Below are positions 1-57,447 of a stretch of 57,447 nt of DNA, in pieces (within the stretch, counting starts at the first letter, position 1; the number at the start of each line of letters is the position of its first letter). The notes under the pieces are model-generated. The model did not search any database and was not told where the DNA came from. It saw nothing but the letters and a program-made list of their open reading frames with translations. Made by a program: the position numbers and the translations under genes. The DNA comes from a virus. Location: the IMG/VR virus record IMGVR_UViG_3300012931_000003, positions 1 through 57,447 of that record; one strand, given 5' to 3'.

Positions 1-840
1 GCGTGGTCTCCGGAACTTGGGTTGTTTGTGATGACCGCATACGGCAGTACTGTTTGTGCAACATCCCCAGACGGAATAACATGGACTGAAAGGACCATAT
101 CGGCAACGTCGAGAAACTGGCGTGGAGTCGCGTGGTCTCCGGAACTTGGGTTGTTTGTGATGACCGCGTCCAGCGGAACTTTTTGTGCAACATCCCCAGA
201 CGGAATAACATGGACTGAAAGGACCATATCGGCAACGTCGAGAATTTGGTATGAAGTCGCGTGGTCTCCGGAACTTGGGTTGTTTGTGATGACCGCGTCC
301 AACAGCACTGTTTGTGCAACATCCCCAAACGGAATAACATGGACTGAAAGGACCATATCGGCAACGTCGAGAAACTGGTGTGGAGTCGCGTGGTCTCCGG
401 AACTTGGGTTGTTTGTGATGACCGCATACGGCAGTACTGTTTGTGCAACATCCCCAGACGGAATAACATGGACTGAAAGGACCATATCGGAAACACCTAG
501 AGGCTGGTACGGAATTGCGTGGTCTCCGGAACTTGGGTTGTTTGTGATGATAGCATACGGCAGCACTGTTTGTGCAACATCCCCAGACGGAATAACATGG
601 ACTGAAAGGACCATATCGGCAACGTCGAGAGACTGGCGTGGAGTCGCGTGGTCTCCGGAACTTGGGTTGTTTGTGATGACCGCGTCCAGCGGAACTGTTT
701 GTGCAACATCCCCAGACGGAATAACATGGACTGAAAGGACCATATCGGAAACACCTAGAAGCTGGTACGGAATTGCGTGGTCTCCGGAACTTGGGTTGTT
801 TGTGATGATAGCATACGGCAGCACTGTTTGTGCTACCTAC
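1..840 (+). repeat. 129-bp tandem repeats in the tail fibre gene
   Basis: The sequence GCGTGGTCTCC recurs at 1, 130, 259, 388, 517, 646 and 775, exactly 129 bp (43 codons) apart. The first repeat unit is preceded by a partial unit at the right end (from about 57283). Units are nearly identical in DNA; the differences fall mainly in two short windows per unit: the codons around W in the SR-x-W-x-x stretch, and those after the FVM motif. Near-identity suggests recent duplication or ongoing gene conversion. Confidence 0.97.
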
Positions 841-1203
841 AAACTATATGATTATCAGAAAGTTGCAGGGTATCCACAGTCAGGGTACGTCTCCGGTAGA
901 GGCTGGTGGACGAAGTTCGCGGACGGGACGCTGATTCAGAGAGGCAGTAATGATATGACAGTTGCTTTGGTTAATCAAAACATTGGAACATATGGATGGT
1001 CATACTACGTGGCAGGCCAGGCTATTCTATTTCCTTTAGAGTTTTACGGAACTACTGATGATTTTGATATAGCCACATCTTCCTTTATGGATTCTGGGGC
1101 ATTGAAGTCGCAAGGCGTGACAGGAGTTTATTTATACCGAAAAGACATATCCGGCACGACGCGCGCCGTGTCGTGGATCGCAATCGGAAGGTGGAAGGCA
1201 TGA
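1..1203 (+). CDS. Tail fibre/tip protein, C-terminal part (continues from 54227-57447)
   Basis: Open from the first base with no start codon of its own; it is the in-frame continuation of the gene entering at the right end. If the 116-bp overlap is merged, the whole protein is about 1435 residues. This part holds seven near-identical 43-residue units, each with an aspartate-box-like SPDGITW motif; the last is cut short. Such units form beta-propeller blades, so this looks like a propeller domain. After base 838 a different domain follows with WWTKFADGTLIQRG and an ending in WIAIGRWKA, the pattern of gp53-like phage tail-fibre tip domains. Role inferred: receptor recognition at the tail tip. 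Stop TGA at 1201-1203. Confidence 0.85.
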   Translation, partial: AWSPELGLFVMTAYGSTVCATSPDGITWTERTISATSRNWRGVAWSPELGLFVMTASSGTFCATSPDGITWTERTISATSRIWYEVAWSPELGLFVMTASNSTVCATSPNGITWTERTISATSRNWCGVAWSPELGLFVMTAYGSTVCATSPDGITWTERTISETPRGWYGIAWSPELGLFVMIAYGSTVCATSPDGITWTERTISATSRDWRGVAWSPELGLFVMTASSGTVCATSPDGITWTERTISETPRSWYGIAWSPELGLFVMIAYGSTVCATYKLYDYQKVAGYPQSGYVSGRGWWTKFADGTLIQRGSNDMTVALVNQNIGTYGWSYYVAGQAILFPLEFYGTTDDFDIATSSFMDSGALKSQGVTGVYLYRKDISGTTRAVSWIAIGRWKA

Positions 1204-1304
1204 TGCATCAAATACAACTTGAAATATTTAAAGAAAAACAGAGATGTATAAACAAAATATCAAAAATAAAATTTAAATCAAAGGGGCTTGGCAAAAATGC
1301 TTGA
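1200..1304 (+). CDS. Possible 34-residue basic peptide
   Basis: An ATG at 1200 overlaps the fibre stop codon (ATGATG arrangement), allowing translational coupling. The frame stays open for 34 codons and is rich in Lys, Gln and Ile, ending at TGA 1302-1304 just inside the next gene. No family is recognised. It may be a real coupled peptide or a chance frame in an AT-rich spacer. Confidence 0.3.
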   Translation: MMHQIQLEIFKEKQRCINKISKIKFKSKGLGKNA

Positions 1305-1674
1305 TGCTATATTTAAGACTGTTTTTAGTACACTGTCGGTGTCGCTAATAGTTTATATTATTAGTAAAGTTGTTGTCAGGTTCACATTGCCAATAGAGCT
1401 GAAAACAAGGCTTGATAAATTTGAAAGCAAGTTCGATGAGTTTAGTAAAAAATATAGTGAAGGGTCAGAAAGAAATAAGGCATCTCAGGTTGCTATGTTC
1501 ACAATGCAGGATATACAATTCGACGCAATGAAAAGTACGAATGGTGCAATACGAGAGCTTGCGAAAAGCGTGTGCAATGGAAATAAAGAAGACGCAATCA
1601 GGTTGTGTAATGAATCAGACAATGATATAAGTAAAGGCAAGGAGATACGACGTTCGGTAAGCATAGGAGTGTAA
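1297..1674 (+). CDS. Membrane-anchored protein at the head of the lysis cassette
   Basis: About 125 residues. A hydrophobic segment (roughly residues 8-28) is followed by a charged helical region (TRLDKFESKFDEF) likely to form a coiled coil. I prefer ATG 1297 to TTG 1288: an AAAGGGG ribosome site at 1280-1286 lies 10 bases before the ATG but touches the TTG. Together with the holin-like and spanin-like genes downstream this suggests a lysis role, perhaps an accessory holin or antiholin. No family was recognised, so the function is inferred from position and topology only. Confidence 0.65.
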   Translation: MLDAIFKTVFSTLSVSLIVYIISKVVVRFTLPIELKTRLDKFESKFDEFSKKYSEGSERNKASQVAMFTMQDIQFDAMKSTNGAIRELAKSVCNGNKEDAIRLCNESDNDISKGKEIRRSVSIGV

Positions 1675-1675
1675 T

Positions 1676-2242
1676 ATGATTAGAAACGATTGTAAGTTTG
1701 TTATACGAAGGAAGATGCCGTCTTACAACTTCAAGAAAAACATGAAGTCTAAAGATTCATGGGACGGTGACCATAATGCGCAGTACAACATGGAAGATGA
1801 TGTCTTGCTGCTAAAAGACGGCGTTGAGGTGTTCTCTTGCAAGGCTCAGACTGTTGCGAATATGCCGGGATGTAGGCATACCGATACGATTATGCCCGGA
1901 AGCGGCTCTATTAAATGGGACGTACCTCGCAGAGCGTTCAAGGGCCATGTTCATGGATTTGTTGGGTTCTACGACCAAGACGGTCAACTCATAGACGATA
2001 ATAGCGTAGAGCCAATAGAAGGAAAAGACGGATCGCCTAAAGATTGGGCAAGATGGATTTTTTGTCACTCTACGGCAAAGAATGATCCGGCTCCAGACGG
2101 AGAAGTGACAAGATTCGCTTGGTCTGCCGGTTGTACTATAACCACCCCAGAGAAACAAGCTGAGTTATTCGAAGTCGGGTCAAGTCTTGGTTTTAAGGCT
2201 GGTGATATAATACCTTGCAAGCTCATCGAAGTGGAAGGTTAG
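1676..2242 (+). CDS. Putative endolysin, L,D-transpeptidase/YkuD-like
   Basis: 188 residues with no signal peptide. The C-terminal half carries an FCHST histidine segment and, 18 residues after the His, WSAGCTIT. This resembles the catalytic layout of L,D-transpeptidase-fold enzymes, where His is followed after 14-17 residues by (S/T)HGC; here Ala replaces the second His. Such folds act on peptidoglycan peptides. The position between a membrane protein and a holin-like gene supports an endolysin role. Ribosome site AGGAG at 1665 precedes ATG 1676. It could also be a DUF5675-type phage protein with the same general look. Enzyme class is moderately supported; cleavage activity is inferred. Confidence 0.55.
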   Translation: MIRNDCKFVIRRKMPSYNFKKNMKSKDSWDGDHNAQYNMEDDVLLLKDGVEVFSCKAQTVANMPGCRHTDTIMPGSGSIKWDVPRRAFKGHVHGFVGFYDQDGQLIDDNSVEPIEGKDGSPKDWARWIFCHSTAKNDPAPDGEVTRFAWSAGCTITTPEKQAELFEVGSSLGFKAGDIIPCKLIEVEG

Positions 2243-2243
2243 T

Positions 2244-2546
2244 ATGGACGACACGTTTGAGTTGATAAAGAAAGTAGCAGAGTGGCTTGACTCACTCGGA
2301 GTAAATCCGGTAAAGGTTGCAGGAATAATATTCCTAATGTGGGGTATAAAATCAGCAGACAAAAGAAAGAAGCTTAAGCCATTCTATGTGCTAATGACCA
2401 TGATCCCAGGCTCTATTGTATGTCTAATTACTGATAAATTCTCAGTAAATACGTGGGTACTCGACACGATAGTTCACTCTGCTGCTGCATCATTCTCATA
2501 CGCGATATGGGCTGCTGTATGGAAAGATAGAAAGAAGGAGAAATAA
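2244..2546 (+). CDS. Holin-like membrane protein
   Basis: 100 residues with three possible hydrophobic segments (about 24-36, 48-64 and 72-92) and a highly charged tail (WKDRKKEK), a shape shared by many phage holins. It directly follows the putative endolysin gene and its stop codon TAA shares a base with the ATG of the next gene. Holins form lethal holes in the inner membrane that release or activate endolysin. No sequence family is recognised; the call rests on size, topology and context. Confidence 0.6.
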   Translation: MDDTFELIKKVAEWLDSLGVNPVKVAGIIFLMWGIKSADKRKKLKPFYVLMTMIPGSIVCLITDKFSVNTWVLDTIVHSAAASFSYAIWAAVWKDRKKEK

Positions 2547-3040
2547 TGTGCTCGAAAAACTTAAAAAAACTGCATTCATTTGTGGCCTTATTCTTGCTGG
2601 TATCATTATCGGCGTCATTCTCTCAGGCGCCTACTCAGGAAAAAATGTACGAGATCTCAGAGACAGACTTACTACGGTTACTGTGGATCGAGACTCGCTC
2701 AGGAGAGATCAACGCAGAGCTACAGAAAGCGCACGATCTGTCTATCGCGAAGTTAGGGAGCTTGCAGGAGGAGTTGCAAGCGCTACGCTTAGAGCTGAAC
2801 GAGCTGAAAAAGAAGGTGGAGAGCTTAGAGAAATCATCGTCGGAAGCGGTGGAAGCATCGCTGAAAGCGGAAAACTCTCTGAGGAAGCTAGAGGAATCCT
2901 TCGACGCGTATATGAAAGCGGCGGAAAGTAAAATAAAAGAGTTGGGCAAGAAGGCTTTTTTGTACAAGGTCCTAGCGTTTTTACTTGGAGCTGCTGCGGC
3001 TGGATTGGCCGCACATGACGCTCTAGAAGATGCGTTCTAA
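2546..3040 (+). CDS. Secreted/anchored coiled-coil protein, spanin-like (outer frame)
   Basis: 164 residues. An N-terminal signal-like segment (hydrophobic ALFLLVSLSASF, possible cleavage after SQA) is followed by about 90 residues of strong heptad pattern (LQEELQALRLELNELKKKV) and a C-terminal membrane segment (FLYKVLAFLLGAAAAGLAA). Start ATG 2546 overlaps the holin stop; AAGGAG at 2535-2540 serves it. A second long frame (2548-2931) lies inside this gene, recalling nested Rz/Rz1 spanin genes, but there is no lipobox cysteine here. It may span the periplasm during the final lysis step; alternatively it is an unrelated coiled-coil membrane protein. Confidence 0.6.
   Translation: MCSKNLKKLHSFVALFLLVSLSASFSQAPTQEKMYEISETDLLRLLWIETRSGEINAELQKAHDLSIAKLGSLQEELQALRLELNELKKKVESLEKSSSEAVEASLKAENSLRKLEESFDAYMKAAESKIKELGKKAFLYKVLAFLLGAAAAGLAAHDALEDAF
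2548..2931 (+). CDS. Rz-like i-spanin candidate in an overlapping frame
   Basis: 127 residues starting at GTG 2548, two bases after the ATG of the overlapping frame and served by the same ribosome site. It begins with a short basic stretch, then one clear membrane helix (FICGLILAGIIIGVILSGAY), then a long Arg/Glu-rich coiled-coil region. This single N-terminal anchor plus periplasmic coiled coil is the usual inner-membrane spanin layout. Both overlapping frames look like real proteins, which is rare by chance. If only one is real, I cannot say which from sequence alone. Confidence 0.55.
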   Translation: MLEKLKKTAFICGLILAGIIIGVILSGAYSGKNVRDLRDRLTTVTVDRDSLRRDQRRATESARSVYREVRELAGGVASATLRAERAEKEGGELREIIVGSGGSIAESGKLSEEARGILRRVYESGGK

Positions 3041-3220
3041 TCATCGCTCTTTTCCAGCCCTCTGCCTTTCAGCCCTCCTGGTCCTGGCCTCCCTCTTGGA
3101 TATGTAATCCCTCATCGCTGTGACTGCCATGAACTTTACGTTCTTCTCATTTCCCTCGTCATAGACGGTGAATCGGGAGTAAAGATCGTCATCAATCGTC
3201 AAAACCAAAGTCTTTGCCAT
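3041..3220 (-). CDS. Small basic protein, possible ribbon-helix-helix regulator
   Basis: 59 residues, MAKTLVLTIDDD at the start and an Arg/Lys-rich end (REARTRRAERQRAGKER). A beta-strand-like start followed by helical segments resembles Arc/MetJ-type DNA-binding proteins, but the match is only by general pattern. It has a GGAG/GAGG ribosome site upstream of ATG 3220 and its own strong promoter at 3320-3348. Its stop codon abuts the stop of the lysis cassette, so the two units converge here. Confidence 0.6.
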   Translation of the reverse strand: MAKTLVLTIDDDLYSRFTVYDEGNEKNVKFMAVTAMRDYISKREARTRRAERQRAGKER

Positions 3221-3319
3221 GCCTCGTTCTCCATTTTTAGGTAGACTGTAGAGCCTTCCTGTATGATATGCTTATTTCTTCGCAGTCCTGCGTAATCCTG
3301 CGTAGAACTCACACCACAG

Positions 3320-3348
3320 AGTGTACACCACAGACGGTCGAAAGTCAA
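3320..3348 (-). promoter_or_regulatory. Sigma-70-type promoter
   Basis: On the minus strand TTGACT (3348-3343), a 17-base spacer, then TACACT (3325-3320). It reads leftward into the 59-residue gene. The -35 box sits just before the end of the helicase gene, so it may add to read-through from that operon. Confidence 0.65.
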
Positions 3349-3355
3349 CGTTTTC

Positions 3356-4903
3356 TCACTTCAGCCTGGATACAACCGAAATAGCCTCTCGAAGCTCAAA
3401 AATGCTCATTTCGTCCACGTGCTTGCGTATCAGTTTACCGTCTTCCCCTCGACCGTTGTTTATTTTCAGCTTGATCATGTCATATATGAGCTTCCGGCGC
3501 TTAACCGTAGCCGTGTTTATCCTTACGCTATCCCCATCTATGTCGGCCATGCTCTTCATATCTAAGTATTTGCATATAGCATCATCTAGATCCTTTCTTA
3601 GCTTGCGCTCAAGACCGGATACGGTCATGTGGTCGTTTACGATGTGGAACCCGGTTATCTCGGTGTAGATGGGATTCACGCGTGGCTTGGTATTGAACGG
3701 ATTGGGATTCTTGCTTCGTTCGTCAACTTGCCTGTCTTTTGAGGCATGGATTACTTCGTGTTGGATGTCGCTTACGACTTCTAATAAAAGACTGTCAGCA
3801 GGGGCGAACACGTATCCCTTGTCTTTTCCTGAGGCTAGTCGCTGGCATCTCGCTATGGCTTGATTTATCCATGATTTTGAACGTATGTGAGTAAGTAGGG
3901 CTATATGCGATATGTCTGGAACGTCAAGTCCCTCATAAGCTTTAGCACAGCTGCATAACGCATCGAATTTGCCATTTTTGAATAAATGTATATTTTCATC
4001 TGACTCGCTATCCTCTGACACGGATATTGTTGCGTTTATTCCTCTCGATATTAGATATTCGAATGTTCTTCTCGTGCTAATAACATTAGAGTCAATTGTA
4101 AGTAATTTGCTTTTTTTATTTATGGTAGTCCTATATTCATTCCAGTGCTTTCCGCATTCATATAGTATGTTTTCTGCTGCCGTAGTTTTCAATGCTGAAG
4201 ACAATGCACTCCTGTCGTATCCAAGTTTATCGAATGATACTTCTTTGTCGTCCTTTATGTATGAACCGGACGAGTTGAAAAATGCAAATTGGATTGGAAG
4301 TATTACGCCGTCGTCCAATGCCTGTTGGCGAGTGTATGTTATCCATCTTGTTTTATCTGTATTTGTCTTGTCTGGCTTTCCGTTAATATAGGGTATGTTT
4401 TTTATAAAACCATTGTTAGTTTCAAACGTACCTGTCATTAATATTCGTATTTTAGCCATGTCTATTAACTTATAAACACTCTCTCCCCAATCTGCTTCAT
4501 CTATAAGATGATGGACTTCATCAACTATTATTCCAAAGTTTTTCTCTGAAAGCTCTGAAATATGAAGATCTGTATCTGACGATACTCCCTGATATGTCGA
4601 TATATACCCATCACAACCACGCAGTAGGTTTTTTGTATTTTGGGCCGCTCTAAGTATATTCCCATGATAAAATCTAGCGTCGAGACAATCGGATTCAAAT
4701 TGGTCTCTAAGAGATATTCTTGGAACTATTACAACGAAAAAATCAACAGATTTGTGTACCAATGTATTGAATGCTATCAATGCTGCGCTGGTCTTTCCTG
4801 AACCTGGAGTTGCATCTAATATTATGTTTCTTATTCCAGAGCCGTTATTTATATCACGGCATATAATCTCAATATCCTCCTGGTGTCTTCTTTTTATTAT
4901 CAC
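3356..4903 (-). CDS. Superfamily 2 DEAD/DEAH-type helicase
   Basis: 515 residues. Walker A ATPGSGKT at about 31-38, DEVH box at 128-131, a MTGTF motif near 155 and QAIARCQR (motif VI-like) near 350 place it in helicase superfamily 2 with both RecA-like domains. These enzymes unwind or remodel nucleic acids using ATP. The C-terminal 150 residues are lysine-rich and unrecognised. Its start overlaps the end of the HNH endonuclease gene by four bases (ATGA), so they are translationally coupled. Role in the phage (replication, recombination or transcription) cannot be fixed from sequence. Confidence 0.9.
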   Translation of the reverse strand: MIIKRRHQEDIEIICRDINNGSGIRNIILDATPGSGKTSAALIAFNTLVHKSVDFFVVIVPRISLRDQFESDCLDARFYHGNILRAAQNTKNLLRGCDGYISTYQGVSSDTDLHISELSEKNFGIIVDEVHHLIDEADWGESVYKLIDMAKIRILMTGTFETNNGFIKNIPYINGKPDKTNTDKTRWITYTRQQALDDGVILPIQFAFFNSSGSYIKDDKEVSFDKLGYDRSALSSALKTTAAENILYECGKHWNEYRTTINKKSKLLTIDSNVISTRRTFEYLISRGINATISVSEDSESDENIHLFKNGKFDALCSCAKAYEGLDVPDISHIALLTHIRSKSWINQAIARCQRLASGKDKGYVFAPADSLLLEVVSDIQHEVIHASKDRQVDERSKNPNPFNTKPRVNPIYTEITGFHIVNDHMTVSGLERKLRKDLDDAICKYLDMKSMADIDGDSVRINTATVKRRKLIYDMIKLKINNGRGEDGKLIRKHVDEMSIFELREAISVVSRLK

Positions 4904-5511
4904 TCGCCTATCTCTTCTCTTTTTTTGTTATATGCAAGTATTGCATCGCTTCTTTTCTTGTATCTTCCCAAAGATATTCTTTTTTTATTTATTTGTATTG
5001 AGGCGCTGAATAATTTTCTATCTTTGTCGAATGTGTATCCAGGAACCTTCCCACTTCTGTGTATTTTGCAGTTCGTCATGTTTATTCTTCTTCCGACTTC
5101 TCTCATATTGCATATTCTATTGTCGTCAACATCTCCGTTTATGTGATCTATTTCATTGGTTGGCCATTCGCCATAATATAAAAACCATGCAGCTCGATAT
5201 GCATATAAATGATATCCAAATAGCTCAAACTGCCTTCTTCCATCATCTGATTTTATTGCCCCTATTAACATTCCAGCTTTGCATCTGTTCGACCTTCTTT
5301 TTAGCCATGTTAATTCACCAGTAATTGAATTGTATGATATGTATTCATATATTCGGGCAAGAATTTCATCACTTGGAGTTTTGATAAGTATTGGCATATA
5401 CACTCCGTATCCTACTTCACGGACTTTTTCATAAGGCTTAACGCTGCGGATCTGGCTTTCTTCCTGTCTTTTTTGCTCATTCTTGGCATTGTCTTTGAAA
5501 GAGTAGCTCAC
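4900..5511 (-). CDS. HNH homing endonuclease with AP2-like DNA-binding end
   Basis: 203 residues, GTG start at 5511. The middle holds the pattern of phage HNH endonucleases: YNSITGELTW, then AAWFLYYGEWP, then the catalytic EIDHINGD...DNRICNMRE. The last 50 residues (GYTFDKDRKLFSASIQINKK...LGRYKKRSDAILAYN) match AP2-type DNA-binding domains often found with these enzymes. The first 50 residues are not part of the usual family and might derive from a neighbouring gene. Free-standing HNH genes spread by cutting related phages that lack them. Confidence 0.9.
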   Translation of the reverse strand: MSYSFKDNAKNEQKRQEESQIRSVKPYEKVREVGYGVYMPILIKTPSDEILARIYEYISYNSITGELTWLKRRSNRCKAGMLIGAIKSDDGRRQFELFGYHLYAYRAAWFLYYGEWPTNEIDHINGDVDDNRICNMREVGRRINMTNCKIHRSGKVPGYTFDKDRKLFSASIQINKKRISLGRYKKRSDAILAYNKKREEIGE

Positions 5512-5642
5512 TTAGTGAGCATTATTTTCATGCCGCATTTCGGGCAAATACACGACTTTCCGTACTTTTCAAGCTCTTTCTTTACAAAATCAGCGTCGAA
5601 CTTATTCTTGCATTGAACGTATGGGCAAATGACGTTATCCAT
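5508..5642 (-). CDS. 44-residue zinc-ribbon protein
   Basis: Starts at ATG 5642 behind a strong AGGAGG. Two Cys pairs (CPYVQC and CICPKC, 26 residues apart) form a classic four-cysteine zinc ribbon resembling the Com family of phage translation regulators, although the match is only by pattern. Its stop overlaps the GTG start of the HNH gene. Function unknown. Confidence 0.75.
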   Translation of the reverse strand: MDNVICPYVQCKNKFDADFVKKELEKYGKSCICPKCGMKIMLTK

Positions 5643-5657
5643 GAAAAGCCTCCTAGT

Positions 5658-5693
5658 AAAAAACGCCGCCCGACCTATTCAGGCAGGGCGGCG
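5658..5693 (-). terminator. Rho-independent terminator
   Basis: On the minus strand CGCCGCCC pairs with GGGCGGCG around a 14-base loop, followed by six T. It follows the secreted-protein gene (5717-6118) and precedes the zinc-ribbon/HNH/helicase unit, limiting read-through into it. Confidence 0.9.
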
Positions 5694-5716
5694 CTGCGCG
5701 TTGGAGCGGCCGACTA

Positions 5717-6118
5717 TCACGCAAACATATCGGAAGGTTCAGCGTAGCCCTGGTCGTTGGCGAGGGCCTGGAGCCTTCCGCGCGGATTGTAGGCTACCAC
5801 GTTGGTCTGGATCATAGTATTTGAAGGGATGAATAGGTTTCCCGCGATGACGGAAACGTTACTATTGGCGGGCTTGCTGCCGAAGAAAGGGCAGATAGGG
5901 GCCGCGAGAACGGCGGCGACCTGGATGGCTTCCGATTCGTCTCCGATGAAGGCGGGAGACGTGACGGCGGGCGCGAAGGTGATGACGTTGAAGTCTGCTT
6001 CGATGCCGAAGCTCACAGCGACATCTTGGGCGACCTTCTTGTCGGGAGGACTGGCGAACGCGGTGGTGGCGAAGATGATCGCCAGCGCCAAAGAAATAAG
6101 GAAAACCTTCTTCTTCAT
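5717..6118 (-). CDS. Secreted protein of unknown function
   Basis: 133 residues with a standard signal peptide: MKKKVFLISLALAII, then a cleavage site after AFA. The mature part has Val/Ala-rich stretches and no recognised family. ATG 6118 is chosen over an upstream ATG because AAGGAG lies just before it. It is transcribed alone, from the strong promoter at 6146-6174 to the terminator at 5658-5693, and looks highly expressed (GC-rich codons). An exported phage protein with its own transcription unit could alter the host envelope, but that is inference. Confidence 0.8.
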   Translation of the reverse strand: MKKKVFLISLALAIIFATTAFASPPDKKVAQDVAVSFGIEADFNVITFAPAVTSPAFIGDESEAIQVAAVLAAPICPFFGSKPANSNVSVIAGNLFIPSNTMIQTNVVAYNPRGRLQALANDQGYAEPSDMFA

Positions 6119-6145
6119 AGCATCTCCTTGATCTGATATGTAGCG

Positions 6146-6174
6146 AATATACACCCGCTACTTAGTATTGTCAA
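6146..6174 (-). promoter_or_regulatory. Strong sigma-70-type promoter
   Basis: Minus strand TTGACA (6174-6169), 17 bases, TATATT (6151-6146). The -35 box lies inside the last codons of the upstream gene (6158-6325). Drives the secreted-protein gene. One of the recurring TTGACAATA boxes in this genome. Confidence 0.85.
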
Positions 6175-6325
6175 TAGTCTTTTCTTTTGCAAGCTCTTCT
6201 TTTGCAAGAATTCTGCAATCTTTTTTGTTGTCTTTCCACTCGCACTTTGAACACGATAAAGTGCAGGCTTCTTTGAATGAAACATTGCGAGCTAGTTTTT
6301 CCAGGTCTTCCTTACATGGAATCAC
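6158..6325 (-). CDS. Small Cys-rich protein
   Basis: 55 residues from GTG 6325, with AGGAG seven bases upstream. Cysteines in the pattern C, then CTLSCSKC, then C near the middle suggest metal binding. The end is Lys/Glu-rich. Its start overlaps the stop of the upstream diphosphohydrolase-like gene by four bases. No family recognised. Confidence 0.6.
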   Translation of the reverse strand: MIPCKEDLEKLARNVSFKEACTLSCSKCEWKDNKKDCRILAKEELAKEKTIDNTK

Positions 6326-6612
6326 TTCTTTTCTCCTTTCATGCCGAACCACATCAGAAATAGCAGGCAGCATCCAGCGTGAGCAAGATGTGGAAGACCG
6401 CTCTCCTCGTCGATGAATTCTCGGCATCTCCACGCATAGATATGACGCATCATTGCGGCGTAGTAGCGCTCTATGGGGTTTTCTACCTTCTGCCAGTTGT
6501 CAACCTCATACTTTTGAGCGCCGAACGTAAGGACTCGTACTATTTGCTCCACCTATTTGATGGGAAGTAAGTTCCACATAGGCTTCTTTTGGTCGTACTT
6601 TTCGCCGTTCAT
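6322..6612 (-). pseudogene. dATP/dGTP diphosphohydrolase-like gene (DUF5664) split by an in-frame TAG
   Basis: Read through, the frame gives MNGEKYDQKKPMWNLLPIK, a stop at 6553-6555, then VEQIVRVLTFGAQKYE...RHIYAWRCRE...ESGLPHLAHA, the N-terminal pattern of phage dATP/dGTP diphosphohydrolase-like (DUF5664) proteins. ATG 6612 overlaps the thyX stop (ATGA), which marks it as the native start. The amber codon is followed at once by GTG, so a 76-residue product could reinitiate there. Either the gene is broken, or two fragments are made, or the stop is a sequencing error. TAG is a normal stop in other genes here, so it is not generally reassigned. Confidence 0.75.
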
Positions 6613-7241
6613 TCCGGTTCCCCCATTTCAAATACTTCAGGATATTTATTTCTCACTTCGTTGTAAAGAGGTATCATAAGATCGCGCATCTGAGGATGAG
6701 CGGCTTTGCTGATGGCGCGAAGCTTGAAGATGTGGCGCCACTCGCGGAAATTAGCCGTGACGACTATTTCTGTTTTGAGGGAGTTGGGGAGGACTGATCG
6801 AGCTGCCTGCGGAGCTAGGCCATGCTCTATCATTCCGAGATAAGTTTTTTCAGCCAGGATAACCGAATACCACCAGCCATATTCTATGTCGTTGAAATCT
6901 TTTTTATTTTTGTGTTCAAAAAAGTAAGGAAGGATGCATTGTATCTCGCTTCCAAATTTTCCTTTTGAGTAGTTCACGAAGCGGGTACTTTCCTGAGTGA
7001 AAGACGCAACCCTATGCCTGACAATCTCATGAGAAACCCCGCGATCTGTTACGAATAAAACGGACATCATGGAATGCTCAAGAACTGCCGTGTGATCGCG
7101 CTTGGCGATCATTTTGATGAAGTCTTTGTACGAGTCGTCGGTGATTTTATCCTCGGACTTGTAGGCAACACGACCAGCTAGCTCGATTAGTCTAGGATCT
7201 GACATTTCCAGTATTCTGTAGGATTGTTCAACGATCTTCAT
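6609..7241 (-). CDS. thyX: Flavin-dependent thymidylate synthase
   Basis: About 210 residues. The ThyX signature RHRVASFTQESTR is complete, and the flanking fold (VLEHSMMSVLFVTDRG, LAPQAARSVLPNSLKTE, EWRHIFKLR) matches the family. The enzyme makes dTMP from dUMP using methylene-tetrahydrofolate and FAD/NADPH, supplying thymidine for phage replication. I place the start at ATG 7241, with AGGA eight bases before it; earlier ATGs at 7250 and 7271 lie deeper in the upstream gene. It overlaps the Toprim gene upstream and the diphosphohydrolase gene downstream, forming a nucleotide-metabolism block. Confidence 0.95.
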   Translation of the reverse strand: MKIVEQSYRILEMSDPRLIELAGRVAYKSEDKITDDSYKDFIKMIAKRDHTAVLEHSMMSVLFVTDRGVSHEIVRHRVASFTQESTRFVNYSKGKFGSEIQCILPYFFEHKNKKDFNDIEYGWWYSVILAEKTYLGMIEHGLAPQAARSVLPNSLKTEIVVTANFREWRHIFKLRAISKAAHPQMRDLMIPLYNEVRNKYPEVFEMGEPE

Positions 7242-8148
7242 CTGATTCATCCTGTTCTTCATATTCATCAAGATGATCAGCCGCGAAGCGTATCATCTTT
7301 TTGTGCTTTTCTATTTCTTCGTCAACCTCATGGAAAAGATCCATGTCAACGTGGCGAAGAATAGCATCCTCTACGAGCTTGGACAGAACTGCCGGTTCGA
7401 GAGCGTCAAGCTCCCAGGAGGAAACTCCGTGCTCGAAACGGTACTTTTTGTACCTTGAGTCGGTGGTCTTGGCCGGATTCTCCGGTGGATTATATTTTCG
7501 GATTTGGTTCATGTTGAGGGCTTCGCGCTCTACGTTATTGAACGCTCCTTCTCCGTACAGGAATAGGCCCATGCGATCTTCGATATCCCTGGTCATATCC
7601 AGGCCGGAGGGGTCATGATCTCCGAAATAGATGACGAATACTTCCTTGTCGTCTTGTATTTTATTCTCAAGCCTCTGGTGAGCTTCATACATCGCGGACT
7701 GAGAAGAGTATCCGCGATTCGCCATGAAGGTTACGTCGTATTTTGAGCACACCGGCTGGAGGATGTTGCTCACGGCATCCTTCTCACACCACACCTCGAC
7801 GTACTGAGGCTGGATCTCCCAATGGTCCTTGTAGTAGCTGCGAGAGGACTCCCTGAGAATTTCTTCAGGACTATCCCAATGCTGACGACCCTGAGCGACC
7901 CTTACGCGGTCCTCGATGGAATCCCAATCGATTATGCCTGCGAGGCGAGCATTTGATACAAGATTTCCCATATTCGAGTATGACTGTATAGAATTTGCAA
8001 TATAGTCTCTTGAAACCATCTGGTAGTAAAGCTGGCGAAGGGTAAGAATATACCCTTGTGCCTCATACGAATTGATGACATCCATCACCTTATTCAAAAG
8101 GCTTTTGGATTTTCCGGCAGGACGCCAGTCGATAAAACATTCCTTCAT
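7228..8148 (-). CDS. Toprim-domain protein, topoisomerase VI-A/Spo11-like
   Basis: 306 residues. YVEVWCEKDAVSNIL contains the Toprim glutamate and GDHDPSGLDM the DxDxxG-like metal site, separated by VTFMANRGYSSQ as in TopoVI-A/Spo11-type Toprim folds. The N-terminal part (LTLRQLYYQMVSRDYI) resembles the winged-helix region found before such domains in phage and plasmid proteins. The last 30 residues are very acidic. Possible roles are DNA nicking, topology control or repair; none can be chosen from sequence. Start ATG 8148 has a GGAGG site inside the end of the exonuclease gene. Confidence 0.75.
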   Translation of the reverse strand: MKECFIDWRPAGKSKSLLNKVMDVINSYEAQGYILTLRQLYYQMVSRDYIANSIQSYSNMGNLVSNARLAGIIDWDSIEDRVRVAQGRQHWDSPEEILRESSRSYYKDHWEIQPQYVEVWCEKDAVSNILQPVCSKYDVTFMANRGYSSQSAMYEAHQRLENKIQDDKEVFVIYFGDHDPSGLDMTRDIEDRMGLFLYGEGAFNNVEREALNMNQIRKYNPPENPAKTTDSRYKKYRFEHGVSSWELDALEPAVLSKLVEDAILRHVDMDLFHEVDEEIEKHKKMIRFAADHLDEYEEQDESDEDR

Positions 8149-8723
8149 TTATTGCCTCCAAGTAAATTCTTTCCAACGACGCCGAATATTCTTCTTGCAG
8201 CCTCTATGTCTGACATTGCGTCGTGTGCGTTTTCTATATCGCAGCCAAACAGTTCTTTATGTACGGTGTTTAGTTTGAAGTTTGGCATTTTATGGCGAAC
8301 ATCCATGAGATATACACCGGCCAATGACATGATGTCTATTGGAGGAGTCCAGAACCAGGAACCGAAGTAAACGTCTCCGAATCTGTTGAACAACGCACGG
8401 ATCATATTTGAGTCAAATTGGGCGTTGTAGGCAATGAAGAATAACTTGTCAAATTTGTCGTACTGGTCAACGTATTCTGAGATAATGCCACGGAATTGGG
8501 CAAGAGCATCTTTTGGATCTTGGAAAGAGTCAATTTCCTCGCGAGTTCGGCCCTGGACCTTCAGGGCTTCGTCGGTAACGATGGCGCCTTCATGCGGACG
8601 CATCGTAATACTGAATTTCTCTTCTAGGTTTTCCTGGCGTATGATACCGGCAAGCTGAGTGATGGCGCATTTTTCGGTGTCAACTCCGGTGGTTTCAGTG
8701 TCGATGTAAATAAGCTTGATCAT
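8145..8723 (-). CDS. DnaQ-like 3'-5' exonuclease
   Basis: 192 residues with the DEDDh exonuclease motifs in order: IDTETTG (Exo I), YNAQFDSNMI (Exo II) and HDAMSDIEAA (Exo III with His). The family includes the proofreading subunit of DNA polymerase III and RNase T. No polymerase is seen in the window, so this may proofread for the host enzyme or trim DNA or RNA ends. It overlaps the Toprim gene by four bases and likely is cotranscribed with it. Confidence 0.9.
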   Translation of the reverse strand: MIKLIYIDTETTGVDTEKCAITQLAGIIRQENLEEKFSITMRPHEGAIVTDEALKVQGRTREEIDSFQDPKDALAQFRGIISEYVDQYDKFDKLFFIAYNAQFDSNMIRALFNRFGDVYFGSWFWTPPIDIMSLAGVYLMDVRHKMPNFKLNTVHKELFGCDIENAHDAMSDIEAARRIFGVVGKNLLGGNK

Positions 8724-8977
8724 TATAGTCGATAGCCTCTTTTCCTTTCTTCTTCGTTTTTAGGTTCGAAGAAACAGGTATTAAAATTATCGGTTATGAG
8801 GTCACGGTCCTTGAAAGCTTGACTAAGATCCTTCCACTTGCCTAGCGATACAATGAACACGTCGAGATCGCTAAAAAATGCTGAGTCGTCACCCATATCT
8901 ACCTCAGCAATTGCCGTGGTGTTGAAGTTGGAAGACTCTCGTATTTCTTCTGGGTGTTTCTTGTATCGTAACTTCAT
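8723..8977 (-). CDS. Hypothetical protein
   Basis: 84 residues starting MKLRYKKHPEE at ATG 8977, which overlaps the preceding stop as ATGA. A longer reading of this frame exists but its first 30 codons run antiparallel to the neighbour's use of the same DNA and look non-coding. The protein has DLDVFIVSLGKWKDLSQAF in the middle. Family unknown. Part of the operon driven from 9234-9262. Confidence 0.7.
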   Translation of the reverse strand: MKLRYKKHPEEIRESSNFNTTAIAEVDMGDDSAFFSDLDVFIVSLGKWKDLSQAFKDRDLITDNFNTCFFEPKNEEERKRGYRL

Positions 8978-9219
8978 TCCTGCCTCGGAAGCCAAAGATC
9001 TACATCGTCGGTAAGGAAGCCGTGAGCTCCGTAGAATACGTGAGTTCCGTATTCTGGCTCTTTGCACTTCTCGTAGAATCCTTCATAGGCATTTCCCATG
9101 AAAAAATACCAGACTGGCTGGTTTTCTTTTGGGACGCTTCCAGATTTGATGGAATTCCACGGAATGTTAAGGGATGGAGCGTTCGATAAGTCTGGATTGT
9201 TGGTTATGTTAGGTGGCAT
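8974..9219 (-). CDS. Hypothetical protein, first gene of the thyX operon
   Basis: 81 residues, start ATG 9219 behind AGGAGG. Notable stretch QPVWYFFMGNAYEGFYEKC and an aromatic-rich middle; the pattern is reminiscent of small phage proteins with repeated aromatic and charged residues, but no family is assigned. Followed without gaps by the 84-residue gene, DnaQ-like, Toprim and thyX genes. Confidence 0.75.
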   Translation of the reverse strand: MPPNITNNPDLSNAPSLNIPWNSIKSGSVPKENQPVWYFFMGNAYEGFYEKCKEPEYGTHVFYGAHGFLTDDVDLWLPRQE

Positions 9220-9233
9220 AAAACCTCCTGGTA

Positions 9234-9262
9234 ATTATCTCATAAAGATGAAATATAATCAA
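9234..9262 (-). promoter_or_regulatory. Promoter of the thyX operon
   Basis: Minus strand TTGATT (9262-9257), 17 bases, GATAAT (9239-9234). Placed directly before the ribosome site of the 9219 gene and just after the inverted repeat at 9268-9298. Confidence 0.6.
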
Positions 9263-9267
9263 ATAAA

Positions 9268-9298
9268 TTGTCAGGAATATGATACATTTTCCTGACAA
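9268..9298. promoter_or_regulatory. Perfect inverted repeat, operator or weak terminator
   Basis: TTGTCAGGAA and its reverse complement, 11 bases apart. It lies between the MazG gene and the thyX-operon promoter, a few bases upstream of the -35 box. The minus-strand hairpin is followed by TTTATTTG, which is a weak U-tract, so it may act as terminator, operator, or both. Confidence 0.6.
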
Positions 9299-9303
9299 AA
9301 TGC

Positions 9304-9627
9304 TTACTCGGATACGCCATTTTTCGGGAACTTTATCCAGTCGCGCTTTGACACATGTTCCCAGGTCTTTTCAAGGGCTTCACCGATGTCTATCCCGTTT
9401 AGAGTGCAGTAATCTATGAGATAGATTAGGATGTCGCCAACAGCGTCCTCTTTGGCTGCTTGATGCTCTTCTGGAGTTCCACGGATTCCCTGTTCTAGCT
9501 TTAGGTGGGCGTGGCAAAGCTCTCCAACTTCCTCGGAAACTCCAAGAAGGGGCTGGTAGGGTTTCCTGTTTGGAAAGTTGTGCTGTACCCATTGGTAATG
9601 GGCTTTTTGGAATTCTTTAAGATCCAT
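9304..9627 (-). CDS. MazG-like nucleotide pyrophosphohydrolase
   Basis: 107 residues. SEEVGELCHAHLK and EDAVGDILIYLIDYC give the two helices with metal-binding acidic residues (EExxE and ExxD) of the MazG/all-alpha NTP-PPase fold. These enzymes hydrolyse (d)NTPs or lower ppGpp-related signals; in phages they adjust nucleotide pools. ATG 9627 has GGAGG upstream. Confidence 0.85.
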   Translation of the reverse strand: MDLKEFQKAHYQWVQHNFPNRKPYQPLLGVSEEVGELCHAHLKLEQGIRGTPEEHQAAKEDAVGDILIYLIDYCTLNGIDIGEALEKTWEHVSKRDWIKFPKNGVSE

Positions 9628-10014
9628 TTAATCCTCCGGTATTACTTCTACTGCGTGATTTATGGTGTGACATTTCAAATAGTCACGATCATTGTACTGA
9701 TGGTTTATTTCTATTGGACTTACGAAGTGAAGTTCAAAACATCCATCAACGAATACCACAAACGCGTGAACGTGTCTTCCTGACGCAAGCACAACGTCGC
9801 ATTTGTCTTTCTCGAATATATGAACGTTTTTCTTGTCCATAAACCAAGTGGCCTGTCCAACGGAATCAGGTATTACTTCGTGTACCATCCATCGGTTATT
9901 CTCGTTTTTTGAGTAGATGAAGCAAACTCCTTCACTTTCTACGAAGTGGCCGTATACCCAGGTGGAAGTTTTGATGAACTTACCACGGAAGAGAATTTCG
10001 CGCATGCTATTCAT
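9628..10014 (-). CDS. YopX-family protein
   Basis: About 128 residues. The start REILFRGKFIKTSTWVYGHF and the later VHIFEKDKCDVV are hallmarks of the YopX family, common in phages and prophages with no proven role. ATG 10014 overlaps the preceding gene by eight bases; ATG 10005 is an alternative start. Confidence 0.85.
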   Translation of the reverse strand: MNSMREILFRGKFIKTSTWVYGHFVESEGVCFIYSKNENNRWMVHEVIPDSVGQATWFMDKKNVHIFEKDKCDVVLASGRHVHAFVVFVDGCFELHFVSPIEINHQYNDRDYLKCHTINHAVEVIPED

Positions 10015-10270
10015 ACATTTGACTCGATTTTGATCGTTTGAATGTTAACTTTTGGATTAAAGTCACCATTCCAAACTTTATCTCGTTGGTGTATGAGTAT
10101 TGACGTGGTCCGTCTGCATGCATGAGTACTTGAGATGTTCCCTCGGCTCCTTCTTTTATGCCATGAATTGTGTGTAGGTGAACAAAAAGATCAGCATAAC
10201 TATTCATTTCTGGGTGGTTTTTGCATGACTGGCATTCGTATGTCTCAGATATGAGATTTGATTTAGACAT
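10007..10270 (-). CDS. Small zinc-finger-like protein
   Basis: 87 residues. CQSCKNH followed by HLHTIHG gives a C2H2-like metal site (C-x2-C and His pair) within the first 40 residues. Ribosome site GGAGG precedes ATG 10270. It may bind nucleic acid; unproven. Confidence 0.65.
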   Translation of the reverse strand: MSKSNLISETYECQSCKNHPEMNSYADLFVHLHTIHGIKEGAEGTSQVLMHADGPRQYSYTNEIKFGMVTLIQKLTFKRSKSSQMYE

Positions 10271-10703
10271 TCAGATCTCCTCCAGATGTAGGCTTGTATC
10301 CGCGCTCCCTGTACTCATCAAGCGCGGATTTTACTTCGTGGTATCTAGCTTCATGGCAATACGCGATAATGTCGTCGATGGTATCGTGTTCCGCCTTCCG
10401 TCGCTCGTCCGCGCGGAGGGTGACGAGCGCTGGGTATATTACTTCATCCGTTATCCACGCCCAGTTTTCCTCGAATATCTCTATGCCAAGCTCGGCTTGC
10501 ACACCAATCAGTATTTGATCGGCGGCTTCTTCGTCCCTATCCGACGCTTCCGACTGCGGGGTGGTTAGGGCGCAAAGTGCTCCTATCGATGCTACGTTGC
10601 GCTCGATTACATCTCCGAAACCCGTTGCCCAGTGCATCGATATCCATTCATTACTAAGGCGCAACGCCTCAATTGCGTTTTCGATCCGTTCCTTCTGGTT
10701 CAT
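10263..10703 (-). CDS. Hypothetical helical protein
   Basis: 146 residues from ATG 10703 (MNQKERIENAIEAL), preferred over an in-frame upstream start because GGGGAAGG precedes it. Mostly helical and acidic, with several Trp (WISMHWATGF, ENWAWI). Overlaps the next gene upstream by about 35 bases. No family recognised. Confidence 0.65.
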   Translation of the reverse strand: MNQKERIENAIEALRLSNEWISMHWATGFGDVIERNVASIGALCALTTPQSEASDRDEEAADQILIGVQAELGIEIFEENWAWITDEVIYPALVTLRADERRKAEHDTIDDIIAYCHEARYHEVKSALDEYRERGYKPTSGGDLNV

Positions 10704-10908
10704 GCCTTCCCCTTGCTGGTTGATACTCGTCGCAAACATGATCTGGTTTTACCCTTACATCTGGGACTCCATAGCACACAATTCGACCGTTATACTCGTC
10801 AATATCTATCATGCCCCAAGTTGCAGCACAATTTTCGCACCGCTTACCATTAGTCGCCAATCGATAGTTAGGTCTGTTCCAAGCTTCCATATATGGCTCG
10901 CGGGTCAC
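10669..10908 (-). CDS. Small Cys-containing protein
   Basis: 79 residues. CENCAATW plus two later cysteines (IVCYG and HVCDEY) form a likely zinc site. The tail overlaps the start of the following gene. Function unknown. Confidence 0.55.
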   Translation of the reverse strand: MTREPYMEAWNRPNYRLATNGKRCENCAATWGMIDIDEYNGRIVCYGVPDVRVKPDHVCDEYQPARGRHEPEGTDRKRN

Positions 10909-11219
10909 GACTTATCTTTGATGGCGGCGAGGGCGCTACGCGCCAGGCTTACAGCGTTTGTCGCCGAGATATACCCGTCCAATCGATCGTATGTATCGAT
11001 AATCTCGGTGATGTAGCCTATCGCCTTCTCCACCTCGGCGCTCATGGGGAGGTAGGGGTGGCGGTTCCATGCAGGACAGGGCCTCATTGTTGGGTCGGGG
11101 CATTCCATCTGAGCTGTTCCGCACGTCTCGCACGTCCTTTCCGTCGTCGCGTGACTCTTCCCGTCGCACTCGTCGCCGCAGGCTAAGCCAGTGCAGTGGT
11201 CGCATTTAACTTCACTCAT
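10905..11219 (-). CDS. Small zinc-binding protein
   Basis: 104 residues. The N-terminal 50 contain CDHC, CGDEC, CETC and further Cys and His, a double zinc-knuckle-like arrangement; the C-terminal half is helical. ATGA overlap with the next gene. One of several Cys-rich small proteins in this early block. Confidence 0.65.
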   Translation of the reverse strand: MSEVKCDHCTGLACGDECDGKSHATTERTCETCGTAQMECPDPTMRPCPAWNRHPYLPMSAEVEKAIGYITEIIDTYDRLDGYISATNAVSLARSALAAIKDKS

Positions 11220-11227
11220 TCTACTTC

Positions 11228-11689
11228 CTACTGGTATTTGGCGAGGGCTTCACGGGCTTCCTCTACTACAACTGCGTAAGCGGTCATATATGAATGAGGA
11301 GACCGGTTAGCCTTTGAGATCTTTCGCATTGCTTCCACAAGCCCCTCCGACCGTTCCCGCTCTTTCGATAGCTGATCCGCAAGGCGGGCCATTTTGACGA
11401 GGATTGGTGTTGCTAATTCTTTTTCGAGCTCAGCGGTTCGGCTCTGAAGTTTAGTGAATGCTTCTATTATCGATTTTACGGCTCCGACCGATGAGCCGTC
11501 TGGAGTATCGATTCCGGCCCTGAAGCACAGAGAGGCTATTTCTTCGTGCGCGCGCTGAGCCTCGTCTGCATCATCGCTAGGTTTCTCGGATTCAATCTCC
11601 AAGAGGCATTCGTTGAATAACTGCCTATGGTGGCTCAATTGGGCGAGGCTAAGGCCAAGTTCGAGGGCTTCTTTGATTTTATTGTTCAC
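11228..11689 (-). CDS. Coiled-coil hypothetical protein
   Basis: 153 residues from GTG 11689 with GGAGGC upstream. Predominantly helical with a heptad-like middle (LQSRTAELEKELA, ADQLSKERERSEGLVEAM). No family. First gene after the promoter at 11707-11734. Confidence 0.65.
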   Translation of the reverse strand: MNNKIKEALELGLSLAQLSHHRQLFNECLLEIESEKPSDDADEAQRAHEEIASLCFRAGIDTPDGSSVGAVKSIIEAFTKLQSRTAELEKELATPILVKMARLADQLSKERERSEGLVEAMRKISKANRSPHSYMTAYAVVVEEAREALAKYQ

Positions 11690-11706
11690 GGATTGCCTCC
11701 TAGTAC

Positions 11707-11734
11707 ATTATACACATGTTGAAGATATTGTCAA
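11707..11734 (-). promoter_or_regulatory. Strong sigma-70-type promoter
   Basis: Minus strand TTGACA (11734-11729), 16 bases, TATAAT (11712-11707). The -35 box overlaps the stop codon of the upstream frameshifted gene. Drives 11228-11689 and the genes after it. Confidence 0.85.
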
Positions 11735-12011
11735 CTATTATTATCCTTGGTGAAGTTTTTTATGTCGTATCTTGTTTTGGAGCCGTCGAGAGCTGTTACG
11801 ATGCGCATGGCTTCCCAGTTGATGAGAATCCAGAAGATCTCGCCTTTGTATTTTATTTTGGTCCATACAACGTCGTGTACACCGTGCTGTTTTTTACCTA
11901 TGCCTTTGCCTATTTTGTATTTTTCAATGTATGAAGAATGACCTGCCTGTCGTGATGATTGATGTTTATTCCTACACGTTCTTTTACGCGTTTTACTGAG
12001 TGCATATGCAT
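11731..12011 (-). pseudogene. Small gene interrupted by a -1 frameshift
   Basis: From ATG 12011 (or a TTG overlapping the previous stop) the frame reads SVKRVKERVGININ...LHTLKN and stops at 11910-11912. The next frame then continues as a convincing protein (GIGKKQHGVHDVVWTKI, IFWILINWEAMRIVTAL) to TGA 11731-11733 but has no start of its own. A -1 shift in the five-A run at 11924-11920 joins them into about 93 residues. This could be an assembly indel, a genuine mutation, or programmed frameshifting. The joined sequence looks like a small basic phage protein of unknown role. Confidence 0.6.
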
Positions 12012-12037
12012 GGCGTGTAGGTGGAGTTTGGAATATT

Positions 12038-12634
12038 TCAATATGGCTTAACCATTATTCTATTTCTATTGTTACCGTTGGCGTGTTCTCGCATCGCGTG
12101 AACGATGATATCTCTTTCCGCCATCATGTTCGGCCTAAACCTTTTGCTATCTACTTTTTTATAGAACATAGCCCCAGATACCCATATCAATCCCCACCCT
12201 ACCGGCAAGTCTTCTGGTTTTATTATTTCTTTTTCGCATACGAAATATCGCAACGTACCAAGGTGAGGCTTTTCAACGTATTCAAAATGACCTGTAATGT
12301 TATGTGAAAATCTTTTTATATTTGATAATTTGTATACAGTTTTCTTATCTGCTACGTATTCTCCGTTTTTGATCCTGTCTTCAATTCTCTCTATCGTATA
12401 GTCTATGTTGGTGTAGGAGACACCGTTAACATGCTTTATTCTTGCTTGTTTCTTTTTGTCAGCTAGAAAATCAGACCTGCTTGTTTTTATCTCAAGTAGC
12501 ATTGATGGTTTTGCTCCTAGGAGCAGGACATCAGGAAACTCGCTGGTGGAAAACGATTGGTATTCCCACAGGCCAACGTGGTAGTCTTTGAGGAAATGGC
12601 GGCAGGATAGTTCGCAAAGTTCAGAGTGGGTCAT
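12038..12634 (-). CDS. PD-(D/E)XK nuclease, MmcB-like
   Basis: 198 residues. FPDVLLL then LEIKTSRSDFLADKK gives the D...ExK active site of the restriction-endonuclease-like fold, in the form typical of MmcB-type DNA repair proteins. It probably cuts or processes DNA. The C-terminal 70 residues (YFVCEKEIIKPEDLPVGWGL) also fit that family. Single gene between two small hypothetical genes. Confidence 0.75.
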   Translation of the reverse strand: MTHSELCELSCRHFLKDYHVGLWEYQSFSTSEFPDVLLLGAKPSMLLEIKTSRSDFLADKKKQARIKHVNGVSYTNIDYTIERIEDRIKNGEYVADKKTVYKLSNIKRFSHNITGHFEYVEKPHLGTLRYFVCEKEIIKPEDLPVGWGLIWVSGAMFYKKVDSKRFRPNMMAERDIIVHAMREHANGNNRNRIMVKPY

Positions 12635-12642
12635 ATGACTTA

Positions 12643-13053
12643 CTACCTCGCAATGCCTGTTGGAGTTTGATGAGAAGTACCGACTACTTCTACGAATCTA
12701 TTAAGAGAATATATTGATTCGTTGTCGGTGTCATACATCCAATCGGTGCATGTGAATGATGCAGTCTCGTCGCGCCACATAACCTCAGTTAGCCCATTGT
12801 CTTCTTTATCCCACTGATCATACTCAGGATTGTCGTTGCTGGTAGCCAGGAGGTCGTGTTCGTAGATCTCGGTTTTATTCTTATCATGTAGGCCGGTGAA
12901 GAGGTCGCGGGAGATGAGTTCCCAGGAATCGTTGGAAAGCATAAAAAACAGATGACCGCACGCGTCTTCAACTGCCTCTATTGTGGATATTATCATGTAG
13001 AGATGGCTGTCTGATTTGCGACGAAATACGTAGCGGAGTTTAATGGTTTTCAC
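12643..13053 (-). CDS. YopX-like protein
   Basis: 136 residues from GTG 13053 with AGAGGA upstream. FTGLHDKNKTEIYEHDLL is the conserved YopX core; the beginning departs from the usual family pattern. Second member of this family in the genome, suggesting duplication or repeated acquisition. Function unknown. Confidence 0.75.
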   Translation of the reverse strand: MKTIKLRYVFRRKSDSHLYMIISTIEAVEDACGHLFFMLSNDSWELISRDLFTGLHDKNKTEIYEHDLLATSNDNPEYDQWDKEDNGLTEVMWRDETASFTCTDWMYDTDNESIYSLNRFVEVVGTSHQTPTGIAR

Positions 13054-13076
13054 GGTATTCCTCTCCGTATAGAACT

Positions 13077-13107
13077 AGCGGCGCTCAGACTGAAGCCGAG
13101 CGCCGCT
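13077..13107 (-). terminator. GC-rich hairpin after the 13113 gene
   Basis: AGCGGCGCTC and GAGCGCCGCT form a 10-bp stem with an 11-base loop, six bases beyond the stop of the gene at 13113-13307. Only a short T-rich stretch follows on the minus strand, so termination may be partial. Confidence 0.55.
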
Positions 13108-13112
13108 TCCAA

Positions 13113-13307
13113 TTACTGCACTTCCAGGAGCTTCAGGCCGGAAGCCTCACACACGGTCTTGTACGAAGCAAGGGCCTTGATAGCGTTCGCTTCGGCCTCC
13201 TCCACGGTCGGGAATTCGACGGTTAGGTCGCGCTTCACGAATCCCTTGGCATCCTGAGCGAAGTTCATGCGTACCCGAGTTGTGATCTGGTCGTTAATCT
13301 CTGGCAT
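13113..13307 (-). CDS. Small hypothetical protein
   Basis: 64 residues, ATG 13307 with AGGAGGC upstream. Alternating strands and a helix (TVEEAEANAIKALASYK); GC-rich codons unlike its AT-rich neighbours, and it has both a promoter and a hairpin of its own, so it may be well expressed. No family recognised. Confidence 0.7.
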   Translation of the reverse strand: MPEINDQITTRVRMNFAQDAKGFVKRDLTVEFPTVEEAEANAIKALASYKTVCEASGLKLLEVQ

Positions 13308-13324
13308 TGTTGCCTCCTAAAAAT

Positions 13325-13353
13325 AGTATCGCATAAGAGCGTGATGTTGTCAA
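13325..13353 (-). promoter_or_regulatory. Sigma-70-type promoter
   Basis: Minus strand TTGACA (13353-13348), 17 bases, GATACT (13330-13325), 18 bases before the start codon of the 64-residue gene. Confidence 0.75.
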
Positions 13354-13607
13354 TGGGAAGTTTTGGTGTGTGGAAATTTTAATTTCTTCTGCATCTTTTC
13401 TCTTTTTATGTTTAGTTTTTCTATTTCTATTTCACTGCGATCTATGCAATCAATAACGAATACCCTATGTTCTTGGCACAGGATAGTAGTTTTCTTTACA
13501 AACTCGGGTAATTTCATCATGAGTTTTGGTTGAGTAAAAAGACTTCCATCTTCTCCGCATGGCTCAAGCGCACCGTTGCGCCAGACTCGATATTGGCATC
13601 CGGTCAT
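13350..13607 (-). CDS. Small hypothetical protein
   Basis: 85 residues. Begins MTGCQYRVWRNGALEPCGED; CxxxH pair (ILCQEH) in the middle and a Lys-rich C-terminus. Overlaps the upstream gene by four bases (ATGA). Four Cys/His could bind a metal. Function unknown. Confidence 0.65.
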   Translation of the reverse strand: MTGCQYRVWRNGALEPCGEDGSLFTQPKLMMKLPEFVKKTTILCQEHRVFVIDCIDRSEIEIEKLNIKREKMQKKLKFPHTKTSH

Positions 13608-13987
13608 AAGCTCGAACCGTGTCTCATTATCTTATTCTTGGTGATACCGAGCTTTCTGCCAAGAGATCGCCTTGCTCTTATCAGGCTTAATACGCTGCTA
13701 CAAGTCGGGCAAACCTCATCCATATCTAAAACGTCGCAGCAGTATTCTTCGAAATCCATGCCGCCTTCTTCGGTGTTACGAGCGTCTTTGTCAGCCTGGA
13801 AATAGTCGTGAACGTGATTGGAGGTGAACTGTCCGTCAATGGGATGGGTGTCATCTATGAATAACTTCTTAATTCGAGCTGTGGTTTTGATCATTGCGCT
13901 TCTGATGGAGTAATACTCTATGATTAGCATCTGTGATTTTACAAGGTTGTCGAGTTCGCGTTGGGTATAGTCGTCGATGGTTTTCAC
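13604..13987 (-). CDS. Small hypothetical protein with CxxC
   Basis: 127 residues from GTG 13987 with GGAGGA upstream. Contains CPTCSSV near residue 92 and an earlier Cys pair (YCCD). Mostly helical. Preceded by the promoter at 14005-14033. No family recognised. Confidence 0.7.
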   Translation of the reverse strand: MKTIDDYTQRELDNLVKSQMLIIEYYSIRSAMIKTTARIKKLFIDDTHPIDGQFTSNHVHDYFQADKDARNTEEGGMDFEEYCCDVLDMDEVCPTCSSVLSLIRARRSLGRKLGITKNKIMRHGSSL

Positions 13988-14004
13988 ATGGGTCCTCCAT
14001 TTGT

Positions 14005-14033
14005 AGTATGAATGAGTTATGGAATATTGTCAA
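14005..14033 (-). promoter_or_regulatory. Sigma-70-type promoter
   Basis: Minus strand TTGACA (14033-14028), 17 bases, CATACT (14010-14005). Directly precedes the 127-residue gene and overlaps the end of the gene upstream. Confidence 0.75.
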
Positions 14034-14255
14034 CTAATCATTTTGTTTTGAATTTTGAAGTTCGAGAAATCTGGAGTGGAGTCTTTGAATCACTCTGGAC
14101 CATACGGCATGAAGGCCGTTTTGGACTTGTTCTGGCATTAGGTCCAGGTCGTACAGAAGTCCGTCTGTAGGTTGGTCGATTATTTTGTCGATAACTTCGT
14201 CAGTGATAGATAAGCCTTTTTGGATTGATTCTTGGTCGGTGAGTTCTAATGGCAT
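14034..14255 (-). CDS. Small helical hypothetical protein
   Basis: 73 residues from ATG 14255 (MPLELTDQES), chosen because GGAGG lies upstream; an earlier in-frame ATG exists at 14282. Entirely helical in appearance. Own promoter at 14273-14301. No family. Confidence 0.65.
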   Translation of the reverse strand: MPLELTDQESIQKGLSITDEVIDKIIDQPTDGLLYDLDLMPEQVQNGLHAVWSRVIQRLHSRFLELQNSKQND

Positions 14256-14272
14256 TCTTTTCCTCCGGGGGT

Positions 14273-14301
14273 ATTGTTGCATGGATGTATAATATTGTCA
14301 A
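14273..14301 (-). promoter_or_regulatory. Sigma-70-type promoter
   Basis: Minus strand TTGACA (14301-14296), 17 bases, AACAAT (14278-14273). The -10 is weak, the extended TTGACAATATT box is perfect. Confidence 0.6.
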
Positions 14302-14855
14302 CCCCACTGCTCCGCCATGGCTTTTGCGATGCCTGGGTATGTCTTCGATCTTAGCCTTGCCCTGTCTGGAGATGGAGCCATCCTCCAGCATTTTGCTTCC
14401 CTGCCATCAACAATTTCTGTCGGCTGCAATTTAGGAAGCCCTTTGAGCCATAGGCATGTTGCCTTCGTCTCGCCATGACCAAATTGCCATGGTTGTATTA
14501 TTTGGTCTGGTTTTCTGTATATGTTTGACATTATGCCGACAGGGTTTTCAATTGCAACTTTTCCACATTTTAGATTTGTGAATAGCATAAAGAAGTCAAT
14601 GCTTCTACGCTGTCTGCCATCAACTCTTTTTTGTGCGAACCATCTTGCTCCAGACGAACACAGATCGGTGCATGGAGGAAATGCTATTATCATATCCCAA
14701 TCTTCTTCAAGTAATGGAGTTACATCTTGCTGTAGGTGCCATTCTGGATGGCCGCCCGAGCATGGAATAATGTCGCAGGAATACGCTTCATTACCGCGAA
14801 GGCGGAATTGGGTGGTTACGGCTTGGGACTCTTCGCAGGCGACCAATATTTTCAT
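14298..14855 (-). CDS. Cytosine methylase-like phage protein
   Basis: 185 residues. Begins MKILVACEESQAV, a methylase-like first strand, and has FPPCTDLCSSGARWF, which carries the Pro-Cys of the C5-cytosine methyltransferase active site, then ENPVGI. At 185 residues it lacks a full target-recognition domain (typical enzymes exceed 300). Proteins like this are widely annotated in phages as DNA methylase or hypothetical. It might modify phage DNA, or be a catalytically altered relative. Alone in its unit, driven from 14862-14890. Confidence 0.6.
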   Translation of the reverse strand: MKILVACEESQAVTTQFRLRGNEAYSCDIIPCSGGHPEWHLQQDVTPLLEEDWDMIIAFPPCTDLCSSGARWFAQKRVDGRQRRSIDFFMLFTNLKCGKVAIENPVGIMSNIYRKPDQIIQPWQFGHGETKATCLWLKGLPKLQPTEIVDGREAKCWRMAPSPDRARLRSKTYPGIAKAMAEQWG

Positions 14856-14861
14856 TAGGGA

Positions 14862-14890
14862 AGTTTAACTGGTAATTATAATATTGTCAA
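14862..14890 (-). promoter_or_regulatory. Sigma-70-type promoter
   Basis: Minus strand TTGACA (14890-14885), 17 bases, TAAACT (14867-14862). Drives the methylase-like gene. Its ribosome site is unusually weak, so translation may be low or leader-dependent. Confidence 0.65.
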
Positions 14891-14916
14891 CTGGAAATGA
14901 GAGCGAGATGGAAATG

Positions 14917-14943
14917 GGGCACCTTGGCACCTGGGGTGCCCCT
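14917..14943. other. Strong hairpin between divergent units
   Basis: GGGGCACC and GGTGCCCC, perfect 8-bp stem with an 11-base loop. It separates the leftward methylase-like gene from the rightward lipoprotein gene. Just beyond it CTATACA and TGTATAG form a second inverted repeat (14942-14972 area). It may insulate the two promoters or bind a regulator. Confidence 0.6.
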
Positions 14944-15020
14944 ATACAAAAAATTGCTAAAATTCTGTATAGTACTATTTTGTCGAATCTTAAAATAAAT
15001 ATGATAACACTGTATACTTG

Positions 15021-15029
15021 TGATATAAT
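15021..15029 (+). promoter_or_regulatory. Extended -10 promoter of the lipoprotein gene
   Basis: TGATATAAT is a perfect extended -10 (TG, one base, TATAAT at 15024-15029). No good -35 is seen, which extended -10 promoters can tolerate. The expected start of transcription, about seven bases on, coincides with ATG 15036, so the mRNA may be leaderless. Confidence 0.65.
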
Positions 15030-15035
15030 GTGTGC

Positions 15036-15503
15036 ATGAAACATACAGCGAAACTATTGAGCTTGCCCATTTTATTGGTCGCCCTGGTATCATGCGAAGC
15101 TATCCATAATGTACAGGCTATATATGAGTACTTTGATGATGCATACGCAGACCAGGATATACCCTATCAACCGTGCTCTCTTGACGAGGCATGGCAATGG
15201 GTGTCAGTCAACATCGAATACCGTGCCGATCCTCAAGGCGGACGCAAGCGCTCACCTGAAGAGACCTACGCACTACGCTATGGCGATTGTGAAGACTATG
15301 CGCTATTGCTCGCTTACTTTGGCTATACGCTAGGGCTTGACGTGCGCGTGGTAGTTTCCGCGGATCACGCCATATGTAAACACAACGGCCTATACATTGA
15401 GCCTCAAGTATATAATAAATACTATGATGAATTCCCGGTCACCAGGGAATACACCTATCAAGAGGCCTTTTATACCCCATTCATTCGATCAACAAACAAC
15501 TAA
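15036..15503 (+). CDS. Lipoprotein with transglutaminase-like cysteine peptidase fold
   Basis: 155 residues. MKHTAKLLSLPILLVALVSC is a lipoprotein signal with lipobox LVSC. The mature part has YGDCEDYALLLAYFGYTLG (Cys), VVSADHAIC (His) and GLYIEPQ (acidic partner), the triad order of bacterial transglutaminase-like cysteine peptidases. It would be anchored to a membrane. I start it at ATG 15036; GTG 15030 is possible but overlaps the promoter. Orientation, promoter and flanking hairpins isolate it from neighbours, as for a phage moron gene that alters the host surface, for example to block superinfection. That role is inference. Confidence 0.8.
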   Translation: MKHTAKLLSLPILLVALVSCEAIHNVQAIYEYFDDAYADQDIPYQPCSLDEAWQWVSVNIEYRADPQGGRKRSPEETYALRYGDCEDYALLLAYFGYTLGLDVRVVVSADHAICKHNGLYIEPQVYNKYYDEFPVTREYTYQEAFYTPFIRSTNN

Positions 15504-15505
15504 CA

Positions 15506-15574
15506 TCCGTATAGTATAAATCCTCATAAAATCATACGAATTATGCACTTATAAGCCATTGCCTACTATACGGA
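15506..15574. other. Long-range inverted repeat after the lipoprotein gene
   Basis: TCCGTATAGTA at 15506-15516 and its exact reverse complement at 15564-15574, with about 47 bases between. It begins three bases after the lipoprotein stop. It could be a 3' stabilising or terminating stem, or paired operators. Confidence 0.55.
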
Positions 15575-15641
15575 ATAGCATAATCCGTGGTATTTTAATG
15601 TCGAGAGTGATTGACAATATCAATGCATGGGAGGCGAGATT

Positions 15642-15926
15642 ATGACAGTACGCGACCTTATAGAAACGGTAGGACCTGACGGACTCGATAGGGAATTATC
15701 CTTTTTACTTCAAGGCGCAAAGGGTATCGGATGCTCAAGAGAAATAACCAATATACATTGCGTTGACCACGCAAGCTGGAAGAAAAGTGTTTGCATATAT
15801 GGTCGCAATGATACCCTGAAAATAGACGAGACAAAAGAAGTCAAAAAGCATTTTGCTGATATAAAAAGACAAAACAGGGAATATGCGAAAGCTCACAAGA
15901 ATGATGCAAGGGAGGCGACCGAATGA
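15642..15926 (+). CDS. Small hypothetical protein, first gene of the island
   Basis: 94 residues from ATG 15642 with GGGAGGCG upstream; an earlier in-frame ATG at 15627 would place the ribosome site inside the gene. TVRDLIETVGPDGLDRELSF then a basic C-terminus. A TTGACAATAT box lies at 15611-15620 but no fitting -10 is seen. Overlaps the next gene by four bases. No family. Confidence 0.65.
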   Translation: MTVRDLIETVGPDGLDRELSFLLQGAKGIGCSREITNIHCVDHASWKKSVCIYGRNDTLKIDETKEVKKHFADIKRQNREYAKAHKNDAREATE

Positions 15927-16075
15927 GTAACGAAACCACCAAGAAAGCCCTGGACATCGCTACCGAGCGAGCGCGCGAAGCCCTCCGCAAGGCAGGAAGG
16001 CCGCAGGCGGCGCATAGTGAAGCGGTTATCGTGCGCAAGAGCTTAACTCTGTACAGCGTGCGCCGCACGGCTTAG
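15923..16075 (+). CDS. 50-residue basic protein
   Basis: MSNETTKKALDIATERAREALRK... Arg/Lys-rich and helical. ATG 15923 overlaps the previous stop (ATGA) and has GGGAGG upstream. GC-rich codons. Family unknown; charge suggests nucleic-acid contact. Confidence 0.55.
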   Translation: MSNETTKKALDIATERAREALRKAGRPQAAHSEAVIVRKSLTLYSVRRTA

Positions 16076-16087
16076 TACCGTTATCAA

Positions 16088-16106
16088 TGGCCTTGCAATG
16101 AGGCCA
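16088..16106 (+). other. Intercistronic hairpin 1
   Basis: TGGCCT and AGGCCA with a 7-base loop, between the 50-residue gene and the next start. First of four similar elements in this island. Confidence 0.55.
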
Positions 16107-16147
16107 TGAATAACCGCACTAGGCGGAATTTAGTATCGGGGGTTTTT

Positions 16148-16393
16148 ATGACAGTAAAGTACAGCGCTAGCGTTCTAGTACCGGCCGGCTGGAGAAATGT
16201 GACGATCACGGCCGAAGTCGAAAAAACATCTGAAAAGATGGCTACTGTCACTAGAGTTATCTTTATCGATGGCGAGGCACCGATAGGGTATACCAGCAGG
16301 ACGGGAGCCAAGAGGCAAACATACCACGCCGCAGGAATTGCCGAACGGGAGAAAGGAAAGAAAAAGCGATTATCGGCTTGCAGTATTGTTTAA
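16148..16393 (+). CDS. Small basic hypothetical protein
   Basis: 81 residues from ATG 16148 (MTVKYSASVLVPAGWRN), with GGGGG five bases upstream; an in-frame ATG at 16106 is less likely as it lies on the hairpin. Beta-rich start, Lys-rich end (KGKKKRLSA). No family. Confidence 0.6.
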   Translation: MTVKYSASVLVPAGWRNVTITAEVEKTSEKMATVTRVIFIDGEAPIGYTSRTGAKRQTYHAAGIAEREKGKKKRLSACSIV

Positions 16394-16406
16394 GCGCTTT
16401 ATTTTA

Positions 16407-16426
16407 TCCGCCTAGCAATAGGCGGA
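16407..16426 (+). other. Intercistronic hairpin 2
   Basis: TCCGCCTA and TAGGCGGA, a perfect 8-bp stem closed by a GCAA tetraloop of the very stable GNRA type. Lies between two coding regions and is followed by GGAGG. Confidence 0.7.
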
Positions 16427-16471
16427 CTAAATAGCGCGCCTAGCGTGCTTATCTTAGGTTGGAGGTTTATC

Positions 16472-16744
16472 GTGACGAACAAAATCGGCCCCTATCCTAT
16501 CCATGAGCCTACGCGCTCGCACACTGGCGTTGATCACGTCGATCAATCCTACACGCGCGGGATTCAGGGTCAACGCGTATTCGACGGTCCCGTCCATCTG
16601 TACTATATCGACGGGCGCGTGAAGTCCATCGTTTCGGCCGGTATCAAATTGACCGAACAAAACGCGCATACCTTCGCCGATCGCGCCTATTATGGCGGGA
16701 TTCCCGCGTTCGTGGATGTTGAGGAATTCGAGGCGGCGCAATGA
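16472..16744 (+). CDS. Small hypothetical protein
   Basis: 90 residues from GTG 16472 with GGAGG upstream (TTGGAGGTTTATC). Beta-strand rich: GPVHLYYIDGRVKSIVSAG; ends in acidic residues. GC-rich codons. No family recognised. Confidence 0.6.
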   Translation: MTNKIGPYPIHEPTRSHTGVDHVDQSYTRGIQGQRVFDGPVHLYYIDGRVKSIVSAGIKLTEQNAHTFADRAYYGGIPAFVDVEEFEAAQ

Positions 16745-16923
16745 GTAGAAACAAGTATAAGCATCCCATATCAGTACCAATATTTTATAAAGGGTACACA
16801 ATAACTTATAATTACATGGCTATATTGTGGGTCATAAATAAGAACGGAGCACATATAGCCATGTCCACAAGCGAAGATATGGCGAAGCATACCATAGACA
16901 AATTAACGGAGCCGGTAAAATGA
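16741..16923 (+). CDS. 60-residue hypothetical protein
   Basis: MSRNKYKHPISVPIFYKGYTI..., ATGA overlap with the gene before it and with the one after. Tyr-rich and basic, with more AT-rich codons than its neighbours. Family unknown. Confidence 0.6.
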   Translation: MSRNKYKHPISVPIFYKGYTITYNYMAILWVINKNGAHIAMSTSEDMAKHTIDKLTEPVK

Positions 16924-17126
16924 TCATCGACCAATTCCGCGATTATGGCGGCTACTCCACGGACATCGACGCGCTCAAGTTGCGAGCTAGGTTATTTGCT
17001 AAGGGAGCAACACGCGCAACGGACATAGCTCTTGCGCGCAAGCTTTTCGGACATTCCAGGAAATTCGCGCAACGTGCGCACTACCTGGAAAACATGGCTA
17101 AGATTGAAGGGAGGAAGGCGCGATGA
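16920..17126 (+). CDS. 68-residue hypothetical protein
   Basis: MIIDQFRDYGGYSTDID..., basic and helical (RATDIALARKLFGHSRKFAQ). Coupled by ATGA overlaps on both sides. No family. Confidence 0.6.
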   Translation: MIIDQFRDYGGYSTDIDALKLRARLFAKGATRATDIALARKLFGHSRKFAQRAHYLENMAKIEGRKAR

Positions 17127-17539
17127 AATACACGAAAAAAGAGATTGCCGACGCATACGCGACCATTGAACAATATCGCGGATGCAATATCGCAGCGGCC
17201 GTTAATCACATTTCCCGTTCAGGGATGTCAAGGCGCATAGAATTCTATGCAATCCATGATAATGAGATAAGCCGTATAGGCTACCTTATCGCCAGAATTG
17301 CCGACTATCCATACGACGTTGATAAGGGAGGCATCCGTGCCGACGGCTGCGGCATGGACATGCGCTTTTCAATTCTCAGTAATTTCAATTACAAAATGTG
17401 GGACAAGGAAGTCAAAGCGCGCTTCCCTGAAATTGAAAACGCATTTTCACCGGAAGCGGCCGAAAAGATGGGAAGAGAAAAAGGATATCGGGTCTACGAT
17501 ACTTATTTTTTCAACGCTAATAACATTCGCGATATCTAG
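17123..17539 (+). CDS. Conserved phage protein with SRSGMSR motif
   Basis: 138 residues. VNHISRSGMSRRIEFYAI and GGIRADGCGMDMRFSIL match a hypothetical family seen in many phages, with conserved ISRSGMSR and GCGMDM motifs. Function unproven. Stop TAG at 17537-17539, followed by intercistronic hairpin 3. Confidence 0.7.
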   Translation: MKYTKKEIADAYATIEQYRGCNIAAAVNHISRSGMSRRIEFYAIHDNEISRIGYLIARIADYPYDVDKGGIRADGCGMDMRFSILSNFNYKMWDKEVKARFPEIENAFSPEAAEKMGREKGYRVYDTYFFNANNIRDI

Positions 17540-17559
17540 CGCGCAAGGTTAACGGACTT

Positions 17560-17582
17560 CTAGGCGGTTCACGGCCGCCTAG
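17560..17582 (+). other. Intercistronic hairpin 3
   Basis: CTAGGCGG and CCGCCTAG, perfect 8-bp stem, 7-base loop, about 20 bases after a stop codon; TTAGGGAGG with the next start follows. Confidence 0.65.
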
Positions 17583-17612
17583 CGCTATATCTCAGCTTAG
17601 GGAGGTTTTTTT

Positions 17613-17906
17613 ATGTCAAGATTTTCGGAATTGCTGAGAAAGAGGCGGAATGAATTAGGCAATAAATTCGATGCCTCAGACCTAGAATGTGTTTGCCCTG
17701 CCATCCTTGAGGCGTTCGAATCCGGTCAACGTGTAAGGCTTTCACGTGACGGTGGACAAACGTATTCCGATGGATATATCGGAAATACTACGGGATGGAA
17801 ACCGTGTTTCCTGTTAGTCCATAACAGGCGAAGTCTAGGAAGCTCATATTGTATTGATCAACGTGATTCGGTAATAAAGAAATTCAACACTTTTAGACAT
17901 AAGTAA
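17613..17906 (+). CDS. Hypothetical protein
   Basis: 97 residues behind GGGAGG. FSELLRKRRNELG at the start resembles a helix-turn-helix opening but the rest does not support it. Contains LSRDGGQTYSDGYI. No family. Confidence 0.6.
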   Translation: MSRFSELLRKRRNELGNKFDASDLECVCPAILEAFESGQRVRLSRDGGQTYSDGYIGNTTGWKPCFLLVHNRRSLGSSYCIDQRDSVIKKFNTFRHK

Positions 17907-17924
17907 CCGCTCGCAAGTAGCCTA

Positions 17925-17943
17925 GTCCGCTTCATAAGCGGAC
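17925..17943 (+). other. Intercistronic hairpin 4
   Basis: GTCCGCTT and AAGCGGAC around a 3-base loop, followed within about 50 bases by a run of eight G that acts as ribosome site for the next gene. Confidence 0.65.
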
Positions 17944-17990
17944 GGCGGTATAGATCCGTATGGGTCAAAATTATGTTAGGGGGGGGCGTT

Positions 17991-18218
17991 ATGGAGCTAT
18001 CTGAAGAAATGCTAGCCGATTATGAGGCTAGGGCAAAAGCGGAGCGAGACGCGGGCGGATTTATAGAGATAAATTCGCATATTCCGTATGTATCGGTGCA
18101 AATGTCCGATGGTTCGGAATATTTCTTCCAGGATCAGGAAGCATCGGAATTGCTGGACGAGGTGCCAGACAATATAAGCGAGGAAGATTATGTCTTCGCG
18201 ATTGCACAAGGTTGGTAA
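17991..18218 (+). CDS. Acidic hypothetical protein
   Basis: 75 residues from ATG 17991 (MELSEEMLADYEARAK), after a GGGGGGG ribosome site; an in-frame ATG at 17973 would start inside that site. Strongly acidic (SELLDEVPDNISEEDY). Acidic small phage proteins often act as inhibitors or DNA mimics, but nothing here proves that. Confidence 0.6.
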   Translation: MELSEEMLADYEARAKAERDAGGFIEINSHIPYVSVQMSDGSEYFFQDQEASELLDEVPDNISEEDYVFAIAQGW

Positions 18219-18219
18219 T

Positions 18220-18519
18220 ATGTCGAAACAATTCGAATTGGTAGATTGCCGACGCGGCGCGCCTATGGGTCGCTCGACTTTCGGCGAGGCCCGCGAGGTA
18301 TCAAACGGACGTATTGAGCTTTTCAGGGTCCGTTTCGTCGATGGTGATTATGATGATGGTGGAGCATACTGGGGCGGATATCCTTCATTGTCTCTTTATT
18401 GCGCAAGGACCGGAGACGGTTCTACCTATCGGAATTTCGCACGGGCGAAAAGCAGGAAAGAGGCGGCCGAAATAATGGAAATTCCTTTCGAAAAATTAAA
18501 AAGGGGATTTAATGCCTAA
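18220..18519 (+). CDS. Hypothetical protein
   Basis: 99 residues from ATG 18220, one base after the previous stop, with AAGG upstream. RVRFVDGDYDDGGAYWGGYPS with a basic C-terminus. The same pattern of Tyr/Gly-rich loops is seen in other phage accessory proteins. No family. Confidence 0.6.
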   Translation: MSKQFELVDCRRGAPMGRSTFGEAREVSNGRIELFRVRFVDGDYDDGGAYWGGYPSLSLYCARTGDGSTYRNFARAKSRKEAAEIMEIPFEKLKRGFNA

Positions 18520-18739
18520 AATCAACCTAGGCTTCAAGGTCCTTTTAGTTGACGACGGCGCTATTTTTTGCGTCGATCGTGCATATCCGGGGCGAGACTT
18601 TTCAACGCGCCTAGAGACTGCGGACGCGGAAAAAGCCCTGAAAATGTATAACGTTTTCGACTTATCGCCCGGCGAGCGAAAAAGAATCGTCGTAAAGGAG
18701 GGAAGAAAAAGGCGAACGATAGCCGTGCATACCGCGTAA
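18512..18739 (+). CDS. Hypothetical protein, last gene of the island
   Basis: 75 residues overlapping the previous gene by eight bases. Beta-rich start (INLGFKVLLVDDGAIF), basic C-terminus (GERKRIVVKEGRKRRTI). Followed by a strong terminator. Confidence 0.6.
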   Translation: MPKINLGFKVLLVDDGAIFCVDRAYPGRDFSTRLETADAEKALKMYNVFDLSPGERKRIVVKEGRKRRTIAVHTA

Positions 18740-18761
18740 AGCGCGGATCGGTTCAGAGTGT

Positions 18762-18792
18762 AGGCCGTAGGCGATAAGCTTACGGCCTTTTT
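18762..18792 (+). terminator. Rho-independent terminator of the island
   Basis: AGGCCGTA pairs with TACGGCCT over an 11-base loop, followed directly by TTTTT. Confidence 0.9.
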
Positions 18793-18826
18793 ATGTCTAA
18801 ATCCGGTATACATATGAGGTTACGAG

Positions 18827-18928
18827 ATGCAATATGTATGGATAAGCTTATATCTTGCGGTTGATCTTGTAGGGCTTGTATACGTAGCGATTAGGATCGA
18901 TGAGATAATAGGGGAACGCGGATTATAA
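18827..18928 (+). CDS. Possible 33-residue membrane peptide
   Basis: MQYVWISLYLAVDLVGLVYV then a charged tail; one membrane helix. GAGG lies about eight bases before ATG 18827. It follows a terminator, so its promoter is unknown. Small single-helix peptides are common in phages. Confidence 0.4.
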   Translation: MQYVWISLYLAVDLVGLVYVAIRIDEIIGERGL

Positions 18929-19008
18929 GCGAAGTGTTAATATATCAGAGACAATATATATCAAAATATGTAGGGACTAATTCATATAGGTAGGCATACA
19001 AACTTACG

Positions 19009-19060
19009 TTCTGAACTGTTTAAGCCGCCATTCTGAACTGTTGAATATAGCGATTCTGAA
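19009..19060. repeat. Direct repeats TTCTGAACTGTT, about 22-bp spacing
   Basis: Copies at 19009-19020 and 19031-19042, with a shorter TTCTGAA at 19054-19060; steps of 22 and 23 bp place them on the same face of the helix. An AT-rich stretch (18940-19000) lies just upstream. The arrangement resembles iterons that bind a replication initiator. Confidence 0.6.
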
Positions 19061-19100
19061 ATATAAAAGAAGTCCGGGGCGGTCTAAATAACCTGGATAA

Positions 19101-19373
19101 AATCACGTTGAAATAAACACAAAATTCCACGACACCCTTATATACCCCCTTTCCAAAACCCTTATATCCGGGGCGTTTGCCCTTACATCCGGGCAAAAAG
19201 AAACCCTCCCGAAGCTGGAACCCGGTCAGGGGCCGCATCTGGAGGGTAAGGTCCGCGAGGAGGAGGCAGCCCCGCCGAGGATCTTCGACGACGATTGGTC
19301 GTTACTTGGACAGTATGGCATGGAAGGGAATAGAAGTCAAGAGTGTATACAAAACAATCGACAGGGTGTATAA
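19101..19373 (+). other. Start-less open frame, possible gene remnant
   Basis: 90 codons without a stop, ending at TAA 19371. The later part (QKETLPKLEPGQGP, PPRIFDDDWSLLGQYG) has amino acid use like a real protein, but the frame has no usable start codon before its last third. It overlaps the CCCTTATAT repeats. It may be a decayed gene or chance. Confidence 0.3.
19135..19190. repeat. Second set of direct repeats, CCCTTATATCC-type
   Basis: CCCTTATATA at 19135, CCCTTATATCC at 19159, CCCTTACATCC at 19180; steps of 24 and 21 bp. Like the TTCTGAA set they average one repeat per two helical turns. Confidence 0.6.
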
Positions 19374-19525
19374 AAAATCATACACTTCAGCCGTGGAACC
19401 AACTACATCTATGGAAGAGTATGAAAAATCATACAGTATATCTTCGGCACCCATTCTGAATACATTAGTATACACCCGTAAGAAACACTTGTACTGTGTG
19501 TATACTTTTTCATACACTGTATAAT
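19343..19525. repeat. Cluster of GTGTATAC-type inverted repeats
   Basis: GTGTATAC at 19343, GTGTAT/ATACAC at 19366-19385, GTATGA/TCATAC at 19419-19434 and AGTATACAC/GTGTATACT at 19467-19506, with a further ATACAC soon after and a TATAAT at 19520. No gene is evident. The repeats suggest multiple binding sites for one regulator, or RNA stems ending two converging units. Confidence 0.65.
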
Positions 19526-19562
19526 AAATAATACATAGACGGTTCCTCGGCTATTGACAATA

Positions 19563-19751
19563 TTAAAGCTTAAAAATGAACGTGATATGTATTGACGAAA
19601 ACCTAGCCCCATGCATTTCTATTTTGAAATTATTTATATCCTCCTCCCTAAGCCTCCCCCTAGTCGTTATTATCGAATCCCCCTTACCCGTAGTCCTGAC
19701 GCCACTAGTACTAAGATCAGAATACTCATAACTCACAAAATACTTCCTCAT
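19563..19751 (-). CDS. Conserved-looking small phage protein
   Basis: 62 residues from ATG 19751 (MRKYFVSYEYSDLSTSG) behind GGAGGCGGGAG. The start KYFVSYEYSDLSTSG is a recurrent opening in small phage hypothetical proteins. Last gene of the leftward operon. Confidence 0.6.
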   Translation of the reverse strand: MRKYFVSYEYSDLSTSGVRTTGKGDSIITTRGRLREEDINNFKIEMHGARFSSIHITFIFKL

Positions 19752-19939
19752 CTCCCGCCTCCCCAAATCCCCAAAATTACCGGCAGAAAAGCAATTACAA
19801 TTGCTATTCCCCACAAAACCTTAAATATATTATGCCTAGCATAATACCCAAATGTGTTTGACATTCTATACATCAGTTCATGATGTATGCAAATCATCCC
19901 ACTGAAAACCACCACCGTACAATACACTTCATATATCAC
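19748..19939 (-). CDS. Small membrane protein
   Basis: 63 residues with two hydrophobic segments (EVYCTVVVFSGMICI and LWGIAIVIAFLPVILGIW). GGAGG precedes ATG 19939; ATGA overlap with the next gene. Function unknown. Confidence 0.6.
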   Translation of the reverse strand: MIYEVYCTVVVFSGMICIHHELMYRMSNTFGYYARHNIFKVLWGIAIVIAFLPVILGIWGGGR

Positions 19940-20069
19940 GTAGAACCTCCTCCATAAAAAGTGCCTGCAATACTCCTGTCTTCATCATAGCATGCGCTCT
20001 GCATATTATAATGTTAACCCAAACTTCCCTCATCCTCCTCTTATGCCTTCTCCTCGTTAAAATACTCAT
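19929..20069 (-). CDS. Small basic peptide
   Basis: 46 residues from ATG 20069 (MSILTRRRHKRRMREVW), starting one base after the previous stop. Very Arg-rich at the start, with a helical second half. Likely but small. Confidence 0.45.
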   Translation of the reverse strand: MSILTRRRHKRRMREVWVNIIICRAHAMMKTGVLQALFMEEVLRDI

Positions 20070-20070
20070 G

Positions 20071-20232
20071 CTATATCCTCGGTGGTAACACTGGTGGCTT
20101 ATTTGGAAATCTCTTCTTAAAATCCTCAAGGCATTCATCAGCTACTTTAAGTGCCATTGAAGTTGTAACTCCTATGCAATTTATTGTTGCCTCAAACGCC
20201 CTCATCCAAACCTCTTCATCCCTACTCAACAT
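20071..20232 (-). CDS. 53-residue hypothetical protein
   Basis: MLSRDEEVWMRAFEATINCIG..., ending in FPNKPPVLPPRI. GGAGGTTGAG precedes ATG 20232. Helical with a Pro-rich tail. No family. Confidence 0.6.
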   Translation of the reverse strand: MLSRDEEVWMRAFEATINCIGVTTSMALKVADECLEDFKKRFPNKPPVLPPRI

Positions 20233-20233
20233 C

Positions 20234-20362
20234 TCAACCTCCAAATGCTTTCACCAATATCACCGCCAGTATTGCGCCCAGCATTCCAATCCCAACGCCA
20301 TACGCAAATCCAATCCTCATCCCGTACCTCTTCCCAATCTCAAAAGCCTTACTTATAGTCAT
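20234..20362 (-). CDS. 42-residue membrane peptide
   Basis: MTISKAFEIGKRYGMRIGFA... followed by the hydrophobic GIGMLGAILAVILVKAF; one membrane helix with a basic N-terminus. GAGGTGG precedes the ATG. Stop one base before the next ATG. Confidence 0.6.
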   Translation of the reverse strand: MTISKAFEIGKRYGMRIGFAYGVGIGMLGAILAVILVKAFGG

Positions 20363-20609
20363 CAGCCCACCTCATTTTCTCTCCAATTTTCTCGCATATA
20401 TCAGACCAATACTTAATACCCTCGCTGCTTTCTCTGAATAAAAACAATCCTTTCAGCCTCTCCGCGTTATCAAAAAACTCCATCTCTCCAGAATTTCTGC
20501 TTAAAATTCTGTAATTATTTATTTTTCTTATGGCTACTATTTTTTCATCCCATTTCATCTTCCTGCATTTCTCAATCTTCTCGATAACTGCCTCGTAACC
20601 ACCTAACAT
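20349..20609 (-). CDS. Hypothetical protein
   Basis: 86 residues from ATG 20609 (MLGGYEAVIEKIEKC) with AGGAGAAA upstream; an earlier in-frame start is not needed. Lys/Glu-rich, helical. The 110 bases upstream (20610-20718) hold no confident gene, only a few short frames. Confidence 0.65.
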   Translation of the reverse strand: MLGGYEAVIEKIEKCRKMKWDEKIVAIRKINNYRILSRNSGEMEFFDNAERLKGLFLFRESSEGIKYWSDICEKIGEKMRWADDYK

Positions 20610-20718
20610 ATGATTTCTCCTATACAGGCCACCAGACGAACGAGAAGGCACCGCCATTCAATTCCTGCATATACACCCACCACCCACCCCCGTGCTACGC
20701 AGCCTACCCCCATAAACC

Positions 20719-21030
20719 TCATGTCTCAGAGGCGATTCTCGTCATATCTGAGGCCGACTCCTGCAAATTCCCCAATTCCCACTCAGCCCTGCTTAGATCC
20801 CACCCCTGAGCTAATAGGTCATAGTTGAGAAGTACTCCACAAGTGTGTAGGTATGATAGCTCCCGCTCCATCCTGTCTATGGCTAATTTGGATTGTTTTG
20901 AAAGGGCTAGTATGCGGTTATTTTCCCTGGATTTCGTGTCACTCCAACTATCAAGCATATACTCTTTGTAATAATCAACTTTTCTTTTATCTTTAAATTC
21001 ACACTTTGGTTGCAATATAATATTACTCAT
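20719..21030 (-). CDS. Hypothetical helical protein
   Basis: 103 residues from ATG 21030 (MSNIILQPKCEFKDKRK) behind GGAGGG. The frame is open further upstream but that part is the AT-rich neighbour gene read in another frame. Helical (DRMERELSYLHTCGVLL). No family. Confidence 0.7.
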   Translation of the reverse strand: MSNIILQPKCEFKDKRKVDYYKEYMLDSWSDTKSRENNRILALSKQSKLAIDRMERELSYLHTCGVLLNYDLLAQGWDLSRAEWELGNLQESASDMTRIASET

Positions 21031-21202
21031 TATTAATACCCTCCTGATTTTCCTGCGAATATATAATATTAAAATTATTATTACCAAATAATATATTATA
21101 TATATAATTCCATAATTCTTCGATATTACCATAAGACTCATCTATTATTATAATATTATCTCTTATTTTTCCTACTCCTCCTCTGCATATACATATTCTC
21201 AT
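21023..21202 (-). CDS. 59-residue hypothetical protein
   Basis: MRICICRGGVGKIRDNIII..., very Ile/Asn-rich and AT-rich (ATT, ATA, AAT codons), behind AGGAGGT. Overlaps the next gene by eight bases. No family. Confidence 0.6.
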   Translation of the reverse strand: MRICICRGGVGKIRDNIIIIDESYGNIEELWNYIYNILFGNNNFNIIYSQENQEGINNE

Positions 21203-21205
21203 ATT

Positions 21206-22477
21206 CTACCTCCTATCCTCAAATCTCAATCTATCTGGATTAAAAACAGCATCTATTGTGAAGCATGTTCCATTCCTAGACTTTGCCCTTATTATCTTGG
21301 TATCGTTAGACTCTCTTTCCCTGTGTAGAAATATCACATCGTCCGCATCCTGCTCTAATGATCCAGATTCTCTCAGCATAGAAAGTGTTGGTATTTCCCC
21401 CTCAGCTCCTCGCGTTAACTGGCTTAACACAAATACAGGCACATCTAATTCCCTTGCCAACCTCTTGCAAGCTCTGCTCACAATAGATATCTGCTCATGT
21501 CGTGGTAGTTTTGGTTGCTCAGAATCTATGAGGCCAATATAGTCCAGAATTATCATCTGACATTTATCATTACGAACCATGCGCCTTGATCTCGCCTGAA
21601 ACTGCGATAGTGTTAATCCATACTCGCAGTCATCAATAAATAATTTATCCTCTCCAGCGAGTTCGTTTCCTGCTATCATCATCTTCTCGAAAAAAGAAGT
21701 GGTGAGTGTGATCATTCCGCGAGATGATGTATCTGCCCCTGATTGAGTGCGCAATAATCTTCTCGCTAATTTAGTCCCACTCATTTCCAATGAGAAATAC
21801 CCTACGTTTTTCTTGTCGTAGAATATAGCATCTCTTGCTAGGTTGTTTAACGCAAATACCGTCTTACCAATACTTGTTCGTGCCCCGATTATTATGTATT
21901 CCCCATTCCCAAAAGACCCCAATTTGTCCTGAAGGTCTGAAAGCCTTGGCGTTATCCCTGGCAATACACCTCCTAATGCGTGCTCCTTCTCCATCTCTTC
22001 CAGGGCTGACATGAAGTGCTTCTTGAGTGGGGAGTACTCAGCATTCCCACCACTAAAAGATGCAGCATCCAAACCCCTCATAAGATCACTAAAAATATCC
22101 TGCGTATTCTCAGATACGTTTGCTATCCTGTTTGCAGCCTTTAATATTTCAGCCTTCATCCTTCTTCGAAATGACAGGCTTGTAAGTTCAAGAAAGAAAT
22201 AGTCTATATTTGCAGAGCTTGGTACCTTATCATATATTTCGAGAACCAATGGCAGTAATTCCTTATCTTTACTTTTCACTAGCTCTGAACACACAACACT
22301 CTGTGTTGGTTTATACCCTTTTGAGTGCAAGTCAATTATTATATTAAATATCTTCCTGTTATCTTCAATGACAAAGTCTTCGTCTTTTATGCGTCCTAAA
22401 TAGGTGTCAATAGTTGATGTATCTTGCATGAGCTGACTTAGAAATATCTGCTCATACTCCAAGTTGTAGAGTTCCAC
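21206..22477 (-). CDS. DnaB-like replicative helicase
   Basis: 423 residues from GTG 22477. RecA-like domain with Walker A GARTSIGKT (198-206), GYFSLEMSG, Walker B MIILDYIG (Asp 312), then VFVLSQLTRGAEG and LRESGSLEQDADDVIFLHR, all in the order found in DnaB. A helical N-terminal domain comes first. It unwinds DNA ahead of the replisome as a hexamer. The gene follows the initiator gene without a gap, a typical phage replication module. No primase gene is evident. Confidence 0.93.
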   Translation of the reverse strand: MELYNLEYEQIFLSQLMQDTSTIDTYLGRIKDEDFVIEDNRKIFNIIIDLHSKGYKPTQSVVCSELVKSKDKELLPLVLEIYDKVPSSANIDYFFLELTSLSFRRRMKAEILKAANRIANVSENTQDIFSDLMRGLDAASFSGGNAEYSPLKKHFMSALEEMEKEHALGGVLPGITPRLSDLQDKLGSFGNGEYIIIGARTSIGKTVFALNNLARDAIFYDKKNVGYFSLEMSGTKLARRLLRTQSGADTSSRGMITLTTSFFEKMMIAGNELAGEDKLFIDDCEYGLTLSQFQARSRRMVRNDKCQMIILDYIGLIDSEQPKLPRHEQISIVSRACKRLARELDVPVFVLSQLTRGAEGEIPTLSMLRESGSLEQDADDVIFLHRERESNDTKIIRAKSRNGTCFTIDAVFNPDRLRFEDRR

Positions 22478-23647
22478 TTACATCCCCTTAGCCATATTCT
22501 CTTTGAACGCTTTAAGTCTTTCGAATCCAGCTTCGGTGTCTTTGCGAAGTTGTTCCTTCTCAGCATCGGTGCCATATTTCATTATCTTAAAAGCCTCAAG
22601 CTCATCTCGCGTATCGTATCCGCAATTCTCGCAGATATATAATCCGCCATTCGCTTGCACAATACTTCCGCAGTTAGGGCAAGGCTTGGATCTCACCGTA
22701 ACTTTCTTAGCTCCTGGTTTAAGAAAAGTAGTGAATGGATTTGCTGATGTTAGATATCGCGATATTCCCTTCGCGAGAAATCCTTCGCATCCATACTCAA
22801 ATTGCTCATAGCTGTCTTTGTTGTCTTGAATAACCTTGAAGTTATTTATGGCGTCTTTTATCTCGAAAAACTTGTATACTGAAACGCCCTTAACTGCGTC
22901 GGCTGATTTTGCTGGAGGCCACTGAAGTGCGGGTAGGCGACACTCGGGCGTGACTTTTTTATCTTGCCAGTATTCACGAGCGAGTTCGAGCTTCTGTGCG
23001 GGTGTGGGTTCGTCGTCGGGAATGTCGTCGAACTCTTGGGGTTCCTGGGGCTCGTCGGGAGGGAAGGCGTTGCTGTAGTCGTCGGGACCGAAAGGGGAGT
23101 CGTTGCGAATGTCTGGCTCTTGAGGCGTTTCGATTTTTGGTACCGTACTGTGAGATGTATCCGTATCCTTATCCAGATCAAATTCCAAGTCCGAATTCAG
23201 ATAGCTCGGGCGATAGTCGGCGGTAGGTGTAGGAACCTGTACGGTATGTATATCATATAGGTTTGTATCTATAGGGTACTGGTATCCTACCTGAAGCAAT
23301 AGAGATATTATATCTTTTGGAGTAGAAAACAGGCACTTGTCGATGCCTTCTTTGATTGTTTTCTTGTTCTGCCACTTTTGATGTTTCGGCCATGAAGGGA
23401 GCACGATCCACCCATTAAAATAAAAACACTTCTTGCTTGACTTAAATTTTGATAAAATTATTCCAATAGCATCTTTATTGAAACCAGTATCGAAAGACAT
23501 CCTGTCTATTGTTATCTTATACACGCCAGCTATATTAGTCAGCGTGTTAGTCATCAAATAAAGATACAAGAACTTTTCATTAGGATTAAGCGTCCTGATC
23601 CAATCATCATCCCAAAAGCTTGTGGAAATGTATCTCTGTGTTGACAT
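22478..23647 (-). CDS. Phage replication initiator/organiser-like protein
   Basis: 389 residues. N-terminal 110 residues (FWDDDWIRTLNPNEKFLYLYLMTN, FYFNGWIVLPSWPKHQ) have the look of phage replisome organisers with a winged-helix domain. A long acidic Pro-rich linker follows (about 160-220). Near the C-terminus CPNCGSIV and CENCGYD make a four-Cys zinc ribbon. Adjacent to the DnaB-like gene, it probably binds an origin and loads the helicase. The candidate origin at 18929-19562 is a natural partner, but no interaction is shown. Confidence 0.75.
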   Translation of the reverse strand: MSTQRYISTSFWDDDWIRTLNPNEKFLYLYLMTNTLTNIAGVYKITIDRMSFDTGFNKDAIGIILSKFKSSKKCFYFNGWIVLPSWPKHQKWQNKKTIKEGIDKCLFSTPKDIISLLLQVGYQYPIDTNLYDIHTVQVPTPTADYRPSYLNSDLEFDLDKDTDTSHSTVPKIETPQEPDIRNDSPFGPDDYSNAFPPDEPQEPQEFDDIPDDEPTPAQKLELAREYWQDKKVTPECRLPALQWPPAKSADAVKGVSVYKFFEIKDAINNFKVIQDNKDSYEQFEYGCEGFLAKGISRYLTSANPFTTFLKPGAKKVTVRSKPCPNCGSIVQANGGLYICENCGYDTRDELEAFKIMKYGTDAEKEQLRKDTEAGFERLKAFKENMAKGM

Positions 23648-23663
23648 TATAAACCATCCTAAA

Positions 23664-23846
23664 TTATTCTACTATTTCCACTCTAGTTGATTCGTTAATC
23701 CTCGGAAGCCTTCTGGGGATTCCACACTCGTCGAGAGCCCGGTATAAAGCGTATGTGGTTATTCCGTAATATTCGCAAAGTTCCGACACTGATTTTTCTT
23801 GATACTGCCTTAAAAGTTCTTCCTTGGTTATCTTAACCTTCTTCAT
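23664..23846 (-). CDS. Small helix-turn-helix protein
   Basis: 60 residues. ITKEELLRQYQEKSVSELCE and YYGITTYALYRALDECG fit a helix-turn-helix of the recombinase/transposase-like type. GGAGG precedes ATG 23846. First gene of the replication operon, so it may regulate it. Confidence 0.7.
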   Translation of the reverse strand: MKKVKITKEELLRQYQEKSVSELCEYYGITTYALYRALDECGIPRRLPRINESTRVEIVE

Positions 23847-23870
23847 TTATAGCCCTCCGTGTTAATTGTA

Positions 23871-23899
23871 ATCATAATTCAGATTACGAAACCGGTCAA
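23871..23899 (-). promoter_or_regulatory. Promoter of the replication operon
   Basis: Minus strand TTGACC (23899-23894), 17 bases, TATGAT (23876-23871). Faces the HTH, initiator and DnaB-like genes. Confidence 0.8.
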
Positions 23900-23908
23900 T
23901 ACCAGATC

Positions 23909-23940
23909 AAATAAAAATAGCCCACCCTCCGGCAGGCTAT
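23909..23940 (-). terminator. Rho-independent terminator
   Basis: ATAGCC pairs with GGCTAT on the minus strand, followed by TTTTATTT. Just downstream of the 23960 gene and upstream of the replication promoter. Confidence 0.75.
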
Positions 23941-23959
23941 ATAAACTTACTTGAATATA

Positions 23960-24379
23960 TCAGAAGGGCTGCTCATTCCTCTGGATATCCTCCCCATCCT
24001 CCGTAAACTCCACCCTCACGTCGTCCTTCCGGCAGGCGCAGGTAATCGCCAACACCTCGAATGTCTGCCCTGGATTCATCGCCGCGAGGCGCTTTGCCTC
24101 ACATATCGCATCACTATGCATCCTGTGAACCACCTTCGGCGGAATCGAGCGGTCAGAATTGAACACGTAGTAACCCTTGTTAAGATCTGCCATCTTCTTC
24201 TCCTTTTCTTCTTGTCTTAACTCTGCGGTATATCTTTCCACATCAGACAAACAAAAAATTGTTTTGTGTATGGTTCCTGCTCCTGGACATTTGCAGTAAT
24301 AATAACAAAATCCTTTTATTCCATATCCAAAATATAGTGGATTACATTGCTCTCCACATCTTTGGCAATATAACTTCAA
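23960..24379 (-). CDS. Zinc-finger protein, possibly two products
   Basis: 139 residues from TTG 24379 with GGAGG upstream. CQRCGEQC plus CYYYCKC form a zinc site in the first 35 residues. At residue 63 an ATG (MADLNKGYYV) is preceded by AAGGAGAAG, an excellent internal ribosome site, so a 77-residue C-terminal product may also be made. The second part has HRMHSDAICEAKRLAA and CAC. Function unknown. Confidence 0.65.
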   Translation of the reverse strand: MKLYCQRCGEQCNPLYFGYGIKGFCYYYCKCPGAGTIHKTIFCLSDVERYTAELRQEEKEKKMADLNKGYYVFNSDRSIPPKVVHRMHSDAICEAKRLAAMNPGQTFEVLAITCACRKDDVRVEFTEDGEDIQRNEQPF

Positions 24380-24382
24380 TTC

Positions 24383-24697
24383 CTACCTCCTATTCTTTTC
24401 CTTCGCATTGATCTCAGCCGCCCTATTAATCTCATCCTGCTTCTTGCAAAGCTTCAAAAAATCTTCCTTGAATGATATAACTGGCCCGTTTTTTCTATTT
24501 ATTGGAACAACTCCAAACATATCCAAAGCCGTGGAAAATGCCAGTGCGTCTACCACATGCTCAACGCACACCATTTTTTTACCAATTGACGCCACGGATC
24601 TCTTCCCGCAAGCCTTCAATTCTTTTGACTCATTATCCCACTCTTCAAAATCACATACCCTATCAGAGTCTCCATACTTCAAAATATTGGCTTTCAT
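24383..24697 (-). CDS. Hypothetical protein
   Basis: 104 residues from ATG 24697 (MKANILKYGDSD) with GGAG upstream; a GTG six bases earlier lies on that site. Contains Cys at CDFEEW, ACGKRS and MVCVEHV, a possible metal site, and a helical Lys-rich end. No family. Confidence 0.65.
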   Translation of the reverse strand: MKANILKYGDSDRVCDFEEWDNESKELKACGKRSVASIGKKMVCVEHVVDALAFSTALDMFGVVPINRKNGPVISFKEDFLKLCKKQDEINRAAEINAKEKNRR

Positions 24698-24728
24698 AGG
24701 CACTCCAAAATAGACAGTTGTCTATATG

Positions 24729-24878
24729 CTATGTTGTTGAATTTAAATGATCTCGAAGCCATTCAGCATCTACCAGATTGTCGCAGTCAAATGACCTTTT
24801 CCCGTTGGTTACAGTCCATCTCTGCCAAAAACCTTCATCTCCGGGGCCTGTGTCGTTATCATATTCAACATTCCACAT
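24729..24878 (-). CDS. 49-residue hypothetical protein
   Basis: MWNVEYDNDTGPGDEGFWQR..., acidic with three Trp (MWNVEY, EGFWQRWTVTNG) and SFDCDNLVDAEWLRDHL. GAGG precedes ATG 24878. The pattern is that of a small conserved phage protein. No family assigned. Confidence 0.6.
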   Translation of the reverse strand: MWNVEYDNDTGPGDEGFWQRWTVTNGKRSFDCDNLVDAEWLRDHLNSTT

Positions 24879-24884
24879 AAAAAA

Positions 24885-25289
24885 CTACCTCTCATATCTC
24901 ATCAAACTAGAATCCCACTTGTCGAACCTGTATCCTTTTCCGAGTAAAACTCCTTCCTCTATATGGAACTCGTTATTTACTGGTTTTTCAGGCTCTATCT
25001 TCTTTCCATCGTAATATCCTTCAGGGGCTTCACCCATAAATATAACCCATTTTTTATACTTAAAAGATCCGCCATTTCCAACGAATCCATCCTGCTTTCT
25101 CTTTTGCCTCAGAGATGTCTTGTTGGCTTTTGCGTCCAGAACAAGATGAGGATCGAGTCTTGCCCCGTTTATTGTAAGTTTGTCGGCCATGGCAGAAATG
25201 GACTTAGAAATAACAACCACTCCGTTGTCTATAGTCCAGCAGCATTTCGGATTTCCTCCGTGGCTTTTTACGTCAGCATTAGTGCCCAC
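24885..25289 (-). CDS. Hypothetical protein
   Basis: 134 residues from GTG 25289 with GGAGG upstream. Glycine-rich beta pattern (VVVISKSISAMADKLTING, KKWVIFMGEAPEGYYDG). Overlaps the transglycosylase gene by 11 bases. No family. Confidence 0.65.
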   Translation of the reverse strand: MGTNADVKSHGGNPKCCWTIDNGVVVISKSISAMADKLTINGARLDPHLVLDAKANKTSLRQKRKQDGFVGNGGSFKYKKWVIFMGEAPEGYYDGKKIEPEKPVNNEFHIEEGVLLGKGYRFDKWDSSLMRYER

Positions 25290-25785
25290 AGTATGCCTCC
25301 ATGTAGTGATTTATCATCTTTATGTAGTAATGGCATACGCCATGTTTATCAACCCAATTCGTACCTTTGTGATATGCGGAAAATGCAAGATCTTTATTTC
25401 TAAACTTGTCTAATTCTTCTTTGTATTCAAGTGCAGATATTCTGGTATAGTCATAAGGGTTATTGGGATTATACTCACCCCACTTTTTAACTCTCTCTGC
25501 GTGTATTTTTTTTGTCTCATGTAAACCCATAGGACTTACGTCTAGTTTATTTGGATGGTTCTTAAATTTCATCATTGAAGATTCTGCATAACAAATAGCA
25601 GCCAAGTCGAGAACTTCAACTTGTGCGTAATTGGCTGCCATGAAGAAAGCATCATAGTATTCTTCTTTAAGCAGCGGTATTTCTATTTTGCACATTTCTA
25701 TAAATATTTCGTATTTTACAAATGGATGATAAAGTTTAGCCGAGAACGTGAGAAGCGGAATTATTAGAAATAATAGCCTTCTCAA
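25279..25785 (-). CDS. Secreted lytic transglycosylase-like protein
   Basis: 168 residues from TTG 25785 (GAGG upstream). Signal-like start LLFLIIPLLTFSAK. ICYAESSMMKF supplies the catalytic Glu of SLT-type transglycosylases, then SPMGLHE, LAFSAYHKGTNWV and HYYIKMINHYM follow in the order of that fold. It would cleave glycan strands of peptidoglycan in the periplasm. Not in the lysis cassette; it may help DNA entry, lysis or superinfection control. Confidence 0.7.
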   Translation of the reverse strand: MRRLLFLIIPLLTFSAKLYHPFVKYEIFIEMCKIEIPLLKEEYYDAFFMAANYAQVEVLDLAAICYAESSMMKFKNHPNKLDVSPMGLHETKKIHAERVKKWGEYNPNNPYDYTRISALEYKEELDKFRNKDLAFSAYHKGTNWVDKHGVCHYYIKMINHYMEAYCGH

Positions 25786-25889
25786 ATTTACCTCAAACTT
25801 AGGGAGTCTTTCCTCCCTGCCAGCCGATAGCAGCTTCTAATCTGCGACAATAACCACAATGCCATCCTCATGGTATTCAAAACGCAGAT

Positions 25890-25962
25890 GCCCCCGCATT
25901 GATTTGAACAATGGACCCGCTGATTATGAGTCAGCCGCTCTAACCAACTGAGCTACAGGGGC
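25890..25962 (-). tRNA. tRNA-Met (anticodon CAT)
   Basis: Full cloverleaf on the minus strand: acceptor GCCCCTG/CGGGGGC, D-arm GCTCAG...GAGC, anticodon stem GCTGA/TCAGC with loop CTCATAA, T-arm CATTG-TTCAAAT-CAATG. No CCA encoded. A CAT anticodon can also belong to Ile tRNA with a modified C; this cannot be told from sequence. Confidence 0.95.
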
Positions 25963-26070
25963 TAAAAACAGAATAACACATCCGCCCCAAAACTGACAGT
26001 CTCAAGGCGGATAACTTGCATAGTGCCCATGCCCGTATAGTCACGGGCTACGATCTACCGATGCCGAAGG

Positions 26071-26343
26071 TTACGCGAGCGGGTTGAGGTCGCCCTGCTC
26101 GGGCGCAGCGGCGGACTGCTCGGCCTTCTTGCCGCGCGGCTTCTTCTCCCTGGTCACGTCGAGGGCGTCGATGAGCTTGTAGATCTTGTCCACGGTGGTC
26201 GTGGCGACTTCCGCGTACGAGCGGTCGCCGACGATGAAGGGCTTCGGGCCGTTCTCGTCGCCGTAGAGCATATCGGACTTCTTGACGGGCTTCTTGGAAA
26301 TGTCACAGACCTGCTCAGTGACTTTCTTGGTAATCGTTCCCAT
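26071..26343 (-). CDS. Hypothetical protein
   Basis: 90 residues from ATG 26343 (MGTITKKVTEQVCD) behind AGGAGG. Lys-rich, with GC-rich codons (CTCGGC type) that differ from nearby genes, and an Ala/Pro-rich tail. It lies between two tRNA genes. No family; codon use hints at high expression or recent arrival. Confidence 0.65.
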   Translation of the reverse strand: MGTITKKVTEQVCDISKKPVKKSDMLYGDENGPKPFIVGDRSYAEVATTTVDKIYKLIDALDVTREKKPRGKKAEQSAAAPEQGDLNPLA

Positions 26344-26393
26344 AGGAACCTCCTGAGAAATTTTCGAACACCAAATCAACGATCTGGTTTACC

Positions 26394-26479
26394 GGAGCCT
26401 GGAAGATTCGAACTTCCGTAACCATTGCTGGTTATACAGTTTTCAAGACTGCCACCTTCGGCCTCTCGGTCAAGGCTCC
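26394..26479 (-). tRNA. tRNA-Ser (anticodon TGA)
   Basis: Class II cloverleaf on the minus strand: acceptor GGAGCCT/AGGCTCC, anticodon stem GCAGT/ACTGT with loop CTTGAAA, a long variable arm, and T-loop TTCGAAT. Anticodon TGA reads UCA serine codons. Confidence 0.95.
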
Positions 26480-26493
26480 ATCTATAAAATAAA

Positions 26494-26578
26494 CCGGCAC
26501 TGGCGCCTGACCGGGCGATGGTCCATGTCACCCAGGCTGAATTTTTAGGACTTCCAGTGTGGCACTCTCCAATGCCGG
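26494..26578 (-). ncRNA. Candidate structured RNA next to tRNA-Ser
   Basis: On the minus strand CCGGCATTGG at the 5' end pairs with CCAGTGCCGG at the 3' end (one G-T pair), enclosing three internal stems (AGTG/CACT, GTCC/GGAC, CGCC/GGCG). A U-rich TTTATTTTATAG follows, then tRNA-Ser begins. It does not fold as a tRNA (no T-loop). It could be a small RNA, a tRNA processing leader or a terminator of unusual form. Confidence 0.4.
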
Positions 26579-26579
26579 T

Positions 26580-27008
26580 AGTATCCAAAATCAACCCCGG
26601 TTTCCACGGGGCCAGGAGTTTCACCTGTTGGCTCCTACGTTTCGGGCCGCTAAGCCTCGCCGGTAGGTATCACTCGTTGAATCGGTTTCTTTCCGTCTTG
26701 CGGTTTTCCGATCCATTGTTACCCATACGAATGGGTAGATATTTTCTACACGAAGATTCCCATCGGCAACGCAACTGCCTGCGTGGCGGTCACAAATTCT
26801 AGGCCGATTTATTGGGATGTATTAGGCCCGTTATGCGGAACGCACTAATTCATCTCCATATCTGTAGCAATTACTCTAAGCTGAGAGGGACCACTCTGTA
26901 AGGTTCCATAGTAATGGTCAGTTAATGCGTGGTAAACACCACGCCTTCCTGGGCTCCCAGGGATAAAGTCACTTCAATGTTGGCACCTCCCATCCACAGC
27001 GCTGCATG
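26580..27008 (-). other. Gene-poor stretch rich in stem-loops
   Basis: No convincing gene. Perfect short stems on the minus strand include TACCCAT/ATGGGTA with loop TCGT (26724-26741 area), GCGTGGT/ACCACGC with loop GTTT (26926-26943 area), CCTGG/CCAGG and CCCC/GGGG. Tiny frames occur but none has good codon use with a ribosome site. Transcription probably enters from 27290-27318. Confidence 0.45.
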
Positions 27009-27215
27009 TTAGGCCGCCCAACCGGGAACCACATTCCCGTGGTATGCCTTCCCAACTATGAGCCTGCGCCGGATCTTCCGGCAAGCGCTGGTAGCGTGAT
27101 CGGCTATGGCGTATTCAATGGCAACGGTTTTGAGACGCGTCACCTCAGGGATAACCGCGTCAATGGGAGCGGTAAAGAACGCCAGAAAGGCCGATGCAAC
27201 GCAAATCAGGATCAT
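27009..27215 (-). CDS. Small membrane-associated protein
   Basis: 68 residues, MILICVASAFLAFFTAPIDA at the start (one hydrophobic segment) and a basic C-terminus. GAGGAG precedes ATG 27215. First frame in the transcript starting near 27283. Confidence 0.5.
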   Translation of the reverse strand: MILICVASAFLAFFTAPIDAVIPEVTRLKTVAIEYAIADHATSACRKIRRRLIVGKAYHGNVVPGWAA

Positions 27216-27289
27216 GCAGACTCCTCATCTTTTTTTTACAGGGCAAATGTAAGTTGGACTGGCGCCAGCATCACTTACGTGACTTCTTG

Positions 27290-27318
27290 ATACTACACCT
27301 TCATAAATATATTGTCAA
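27290..27318 (-). promoter_or_regulatory. Sigma-70-type promoter
   Basis: Minus strand TTGACA (27318-27313), 17 bases, TAGTAT (27295-27290). The leader that follows contains GTAAGT/ACTTAC around the palindrome CTGGCGCCAG, a likely RNA stem. Confidence 0.8.
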
Positions 27319-27575
27319 TCTTTTTCTTCTTGTTTTGAAAAGTTTTTTATTCCGGCATTTATGAATGCTTTATTAGCAGCCTTTTCCATCTTCTCAAGAA
27401 CGTCTTCCATTGTAACTATTGATTCTCGCTTGCGAGGAGTCATCTTTCCTAGGAACCAGTTTTTGTATGTGTTAATATGTACTCCGAGATATACGGCTGC
27501 TTCTTCTTGAGAAAAGCCAGCAAGGCCCTGGAGTCGAATAAGCTTGTCTTGAAACTCGCTATTCTTTGACTTCAT
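27315..27575 (-). CDS. Helix-turn-helix (Xre/Cro-type) protein
   Basis: 86 residues. GFSQEEAAVYLGVHINTYKN is a clear helix-turn-helix. It shares its promoter with the 27798 gene and lies opposite ssb, so it may repress one or both directions. The end overlaps the -35 box of the tRNA-region promoter. Confidence 0.8.
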   Translation of the reverse strand: MKSKNSEFQDKLIRLQGLAGFSQEEAAVYLGVHINTYKNWFLGKMTPRKRESIVTMEDVLEKMEKAANKAFINAGIKNFSKQEEKD

Positions 27576-27798
27576 ACTTCCTCACAAGATTCGCATAGTT
27601 CTTAGGCTCGTGCTCTTCATCAAGTCTGACCACAACGACACAGTCGCTTCCGAGGCCCCACCGGATAGCAAGAAAACACCCAGGAACTAGCTCTGCTTCG
27701 CTATAGGTTGAAAGTCTTGCATCTCCAGCGAAGCATTTTGCCGCTTTTTCAGCAAAAGCCACCTCTGCGTTTATCTCATCAACTCTGACTTGCCTCAT
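27559..27798 (-). CDS. Hypothetical protein
   Basis: 79 residues from ATG 27798 (MRQVRVDEINAEVAF) with AGGAGG upstream. Mixed alpha/beta (LVPGCFLAIRWGLGSDCVVVV). Overlaps the HTH gene by 17 bases. No family. Confidence 0.65.
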   Translation of the reverse strand: MRQVRVDEINAEVAFAEKAAKCFAGDARLSTYSEAELVPGCFLAIRWGLGSDCVVVVRLDEEHEPKNYANLVRKYEVKE

Positions 27799-27822
27799 TG
27801 CATGCCTCCTGTCTATTTTTCT

Positions 27823-27851
27823 ATAATACATGTCTTATTATGTTTTGTCTA
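27823..27851 (-). promoter_or_regulatory. Leftward promoter of the HTH unit
   Basis: Minus strand TAGACA (27851-27846), 17 bases, TATTAT (27828-27823). Divergent from and almost touching the ssb promoter; TTGTCTAC/GTTGACAA between them is an imperfect palindrome and possible operator. Confidence 0.6.
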
Positions 27852-27854
27852 CTG

Positions 27855-27883
27855 TTGACAACATCCTTTCTATATGATACCTT
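27855..27883 (+). promoter_or_regulatory. Rightward promoter of ssb
   Basis: TTGACA at 27855-27860, 17 bases, TACCTT at 27878-27883. The -10 is weak; GATACC at 27876 is an alternative. Confidence 0.55.
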
Positions 27884-27901
27884 GTTCTAACGGAGGAAAA
27901 G

Positions 27902-28336
27902 ATGGCAGACATCAACCATGTAACCATAGTAGGAAGACTAACCAGGGACGCCGAACTCAATTACACAGCCACCGGTCAGCCGGTATGCAAATTTTCCATT
28001 GCCGTTAACCGACAGAGAAAAGAAGGAGATAAGTGGGTCGATGAGGCCAGCTTTTTCGATGTAACCCTATGGGGGAAGCGCGGAGAATCTGTGAACCAGT
28101 ACTTATTGAAGGGTAAACAGATCGGTGTTGAAGGGGAACTTCGCCAGGACCGATGGATTAAGGAAGGTCAGAACCGATCCAAAGTGGAAATCATGGCTAC
28201 CAACGTCCAACTTCTGGGCGGTGGAAATAAGGACTCGCAGTCTTCGCCTTCTGCTCAGCCGGAAAAGAGCGCAAACGCGTCGTCAACTGCTAGCGGCAAT
28301 TCCGACGAAGGATTTGCAGACGAAATTCCGTTCTGA
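27902..28336 (+). CDS. ssb: Single-stranded DNA-binding protein
   Basis: 144 residues with an OB fold: NHVTIVGRLTRDAELNYT, FSIAVNR, FFDVTLWGKRGE, GEL near the expected spacings, then a disordered Gln/Ser-rich linker and the acidic tip FADEIPF that binds replication partners. It protects ssDNA during replication and recruits helicases, nucleases and polymerase. GGAGG precedes ATG 27902. First gene of the recombination block. Confidence 0.96.
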   Translation: MADINHVTIVGRLTRDAELNYTATGQPVCKFSIAVNRQRKEGDKWVDEASFFDVTLWGKRGESVNQYLLKGKQIGVEGELRQDRWIKEGQNRSKVEIMATNVQLLGGGNKDSQSSPSAQPEKSANASSTASGNSDEGFADEIPF

Positions 28337-28343
28337 TATTGTC

Positions 28344-28775
28344 ATGCAAAAAAACCGCCGTTATTGCTTGGTAGTAATACTTCCCCAGGTTTCCTTTGAG
28401 AAGCTTGGGGAGATTTGTACTAAATACAATATACTCAATCCAAAAAACCAGAATTACCCAAACGTATCCGACATCATTCGCATGATGCTTTACTACCAAA
28501 TACGTCTAAATAAAGTCAAATGTCTTTCGCCAGTTGATACTTCTCATAGATTCAAGCAGCTTTTAGACTCCATTGGTTTCGATAAAATAGAATTCAAGCC
28601 AATGAAGGATGACATAGGCCGAGATAAATGTGAAGAAAGAAGAACCATAAGAGTTACAGATTACTTGCACGAATCAGTCCTGGCTCTTTCCGATCTCTTG
28701 AAAGTGGATTACGGCGACATTGTAAGATGTTGCGCCGACTTTATTATTACTGCGTATAATGGAGGCATAAAATGA
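28344..28775 (+). CDS. Hypothetical protein
   Basis: 143 residues from ATG 28344 (MQKNRRYCLVVILPQ), the first start after ssb; a longer open reading extends back into ssb and is rejected. Mostly helical with EERRTIRVTDYLHESVLAL. No family. Confidence 0.65.
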   Translation: MQKNRRYCLVVILPQVSFEKLGEICTKYNILNPKNQNYPNVSDIIRMMLYYQIRLNKVKCLSPVDTSHRFKQLLDSIGFDKIEFKPMKDDIGRDKCEERRTIRVTDYLHESVLALSDLLKVDYGDIVRCCADFIITAYNGGIK

Positions 28776-30058
28776 ACCGTGAAGAATATGAGAAGGCTAA
28801 GGCTGCCGACCTAAAGGCTAACAAGATCGTAATAGACAGAGTCCCACCGAACGCCGAAGTTCCAGAAATGTTCATTGAGAAAATTACAAGATTCGAAATC
28901 ACCATGGATAAGCTCTGGAAATACCCGGATGGAAAAAAGCTCGTAACTTTCGGCGGCGGTACTATCATGATGATGCCTTCATTCTCCCAAATGCTTTCCG
29001 AGGCGGGCGGGATAATGTTGAAAGATCCGATAGTTCAAAAGGTGATGTCATATCACGAAATACCTATGCCGAGCGGCATCATCAAGAAGAACCTGTACTG
29101 CTCCCGTGTGGTAGGGAAAATAGACTACAATAAGACCACCGACTCGGGTGCAAAGCATTTCGGTTTTTACGCGAGTGAAATAGATATCGACAATCTTTTC
29201 GCTCGTCAGAACGTGAACGACCTTGAGCTTATTGGCTCAACGAAAAATGGTCGTCCGGTAACCGAAGCTGGTACGCTCTACAACACCGGAAACGAGTACA
29301 AGGACAGCGTTGCTGCTTACAAGGAAAAAATACGCCTGGGCCAACATGCCTACCAGACCCTTATTACGAGGCTTCGCTCTCATGGCGTTGAAAAAGCCCT
29401 CGGAATGGACCACCTAAAAGTTGCAAACGTCGGTGGAGTTATATACATCCAGAGGGTTACCCCTGACGCATCGAATCCAACCGTTAGGAAAATGCTGCTG
29501 GTTTCAGCCGCGAATGATATGACGGGCGGAAGCATACAGCGGCTTATCCCCGGACCGCAGGAGTCATCCGTAGTTTCGGAACCAGAGACAATCAACGTTA
29601 CCGAAAACGATATTCCGGTTACTCAGCCCGTCGAGCCTGAAGAAGAGCTTGACGTTGACGACATCCCCTCCGATGATTTAGATGAAGACGTTCCGCTGTG
29701 GCACGGAGAGGAAGAGCAACCTGCCGATGGGGGGCCACTTAAAACAGCCGTAATTTCCTGGCAGGCTTCCGAGTCGGTAAAGAATCAGATCTGCGCTGAC
29801 TTCATAGACGCCACAATCGATTCAAATGAATCAGAGGAATTCTACAAAGCCGAGATCGAGGCAATAAAACTCCTTGCTGACGGCCACGAAGATGACGGAA
29901 TTGTCGCCATGGCAGATTCAGTAAGGTTCACCAAAACTTACGCGGGCTTCAACGAAACTCAATCAAACTTCGTAAAGGAATCCGTAAGGATAAAAAAAAT
30001 AGTTAACTGTTCTGCTATTTTGCAAAACATTACCGTTTTGGTAAAAGGCAAGAAATAG
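28772..30058 (+). CDS. Unknown protein between ssb and the SbcCD fusion
   Basis: 428 residues, coupled to the preceding gene by ATGA. N-terminal 250 residues are mixed alpha/beta (KLWKYPDGKKLVTFGGGTIMMM). At about 285-330 a long acidic linker (EEELDVDDIPSDDLDEDV) leads to a helical C-terminal part. No family was recognised; context suggests recombination or ssDNA handling, which is inference. Confidence 0.75.
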   Translation: MNREEYEKAKAADLKANKIVIDRVPPNAEVPEMFIEKITRFEITMDKLWKYPDGKKLVTFGGGTIMMMPSFSQMLSEAGGIMLKDPIVQKVMSYHEIPMPSGIIKKNLYCSRVVGKIDYNKTTDSGAKHFGFYASEIDIDNLFARQNVNDLELIGSTKNGRPVTEAGTLYNTGNEYKDSVAAYKEKIRLGQHAYQTLITRLRSHGVEKALGMDHLKVANVGGVIYIQRVTPDASNPTVRKMLLVSAANDMTGGSIQRLIPGPQESSVVSEPETINVTENDIPVTQPVEPEEELDVDDIPSDDLDEDVPLWHGEEEQPADGGPLKTAVISWQASESVKNQICADFIDATIDSNESEEFYKAEIEAIKLLADGHEDDGIVAMADSVRFTKTYAGFNETQSNFVKESVRIKKIVNCSAILQNITVLVKGKK

Positions 30059-30117
30059 TTTTTAAGGTCCCGGTAACCAATGCTGGCGAAAGGGCATGTT
30101 TTTAATGGAGGCGCGTA

Positions 30118-30549
30118 ATGTCATTTAGAACGGCAAAGCCAGACGATGATAGTCCTGGTTGGTTTAAGCTAGGAATAATATGCAGCGTTAAGAATCACGG
30201 ACACAAAGAACCAATAAGGGATAACGCTATTATTGTGTGGTTCAATGATAACCACTTCATAGATGAATATGGGAATTATTGGGACGAAGCAAAACCGTGC
30301 GATTTTTGGGAGCCATTAGAAAATGAGATAGTGGCGTGTTTCGGATTCGGGAATGCGATAGAAAGCATGTCCTACCCAATGGTAGGCGTTTACCGGGCAT
30401 CTGATAACGGGCATCACATAATAAGATGCTGCTCTGTATACGAGATGATAAAATGCGATAACGTAGCACGTCTGCAATATCCAGATCATCGCGTAATAGA
30501 CTGTGCCTGCACCGTCGAAGAACTCAAGAAAAGAACCGACTGGATCTAA
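30118..30549 (+). CDS. Hypothetical protein
   Basis: 143 residues, GGAGGC upstream of ATG 30118. Contains several Trp (WFKLGIICSV, NYWDEAKPCDFWE) and Cys (FGFGNAIE...RCCSVYEMIKC). The 58 bases before it hold only a weak hairpin with a TTTTT run. No family. Confidence 0.65.
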   Translation: MSFRTAKPDDDSPGWFKLGIICSVKNHGHKEPIRDNAIIVWFNDNHFIDEYGNYWDEAKPCDFWEPLENEIVACFGFGNAIESMSYPMVGVYRASDNGHHIIRCCSVYEMIKCDNVARLQYPDHRVIDCACTVEELKKRTDWI

Positions 30550-30568
30550 TTTTTTACTGGAGTACGCT

Positions 30569-30838
30569 GTGAGCGAAATAGAAGATGGGAGAGGGATTGA
30601 ATGCCCGCAATGTGGAATGAAGTGGTTCGGATTTGTAAACAGGCGAGAGGTATGTGCATGTGGGATGTACGTAAAATGGCATGTAAAGGCATCTTCTAAT
30701 AAAAGCATGCCTGTCGCCGAGTGGATAGCGCCTGATAACCAAGAAATTGGTAAGACAGCCTCAAAAATACTTGAAGGCCAGGGCTATAAATGGGACGAAA
30801 CAAAAAAGATGTGGTTATCACCATATCTGAAGAAATAG
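30569..30838 (+). CDS. Small zinc-ribbon protein
   Basis: 89 residues from GTG 30569 (GGAG upstream). IECPQCGMKWFGF and VCACGMYV give a four-Cys zinc ribbon of the kind found in phage regulators. The longer open frame starting at 30503 overlaps the upstream gene and lacks a ribosome site. Confidence 0.7.
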   Translation: MSEIEDGRGIECPQCGMKWFGFVNRREVCACGMYVKWHVKASSNKSMPVAEWIAPDNQEIGKTASKILEGQGYKWDETKKMWLSPYLKK

Positions 30839-30859
30839 CAAATACTACTGGAGGCAACC

Positions 30860-33800
30860 ATGTATTTCATTCACGCTCCCGAGATTCATTTTTCACCAAG
30901 CAAGGCCAAAGAGTGCCTGTATGCGCTCGAAGAAATGTACTTTCACATAGCTGGAATAAGAGCTAGGCAAGTAGTATCGCACGATCAATCAAATATCTAC
31001 GTCTTCTTTACAGGCGATCTTTACGATCATGCCATGCAGAATACCGACAGGTCAGGCTTCGTAGCTCTCCACAAGGCCCTGGAGAAGATTGCGTCGATCG
31101 CATTCGTGATATACCAGTACGGAACAAGAAGCAAGCACGACATGGAAGGGAGCTACGAAGTTCTACGCATATACGACAGGTCGGAAGTGCTGAGCGTAAA
31201 CAATCGAACATTCGCTAACGATGAAATATCCGTATTCTCATTTGAAGAGCCGCAGATGTCCGAGTTTCGCGGAGAGTCAGTCGAAGAAATATGGTCGAAC
31301 ATTCAGGCTCACGAGAAAAAGCTGTGCCTGATGGCCGCCGAGTTTTTCAGAGAAAATCCAGGCAAGCGCCACATCCTCATCGGACACGGAGCAGTTCTGT
31401 GCGATGCTACGGTGAACAACCCCGCCGTGGTATTCGGTAACTACCATGTATCAGAAACCGAACTCGCTGAAACCGGCGCCGACATCGCCTTGTGGGGCCA
31501 TCTTCACCAGCCCTACATATTCTCAAAACTCCGTGGTGGGTACACGAGATCCCTAGCTCACAACTACAGCGATTGCGGCTTCCTCCCTGGGTTCTCAGTT
31601 TACGATGATTCGTATGAGGAATCCGTAATAAGGCTCAAGGAGCTTCCGGCTCGTTTCGGGATCAACGTGAACATCCCCGATGACGGCGATCCGGTCATCG
31701 AGCTGAATAAACAGGCGGTAGCACTTCTTTCTTCAGGTGAAAAAGTTGCAATACGGCCGGACGTGAGCATTCCTCACGACATAAACGATTCAACTCACCG
31801 TAACCAAATATCAGAACTCATCCTTTCGAAATATCCTGGAGTTGTTCTTGACGCTCCGAGGATCATCGAAAGAACAGGATCGAAAGTGCGGAACGCTGAT
31901 ATCGCAAACGACACCTCGTACCGAGCGCTTTGCAAAAAAGTTTACCCTGATTGGGACGAAGAAGACCTCTTGGAAATGGACAAGCTTGAAGAGGAAGACA
32001 TCAAGGAAGGAATAATCCCCGTCAAGAAAGAAATCTCGCTGAAAAGTATATCAGCTCGCGGATATATCCCGCTGAAAAACGGTATAGGGTCGGACGAATT
32101 CAGGGTTGACTTCGACCAATACGGCAGATGCGTTCTTGGGCTTGTAGCTCCCGGAGGATTCGGGAAATCATCCACAGGAGATCTCGTATTTCCGCACCCT
32201 GAATGCCTATCTCAGCCAGAGAGCAAAGCGAATCTTTTCTTCCTTCAGGATTCATACATCATCAACAAATTCGACGTTGATGGTCACGACGTAGAGTGCA
32301 AAATCATCGGCGGGCCAGAAGGAAAAGGAGCCGCATATTTCTGCTACGTTGACGGGCAGGAAAAGTGCAAGAAGGGAGTCCGCGAGTATAAGGAAGTAGT
32401 AAACTCCATATTTGGTACCATTCATGAATTCGCGCTTGTTATGTCGAGAACTCAGTTCAAGTTTGCGCGCGTGGTTGATGGGGCTAACTGTAACCCTGAC
32501 ATAAAGTACGCCGCGAACAAGGAAATGAAGGATCTTTACGCTCCACTGTGCGGAAGCGACAAGACAAAAACCATGCTTCGCTGCAAGGCTCGCGCGGACG
32601 AGTTCAAGAAGACTTACGAGCGCCTTGAGCACGAGATATCTGGCATCCGGTCTAGCATAGATAATCTCGTAACATCAACAGGAGACATTAATCTGCTTAC
32701 TGATGAACTTATAGAAAAAGAAGACGATCTGTCAGTAATAAGAGAAGGTCTTGAAATAATAATCTGTAATGGAAAGGACGCAGCCGCAAACATCGAATCG
32801 GCAAGGTCGGCATCAAAGAAAAACGAAGCAGAAAAGGAAAAACGCAGGACTGACATCACGAAGATGTCTGAGCTTTCCGTCAAGGCGGAAGAGTGCTCAG
32901 GAAAGATCAAGGCTCTGTCTGAAAAGTCTCAGAAACTCGAATCGAACAAGAAACTCATAGCAGAGGACGACCAGCGCATAGAGTTCAATTCTTCGAATGA
33001 GTCCTCCGGGGTCAGGAACTCAGAGCTCAGGAACAAGTACGACGCAGAACTAAACGCGTGGAATACGAAGCTTTCATCGGTAAGAACGGAGGTTTCGTCC
33101 AGGAATGATGCTCTCATGGCTAAGTTTAGGGCTGAGTCTTCGAAGGCCCTTGAAGAACACTCAGCGCTTGTCCGTAAGTACAACTCCGATCTTTCAGAAT
33201 GGAACGCAGAGCTTGAGCGAGTGCAATCAGAAGCACGCAAAAAAAACACGTATGAGGCAAAGAAGTACGAAGACGCCATCCGTATTTACCGACAAGCAAA
33301 ACAGTCGGCAGAAATGTCGATCAACGAATCAGAGCACAAGATATCGGTAAACTCTTCATCTTGCCCAAATTGCGGGTATATCAGCCCCGACGCTAAAAAA
33401 ATCATCGAGGATGAGGCTAGAAATATAGAAGCAAAGCGCTCGGAGCTTGCTTCACTTTTTGAGCCTGTTGCTCCGTCCGAAGTCATAGTACCGGCAACCC
33501 TCGACAGGCCAAAACCATTGCCTGTAGCGGAATACGTTGCTCCTGCTGAACCAGTCCTAGAACCTATTCCTGAATCCATAGAAGATCCCAAGCCTTCGGA
33601 GCCTCAGTACGAGCCGGTAGCCCAGGCTATTCCTGCTTCAATCGACCGGGCTTCTGTCTTGCGCGAGATTGAGGAGGCGTCTGGAGCCTCGTCGTCAATA
33701 GCAACACTGGAAGATCTTCGGACTTCCATCAATGATCAGATAGACGAACTCCAGTCCCGAAGGTATGACATCGACGAAAGCGCCGAAGAGAAACTCAGGA

Positions 33801-34492
33801 TGGCCGAGGCTGAAAAATCAAGGCTTGAGACCCTGTATCTTTCAAAGATGTCGGAATCGAAGAGCATGGAATCATCCGTGTCTTCCATAAAGGAAAAAAT
33901 CGCGGCTGCGAAGCAGAGCGAAGATAGCCTCAATGCTCTCAAAAAGAATATGTCAGACAAGTCACTCGAAAAAGAATCGGCTGAGACTCTTCACCTTCGC
34001 TGGAAGAAATATCAGGCAGCCTGGGACCGAAACGGAATACCCGCGCGGTTCGTAGAACTTGCCGCCCCAATGATAGATTCGATGGCGAACGAGATTCTTT
34101 CTCAGTTCTATCCCGACATGTTCATCGAGACTTGCACTACGAAGGAAGATTCAAATGGAGAAACAGCCGACACGTTCGAAGTTATGGTGTATAACACCAG
34201 AGAAGGAACAAAACAGAAACTTTCGTCACTCTCAGGAGAGCAAACAAACTTTGTTCTTTCCGCAATGTTCTTCGCATTCAGAAAGAAGTACGAAGAAAAC
34301 ACCGGTCGCAAGATCAACTTCGTATTCGAGGATGAACAGGATGACCATGTTTCGCTTTTAATGCAGCCTGCGTACTGGAACATGGTGCAATACCAGCAGC
34401 AGCTTGAAAACAAGTTGCGTATATGCACTTCTCACTCTGCCGAGTTCCCGAATAGGATTGAGAACGTGATAGATTTGGAGGCTATGAAATGA
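30860..34492 (+). CDS. Single-chain SbcD-SbcC (Mre11-Rad50-like) nuclease/ATPase
   Basis: 1210 residues. N-terminal phosphoesterase: HAPEIHF (motif I, with Glu where Asp is usual), GDLYD (52-56), GTRSKHD (88-94), GHGAV (175-179), GHLH (213-216). Then an SMC/Rad50-like ATPase: Walker A GGFGKS (432-437), coiled coil, zinc hook CPNC (near 834), second coiled coil, LSGEQ signature (near 1123), Walker B FVFEDEQ (near 1153). In most relatives SbcD and SbcC are two proteins; here one chain carries both. The pair processes DNA ends and hairpins. A Pro-rich stretch near 855-905 interrupts the coil just after the hook. The mRNA start has GGAGG. Confidence 0.88.
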   Translation: MYFIHAPEIHFSPSKAKECLYALEEMYFHIAGIRARQVVSHDQSNIYVFFTGDLYDHAMQNTDRSGFVALHKALEKIASIAFVIYQYGTRSKHDMEGSYEVLRIYDRSEVLSVNNRTFANDEISVFSFEEPQMSEFRGESVEEIWSNIQAHEKKLCLMAAEFFRENPGKRHILIGHGAVLCDATVNNPAVVFGNYHVSETELAETGADIALWGHLHQPYIFSKLRGGYTRSLAHNYSDCGFLPGFSVYDDSYEESVIRLKELPARFGINVNIPDDGDPVIELNKQAVALLSSGEKVAIRPDVSIPHDINDSTHRNQISELILSKYPGVVLDAPRIIERTGSKVRNADIANDTSYRALCKKVYPDWDEEDLLEMDKLEEEDIKEGIIPVKKEISLKSISARGYIPLKNGIGSDEFRVDFDQYGRCVLGLVAPGGFGKSSTGDLVFPHPECLSQPESKANLFFLQDSYIINKFDVDGHDVECKIIGGPEGKGAAYFCYVDGQEKCKKGVREYKEVVNSIFGTIHEFALVMSRTQFKFARVVDGANCNPDIKYAANKEMKDLYAPLCGSDKTKTMLRCKARADEFKKTYERLEHEISGIRSSIDNLVTSTGDINLLTDELIEKEDDLSVIREGLEIIICNGKDAAANIESARSASKKNEAEKEKRRTDITKMSELSVKAEECSGKIKALSEKSQKLESNKKLIAEDDQRIEFNSSNESSGVRNSELRNKYDAELNAWNTKLSSVRTEVSSRNDALMAKFRAESSKALEEHSALVRKYNSDLSEWNAELERVQSEARKKNTYEAKKYEDAIRIYRQAKQSAEMSINESEHKISVNSSSCPNCGYISPDAKKIIEDEARNIEAKRSELASLFEPVAPSEVIVPATLDRPKPLPVAEYVAPAEPVLEPIPESIEDPKPSEPQYEPVAQAIPASIDRASVLREIEEASGASSSIATLEDLRTSINDQIDELQSRRYDIDESAEEKLRMAEAEKSRLETLYLSKMSESKSMESSVSSIKEKIAAAKQSEDSLNALKKNMSDKSLEKESAETLHLRWKKYQAAWDRNGIPARFVELAAPMIDSMANEILSQFYPDMFIETCTTKEDSNGETADTFEVMVYNTREGTKQKLSSLSGEQTNFVLSAMFFAFRKKYEENTGRKINFVFEDEQDDHVSLLMQPAYWNMVQYQQQLENKLRICTSHSAEFPNRIENVIDLEAMK

Positions 34493-34701
34493 ACGTAAAT
34501 AAGGAAACTATAAACAAAAAGGTAACAACAGCTTTTATCTCAGAAGAAGAAATAAAAGAATTGATATCTTCGCATGTGATGAAATCACAATCAATAGAAA
34601 AAGACAGCGTTAAGGTTAGGTCGACGGTTACGATATTAAACGAAGACTCATCAACTGGATTTCATCCAAAAGCCAAAGTTGTAATAGAGGAATATGAATG
34701 A
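34489..34701 (+). CDS. Small hypothetical protein
   Basis: 70 residues, ATGA overlap with the SbcCD gene. MNVNKETINKKVTTAFISEE...; Lys/Ser-rich. No family. Confidence 0.6.
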   Translation: MNVNKETINKKVTTAFISEEEIKELISSHVMKSQSIEKDSVKVRSTVTILNEDSSTGFHPKAKVVIEEYE

Positions 34702-34988
34702 GATTCATTCTGACTGACAAGCAGCGCGATGTGCTTGACGAAATAAAAAGAATAAAGCTTACAGGTCGAGAACCTACAATTCTCGGCCTGTCAACTAAGT
34801 TCAAAATATCTCGATCCTCCATTAAATCTCATTGCAGGGCAATATGCGATAAGGGGTATATGCGAATGGAGATGGTTGAGATAGCTACCAGGGGAATTCC
34901 GTCTAAGTTGAAATTCACTGTGCTTGAAGAAAGCCTTGCTATGGATATAGTAAGAAAAATGAAGGATGGAAATAATGGGAATGGGTAA
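34698..34988 (+). CDS. Winged-helix DNA-binding protein
   Basis: 96 residues. LTDKQRDVLDEIKRIKLTGREPTILGLSTKFKISRSSI (written in parts: LTDKQRDVLDEI then ILGLSTKFKISRSSIKSH) matches the LexA-like winged-helix-turn-helix opening. No peptidase domain, so not a full LexA. Probably a regulator. Confidence 0.7.
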   Translation: MRFILTDKQRDVLDEIKRIKLTGREPTILGLSTKFKISRSSIKSHCRAICDKGYMRMEMVEIATRGIPSKLKFTVLEESLAMDIVRKMKDGNNGNG

Positions 34989-35571
34989 GCCTTACGCATC
35001 ACGCAAGCCAATGTGGGAACATCCAGAATCAGACTTCTATGAGACTCCATATTCGCTAATATGGGAGCTTGCAAATCATACAGACGAGCTAAAAGGATTT
35101 TCAAAATTCAGAGACCCTTGCTGCGGAAAACACAATATTAAAACATCATTAGAATCAAGTTCTCTTGACAAAATATTCGATGTATCAGAAGACGACCTAA
35201 GCATAAATGGATACGACTTCCTTGACGACGAATCAAAGCACGGATTCATAATATCAAATCCTCCATTTTCACTTTTCGATGAATTTGTATTTCACGCAAA
35301 GGCTGTATCAGAGAAGGTAGCTTTCATTGGAAGGCCGGACGCATTCGGAGCATACAAAAGAAATGACGCAGGTCTGTGGAAAAATCTAAAATCATGCTAC
35401 ATCTTTGACAGAAAAGTTGACTACCGTACCCCTCATAGAGAAGACGGGTTGTTTCACGTTGGGGCTATGGTGACGTGCTGGCTTATATGGGATATGTCAT
35501 ATAAAGGAAAGCCATCTCTTGAAGTATTGCGAGTCAACAAATACGCTAAACTTGGTCCGTTCGAGGAGTAA
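34975..35571 (+). CDS. N6-adenine DNA methyltransferase-like protein
   Basis: 198 residues. FRDPCCGKHN resembles the SAM-binding motif I (D/FxGxG) and ISNPPFSLFDEF contains the NPPF catalytic motif of N6-adenine methyltransferases; FIGRPDAFGAYK follows. Short, as in phage versions without a recognition domain. I favour ATG 34975 (AAGGATGG upstream); ATG 34966 is possible. Methylation would protect phage DNA from host restriction. Confidence 0.8.
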   Translation: MGMGKPYASRKPMWEHPESDFYETPYSLIWELANHTDELKGFSKFRDPCCGKHNIKTSLESSSLDKIFDVSEDDLSINGYDFLDDESKHGFIISNPPFSLFDEFVFHAKAVSEKVAFIGRPDAFGAYKRNDAGLWKNLKSCYIFDRKVDYRTPHREDGLFHVGAMVTCWLIWDMSYKGKPSLEVLRVNKYAKLGPFEE

Positions 35572-35573
35572 TT

Positions 35574-36092
35574 ATGCCAATAACTAAATGGACAAAAGAT
35601 GATGCAGAATGGTTGTCTAAGATTATGATAATGTTCTCAAATGGAGAAATAACCACTCTAAGCGAAACTCAAAAAAAGAGATTTGATCTTTACGCAAAAA
35701 GGATAGCTTCTTCTGCTGTTAAGATAAAACCTCGCTCTGCAAAAAACAAGGGTGCTTCCTGGCAGAAGGATGTAGCCAGAGAGTTGTCCGAAATAACAGA
35801 AGTTCCATTCGACAACCAGAGCGACCAGAGCGAGATCCTATGCAGGACTATGGGGTGTTCTGGAAACGACATCATCCTGCGCGGAAAGGCCCTTGAGCGC
35901 TTTCCATTTGGAACGGAGTGCAAGGACCAGAACAACGTATCGCTTCCAGACTGGTGCCGTCAGGCTGCTTCAAATGAAATAAACGGAAAATGGATGCTGT
36001 TCATAAAGTCAGCACTTTTGGATGAGCCTATCGTTGCATTCCCAATGAGACTGCTGAAGGAATACTTCAAGAAAGAATTTGGGAGGTGGTGA
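35574..36092 (+). CDS. PD-(D/E)XK nuclease-like protein
   Basis: 172 residues. NKGASWQKDVARELSEI, TMGCSGNDIILRG (catalytic Asp), FGTECKDQNN (ExK) and WRQAASNE-like WCRQAASNE match a phage family of putative Holliday-junction-resolvase-like PD-(D/E)XK proteins. It likely cuts branched DNA during recombination or packaging. Starts two bases after the methyltransferase stop. Confidence 0.75.
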   Translation: MPITKWTKDDAEWLSKIMIMFSNGEITTLSETQKKRFDLYAKRIASSAVKIKPRSAKNKGASWQKDVARELSEITEVPFDNQSDQSEILCRTMGCSGNDIILRGKALERFPFGTECKDQNNVSLPDWCRQAASNEINGKWMLFIKSALLDEPIVAFPMRLLKEYFKKEFGRW

Positions 36093-36386
36093 ATGTCTGA
36101 CTTTTCAAATATAACGTCTATCAAGAGTATAAGAAAAGATAGGCATTGCTTCCTATGCCTAAGGAAAACAGAAGCCGGTAACCACATGAACAAATGGACC
36201 GGAAGATACGAAGGAAGCTTTTTCAGTGATTATATATGCGATACATGCGAAAAACTAACTCATATAATAGACGATTATGGAGACGGATTCAGCCAGGGTG
36301 ACACCCTTGAATATATGGATAGTCATGGAGTTAAAACTCCAGAAGATCTACTTGAGAAGTTGCGATCTGTTGGTACTTGTAAATAA
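36093..36386 (+). CDS. Zinc-binding hypothetical protein
   Basis: 97 residues. CFLCLRK and CDTCEK form a four-Cys site about 30 residues apart, with HMNKW between. Last gene of the rightward block; converges with the leftward unit that ends at 36408. Confidence 0.65.
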   Translation: MSDFSNITSIKSIRKDRHCFLCLRKTEAGNHMNKWTGRYEGSFFSDYICDTCEKLTHIIDDYGDGFSQGDTLEYMDSHGVKTPEDLLEKLRSVGTCK

Positions 36387-36407
36387 ATACCTAGATTTAG
36401 CAACGAA

Positions 36408-36632
36408 TCACAATTTTCTATACAGTGAATCATTCCTATCATAAAGAACATACCTTCCTTTGAAATGCCTTCTAAGCATTCTCAGGAAAGTATCTACATA
36501 CATATCTTTGCAATCAGGAAACAGGCTTGTGCATTCGTTCCTTAAATCTACTCCAAAGAAGAAGTGCCCGTTTTCCCATCTTTTGAATACCATTTTCACC
36601 GCTTCCGTCATGCTTGTTATCTTCTCTGACAT
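36408..36632 (-). CDS. Small hypothetical protein overlapping a membrane protein gene
   Basis: 74 residues from ATG 36632 (MSEKITSMTEAVKMV) with AAGGAGG upstream. Its first 119 bases also encode the C-terminus of the membrane protein in another frame. Helical with basic end; possible winged-helix. No family. Confidence 0.6.
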   Translation of the reverse strand: MSEKITSMTEAVKMVFKRWENGHFFFGVDLRNECTSLFPDCKDMYVDTFLRMLRRHFKGRYVLYDRNDSLYRKL

Positions 36633-37425
36633 ACAACGCCTCCTTGGAAATATCTTCAAGTTTTCCAATGTAGTCAGTTAGCATATTCAATCTACCGACA
36701 GTATCAGATCTATTATCTGCTATGGACTTATTTCTCCATTTATCAATCCACGCATGAAGATCGTTTTTTAACGTATTGTCATTATTTATTTTTAACTCTC
36801 TGTATGAATATTCTTCATTTTTTTTCTTCTTGGAATCATACAGAACTGAAACTTCAAGCAATGTGGCCCTTATTATGAAAAACACCCATATAATTATTCT
36901 TACGTCAACTCCAGTCTTATCAGCAATTATCTGGAATTGAGTCATAGATTCATCTGAAACATTCTCAGACTCATATTTTAGCAATTCTTTTTGATAATAG
37001 TCTCTAAATGATATGTAATCTTTTAGTATATCTGTTTCTTTTTGAGGAACTAATTTATCAGGCGTGTCCCTAATTCTCTTTTCCTGCATTAATATCAAAT
37101 CTTCCTGTTTTTTAATATTATCTTTTAGGCTAAGAACGTATGATTTATTTGTTTCTTTGTATGATGCCTTCAACGTCTCAGAGACAGAGCTGCCAACAAA
37201 TGCTATCATTGAAATGATGATAAATATTGAAGCCATAAGCCTCTTTCCATCATCCCATAGCTGGACTCTCTTTACATCGAACACAACTCCAGATATTCCA
37301 TTGAACCAGTAAAAGAACAAATTGCTTCCAGCAAGAGATGAATAAAATAGAAATGACATCATGGCAGACATAATAAAAGCTATAAGCCTATTCGACCCAT
37401 AAAAAAGTGATTTTATCTTTTCCAT
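36514..37425 (-). CDS. Membrane protein with coiled coil
   Basis: 303 residues. Three membrane helices (about 14-36, 64-82 and 172-192), with a charged helical loop between the second and third that looks like a coiled coil. No ribosome site is obvious, so it may be translated by coupling to the gene before it. No family recognised; unit runs opposite to all neighbours and has its own promoter, as accessory genes often do. Confidence 0.7.
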   Translation of the reverse strand: MEKIKSLFYGSNRLIAFIMSAMMSFLFYSSLAGSNLFFYWFNGISGVVFDVKRVQLWDDGKRLMASIFIIISMIAFVGSSVSETLKASYKETNKSYVLSLKDNIKKQEDLILMQEKRIRDTPDKLVPQKETDILKDYISFRDYYQKELLKYESENVSDESMTQFQIIADKTGVDVRIIIWVFFIIRATLLEVSVLYDSKKKKNEEYSYRELKINNDNTLKNDLHAWIDKWRNKSIADNRSDTVGRLNMLTDYIGKLEDISKEALYVREDNKHDGSGENGIQKMGKRALLLWSRFKERMHKPVS

Positions 37426-37430
37426 AATTG

Positions 37431-37559
37431 TTACGCAAGATCTATATCATTCCCGATCTCATCTTCCTCAATATCTACCGGGATATCAGCCTCTTCTTCA
37501 GGCTTGATATTGACATCCTGCAAAGCCTCCTTTTCTTTTTTCGGGAATATCTTGAACAT
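37431..37559 (-). CDS. 42-residue acidic protein
   Basis: MFKIFPKKEKEALQDVNI... with a run of Glu/Asp near the end. I start it at ATG 37559, 9 bases after AAGGA; an earlier in-frame ATG at 37586 would sit at the predicted start of transcription. Function unknown. Confidence 0.5.
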   Translation of the reverse strand: MFKIFPKKEKEALQDVNIKPEEEADIPVDIEEDEIGNDIDLA

Positions 37560-37587
37560 TTTTATCCTTAACTCTTGATTATACATG

Positions 37588-37616
37588 ATTATATCTCCAG
37601 ATATGTCAAAAGTCAA
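37588..37616 (-). promoter_or_regulatory. Leftward promoter of the membrane-protein unit
   Basis: Minus strand TTGACT (37616-37611), 17 bases, TATAAT (37593-37588). Back-to-back with the late promoter at 37623. Confidence 0.8.
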
Positions 37617-37622
37617 TTGGCA

Positions 37623-37651
37623 TTGACGATAGATACAGTTGAATATATCAT
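37623..37651 (+). promoter_or_regulatory. Promoter of the packaging/virion unit
   Basis: TTGACG at 37623-37628, 17 bases, TATCAT at 37646-37651. Leads into the terminase genes. Only six bases separate its -35 box from that of the leftward promoter, so occupancy of one may block the other. Confidence 0.75.
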
Positions 37652-37669
37652 ACATTCAAAGGATTGAAT

Positions 37670-38032
37670 ATGGCAAATTCGATAAAACTGTCCAGGGCAA
37701 TGCAGAAAACAATTGTTAGTTCTCTGAAAGACGCCATGCAGATACATGAGCAATTCGTGGACAGGAATGGTGAGTTCGTAGATGCCTCACTTAGCGAAAT
37801 AGCGTCAGCTCTTATCATAGAAGAGGCAATGCCGTTTGATGAAGATAAAGGAGTTCGAGTTCTTGGAAATTACAAAATACTAAAAGATATACTTGACGCT
37901 ACTAGAGAGGAGGAGGGGGACGAAAATAGTCTTGATGCAGCTCTCGAAAGAGTTGTTAATAGGATTTCAGAAAGAAAAAAAGAAAATTTAATAGCAGCGC
38001 AAGAAGATGTTATTGATGCGGAAATAGAATGA
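37670..38032 (+). CDS. Probable small terminase subunit (by position)
   Basis: 120 residues from ATG 37670 (AAAGG upstream; TTG 37664 is an alternative). Helical: SLSEIASALIIEEAM may be a helix-turn-helix-like stretch. Sequence alone does not match a known TerS family. It sits immediately before the large subunit and overlaps it by four bases, the usual place for the DNA-recognition subunit. Confidence 0.6.
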   Translation: MANSIKLSRAMQKTIVSSLKDAMQIHEQFVDRNGEFVDASLSEIASALIIEEAMPFDEDKGVRVLGNYKILKDILDATREEEGDENSLDAALERVVNRISERKKENLIAAQEDVIDAEIE

Positions 38033-39579
38033 AAAGCGCAATGGCAGAGCTTCAGGAATATTATTTTGATAAGCCTTATGAATATGTGTGTGATATAATA
38101 TTTGAAGGAAATATAAAACTAGACGGTCCTAGAGAAGAGCGAAGAGGTCCAACTGGACAACAAAAAAAAGTATTATTAGCTTGCGGTAAATCAGCGCGAG
38201 ATAGAAGGCCAGTATCGGTAAAATCTGGGCATGGTACAGGAAAAACATGTCTCGCTGCGTGGATAATCCTTTGGTTCCTATTTACTCACCCATACTCAAA
38301 GGTTGGATGCACGGCCCCAACAGAACGACAATTAAAAAACGGATTATGGGGCGAGCTTACTAAGTGGATAAATAGGTCAGAAATATGTAAGGCTTTCTTT
38401 AAGTGGAAAACAGAGACAGTTGAAGTAAAAGGCTTTGGAATGGCATGGGCTGCCGAACTTAGAGCCGCATATAGACCAGAAAATCTTGCTGGTCTTCATG
38501 GAGAGGGCGGAACACTCATAATAGCCGATGAAGCGTCAGGTATTCTTGATGATAACATTTGGGACACGGTAAGTGGAGCTTTGTCAGACGTTGGCTCATT
38601 CCTAATGATGATAGGGAACCCAACTCAAATACGTGGTAATTTCCATAGATCATTTTTCGATAAATCAGGTAGAGCGCGCTGCATAACACTTTCATGCGAG
38701 GATGATGACTATCGAGGAGACCCACACTACGCGAAAGAAATGGCTGCAAAGTACGGAAGAGATTCGGATAGATATCGAGTCCGCGTTTTGGGCGAATTTC
38801 CAATAGACATGCCAGACGCATTTATAAGATTGCGATGGCTTCAGGATTGCTATAACAGAGACTTCACTCAATCTTTAACCCCAGTTGTTTCGATAGATCC
38901 GGCAGATCAGGGGGATGACGATACAGAGATATGTGCTTCTGTTGGGTACAGGCTGGTGTATCGCAGGACCATGGCTGGAGAAACTGATGGACCTATGAAT
39001 GCACAGGGGGTATTGGTAGCAATTCATTACATGCGACAGAATTGCAAGGAGTTCGGCTTCCATAAAGACGTTCCAATAACAGTAGTAGTAGACTCGACCG
39101 GCCTTGGGGCTGCGACAAGAGATGCACTTAGAGTGTTTGAGCGTGTTGAAAATTTCAAATTAATCTGCGTAAATGCTGCCGAGTCTGGAAATGACGAATA
39201 TGAAAGGATGAGCGACTTACTCTGGGGAAATCTAAAAACATTAATATCGCATGTATCGATACCAAGAAGAAGCGATAGTTTCGAAGATGGGAGAGTTGTA
39301 AAAGAAAGCAGGCGCGGAGACGGTTTTGACGACGCTGAGTATTTTGAAGAACTTGAGGATCAGGTATGCGGCAGAAAATATACAATAAATCCTTCGAGCG
39401 GAAAGATATCACTTGAAACTAAGGCCGACTTAAAGAAGCGCGGAAAGCCGTCTCCAAACATGGCGGACGCTCTCACACTGCTCATGGTCCCATTCATGAG
39501 GTATGGTATTGACTCAAAGCCGAGTAACGGTAAAAGATATAGTATTAAGGCGAAGAGTCCTTATGACGGAGACTACTGA
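38029..39579 (+). CDS. terL: Large terminase subunit (packaging ATPase/nuclease)
   Basis: 516 residues. Walker A SGHGTGKT (66-73), Walker B LIIADEAS (Asp-Glu 167-168), GNPTQ coupling motif, then the RNase-H-like nuclease with SIDPADQGDD, VVDSTGLG and SPNMADALTLL. It cuts concatemers and drives DNA into the head. ATGA overlap with the gene before it and one base with the portal gene. Confidence 0.95.
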   Translation: MKSAMAELQEYYFDKPYEYVCDIIFEGNIKLDGPREERRGPTGQQKKVLLACGKSARDRRPVSVKSGHGTGKTCLAAWIILWFLFTHPYSKVGCTAPTERQLKNGLWGELTKWINRSEICKAFFKWKTETVEVKGFGMAWAAELRAAYRPENLAGLHGEGGTLIIADEASGILDDNIWDTVSGALSDVGSFLMMIGNPTQIRGNFHRSFFDKSGRARCITLSCEDDDYRGDPHYAKEMAAKYGRDSDRYRVRVLGEFPIDMPDAFIRLRWLQDCYNRDFTQSLTPVVSIDPADQGDDDTEICASVGYRLVYRRTMAGETDGPMNAQGVLVAIHYMRQNCKEFGFHKDVPITVVVDSTGLGAATRDALRVFERVENFKLICVNAAESGNDEYERMSDLLWGNLKTLISHVSIPRRSDSFEDGRVVKESRRGDGFDDAEYFEELEDQVCGRKYTINPSSGKISLETKADLKKRGKPSPNMADALTLLMVPFMRYGIDSKPSNGKRYSIKAKSPYDGDY

Positions 39580-41051
39580 TGGCATGGAATTTCCCATTCT
39601 TCAAAAGCACAACCAGTTCAGAGTTCCGGTCTTCAGCTACGTGCTCTCCTCCCGGTAAAGATTTAATACTTGAGGAAAGACTTGACTCACAAAGAATTAG
39701 ATCGATTTGGAATAACACAGACAAGGAATACAAGCTATCCGCATCTGTAGTTATTTGCGGAATACAAGCTCTTATCGATTACGTTTCATTTCCAGAATTC
39801 TCATCATCTTCAAAGTCAGAGATAAAAAAAGAAATAAATAGGATAACCAAATACGACTCCGACACTTTTAATAGGAAGTCTTTTACGGAAGGAAACTTCT
39901 ACGTTTGGTCAAACTACAACTCTGAGAAAAAACAACTTGAGCATGTAATATTTGGACATGACGAAATGTATAAGCCTTTCTTTGATGTTGATACTCACGA
40001 GCTTATTGCAATCAAATTTAAGCAGACTATAAAGTTCTTGAAGCCTGACACGACAGAGGCATCAACAACTAGATATATGTATTTTGATAACAAGAATATA
40101 ATAACAGAATACGAAAATGACTTACCTCCTGGTAAAAAAAGGAAAACTACATTTGAACATGGGCTTGGTGTAATTCCAATAAAATATTGGGCGTTCAATA
40201 AAGGAAACGATGAGATTGAGGGACATGGTTTTGTAGAGCCGTGCGAACCTCACATGCGTATATTGCATGACGTTATGCTAAATAGGGCAATTGAGGATCG
40301 CCGTTCTTCCAGAAAGAAACTTTCAATAACAGGATTCAATGCTGACGAGTGGATAGACAATACAAAAAAGGTAAATGGATTTGTTGACGAGCATGGCGCC
40401 GCAACTTCAAGCTCAATAGACCTTGAACAGATGGAAGCATTTTTTAATACTATAAAAAACGATGGCAACGCAGAGAAAATAGCATACCTCATTCCAGAGC
40501 AGTCGGCAGCAGACTCAATACAGATAGCCAAGCTTTGCTTTACCAATATAATAGAAATACTTGGAGTTCAGGAATTTGTATTTCCACCGAAACTCGGAGC
40601 ATCATTCGCTTCGGTTGAAGCCCAGATCCCAAGATTCGTGAAAAGAATAGAATCTCTTCGAGGGCAAATGGAAATGCTGTGGCTCGCTCAGTGGGAACTC
40701 GATGCTGCCGTTATGTCAAAGGCCACCCTTGGAAAAACAGGGACCACCGTAAAGGCCATATGGAAACGCCTTGACCTTGAAAGCCAGGAGCTTCGCGCTC
40801 AGATCGTAAACTACATGATGTCGTCAATGAAGATTGCGAAAGAATCAGGGTTGATGACTGACGAAGAGATCCGAGCCTACCTAGATTCTTTCATGTGCCA
40901 ACTTAAAGACAATGATGAGTTCGAGAAGGGAAAAGAAAAGATGTTGAAAGACCTGGAAGCCGTAAAGAAGGCTTTCGGAGCTGGAAAAGAAAACGAGCAG
41001 GACGGAGACAAAAAGATAAACAACAAAAATAGAGATAAGGATAAAGGATGA
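39579..41051 (+). CDS. Portal protein
   Basis: 490 residues, directly after terL. Pattern of SPP1 gp6-like portals: VICGIQALIDYVSF, LGVIPIKYWAFN, LNRAIEDRRSSRKKLSITG, LGVQEFVFPPKLG, WLAQWELDAAVMS, with a Lys/Asn-rich C-terminus. It forms the ring through which DNA passes. Identity rests on pattern, size and order. Confidence 0.85.
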   Translation: MAWNFPFFKSTTSSEFRSSATCSPPGKDLILEERLDSQRIRSIWNNTDKEYKLSASVVICGIQALIDYVSFPEFSSSSKSEIKKEINRITKYDSDTFNRKSFTEGNFYVWSNYNSEKKQLEHVIFGHDEMYKPFFDVDTHELIAIKFKQTIKFLKPDTTEASTTRYMYFDNKNIITEYENDLPPGKKRKTTFEHGLGVIPIKYWAFNKGNDEIEGHGFVEPCEPHMRILHDVMLNRAIEDRRSSRKKLSITGFNADEWIDNTKKVNGFVDEHGAATSSSIDLEQMEAFFNTIKNDGNAEKIAYLIPEQSAADSIQIAKLCFTNIIEILGVQEFVFPPKLGASFASVEAQIPRFVKRIESLRGQMEMLWLAQWELDAAVMSKATLGKTGTTVKAIWKRLDLESQELRAQIVNYMMSSMKIAKESGLMTDEEIRAYLDSFMCQLKDNDEFEKGKEKMLKDLEAVKKAFGAGKENEQDGDKKINNKNRDKDKG

Positions 41052-41057
41052 TTGGTA

Positions 41058-41086
41058 TTGACTTATTGATATATACGTAACATATC
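41058..41086 (+). promoter_or_regulatory. Possible promoter before protease-scaffold
   Basis: TTGACT at 41058-41063, 17 bases, CATATC at 41081-41086; TTGATA/TATATT with a 15-base spacer overlaps it. In the 50-bp gap between portal and protease genes. Confidence 0.4.
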
Positions 41087-41102
41087 TATATTGGAGACTA
41101 GC

Positions 41103-42254
41103 ATGGTTAAGTATAAGGAAGACGAGACAGTTTTTATAACATCTCAGTACGAGGAGAAGCCGTCTCCTTCCGTTGACCTTGATATTATAAACTCAGTCCC
41201 AATGTCTGCGGCAAATAAGAAAAGATTCGATATAGTTTCCAAAAACGATACTGAGCCATTTGAATTTGTGCAGGCAATAAAGTTTGGAGAAAAGTATCCG
41301 TGCCAGGGAATTCCAATTGGCGCTACTTTTTCTAAGTCTTGGGCTGATAGTTATGCAGACAAAAGCAACAGGGTTTTAATACCTGGATCTGCATTCGGTC
41401 ACGTAGCAGATGAAGCCTCCTGGAAAATGCAAAGGGCAAAAAATCAGCTATATGTAACAGGAGCAAAGGTAATCGGAGAAGATACTTTGCTTTTGAGACA
41501 TTACGTTTCCAGGGAAATGGATGAGCACGAATACAATCTTCTTATAAAAGAAATAAAAGCTGGCCTACTTTCAACTTCTATATACGAAAGGACCAAATAC
41601 GAGGTTTCTATTGACGAGAAAAAAGGTACTGAAAAACTAGTAGCAATAGAGTCTCTTGGAAGGCAAAGAAATGATTTAGTGGAATGGGACCAAACCGGAA
41701 TGCCAAGTAAATTGATGGCGACTTCTCAGAAGGCGTCCATTGAGAATAATCAAGAACAAGGAGAAGCCAGTATGACACATTCCGAATTGATTGCGGCTCT
41801 CAAGGCGTCAATCGTCGAGAACCGTACCGATCCGTTGAGTGTCGTGAAAGACCTCGGGCTGGAAATCTCCGTCATGACTGCGGAAAACAAGGCGGATCTC
41901 GACCGCTTCACCGCTCTCAAGGCGAAGGTCGAAGACCCGGAATCATTCATCGCCACCAATCTCTCAGCTCAGGGCGAAGCATTCAAGACCCTGAAAAACG
42001 CGGCCATCGAAACTGAGTTCGGAAAGAGCAAGGATCTCAAGGACCTCGCGCTGGACATGTTCCAGATCAAAACCGGAGGGCAGAAAGAGATCAACGCCGA
42101 GATCGAGCGCATCAAGGGGCTTGAGTCTGTGAAGACTCTTGCCGCGAAAAACGCCGATGGCCGTGACGGAAAGATCGTCGAAGGCTCAACCCAGACGAAG
42201 AGCATCTTCGATAAAAAAGAAACGTTGATCGTCGGGAGGAAGTCAAATGGCTAA
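41103..42254 (+). CDS. Prohead protease-scaffold fusion-like protein
   Basis: 383 residues from ATG 41103, eight bases after GGAG. Residues 1-220 look like a phage prohead protease (GIPIGATFSKSWADSYA, LLLRHYVSREMDEHEYNLL, LLSTSIYERTKYEVS). Residues 224-383 are helical and charged like a scaffold. The DNA changes from AT-rich to GC-rich codons exactly at the internal ATG 41772. Such nested protease/scaffold genes are known (lambda C/Nu3). The protease assignment is by general pattern and position; active residues are not identified with confidence. Confidence 0.7.
   Translation: MVKYKEDETVFITSQYEEKPSPSVDLDIINSVPMSAANKKRFDIVSKNDTEPFEFVQAIKFGEKYPCQGIPIGATFSKSWADSYADKSNRVLIPGSAFGHVADEASWKMQRAKNQLYVTGAKVIGEDTLLLRHYVSREMDEHEYNLLIKEIKAGLLSTSIYERTKYEVSIDEKKGTEKLVAIESLGRQRNDLVEWDQTGMPSKLMATSQKASIENNQEQGEASMTHSELIAALKASIVENRTDPLSVVKDLGLEISVMTAENKADLDRFTALKAKVEDPESFIATNLSAQGEAFKTLKNAAIETEFGKSKDLKDLALDMFQIKTGGQKEINAEIERIKGLESVKTLAAKNADGRDGKIVEGSTQTKSIFDKKETLIVGRKSNG
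41772..42254 (+). CDS. Predicted internal-start scaffold protein
   Basis: 160 residues, in frame with the protease gene. AAGGAG at 41758-41763 lies eight bases before ATG 41772, and codon use becomes GC-rich from here. Long helices (SLVVKDLGLEISV-like DPLSVVKDLGLEISVMTAE). A free scaffold in many copies would guide capsid assembly and be cleaved by the protease. Predicted from sequence signals only. Confidence 0.6.
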   Translation: MTHSELIAALKASIVENRTDPLSVVKDLGLEISVMTAENKADLDRFTALKAKVEDPESFIATNLSAQGEAFKTLKNAAIETEFGKSKDLKDLALDMFQIKTGGQKEINAEIERIKGLESVKTLAAKNADGRDGKIVEGSTQTKSIFDKKETLIVGRKSNG

Positions 42255-43158
42255 GATCGTACAGCATCTTTTCGGTCAGAACGTCGCCGCCATGGAGGCC
42301 CGCATCGAAACGGAAGCCCTCTATGACGCGCTGAATAGCGGCGACTTCATCATCGACATCTACGACGCTGGGAAGGGCGGCGTGTGCCGCGCTCCTTCGA
42401 AAAACAAGTGGGGCGGATCGGTAAATGCACCGGTCCCTGAAGATCCTCGCCCGTATGGATTCTACGCGTCAGTTGAAGGACAGACCGGCGACGTGGTCCT
42501 GTTCGTCAACGACGACAAGACGACCGAAGTGGGAACCGGGTCATTCGCTTACGGCGACCCCGTATACGCAACCCCGGCAGCGAGCCTCAAATGCACCATC
42601 GCGGACACCGCGAGCGTTGGGTCATACTTCATCGGCACCGTCGAAGGCCCACTCCAGACCGCCACGGTGGACGGAAGCACCTACAAATACGTGTGGGTTC
42701 GCCTGCGGAAAGAAGGCGTCGGATTCGCCTCGGTCAACAAGATCGCGTCGGCGGTTCTATCGGGGACTGCCATCGCGGGCGGCGTCGGTGAAGCGGCAAT
42801 CGTTACGGGCGGCGAGACGATCATAATCACGCTCACCGGCGACACCTGGGCCACGTATGACGGTACGGCTCTGTATCTGATCGCCACGGCGGATAAGCTC
42901 ATCGACGGTCTCGCTCACGTTTCCGGCACAGACGATCTGGCCGACATCAAGACGGCCCTCAAGGCTGCTTGCAACTCAACCGACAATACGGCGGTTATTC
43001 GCACGAGCGCTACGGTCATGACGATCACGCTTCCTGCGGTTGCCGGATACTCCATCGCCGCCGACGAGGAAATTTCACTCGAAATAGACGCCGATCTGCT
43101 CGTTTCGACGACCACACCGCTCGCCTCTTCGCCGCACATCACCGTGACGGCTGCGTAA
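42247..43158 (+). CDS. Head decoration-like protein
   Basis: 303 residues starting eight bases before the scaffold stop, behind GGGAGGA. N-terminal 130 residues (EGQTGDVVLFVNDD, VGSYFIGTVEGPL) resemble lambda D-like decoration domains; the rest is Thr/Ala-rich beta, perhaps Ig-like. GC-rich codons as for capsid. Placement between scaffold and capsid supports a capsid-surface role. Confidence 0.65.
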   Translation: MAKIVQHLFGQNVAAMEARIETEALYDALNSGDFIIDIYDAGKGGVCRAPSKNKWGGSVNAPVPEDPRPYGFYASVEGQTGDVVLFVNDDKTTEVGTGSFAYGDPVYATPAASLKCTIADTASVGSYFIGTVEGPLQTATVDGSTYKYVWVRLRKEGVGFASVNKIASAVLSGTAIAGGVGEAAIVTGGETIIITLTGDTWATYDGTALYLIATADKLIDGLAHVSGTDDLADIKTALKAACNSTDNTAVIRTSATVMTITLPAVAGYSIAADEEISLEIDADLLVSTTTPLASSPHITVTAA

Positions 43159-43170
43159 AGGAGAAGAAAA

Positions 43171-44316
43171 ATGAGGATCATCGACAAGCATTTCGACGTT
43201 CCAGTAACCATGCAGGGAGAGCGATCAACTATCTCCGGCATGGAAACCATAGCCCTTTTCAAGGACTATGCGTCCGCGATGAAGGGCGGGGCACTTTCAC
43301 AGCAGGCTCTCGACGGAGCGAAAGAATTCGTCGGAGACAGTTTCATCAGGATTTCAGGCCAGACAGAAACCCTTCCGGCCGACCTGTACGATCAGCTTTC
43401 TACCCTCGACCCGACTTGGAAGCCGTACATCATCGACTTCACGCGAACCATCGCCATGCGGGAGAAGGTGTATCAGCCGATCTACGAAACTATGGAGTCA
43501 CCAGACTTCGATGAAACCATGAAGACCATCGACTTCACCGGTTTCTCATCGTTCGCATACACCAAATGGATCGACGGAGCCGCCGTTCTCATGAACACCT
43601 TCCGAGAAGGCGAGAGTGATTCCGTTACCCTCCAGATCCACGCTGGCGGTTACGTCCGAACTCTGCGCGACAAGCTTTTCAATAAGCGCTGGCGCCAAGA
43701 AAAGGTTGCTCGTGCTCAGGCTCAGGGCTACAACGACTTCCTCAACCACTTGTACCTAGGCCCGATCCTGAAGGCTTCGTACACGGGGAAGACGGTCGTC
43801 GTCGGCGACGTTGACGCAACTCAGGCTACTACGTGGTGGGCGAAGAACTGGTCCATCATGAAGCTCGCCAAGGATGCGTACTTCACCGCGAAAGACCCGC
43901 TCGATCAGCCGTTCGAAACTCCGATCCTGATGATGAACAAGGCCACGTACATGACCGCGTTCTCCGACACCCTCGATGCCATCAACTTCGCAGACAGTAA
44001 GAGGTACGCCTCAATGCGAGGATGGTGGAGCGGAATCGTGATTTACGACGGTGCTACCGTTGACTTCGACGGAAGGCCGGTCGTGTATCCGAAGCCTGCT
44101 GACGGAGAGGTCTACATGATCTCACCGAAAACCGGCTTCAAGGAACTCATCAAACAGCCTCTCACTATGGTTACTTCACCCGGCGACGCAAACCACCTGA
44201 GCGAACAGACTCAGGTCTGGTGGGACTGCCGAGGAATCATCTGCGCCGCTGACGACTACGGCGTGAAGATGACCCTCATCATGGCGAGCGACACCACGAA
44301 CGGAATCGCTGCCTAA
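43171..44316 (+). CDS. Major capsid protein
   Basis: 381 residues behind AAAGGAG. MRIIDKHFDVPVTMQGERS..., with HK97-like order of a helical N-arm, a central GGYVRTLRDKLFNKRWRQEKV stretch and a C-terminal beta-rich region. GC-rich codons, position after the decoration gene and a terminator right after the stop all fit the most abundant virion protein. Confidence 0.8.
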   Translation: MRIIDKHFDVPVTMQGERSTISGMETIALFKDYASAMKGGALSQQALDGAKEFVGDSFIRISGQTETLPADLYDQLSTLDPTWKPYIIDFTRTIAMREKVYQPIYETMESPDFDETMKTIDFTGFSSFAYTKWIDGAAVLMNTFREGESDSVTLQIHAGGYVRTLRDKLFNKRWRQEKVARAQAQGYNDFLNHLYLGPILKASYTGKTVVVGDVDATQATTWWAKNWSIMKLAKDAYFTAKDPLDQPFETPILMMNKATYMTAFSDTLDAINFADSKRYASMRGWWSGIVIYDGATVDFDGRPVVYPKPADGEVYMISPKTGFKELIKQPLTMVTSPGDANHLSEQTQVWWDCRGIICAADDYGVKMTLIMASDTTNGIAA

Positions 44317-44318
44317 CC

Positions 44319-44353
44319 AATAGGCGGCGGTGAAATACCCGCCGCCTATTTTT
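44319..44353 (+). terminator. Terminator/attenuator after capsid
   Basis: AATAGGCGGCGG pairs with CCGCCGCCTATT over an 8-base loop, followed by TTT. The ribosome site of the next gene begins right after it, so it probably attenuates rather than ends the transcript. Confidence 0.9.
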
Positions 44354-44362
44354 GGAGAATCG

Positions 44363-44734
44363 ATGTCTAGCTACATAACAAGAATCGCTGAACTTTGCGG
44401 CGATCAAGACATGCAAATATTCTCACCAACAAGAATAGCGTCTGCATATGAATACGCTTCAGCAAGATACACTTCAGTTGAAAATAGGTGTTATTCGGCG
44501 GCAGTAGAGCTGCTTACTTCTGACCTTCAAAAATTAATAGACAGATATGAAATAAAATCAGAGAGTGACGGTGTTGAAAAAACAGAGATGCAGTCACTCA
44601 CTGCAATAATTCAAGCAAGAAAATCAATGATAAGTCTTTACCAGAATTCAATAGTTACTGAATCTGTTCGCGGTTCGGCCAGAAGTTTTGGAATTGGATT
44701 TAGAAAGACCATAATTCGAGGAATAAATGACTAG
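44363..44734 (+). CDS. Head-tail connector (adaptor-like)
   Basis: 123 residues from ATG 44363 (TTGGAG upstream; a start at 44330 falls in the hairpin). Helical, MSSYITRIAELCGDQ..., in the place of gp6-like adaptors. AT-rich codons again after the GC-rich capsid. Confidence 0.65.
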   Translation: MSSYITRIAELCGDQDMQIFSPTRIASAYEYASARYTSVENRCYSAAVELLTSDLQKLIDRYEIKSESDGVEKTEMQSLTAIIQARKSMISLYQNSIVTESVRGSARSFGIGFRKTIIRGIND

Positions 44735-45134
44735 CGATAGACTCACTCGGAAAAGAGAAAGAGTCTCGAAAAGTATTTCCATAAATCCGTTTCATCCAGA
44801 ATTCATTGAAAGGCAGTTTTACAATAGAAGCGAATCAAACTCAATGGACCCTGTTGGAGATCCTATAAAAATACCTGGATTTGTTAATCCGGTAAGAATA
44901 TATAAGAACGAAAAACTAGAAGGAATTGGAATAATTGACGGAGTGCCTTCAGTTGAAACAAAAAGCTACTTAAAAGCTGAGCACGATGAAGAATTGTTTT
45001 ACGGAATGCAGTTTGAATATATGGGATCGAAATACAAGGTACTTCAGCCAGTTCCTGTTATATATTATGGTGGCGTTGCTTTCATTAGGGCAGAGTTAAG
45101 AGACATAACAGAGGGCACTAATTATGCCGATTAA
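44727..45134 (+). CDS. Head-closure-like protein
   Basis: 135 residues, overlapping the previous gene by eight bases. Beta-rich with YGMQFEYMGSKYKVLQPVPVIYYGG, the pattern of small head-completion proteins. Assigned from position and fold-like pattern. Confidence 0.6.
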   Translation: MTSDRLTRKRERVSKSISINPFHPEFIERQFYNRSESNSMDPVGDPIKIPGFVNPVRIYKNEKLEGIGIIDGVPSVETKSYLKAEHDEELFYGMQFEYMGSKYKVLQPVPVIYYGGVAFIRAELRDITEGTNYAD

Positions 45135-45555
45135 AGTTATAACAAATACTATAAACGAAGGTATGAGAAGTCTTCCAAGGCAAGTTAAACAGTCGGCATT
45201 ATCATTACTTGAATCTTCAGGAGAGGATTCATTAAAAGAAATAAATGGCCGAGTTAAGAATAATGAGTTTTGGATAAACAGAAGCATGAACGCAGCTAAT
45301 AGCATAAAAAAAGAAGTAGTTGATAATGGAGATTCAATAACAGTTGCAATAGGCTTCGAAAAAGGAAAGCCAAACGAAAAAGACGCACCTGAATATTACA
45401 AGTCAGGAAGAAATAGAGAATATGCTGAATATATTTCAGATAGGCAGGAAACACATTTTCTTGGAGCTGTATTGCAATCGTTGTCTAGGAATGTAGTTAA
45501 GCAACTTGACGGGTTTAGGGTCAGAACAGAGCGAGCTACCAGGATTTCAAAATGA
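45124..45555 (+). CDS. HK97 gp10-like neck/tail-completion protein
   Basis: 143 residues, ATG 45124 within the previous gene. SLPRQVKQSALSLLESSGED followed by NAANSIKKEV, ITVAIGFEKGKPNEKDAPEY and EYAEYISDRQETHFLG. Same size and place as HK97 gp10-like proteins in other siphophages. Confidence 0.65.
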   Translation: MPIKVITNTINEGMRSLPRQVKQSALSLLESSGEDSLKEINGRVKNNEFWINRSMNAANSIKKEVVDNGDSITVAIGFEKGKPNEKDAPEYYKSGRNREYAEYISDRQETHFLGAVLQSLSRNVVKQLDGFRVRTERATRISK

Positions 45556-45992
45556 GCATATTTGCAAAGTTCTCATTACAAAAATATATAATAGACCACA
45601 ACATATCAGATTCAATTGGAATAAAATCAGGAAGCATATTTCTGTCTGATGGAACAGACGCAATAACAGAAGCGCAGTGTCCTGCGGTTGTTATAGACCA
45701 AATGCCTGACATTCCTGCTGGAGGATACGAAGGATACGATCTATTCACTGTTATGCTTTTTCACAAAAAGATATCATTCGACATAAACGAAGAAATAATA
45801 TTTAGCAAATTGACCGGATTATTCAAAGATCGTAACGCAGTATCGGTGTACAGTTACGATGGAATTGACAGAAAGGATTACTTCGAGTATCAAAATGGAT
45901 CAGAGGATAAATCCGGTATACAGACCGGTGGCAATAAGTTACGATACAAGCAGTTCGCGGTGGCTGCGCCTAAAACCAACGCAAGGAGATAA
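45552..45992 (+). CDS. Tail-terminator-like protein
   Basis: 146 residues, four-base overlap with the previous gene. ISDSIGIKSGSIFLSDG and FTVMLFHKKISFD; ends just before the tube gene, where the tail terminator usually lies. Confidence 0.6.
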   Translation: MSIFAKFSLQKYIIDHNISDSIGIKSGSIFLSDGTDAITEAQCPAVVIDQMPDIPAGGYEGYDLFTVMLFHKKISFDINEEIIFSKLTGLFKDRNAVSVYSYDGIDRKDYFEYQNGSEDKSGIQTGGNKLRYKQFAVAAPKTNARR

Positions 45993-45994
45993 TC

Positions 45995-47044
45995 ATGGGA
46001 GAGAATACTGACGTTTTTTCCGAGTATGCGGCAAGTAGGGCGCTGGCTCGTCGGTTGAATTTCAACGGATCGCTTCCCCTCGCATACCCCATCACGCTTA
46101 CGCTTTCTGCCGATCTTGGCAACGGGGAGACGACCACCGTCGTGTGCCCTGCTGGTCTGTTCGGAAAAGCAGGAACGTTCGACATGTCGAGCTACGTTAC
46201 TGCCACTGAAATCGCTCTCAAATTCATTGAGCGCGGTGAAACCGACACGGTTACCATCCCGTGCGTAAGCGGAGATTTCGTAGCTCCGACCGCCGCAACC
46301 GTCGCTGAGATCGTAACGCTTCTAAGCAAGGTGACTACCGGAATCACTACGGCTGGAAACTTTACCAACATCGGCCATGCATTCACTCCGTCAGTTGACG
46401 GAACCACTGGCAGGCTCAAGATAGTCGGCGCGTCTGGTTCCGAAGTCACCGCCCCAACCATCCTCAATCTCATTTTCGAGATCCAGGACGTGTACGTTGA
46501 TGGAGTCCTCGACAGCGGGTTCGCAACGCTTGTTGGTCTTACCCTTTCCGAGGTCCGGCCCATCCGCAACATGGCGAGCCTCACGGCGACCGCCTCAGTC
46601 ACCGACGCCGAGGAGATCGAGAATACTGACGGAGAAGGAGCGGTAACTACGCTGACCATGGAGCAGGCAACTACCGGATATACCCTGGCCGCGGAAAACG
46701 CCGAGCGCGATCCGTACACAAGGCGGGTCCTTGCGGGAGGGCACATTGACACCAATGGAATATACACTCCGAAACCTTCCAGCATCGCGGCTCCAAAATT
46801 TGCACTGTTTTGCTTCAGCCGCGTGTTCGACGAAGGCTCCGTGTCCCTCACTGGCCAGCGGGAATTCTCGGTGGATATCTACCCAAGCTGCACCGCCGTC
46901 ATCAACAACAACGACAAGGCGTCAAAGGACTTCAATCACGATACCTTCGATATCGTCGCAGTTGACGGACCTTCAATCCCTGCGGCCACCTCGATGCTGA
47001 TCACGACCGATCAGTACTCGGCGCTCGCATTGCTGTACGCGTAA
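45995..47044 (+). CDS. Major tail tube protein
   Basis: 349 residues behind AAGGAG. Beta-rich throughout with Thr/Val repeats (TATEIALKFIERGETDTVTI), GC-rich codons as expected for a high-copy protein. Followed by terminator-type hairpins and the tail chaperone pair, a standard order. A C-terminal Ig-like extension is possible (RVFDEGSVSLTGQREFS). Confidence 0.75.
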   Translation: MGENTDVFSEYAASRALARRLNFNGSLPLAYPITLTLSADLGNGETTTVVCPAGLFGKAGTFDMSSYVTATEIALKFIERGETDTVTIPCVSGDFVAPTAATVAEIVTLLSKVTTGITTAGNFTNIGHAFTPSVDGTTGRLKIVGASGSEVTAPTILNLIFEIQDVYVDGVLDSGFATLVGLTLSEVRPIRNMASLTATASVTDAEEIENTDGEGAVTTLTMEQATTGYTLAAENAERDPYTRRVLAGGHIDTNGIYTPKPSSIAAPKFALFCFSRVFDEGSVSLTGQREFSVDIYPSCTAVINNNDKASKDFNHDTFDIVAVDGPSIPAATSMLITTDQYSALALLYA

Positions 47045-47050
47045 GGAATA

Positions 47051-47117
47051 GCCCGCTATGGAGAAATACATTTTCATAGCGGGCCTTGCCTTATTTTTGG
47101 CAGGGCTCGTTTTTTTT
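47051..47117 (+). terminator. Two mutually exclusive hairpins, attenuator-like
   Basis: Hairpin 1: GCCCGCTATG (47051-47060) with CATAGCGGGC (47075-47084), perfect 10 bp. Hairpin 2: an 11-bp stem from 47080-47090 pairing with 47099-47109 (two G-T pairs), followed at once by eight T (47110-47117). They share 47080-47084 and cannot form together. Hairpin 2 is a terminator; hairpin 1 would prevent it. The ATG of the chaperone (47058) is in the left arm of hairpin 1. Confidence 0.75.
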
Positions 47118-47639
47118 GTAAAAAGCATTCTCAATAAAAACAAATATACTGGAATTGGGTATAAGGAATTTATATCCACAAGATACTTCGTTGAAGACGT
47201 TCCGCTTGGAGGCGGAGTAAAAAAGAAACTTTTATTGCGAGAACTTGACATAAAAGACATTTGTGAAATATCGGATATGCCAAACTGGTTTGTAATGCTT
47301 GAGTCTCGCGGTCCTGACGCAGTCAACAAAGCAAAGAGGGAGCTTGAGGAAAAGAGCGAAGAAGAATTGCTCGACCAGACAAAAAAGTTCTACACGATGA
47401 TGCAGAAAGTAGGCGAGCGCGCAATTGTAAAGTGGTCCTTTTTCGTTGAAGAATGGAAGAAAGTTGACCCTGAATACACTGGCAAATTTGACAAAGAGAC
47501 GCTTGATTGGATGTTTGAAAGGTACACTAATAAGGCGGCCAACATCATAAAAAAAAAGAATTCGTACGCCGTCTTGCAATCACTTGCGAAAATTGTGGCA
47601 AAAGCCCAAGCGACTACTTCGAAGACGTACCAAGGCTGA
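47058..47639 (+). CDS. Tail assembly chaperone, short form
   Basis: 193 residues from ATG 47058. Residues 5-24 look like a membrane helix, odd for a cytoplasmic chaperone, and they arise from the terminator region, so the true start may be later or atyp- ical; no ATG or GTG follows soon. After residue 36 it looks like a typical helical chaperone (FISTRYFVEDVPLGGG, RELDIKDICEISD). It would bind the tape measure during tail assembly. The frame has a slippery A9G run near its end. Confidence 0.7.
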   Translation: MEKYIFIAGLALFLAGLVFFVKSILNKNKYTGIGYKEFISTRYFVEDVPLGGGVKKKLLLRELDIKDICEISDMPNWFVMLESRGPDAVNKAKRELEEKSEEELLDQTKKFYTMMQKVGERAIVKWSFFVEEWKKVDPEYTGKFDKETLDWMFERYTNKAANIIKKKNSYAVLQSLAKIVAKAQATTSKTYQG

Positions 47640-47797
47640 CCGCGTTTTTTATAGACGAATATTGTTCTATAGTTCTTTCAGAAATAAGGCAAGAGCAGCG
47701 TGATAAAGTAGAAAAAGAAAAAAGTGGCGGTAAGGGCAAAAAGAAAAATAAGCCCGAACCAAAAATGGCGTTCCCAAAGAAGAGGGTCGTAATATAA
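47058..47797 (+). CDS. Tail assembly chaperone, frameshifted long form
   Basis: A -1 shift at the slippery site (47549-47558) continues as KEFVRRLAITCENCGKSPSD, then YFEDVPRLTAFFIDEYCS and a Lys-rich end, stopping at TAA 47795-47797, which overlaps the tape measure ATG. The joined protein is about 246 residues. This matches the lambda gpG/gpGT scheme, where a small fraction of ribosomes shift to make the longer form. The -1 frame has no start of its own. Confidence 0.8.
47549..47558 (+). other. -1 ribosomal frameshift site
   Basis: Nine A then G, read in frame as ATA-AAA-AAA-AAG. It contains A-AAA-AAG, the most efficient bacterial -1 slippery heptamer. Confidence 0.85.
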
Positions 47798-50700
47798 TGA
47801 GCATACTTGGTGATTGGGTAGCCAGAATAATAATAGACCACTCTAAAGTTTCACCGGCATTAGCGTCATCGGAACGCAGGTGGGATGAATACTACAAATT
47901 TATAGAAAGAAGAGATAAAAAACAGTTCGACATAACAAAAAAGTCGCTTGAAGATATTACTGGTATAAGGGTATCCTCTGCTGCGCAGGCTAAGACTCAG
48001 ATAAGTTCGTTGTCCGCCGTTGAGAAAAAAGCTGTAGATTCAAGAATAAAAGATTTATCTCGCGCTGAGGCCGCATACAATAGGCAAATAAAATTAGTAT
48101 CAGATTTACGACTGAAGATGCTTTCATACGCATCTGTAGCCATAACAATACCCGTCACATTCCTTGCAAAAAAGGCGATACAAGATTTTACTGAATTTCA
48201 GCAGGCTCTTCAGAATATAAAAGCAGTAATCGGAGCCACTGCATCAGACATGGTGCTATTGACCGACACAGCAATAAATCTATCTGAGAAATTCGCGACA
48301 TCTCCTACCAACATAGCAAAAGCAATGTTCGAGCTTGGGCAGGCTGGTCTTGACGCGATAGAAATATACCATGAACTTCCTTCTGTATTGCAACTATCTG
48401 CGGCAGGATTGAAAGATGTTGGATTTACCGCAAATCTTATAACAACCACACTTCAGGCATTTCAGATGGAATCAACTGAAGCGTCAAAAGTTGCAGACGT
48501 ATTTTCGTCATCAAATGCGAAGTCAGTATCTTCTCTTGACAAATTAAATGCTTCACTAAAATATACAGCCGGTCTTTGGTCTTCAATGGGATGGACTCTT
48601 GAAGATCTTGTTGGAACTCTTGATACTCTTTATGACACCGGAGTTCGCGGTGAAAAGGCAGGACGACTTCTTGCAAGTGCAATAAACGGCCTTCAGAAAC
48701 CATCAAAGTCAGCATCAAAAGCAATAACAAATTTGCTTGGTTATGCAGACGCCCTAAGCCCACAGTTTAATGACATAACTCAGATAATCGAAAAACTATC
48801 AAGGGCAAACGCTGACGCTGGGGACATAGTAAAAATATTTGGAAAAGAGTCTGCTGAAGTAATAAATAGGCTTGTGCAAAATTACTCAGTGTTAGGTGAA
48901 AATATCGCAGAGGTTTCAAATCAGACTGGTGCCACGGCATCCCAGGCAGCAGTACAGCTAGATACACTTGGTAAGAGGGCTGATGTTCTTCGAGTGGTAT
49001 TTGGTAATATATCAAAAGAAACTGTTGGGGTTTTCGAACCAGCAATGAAGGATATTGTAAATTCGCTAATATCATTTGGGCAAACCATAGCAAAGTTACC
49101 CTCCCCGGTCAAAGCATTTATAGCATCATTTGCTTTAATATCAACTGCCTCGATTCCGGTTATATTAGCAATAAATAGCATTGCTGCCGCTGCCGCAACG
49201 GCCGGGCTAACAATGTCTGCTTTTGTTGGAGCTATAGCACTCGCCGTCGCTCCAGTCGCTGCGTTTGCTGTAGTAGCAGGCGGCCTCGCATCTACATATT
49301 CAACAATAAGAAAGGCTCAGGAAGATTGGGGAAAATCAGTAATATCCTCAGTGTCGGAACTTTCCAAGCAGGGTAAGTCAATAGACTCATTAACCAAATC
49401 TTTAAATGATTTATTCAGCACCGGAAAGAACACACAGGAATTAAAGTCGGGATTAGAAGAGCTGGCTAATGTATTCCCAAAATTAAGAGATCAGCTTAAC
49501 AAAAATTCATCTGATACTGCGTCAGCAATTAGTGTACTTAATAGCGAATATGCTAAATTAAAGAAAATGCAGGCAGATATATCAAAAAACACAGTGCTTG
49601 GAGACTCTGCGACAAAACTAGAAGAAAGTATATTAAGATCTAAGCAAAAGATATCAGAACTTGATGCCGAACTTGCAGCATTAAAATCTAAGAGATATTT
49701 CTCAGAAATACAAACTGGTTTGAATGCTATAGGAAAAGGCGATCTCGCATCGACGTTTGAGACATTTGCTTTTAATTTAAGAAATGGAAAATTAAATTTG
49801 CAAGATATGATTAAAACAATAAGTAACAGTCCGGCTTCTACCATAATGCGTAGATGGGTAGAAGAAGTAGAATCTGTGTCTTCTGAGGCGCAGGAGGCTA
49901 GGTTAAATCTTACTAGGCTTACTACTGGGAAATATAATGTAAAAGTTTCTGTTGACAATAAGGATCTTTCAACGCTTGAGCGTGTAGTTGATATATATGA
50001 TGATATAGAAGGACGAGTAGTAAATGCAAAATTTAAGCTTAGTATGGAGAACGCAAGCGCTGAAGAGTCTGGAGAAACTATAGCAAAAGCAATATCCGAT
50101 GCTATTGGTGATTCTCTTGAGGATATAGTAATAGGCGATCAGCTTGACATGCAACGTCTTGGAATACTTCCAAAAGAAGGAGAAATAACAAACGCATATA
50201 AAACTGAATATGAGAAAATGTTGGCTGCCGTTAAGTCGGAAATAGCAAAGAATGGAATAAACTGGTGGGACACATTTAAATCTAATGTTCAGTCGGGTTC
50301 ATTCCAGAAAATAAAAGATGATATGTCTGCGATACAAGGATTGCAGAATGATATACGGATACTTCAGGACGTTATCACTCTTAGTGGAGAAAAGGGCGAC
50401 GCAAAAGCTTCGGCTTCAATATCAGAAAAAGAAAAAAAACTTGCTCAACTACAGACTAGGTATAAAAACCTATGGTCGGTTGAGGAATCTCAACTTACAT
50501 CTGAAGAAAAAGCCACAAAAAATATGATAACATTCTACGCTGTTATGACTGGAAGCATCGATGATATAACAGGGAAGCTTAAAGAGAATAATGATTGGTG
50601 GAAAACAATAATAAATAACATATCAGGAATGATTGATCTTCTTAATGGTAAGGGAAAATCAGGAGATAAAGATTACATAACGTCACTTAATAAACAATTG

Positions 50701-53049
50701 TCAGAGCTTAGATCTGGATCTGGAAGTGCCGTCAATGAGCTTATGGGTCTTGCGTCAGCTTTAAAGTCAGCGCTATCACAAAGCCCTGAGTTCGCAGGAA
50801 AAGACGAAATACTTAATGTTGAGGAAATATTTAAGCAGCTTGTAATAATAGTTGAAGAAACATATTCAAGTTTATTAAAGCAATTGGGAATAGAGCTACC
50901 CGTTCAAAGCTTTATAAATGCATCTAACAAAGCATCAATACTTAGAACTACTCTTGTTGGACTTAGAGATTCGTCGGAGGCTAATAGTACAGCGTTTAAG
51001 ATATTGCAGAAATCAATAGAAGACCTTGATAAATCAATGCTTGATTTAAAAGGATCGTCTGGAGCTATTTCTAAATTTGATTATGATGCAAGTAAATTCA
51101 AAAATGAATTTGACGAAAAGAAAAAGTCTGTATTAGATTTTCAATTAGCATTAGATTCATTTAATGCTAATAATTTTGAAAAATCTTTATATGTTATAGA
51201 AAACATAGACCCGGAAAAAGGGCTTCCAGAGCTATCTGAAAATATAGATGAAAGCAAATTTAGTGGATTGGCTAGGGCGTTTAGGCAATTGTCAATTGCC
51301 GAGCAAGACGTTAATAATAAAGCATCTGAGTATAAAAAATATTTAGATGATGGCGCCATAAGCATTGAAGAATATGAAGCAGAATTGTCAAAATTAAATA
51401 TTTTGTTAGAAATGATAAAAAATAAAAAAAAGATTAATCTTGAATTATCAATAAGCAGCATCACAAATGTAATATCATCAATAGGTGATATAGCATCAAG
51501 TTTTGACGACATGATTGAAACACTGTCTGATGGAGATTCAGAAATATCTGATATAGCCGAATCAATAGGTGGATCTATAACATCCATAGGTACTGCCATA
51601 GGATTAATATCTGGACCAATAGGCGGAATAATAGCTCTAGCCGGAATTGCCGTATCTGTTATTGGATCTATATTCGGCATATTTGAGGAAGAGGCTGCCG
51701 ATAGCTCGGAAGAAGTTGCTAGTAAATTTTCAACCACTCTAATGGACGCAGTAAAAGCCGCTGCGGAGGAAATGGAAGATGGATATAAAAGCGTTGGCCA
51801 GCAGTTAGGAGAATATATAAATGATGGCATGTCAGACGGACTTGATTTATCAAGCGATGACATGATACTTGCATTTAAGAAGTATTTGTACCAGATGATT
51901 TCGACCGCCTTGATAACGGCGTCTGGATTTGAAGATGAAATAGCAGAAATAGCAGAAGATTTATGGAATGCATTGTCTCCAGGTTCCGTACAGGCAGCAC
52001 AAATAAAAGCAACTCTTGAGAATTTATACGATGAAATAGATTCTGACGGTAGATTTGATCCACTAGAAGAAATGATATCTGGTCTGGTTGAATTACAAAA
52101 TACAATGGACACCACAACTAACAAATCGTCAACTACATATAAAAACGCAGCTGAGGCGTATGAGAAATTATATAAACAGATGATGAGTTTCATAAGCTCC
52201 CAGGCTACCAGCACCGAAGAATTAAATGAAATATCATTAATTGTTTCTAAAATATTATCTTTAGAGGATGAATTAGATGAACTTGATCTTGGAATTACAG
52301 GGGGACTTGACGATGAGGCAATATCAGAGGCGAGTGATGCAATAGATGAATACGCATTGTTAATATCAGAACTGGCAGATTCTCTAGGCTTGTCTTCAGA
52401 ATCTATATCTAGCAGCATAAGTGAAATATCTGATTCTTTGACTGAAACGCTGACAGATGCGATACTGCAAGGTTCATTTGCTGATTTCAAAGAGGCTGTT
52501 TATAACCAAATAGTAAGTTCTATAACAAGCGCTATAGTAGAATCTGAGTTGATATCAACGAGAATACAGGCACTCGTTGATTCGATAGTAAGTGCAGGAA
52601 CTGGTTTTTCATCATCTGACGCTAATTCAATATTAGAGGAAATAAGAAGCATTTGGGCAGAAGTTACAGATGAAAATACGCCGCTAGGCTCAGTAATGAT
52701 GGGACTGAGAGACGCATTGGCCGATTTCGGTCTTTTGGAAATAAGTGTTAATTCTGGAACTGTGGTAAGCGCTATACCGTCTGACGTTCGCGATGATTTG
52801 ATAGAAGCCATTGAGGGCACTATGGAATCTTTATCACAGGCTATAGCGGAGGCTGGGCTAAACTCAAGCATAGAAACGGTAAACATAACTACAGCGCATA
52901 TAGCTCAAATGATTGCAAGCACTGTGTCAATAGCACAGGCAAATCTCACACTAACCGGGAGTATGATATTTCAATTGTCTAGTGGCGAATCCATTGCCGA
53001 TTGGATGGAAAATTGGATGGAAGATTATCTTGCTAGGAGTTCTCCATAA
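47797..53049 (+). CDS. Tape measure protein
   Basis: 1750 residues, the longest gene. N-terminal part QNIKAVIGATASDMVLLTDTA and ISLSEKFATSPTN-like NLSEKFATSPTNIAKAM follow the phage TP901-type tape measure pattern. Strong membrane-like segments lie near 120, 440-500 and 1240-1300. Long helical regions elsewhere. It sets tail length (about 0.15 nm per residue would give roughly 260 nm) and may enter the host membrane. Overlaps chaperone stop and next gene by one base each. Confidence 0.92.
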   Translation: MSILGDWVARIIIDHSKVSPALASSERRWDEYYKFIERRDKKQFDITKKSLEDITGIRVSSAAQAKTQISSLSAVEKKAVDSRIKDLSRAEAAYNRQIKLVSDLRLKMLSYASVAITIPVTFLAKKAIQDFTEFQQALQNIKAVIGATASDMVLLTDTAINLSEKFATSPTNIAKAMFELGQAGLDAIEIYHELPSVLQLSAAGLKDVGFTANLITTTLQAFQMESTEASKVADVFSSSNAKSVSSLDKLNASLKYTAGLWSSMGWTLEDLVGTLDTLYDTGVRGEKAGRLLASAINGLQKPSKSASKAITNLLGYADALSPQFNDITQIIEKLSRANADAGDIVKIFGKESAEVINRLVQNYSVLGENIAEVSNQTGATASQAAVQLDTLGKRADVLRVVFGNISKETVGVFEPAMKDIVNSLISFGQTIAKLPSPVKAFIASFALISTASIPVILAINSIAAAAATAGLTMSAFVGAIALAVAPVAAFAVVAGGLASTYSTIRKAQEDWGKSVISSVSELSKQGKSIDSLTKSLNDLFSTGKNTQELKSGLEELANVFPKLRDQLNKNSSDTASAISVLNSEYAKLKKMQADISKNTVLGDSATKLEESILRSKQKISELDAELAALKSKRYFSEIQTGLNAIGKGDLASTFETFAFNLRNGKLNLQDMIKTISNSPASTIMRRWVEEVESVSSEAQEARLNLTRLTTGKYNVKVSVDNKDLSTLERVVDIYDDIEGRVVNAKFKLSMENASAEESGETIAKAISDAIGDSLEDIVIGDQLDMQRLGILPKEGEITNAYKTEYEKMLAAVKSEIAKNGINWWDTFKSNVQSGSFQKIKDDMSAIQGLQNDIRILQDVITLSGEKGDAKASASISEKEKKLAQLQTRYKNLWSVEESQLTSEEKATKNMITFYAVMTGSIDDITGKLKENNDWWKTIINNISGMIDLLNGKGKSGDKDYITSLNKQLSELRSGSGSAVNELMGLASALKSALSQSPEFAGKDEILNVEEIFKQLVIIVEETYSSLLKQLGIELPVQSFINASNKASILRTTLVGLRDSSEANSTAFKILQKSIEDLDKSMLDLKGSSGAISKFDYDASKFKNEFDEKKKSVLDFQLALDSFNANNFEKSLYVIENIDPEKGLPELSENIDESKFSGLARAFRQLSIAEQDVNNKASEYKKYLDDGAISIEEYEAELSKLNILLEMIKNKKKINLELSISSITNVISSIGDIASSFDDMIETLSDGDSEISDIAESIGGSITSIGTAIGLISGPIGGIIALAGIAVSVIGSIFGIFEEEAADSSEEVASKFSTTLMDAVKAAAEEMEDGYKSVGQQLGEYINDGMSDGLDLSSDDMILAFKKYLYQMISTALITASGFEDEIAEIAEDLWNALSPGSVQAAQIKATLENLYDEIDSDGRFDPLEEMISGLVELQNTMDTTTNKSSTTYKNAAEAYEKLYKQMMSFISSQATSTEELNEISLIVSKILSLEDELDELDLGITGGLDDEAISEASDAIDEYALLISELADSLGLSSESISSSISEISDSLTETLTDAILQGSFADFKEAVYNQIVSSITSAIVESELISTRIQALVDSIVSAGTGFSSSDANSILEEIRSIWAEVTDENTPLGSVMMGLRDALADFGLLEISVNSGTVVSAIPSDVRDDLIEAIEGTMESLSQAIAEAGLNSSIETVNITTAHIAQMIASTVSIAQANLTLTGSMIFQLSSGESIADWMENWMEDYLARSSP

Positions 53050-53843
53050 TGAAAGTATCAAGCGATAGAATTAATTGGACCGCTCTTGGAAATTGGTACG
53101 ATGCAAATAGATCGGTATTTGCAATGAATTCAGAAGTAACTAAATTTATAGATACACAGAAAACCATAACAAAATCTGGATATAAAATGATATCGGAAAA
53201 GCATACACTTGAAAGCAGGGTAATAAACGTATCTGGGCAAATAATAGGTGATGACATAGAAGATTGCAGGGAGAAATCACGAGAGACTAGGGTTTTATTA
53301 CTTGGAGAATCCAAGTATTTTCTTGATGAATATTACAACATGGTTGCTTACGGCTCAGTGTCAAATATAAATGATTCAATCTCAAGGGGTGAATACAACG
53401 GCAGAGTAAATCTAATAAATTTTAATATATCAATGGCTGACCCATTTTGGCAAACGTTGGATAGGCTATCATATGATTTCGACGCTCTTGATCCAATAGA
53501 AATAGACTATGATACGTTAGGAGCTGTAAATACTGATTATAAATTAATATTAACATGCAATACCGCATCAATACCAGTTACATCAATAATTCCAAGCCTT
53601 ATTGTCTTGTCATCTCCAATAACGCTGAACTCCGGAGATAAACTAATATTTTCAAGTGAGGGAAGTTCATTCACCGCGTCGTCGATAATAGGAGGGGTCA
53701 CTACAAACATACTTGGACTAGTAGGAGATGCATTCTTCTCATCTGGAATGGTATTGACCCCTGGCGACAACACGATCATACTGAACACCAGTATAGATGA
53801 TTACTTTTCTTCCAATGTGTCATTTTACGGGAGATCTATATGA
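53049..53843 (+). CDS. Distal tail (Dit-like) protein
   Basis: 264 residues. Starts one base within the tape measure stop. RVINVSGQIIGDDIEDCREK and RLLLGESKYF-like VLLLGESKYFL, then FNISMADPFWQT, resemble distal tail hub proteins; the second half is a beta-rich (galectin-like) domain. Position after the tape measure agrees. Confidence 0.75.
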   Translation: MKVSSDRINWTALGNWYDANRSVFAMNSEVTKFIDTQKTITKSGYKMISEKHTLESRVINVSGQIIGDDIEDCREKSRETRVLLLGESKYFLDEYYNMVAYGSVSNINDSISRGEYNGRVNLINFNISMADPFWQTLDRLSYDFDALDPIEIDYDTLGAVNTDYKLILTCNTASIPVTSIIPSLIVLSSPITLNSGDKLIFSSEGSSFTASSIIGGVTTNILGLVGDAFFSSGMVLTPGDNTIILNTSIDDYFSSNVSFYGRSI

Positions 53844-54226
53844 GCGTAATGAGCGATTTAATATTTGCAATTCCAAATATAGTAACGCAAAAGGACCCGT
53901 CAGAATCAATAGGAGCCGCTTCTGTAATATACGAAGGATTCTACAAGCCTCTTGAATCATGGGTTGTAACAGATGATGAACCCACAATCTCAGACATTTC
54001 GTGCTACTCTCACATGATAGTAAGATGCTATTCATATTCTGGATTCGACATGCTAAGACAATACATAGAGGATCTTTTATTCTTTAATATATTGCACAAA
54101 ATAAGTTCATTAACATCTGATAAGTATTCAGACATACTTGAGTCAATAAAATTGAAATGGACTTCAAAATATTCATTCCTGGAGATAGATGCTTATCACA
54201 CGTTTGCGTCTATAGAGGCAGAATAA
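53840..54226 (+). CDS. Tail tip-associated protein
   Basis: 128 residues, ATGA overlap with the Dit-like gene. No family seen. Between Dit-like and fibre genes, so a baseplate component is likely. Confidence 0.6.
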   Translation: MSVMSDLIFAIPNIVTQKDPSESIGAASVIYEGFYKPLESWVVTDDEPTISDISCYSHMIVRCYSYSGFDMLRQYIEDLLFFNILHKISSLTSDKYSDILESIKLKWTSKYSFLEIDAYHTFASIEAE

Positions 54227-57200
54227 ATGATTGTCGCTAAGCTGTATACTGTAAATAAAGAATTCATAGATGCAGTTCCTTGCGTATCGCTTAAATGGAC
54301 AAGACAATCGAACAAAGAATATACATTTACGGTGGAATTCTCATCTAAACCACCGGACAATTTTTACTATGTTGTATGCATAGATCAGGATTCTTCTATA
54401 AAGTTTATACCATCTGGGTATGTAGCGTCTTCTAGTTCTGACACTGAATTTACCATGAATTCATGGGAAACAGCTCTTGAATCAGAGGGGTGGATTCCAG
54501 ACGATTGGGAGTGGTGGGATTCAAAATTACTATCAACAGTAATAGCAGATCATTGCTACGGATTTAGGAAGATTGGGTGCGCGGGCCTTTCTCAATTAGA
54601 AGCTGCGGTATCGACGTCTCAGGTCCAGATGGCAGAAATTGACGACGGGAATGGATCTGTATATCTTGACACTTATGGATATTTTGTTGAAAGCAGCGAG
54701 ACCGAGATTGCCTATTATTCTTCAGGGTATGCAATATACAAGATAGAAATACCAGATGAAGCGAGAAGATCCGGGATGGTCCTCAGGTGGTCAGATAGCG
54801 TAGGGACTACTACTGACATATCAGTTCAATTCAGGTGGAGTGATTCTGCAACTGATTATTCCGGAGAGTATACCACTGAAGAGTCTCCAGCCAGAAGCGA
54901 TAATGTAAATCCAAACGAGACCGTAGGTATAGATATACCAGAAAGTTCGCTTGCATATTTATTCGTAAAGTTTAATTTGAAATATGATTCTGGCGAAGAC
55001 GGTGAAAATTACGAGAACGAGATAACGACAGAAGACGATATTGTTTATTACGGTAAAACACCGCTATTGTCAGCATTTGAAGTTATATACAGAGTGGCAA
55101 CGAGTGTAGTTCCAGGAACGATAACAGTCGATGCGACCCAAACACTCACTGCTGACATACATGATAAAAGCGACCTACTTGAATCTCTAAAGGCTATCGC
55201 AGAGGCTTATGATATATCATTTTTATGCACAATAGATAGCGAGGGCGAAATATCTCTGAATGCATATTCAGATTACGGTGACAATATAAGAGATACTGCT
55301 GGATGTTTATCGGACATAAAAAATGCTACTGTTTCCGATAAGACCGAGACGCTCGACATATATGAGGGTTGCCATTGTTTCGGATCTGGTGACGGCATAG
55401 ATAGACTTTATGCCTTCGTTAAAATGGACGGAGTTGACGTACCAAAAAGAATAACCACGTTTGAAGATGATGATATAACGAGTATAAGCGACTTGCAAAC
55501 AGCCGGATCGGAATATCTTGAAGACGAGAATTCTGTGAGTTCGACTGTTGCATTTGAGTATTACGGAACACCGCTAGTGTCACTACACGACAATGTTGCA
55601 ATATCAGTTCTTGGAACAGTGTATGAAAATAAAATATCTGAAGAATCTATAACATGCGATGACAATGGCGTAAGCACCAGAAAATACACAATAGGAACAA
55701 AAGCGTACCCATTCAGAAAGCTTTATGGATATTCATTCAGCGGAACATATCTGAAGACTCCGGTATCTCCATCTTGCGTTACAACTAAAGAGGTTGATGG
55801 GACATGGTACATATCATGGATAGGAACTGCGGATAGCTATCTAGTCGAATACAAAAGATCCGACGCTACTGTTTGGAGCAGGACGACAGTAACCACTAAT
55901 TATTGCATTGTTAGTAACATAGTTTCTGGCACGGAATACCTATTTAGGATATACTCAGTATTAGATGGGTTACTTAGCATCGCGTCTACTACTGTTTCGA
56001 CTGCTGGAAACTCAGAAGATCAATTAACTCCAGATGAAAAAACTCAGTATAGAATAGATTGGGTTAAAATAGCTTCTGAGGTTTCTGTATATGACGCCCT
56101 TGCCATAGAATACGGAATGACGGAAGAAAAAACAGCATACGATACATCATTCGCGAACCTTGCTAATTACCTAAACGGAGGGACTACGTGGGTATCCGGA
56201 ATTCCTTTGTGGCTGAGCGACGACCAATTGAACACGACAACTATTATAGATTACGATGTGTGGACATCGATGTGGACATCATACTCTAATTCGCTTATTG
56301 CTCTTGAAGAAGCAATAAGGCTTTTGTTTTCAATATCTATTTCAATAACATCTAAATCAGCAATAAGAAATAGAGCTGGAATAATATCTCCGTCTGCAAT
56401 ATCAGTATCTGCAATAAAAAGCGATGGATCTGTATACTCTGGAAGATTTATAATATCTGGAACTCCAGATGGAATAACGTACGTAGATTTATATTCATCT
56501 ACTACTGATGAATCTACAAAATTATATAATATTCCACTAAAATTAACAATAGAATCTGTAGAATACTACTCGCTGGCCATAAGAATAAGACTGTATAAGT
56601 CTGGAGGAACTTCAATAAAACTAGCAGAGGATTCATGCATAATATCACTAAGCCAAGATACAACGCCAATATATTTCGGATCTATGAATTCAGCTCCAAC
56701 TACAGGGCTTGAACTTGTTAATGATTATTACTTCGATTCTAATTTGGTTGGAAACGGAGGAGGAGTAATAAGATATTATAATGGATCGGTGTGGGTTGAA
56801 GCTACAACATCATGGGCCATGTATGCAAACGCTGTTTCGTCTGCAATGACGGATATGATGGTATGGGTTGGATCTACAGGAGGGACTATAGCTGCCGCAA
56901 ACGCTGTTTTTGAATCTATAGTAGCCTCGTCAGCATTTATAAATAAACTATCAACCGCAAATCAATATTCAGCCCAAATGTGCGATGATGGCATAACGCC
57001 AAGGATGGAAATTGATTGGGATAATGCTGTTGCTACATTCAGGAGTGGAGATCAGGAATACATAACAAAAATAACTGAAAATAAAATAATAGCATATGAG
57101 GGAGCAGGTCTTGCTAGAAGATCTGTTTCAATAGAGTCCGGCTCAGTTAACTGGTATAATTCTCCAGATGGCGGAATTGATGAGCTGATTGGTAGATTAT

Positions 57201-57447
57201 TTAGAAAGTCTGCTGGAGCTGGGCCAATATTAATGGAGGGCGATTTTCAGTATAAGATTGATTATGATATAGCCATTACTGATTTTTATGAAAGGACCAT
57301 ATCGGCAACGTCGAGAGACTGGCGTGGAGTCGCGTGGTCTCCGGAACTTGGGTTGTTTGTGATGACCGCATACGGCAGTACTGTTTGTGCAACATCCCCA
57401 GACGGAATAACATGGACTGAAAGGACCATATCGGCAACGTCGAGAAA
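54227..57447 (+). CDS. Tail fibre/tip protein, N-terminal part (continues at base 1)
   Basis: 1073 codons open to the window end; ATG 54227 follows the previous stop directly. Residues 1-500 are beta-rich and hub-like. About 512-592 is a fibronectin type III-like domain (WYISWIGTADSYLVEYKR, SGTEYLFRIYSVL). A helical stretch with repeated Ala/Ser follows. From about residue 1019 the 43-residue propeller repeats begin and run across the contig junction into 1-840. The whole molecule is about 1435 residues and is the prime candidate for host recognition. Confidence 0.88.
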   Translation, partial: MIVAKLYTVNKEFIDAVPCVSLKWTRQSNKEYTFTVEFSSKPPDNFYYVVCIDQDSSIKFIPSGYVASSSSDTEFTMNSWETALESEGWIPDDWEWWDSKLLSTVIADHCYGFRKIGCAGLSQLEAAVSTSQVQMAEIDDGNGSVYLDTYGYFVESSETEIAYYSSGYAIYKIEIPDEARRSGMVLRWSDSVGTTTDISVQFRWSDSATDYSGEYTTEESPARSDNVNPNETVGIDIPESSLAYLFVKFNLKYDSGEDGENYENEITTEDDIVYYGKTPLLSAFEVIYRVATSVVPGTITVDATQTLTADIHDKSDLLESLKAIAEAYDISFLCTIDSEGEISLNAYSDYGDNIRDTAGCLSDIKNATVSDKTETLDIYEGCHCFGSGDGIDRLYAFVKMDGVDVPKRITTFEDDDITSISDLQTAGSEYLEDENSVSSTVAFEYYGTPLVSLHDNVAISVLGTVYENKISEESITCDDNGVSTRKYTIGTKAYPFRKLYGYSFSGTYLKTPVSPSCVTTKEVDGTWYISWIGTADSYLVEYKRSDATVWSRTTVTTNYCIVSNIVSGTEYLFRIYSVLDGLLSIASTTVSTAGNSEDQLTPDEKTQYRIDWVKIASEVSVYDALAIEYGMTEEKTAYDTSFANLANYLNGGTTWVSGIPLWLSDDQLNTTTIIDYDVWTSMWTSYSNSLIALEEAIRLLFSISISITSKSAIRNRAGIISPSAISVSAIKSDGSVYSGRFIISGTPDGITYVDLYSSTTDESTKLYNIPLKLTIESVEYYSLAIRIRLYKSGGTSIKLAEDSCIISLSQDTTPIYFGSMNSAPTTGLELVNDYYFDSNLVGNGGGVIRYYNGSVWVEATTSWAMYANAVSSAMTDMMVWVGSTGGTIAAANAVFESIVASSAFINKLSTANQYSAQMCDDGITPRMEIDWDNAVATFRSGDQEYITKITENKIIAYEGAGLARRSVSIESGSVNWYNSPDGGIDELIGRLFRKSAGAGPILMEGDFQYKIDYDIAITDFYERTISATSRDWRGVAWSPELGLFVMTAYGSTVCATSPDGITWTERTISATSR
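57332..57447. repeat. Contig-end overlap identical to 1-116
   Basis: The last 116 bases equal the first 116. The overlap falls inside the 129-bp repeat array but keeps the reading frame, as expected for a circular (or circularly permuted) assembly whose ends were not trimmed. Because it lies in a tandem repeat, the number of repeat copies at the junction could be miscounted by the assembler. Confidence 0.9.

Follow-up and report, generated by a model that had tools for sequence, protein, structure and literature searches.

Proteins with an N-terminal Mre11 and a C-terminal Rad50 domain have been described from Mimivirus, a Bacillus phage, plasmids and cells (Yoshida et al. 2011; PMC3175470). 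The published set contains Mimivirus R555, Bacillus phage 0305phi8-36, a Clostridium kluyveri plasmid, a Deferribacter megaplasmid and others, and repeated fusion in viruses was already proposed in the same paper. Our literature search found no later papers on phage fusions. Here we analysed a viral genome (hereafter 'the window', i.e. the whole stretch of 57,447 nucleotides) in which a sequence-only reading had placed SbcD and SbcC on one frame of 1210 residues. The gene and its junction are as follows:

30860..34492, plus strand: whole fused ORF, SbcD-like and then SbcC-like, 1210 aa; a stop-free frame and the sole such gene in the genome
31886..32041, plus strand: linker joining both halves (residues 343-394); in frame and stop-free, with one ATG lacking a convincing ribosome-binding site

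The single frame was borne out. It starts with the ATG at 30860 behind the Shine-Dalgarno sequence GGAGG, runs uninterrupted with zero internal stops to the stop codon at 34490-34492, and overlaps at its end with the next gene, which begins at 34489. GC content by codon position was steady throughout the ORF, at about 0.5, 0.35-0.4 and 0.55. A missed frameshift at the junction is unlikely, because of this steady composition and because the only in-frame ATG in the junction region has no convincing ribosome-binding site. An assembly or sequencing artefact that fused two neighbouring genes might be suspected, as the nearest relatives are two separate genes and the source record is a metagenome-type contig. 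We consider such an artefact highly improbable, however, since the codon-position GC does not change across the junction, the stop-free linker keeps the frame without a convincing second ribosome-binding site, and independent fusions of the same order are present in many contigs. The protein belongs to the fusion class of Yoshida et al. (2011), with both domains on one chain and Mre11 first.

The nuclease half contains the following features:

30860..31885, plus strand: Mre11/SbcD-like phosphoesterase and cap-like region (residues 1-342); Pfam PF00149 above cut-off; plasmid SbcD-like proteins can be aligned as far as about residue 342
30881..30889, plus strand: motif I, E8-I-H10, with Glu where those aligned relatives that cover the site have Asp
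31013..31018, plus strand: motif II, G52-D53, invariant across the alignments
31121..31141, plus strand: motif III, GTRSKHD (residues 88-94), with the Asn ligand absent; relatives have GNHD, GTPNHD or GTFSHE
31385..31387, plus strand: motif IV, H176, invariant in the alignments
31496..31507, plus strand: motif V, GHLH (residues 213-216), retained in the alignment

The first 347 residues passed the gathering score of Pfam Metallophos PF00149 (24.9 versus 21.5 bits, with residues 5-218 matched), and a profile of the SbcD half built without the window sequence recovered the fused ORF with an E-value of 2.8e-8. His10, Asp53, His93, His176, His214 and His216 were all retained. The sequence-only reading had noticed one changed metal ligand. 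The Glu-for-Asp exchange in motif I stood, but it is not the single change: the Asn of motif III is missing as well, such that two of the seven metal-ligand positions are altered and the set of motif I-V ligands is incomplete. In motif III a Lys precedes the His, and the profile alignment treats this Lys as an insertion. The motif reads GNHD in canonical SbcD, GTPNHD in the gut-phage fusions and GTFSHE in pairs of genes on Burkholderiales plasmids; the loss of the Asn is, judged from these alignments, partly common to the plasmid pairs.

The ATPase half and its arms contain the following features:

32042..32554, plus strand: N-terminal lobe of the SbcC/Rad50-like ATPase (approximate), from alignments
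32147..32170, plus strand: Walker A/P-loop, APGGFGKS (residues 430-437), from alignments and positions
32561..33358, plus strand: outgoing helical arm (residues about 568-833), from low-confidence AF2 secondary structure and its location before the hook
33362..33373, plus strand: CPNC zinc-hook-like motif (residues 835-838), read from the sequence; phage SbcC proteins have CPxCG at the aligned position
33461..33628, plus strand: Pro-rich stretch (residues 868-923), with 15 Pro in residues 866-925; relatives align without a matching insert
33647..34021, plus strand: returning helical arm (residues about 930-1054), from low-confidence AF2 secondary structure
34226..34243, plus strand: signature motif, SLSGEQ (residues 1123-1128), from alignments
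34319..34336, plus strand: Walker B, FVFEDE (residues 1154-1159), with the LD of the D-loop missing afterwards, from alignments
34430..34435, plus strand: H-loop, S1191-H1192, from the alignment

The SbcC-like profile phrog_77 matched residues 661-1205 with an E-value of 1.1e-27, and a profile of the SbcC half built without the window sequence recovered the fused ORF at 5e-33. Walker A, signature, Walker B and H-loop, by which Rad50/SbcC proteins are recognized, are all present, as is a CxxC hook between long helices, the latter predicted at low confidence. The sequence-only reading had reported all SbcC motifs, and it was right for the P-loop, the DE of Walker B, His1192, the SLSGEQ signature and the CPNC hook. 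It did not hold for the D-loop, where alignments show DDHVS instead of LD, and the Q-loop alignment is doubtful.

Sequence and profile evidence thus place an Mre11-type and a Rad50-type domain on a single chain. Fold comparison agrees: Mre11/SbcD structures occupied PDB ranks 1-6 in a Foldseek search with the AF2 model of the N-terminal part, and the full-length model matched Rad50 and SbcD. These matches give weak support, because confidence in the models, built from a thin alignment, is low (mean pLDDT of 45.5 and 48.5) and the input alignment contained fused relatives.

The Pro-rich insert near the hook, called unusual in the sequence-only reading, was confirmed, and the relatives that we aligned do not have it. 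It sits in the returning coiled-coil arm. From conserved anchors to the hook, the window protein counts 282 residues on the outgoing side and 220 on the returning side, versus 282 and 264 in the gut fusions. By textbook rises (about 3 A per residue when extended), i.e. by arithmetic rather than from a measured structure, the extended Pro-rich stretch would reach ~170 A versus ~155 A for ~100 missing helical residues. The stretch could therefore bridge the distance that some 100 missing helical residues would cover.

Relatives were searched at several levels. As single queries, the window protein found zero relatives in IMG/VR and genome contigs, and its C-terminal part and the window's terminase found zero in IMG/VR. 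Likewise, no phage sequence matched the full-length protein in tblastn at 1e-5, and a search with alignment A5 over viral contigs gave zero matches. The top-scoring relatives of both halves were separate genes on Burkholderiales plasmids, from Polaromonas for the SbcD half and from Robbsia and Caballeronia for the SbcC half. A fused ORF was present in the GenBank gut-phage fragment MT837445 (L015). With this fusion as lead, 18 IMG/VR loci were obtained, and their alignment in turn led to 62 genome-contig loci, mainly from Clostridia, and to 53 IMG/VR loci. The homologue search that the sequence-only reading had proposed thus returned many cases of the same fusion, as a single ORF of >1100 aa was found in about 57 of the 62 genome-contig loci and about 43 of the 53 IMG/VR loci (counted by hand from the locus list, including a few ORFs cut by contig ends). 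From their likeness to viral contigs, we take the genome contigs with fusions to be putative prophages. L148, a candidate distant fusion, was rejected, as it is actually a split pair.

Most phages had been said to use two genes, and the named phages that we inspected indeed have separate genes. The rarity of the fusion that this implied was not supported: single-chain SbcCD has been known since 2011 (PMC3175470) and is common in gut phages and prophages, particularly those of Clostridia. The window protein is an unusually diverged example.

In trees built from concatenated conserved parts, the window protein was placed on a very long branch (4.8-5.8) beside the plasmid pairs and Leptospira phage LE1. 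In the wider-sampled tree, the split pair L148 also grouped near it. It did not fall in one clade with the gut-phage/Clostridia fusions, a placement that calls for long-branch caution. Forcing the window and gut fusions together cost 10.3 log units (p-AU 0.044), and 21.8 log units with wider sampling (p-AU 0.0016). As judged from these sequences, the window fusion probably arose separately from the gut-phage fusions. A separate fusion is favoured but unproven, because the branch is so long that its placement is unsafe. Descent of both from one event, to which we give a low probability, would fit the identical domain order, the unsafe placement and the shared GT insertion in motif III, although the split plasmid pairs have this insertion too. 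Against a single event are the poorer one-clade trees at both levels of sampling and the best scores of the Burkholderiales split pairs for both halves.

The phage genome is probably complete, because it carries an exact 116-base direct terminal repeat (positions 1-116 and 57332-57447). It encodes a large terminase subunit, a portal-like protein, a tape-measure protein and a DnaB-like helicase. Profile searches found no second SbcD in the window; the only other SbcC-profile match (2531-3037, 169 codons, 1.1e-4) covers a coiled-coil part, and no second full SbcC was found. Two neighbours of the fusion are as follows:

27902..28336, plus strand: single-strand DNA-binding protein (SSB), upstream of the fusion; Pfam SSB 9.4e-32
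35574..36092, plus strand: resolvase-like or PD-(D/E)XK-like nuclease, downstream; phrog_244 6e-9, PF24608 2.3e-5 (slightly below cut-off)

Several of the related gut loci likewise have an SSB gene close to the fusion. Between SSB and fusion, a gene on the plus strand (28772-30058) encodes a protein of 428 aa that had no Pfam, PHROG or tblastn match, and for which neither phage records nor the genes that precede the plasmid pairs gave a convincing match (phmmer E of 0.023 at best for the latter). Its location would suit a putative recombination partner. The plus-strand gene at 34966-35571 encodes a short adenine-methyltransferase-like protein (phrog_799, 3.7e-29), perhaps reduced, with 201 aa versus a profile of 458 positions. 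Two plus-strand genes at 42247-44316 have a GC content of 0.55-0.60 (0.72 at the third position) versus 0.38-0.40 in the portal and tape-measure genes; given this contrast, the genome is mosaic.

Most likely, the protein tethers and processes DNA ends during phage recombination or replication. An SSB gene precedes it and a gene for a resolvase-like nuclease follows it on that strand; these neighbours, together with T4 gp46/gp47 biology (reviewed in PMC3175470), point to DNA-end processing in recombination-dependent replication or repair. Two chains would assemble the head typical of such enzymes, with two nuclease and two ATPase parts, the fusion fixing a 1:1 ratio of SbcD and SbcC. ATP binding would clamp DNA ends, the arms and hooks would tether them, and ATP hydrolysis would gate the nuclease. 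Trimming of terminal or branched DNA would then start recombination-dependent replication or repair. An origin in anti-phage defence was considered and rejected; the weak matches to AbiEi and LmuB (E 0.0018-0.0049) were in coiled-coil parts alone.

With two of seven ligand positions differing and the D-loop lost, catalysis may be impaired, and these same changes suggest that tethering may outweigh cutting. In a more extreme version, the nuclease half would have lost all or most of its catalysis, leaving a protein that serves chiefly as an ATP-driven DNA tether or as a scaffold that binds DNA ends. The Glu in place of the motif I Asp, the Ser-Lys arrangement in place of the motif III Asn and the lost D-loop would agree with this, yet the six retained nuclease residues stand on a very diverged background, which suggests that selection is still acting on the site, and the Asn is also absent from the plasmid pairs, so its loss is not unique. 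We consider this version rather unlikely. Our preferred reading, held with some confidence, is a phage single-chain SbcCD (Mre11-Rad50) enzyme whose fusion is probably separate from those of the gut phages. A bolder and doubtful extension is that this separately arisen protein has a nuclease site either rebuilt (motif I Glu, motif III Lys) or silenced, and an asymmetric arm in which an extended Pro-rich strut of ~56 residues spans ~100 helical residues of the return. If true, the strut would make a tether other than a plain coiled-coil hairpin.

Single-chain Mre11-Rad50 proteins would simplify the study of ATPase-nuclease coupling, and tractable candidates exist, given how abundant such proteins are among the phages and prophages of Clostridia. 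What the window contributes is probably a separate fusion event, together with natural variation at sites (metal ligands and D-loop) that hardly vary among the aligned relatives.

Compared with known systems, the window protein is extremely diverged; two of its metal-ligand positions are altered and its arm is unusual. Like the fusions of Yoshida et al. (2011; PMC3175470), it has Mre11 N-terminal and Rad50 C-terminal on one chain in a mobile element or virus. Metal ligands are often altered in that set, including the ligand residues of R555, as they are here. One P-loop segment and the cap/HLH part are described in that paper as missing from the Bacillus phage fusion, whereas the window protein has a P-loop and a cap-like region. 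The gut-phage and Clostridia prophage fusions (MT837445, L019-L142) share the domain order, a similar length (~1280 versus 1210 aa), arms and conserved head, but are about 21% identical. They differ from the window protein in having D-[LW]-H in motif I, GTPNHD in motif III, a canonical LD D-loop, a CP-x5-C hook instead of CxxC and no Pro-rich stretch. The diverged Burkholderiales plasmid pairs (L012-L014), a metallophosphatase and an SMC-family ATPase, have the cap-like region in common with the window protein and likewise lack the motif III Asn (GTFSHE). In contrast, they are two genes with one or two small genes in between, and have the motif I Asp and no CxxC hook, where the window protein is fused and has Glu and CPNC. 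The L012 and L014 pairs are preceded by a Gp3-like gene (PF18897). Finally, the SbcD and SbcC of Herelleviridae and T4-type phages (gp47/gp46) resemble the window protein in the phrog_77 match (1.1e-27) and the CxxC hook, but differ in their separate genes, canonical motifs and longer P-loop region (SNGSGKS).
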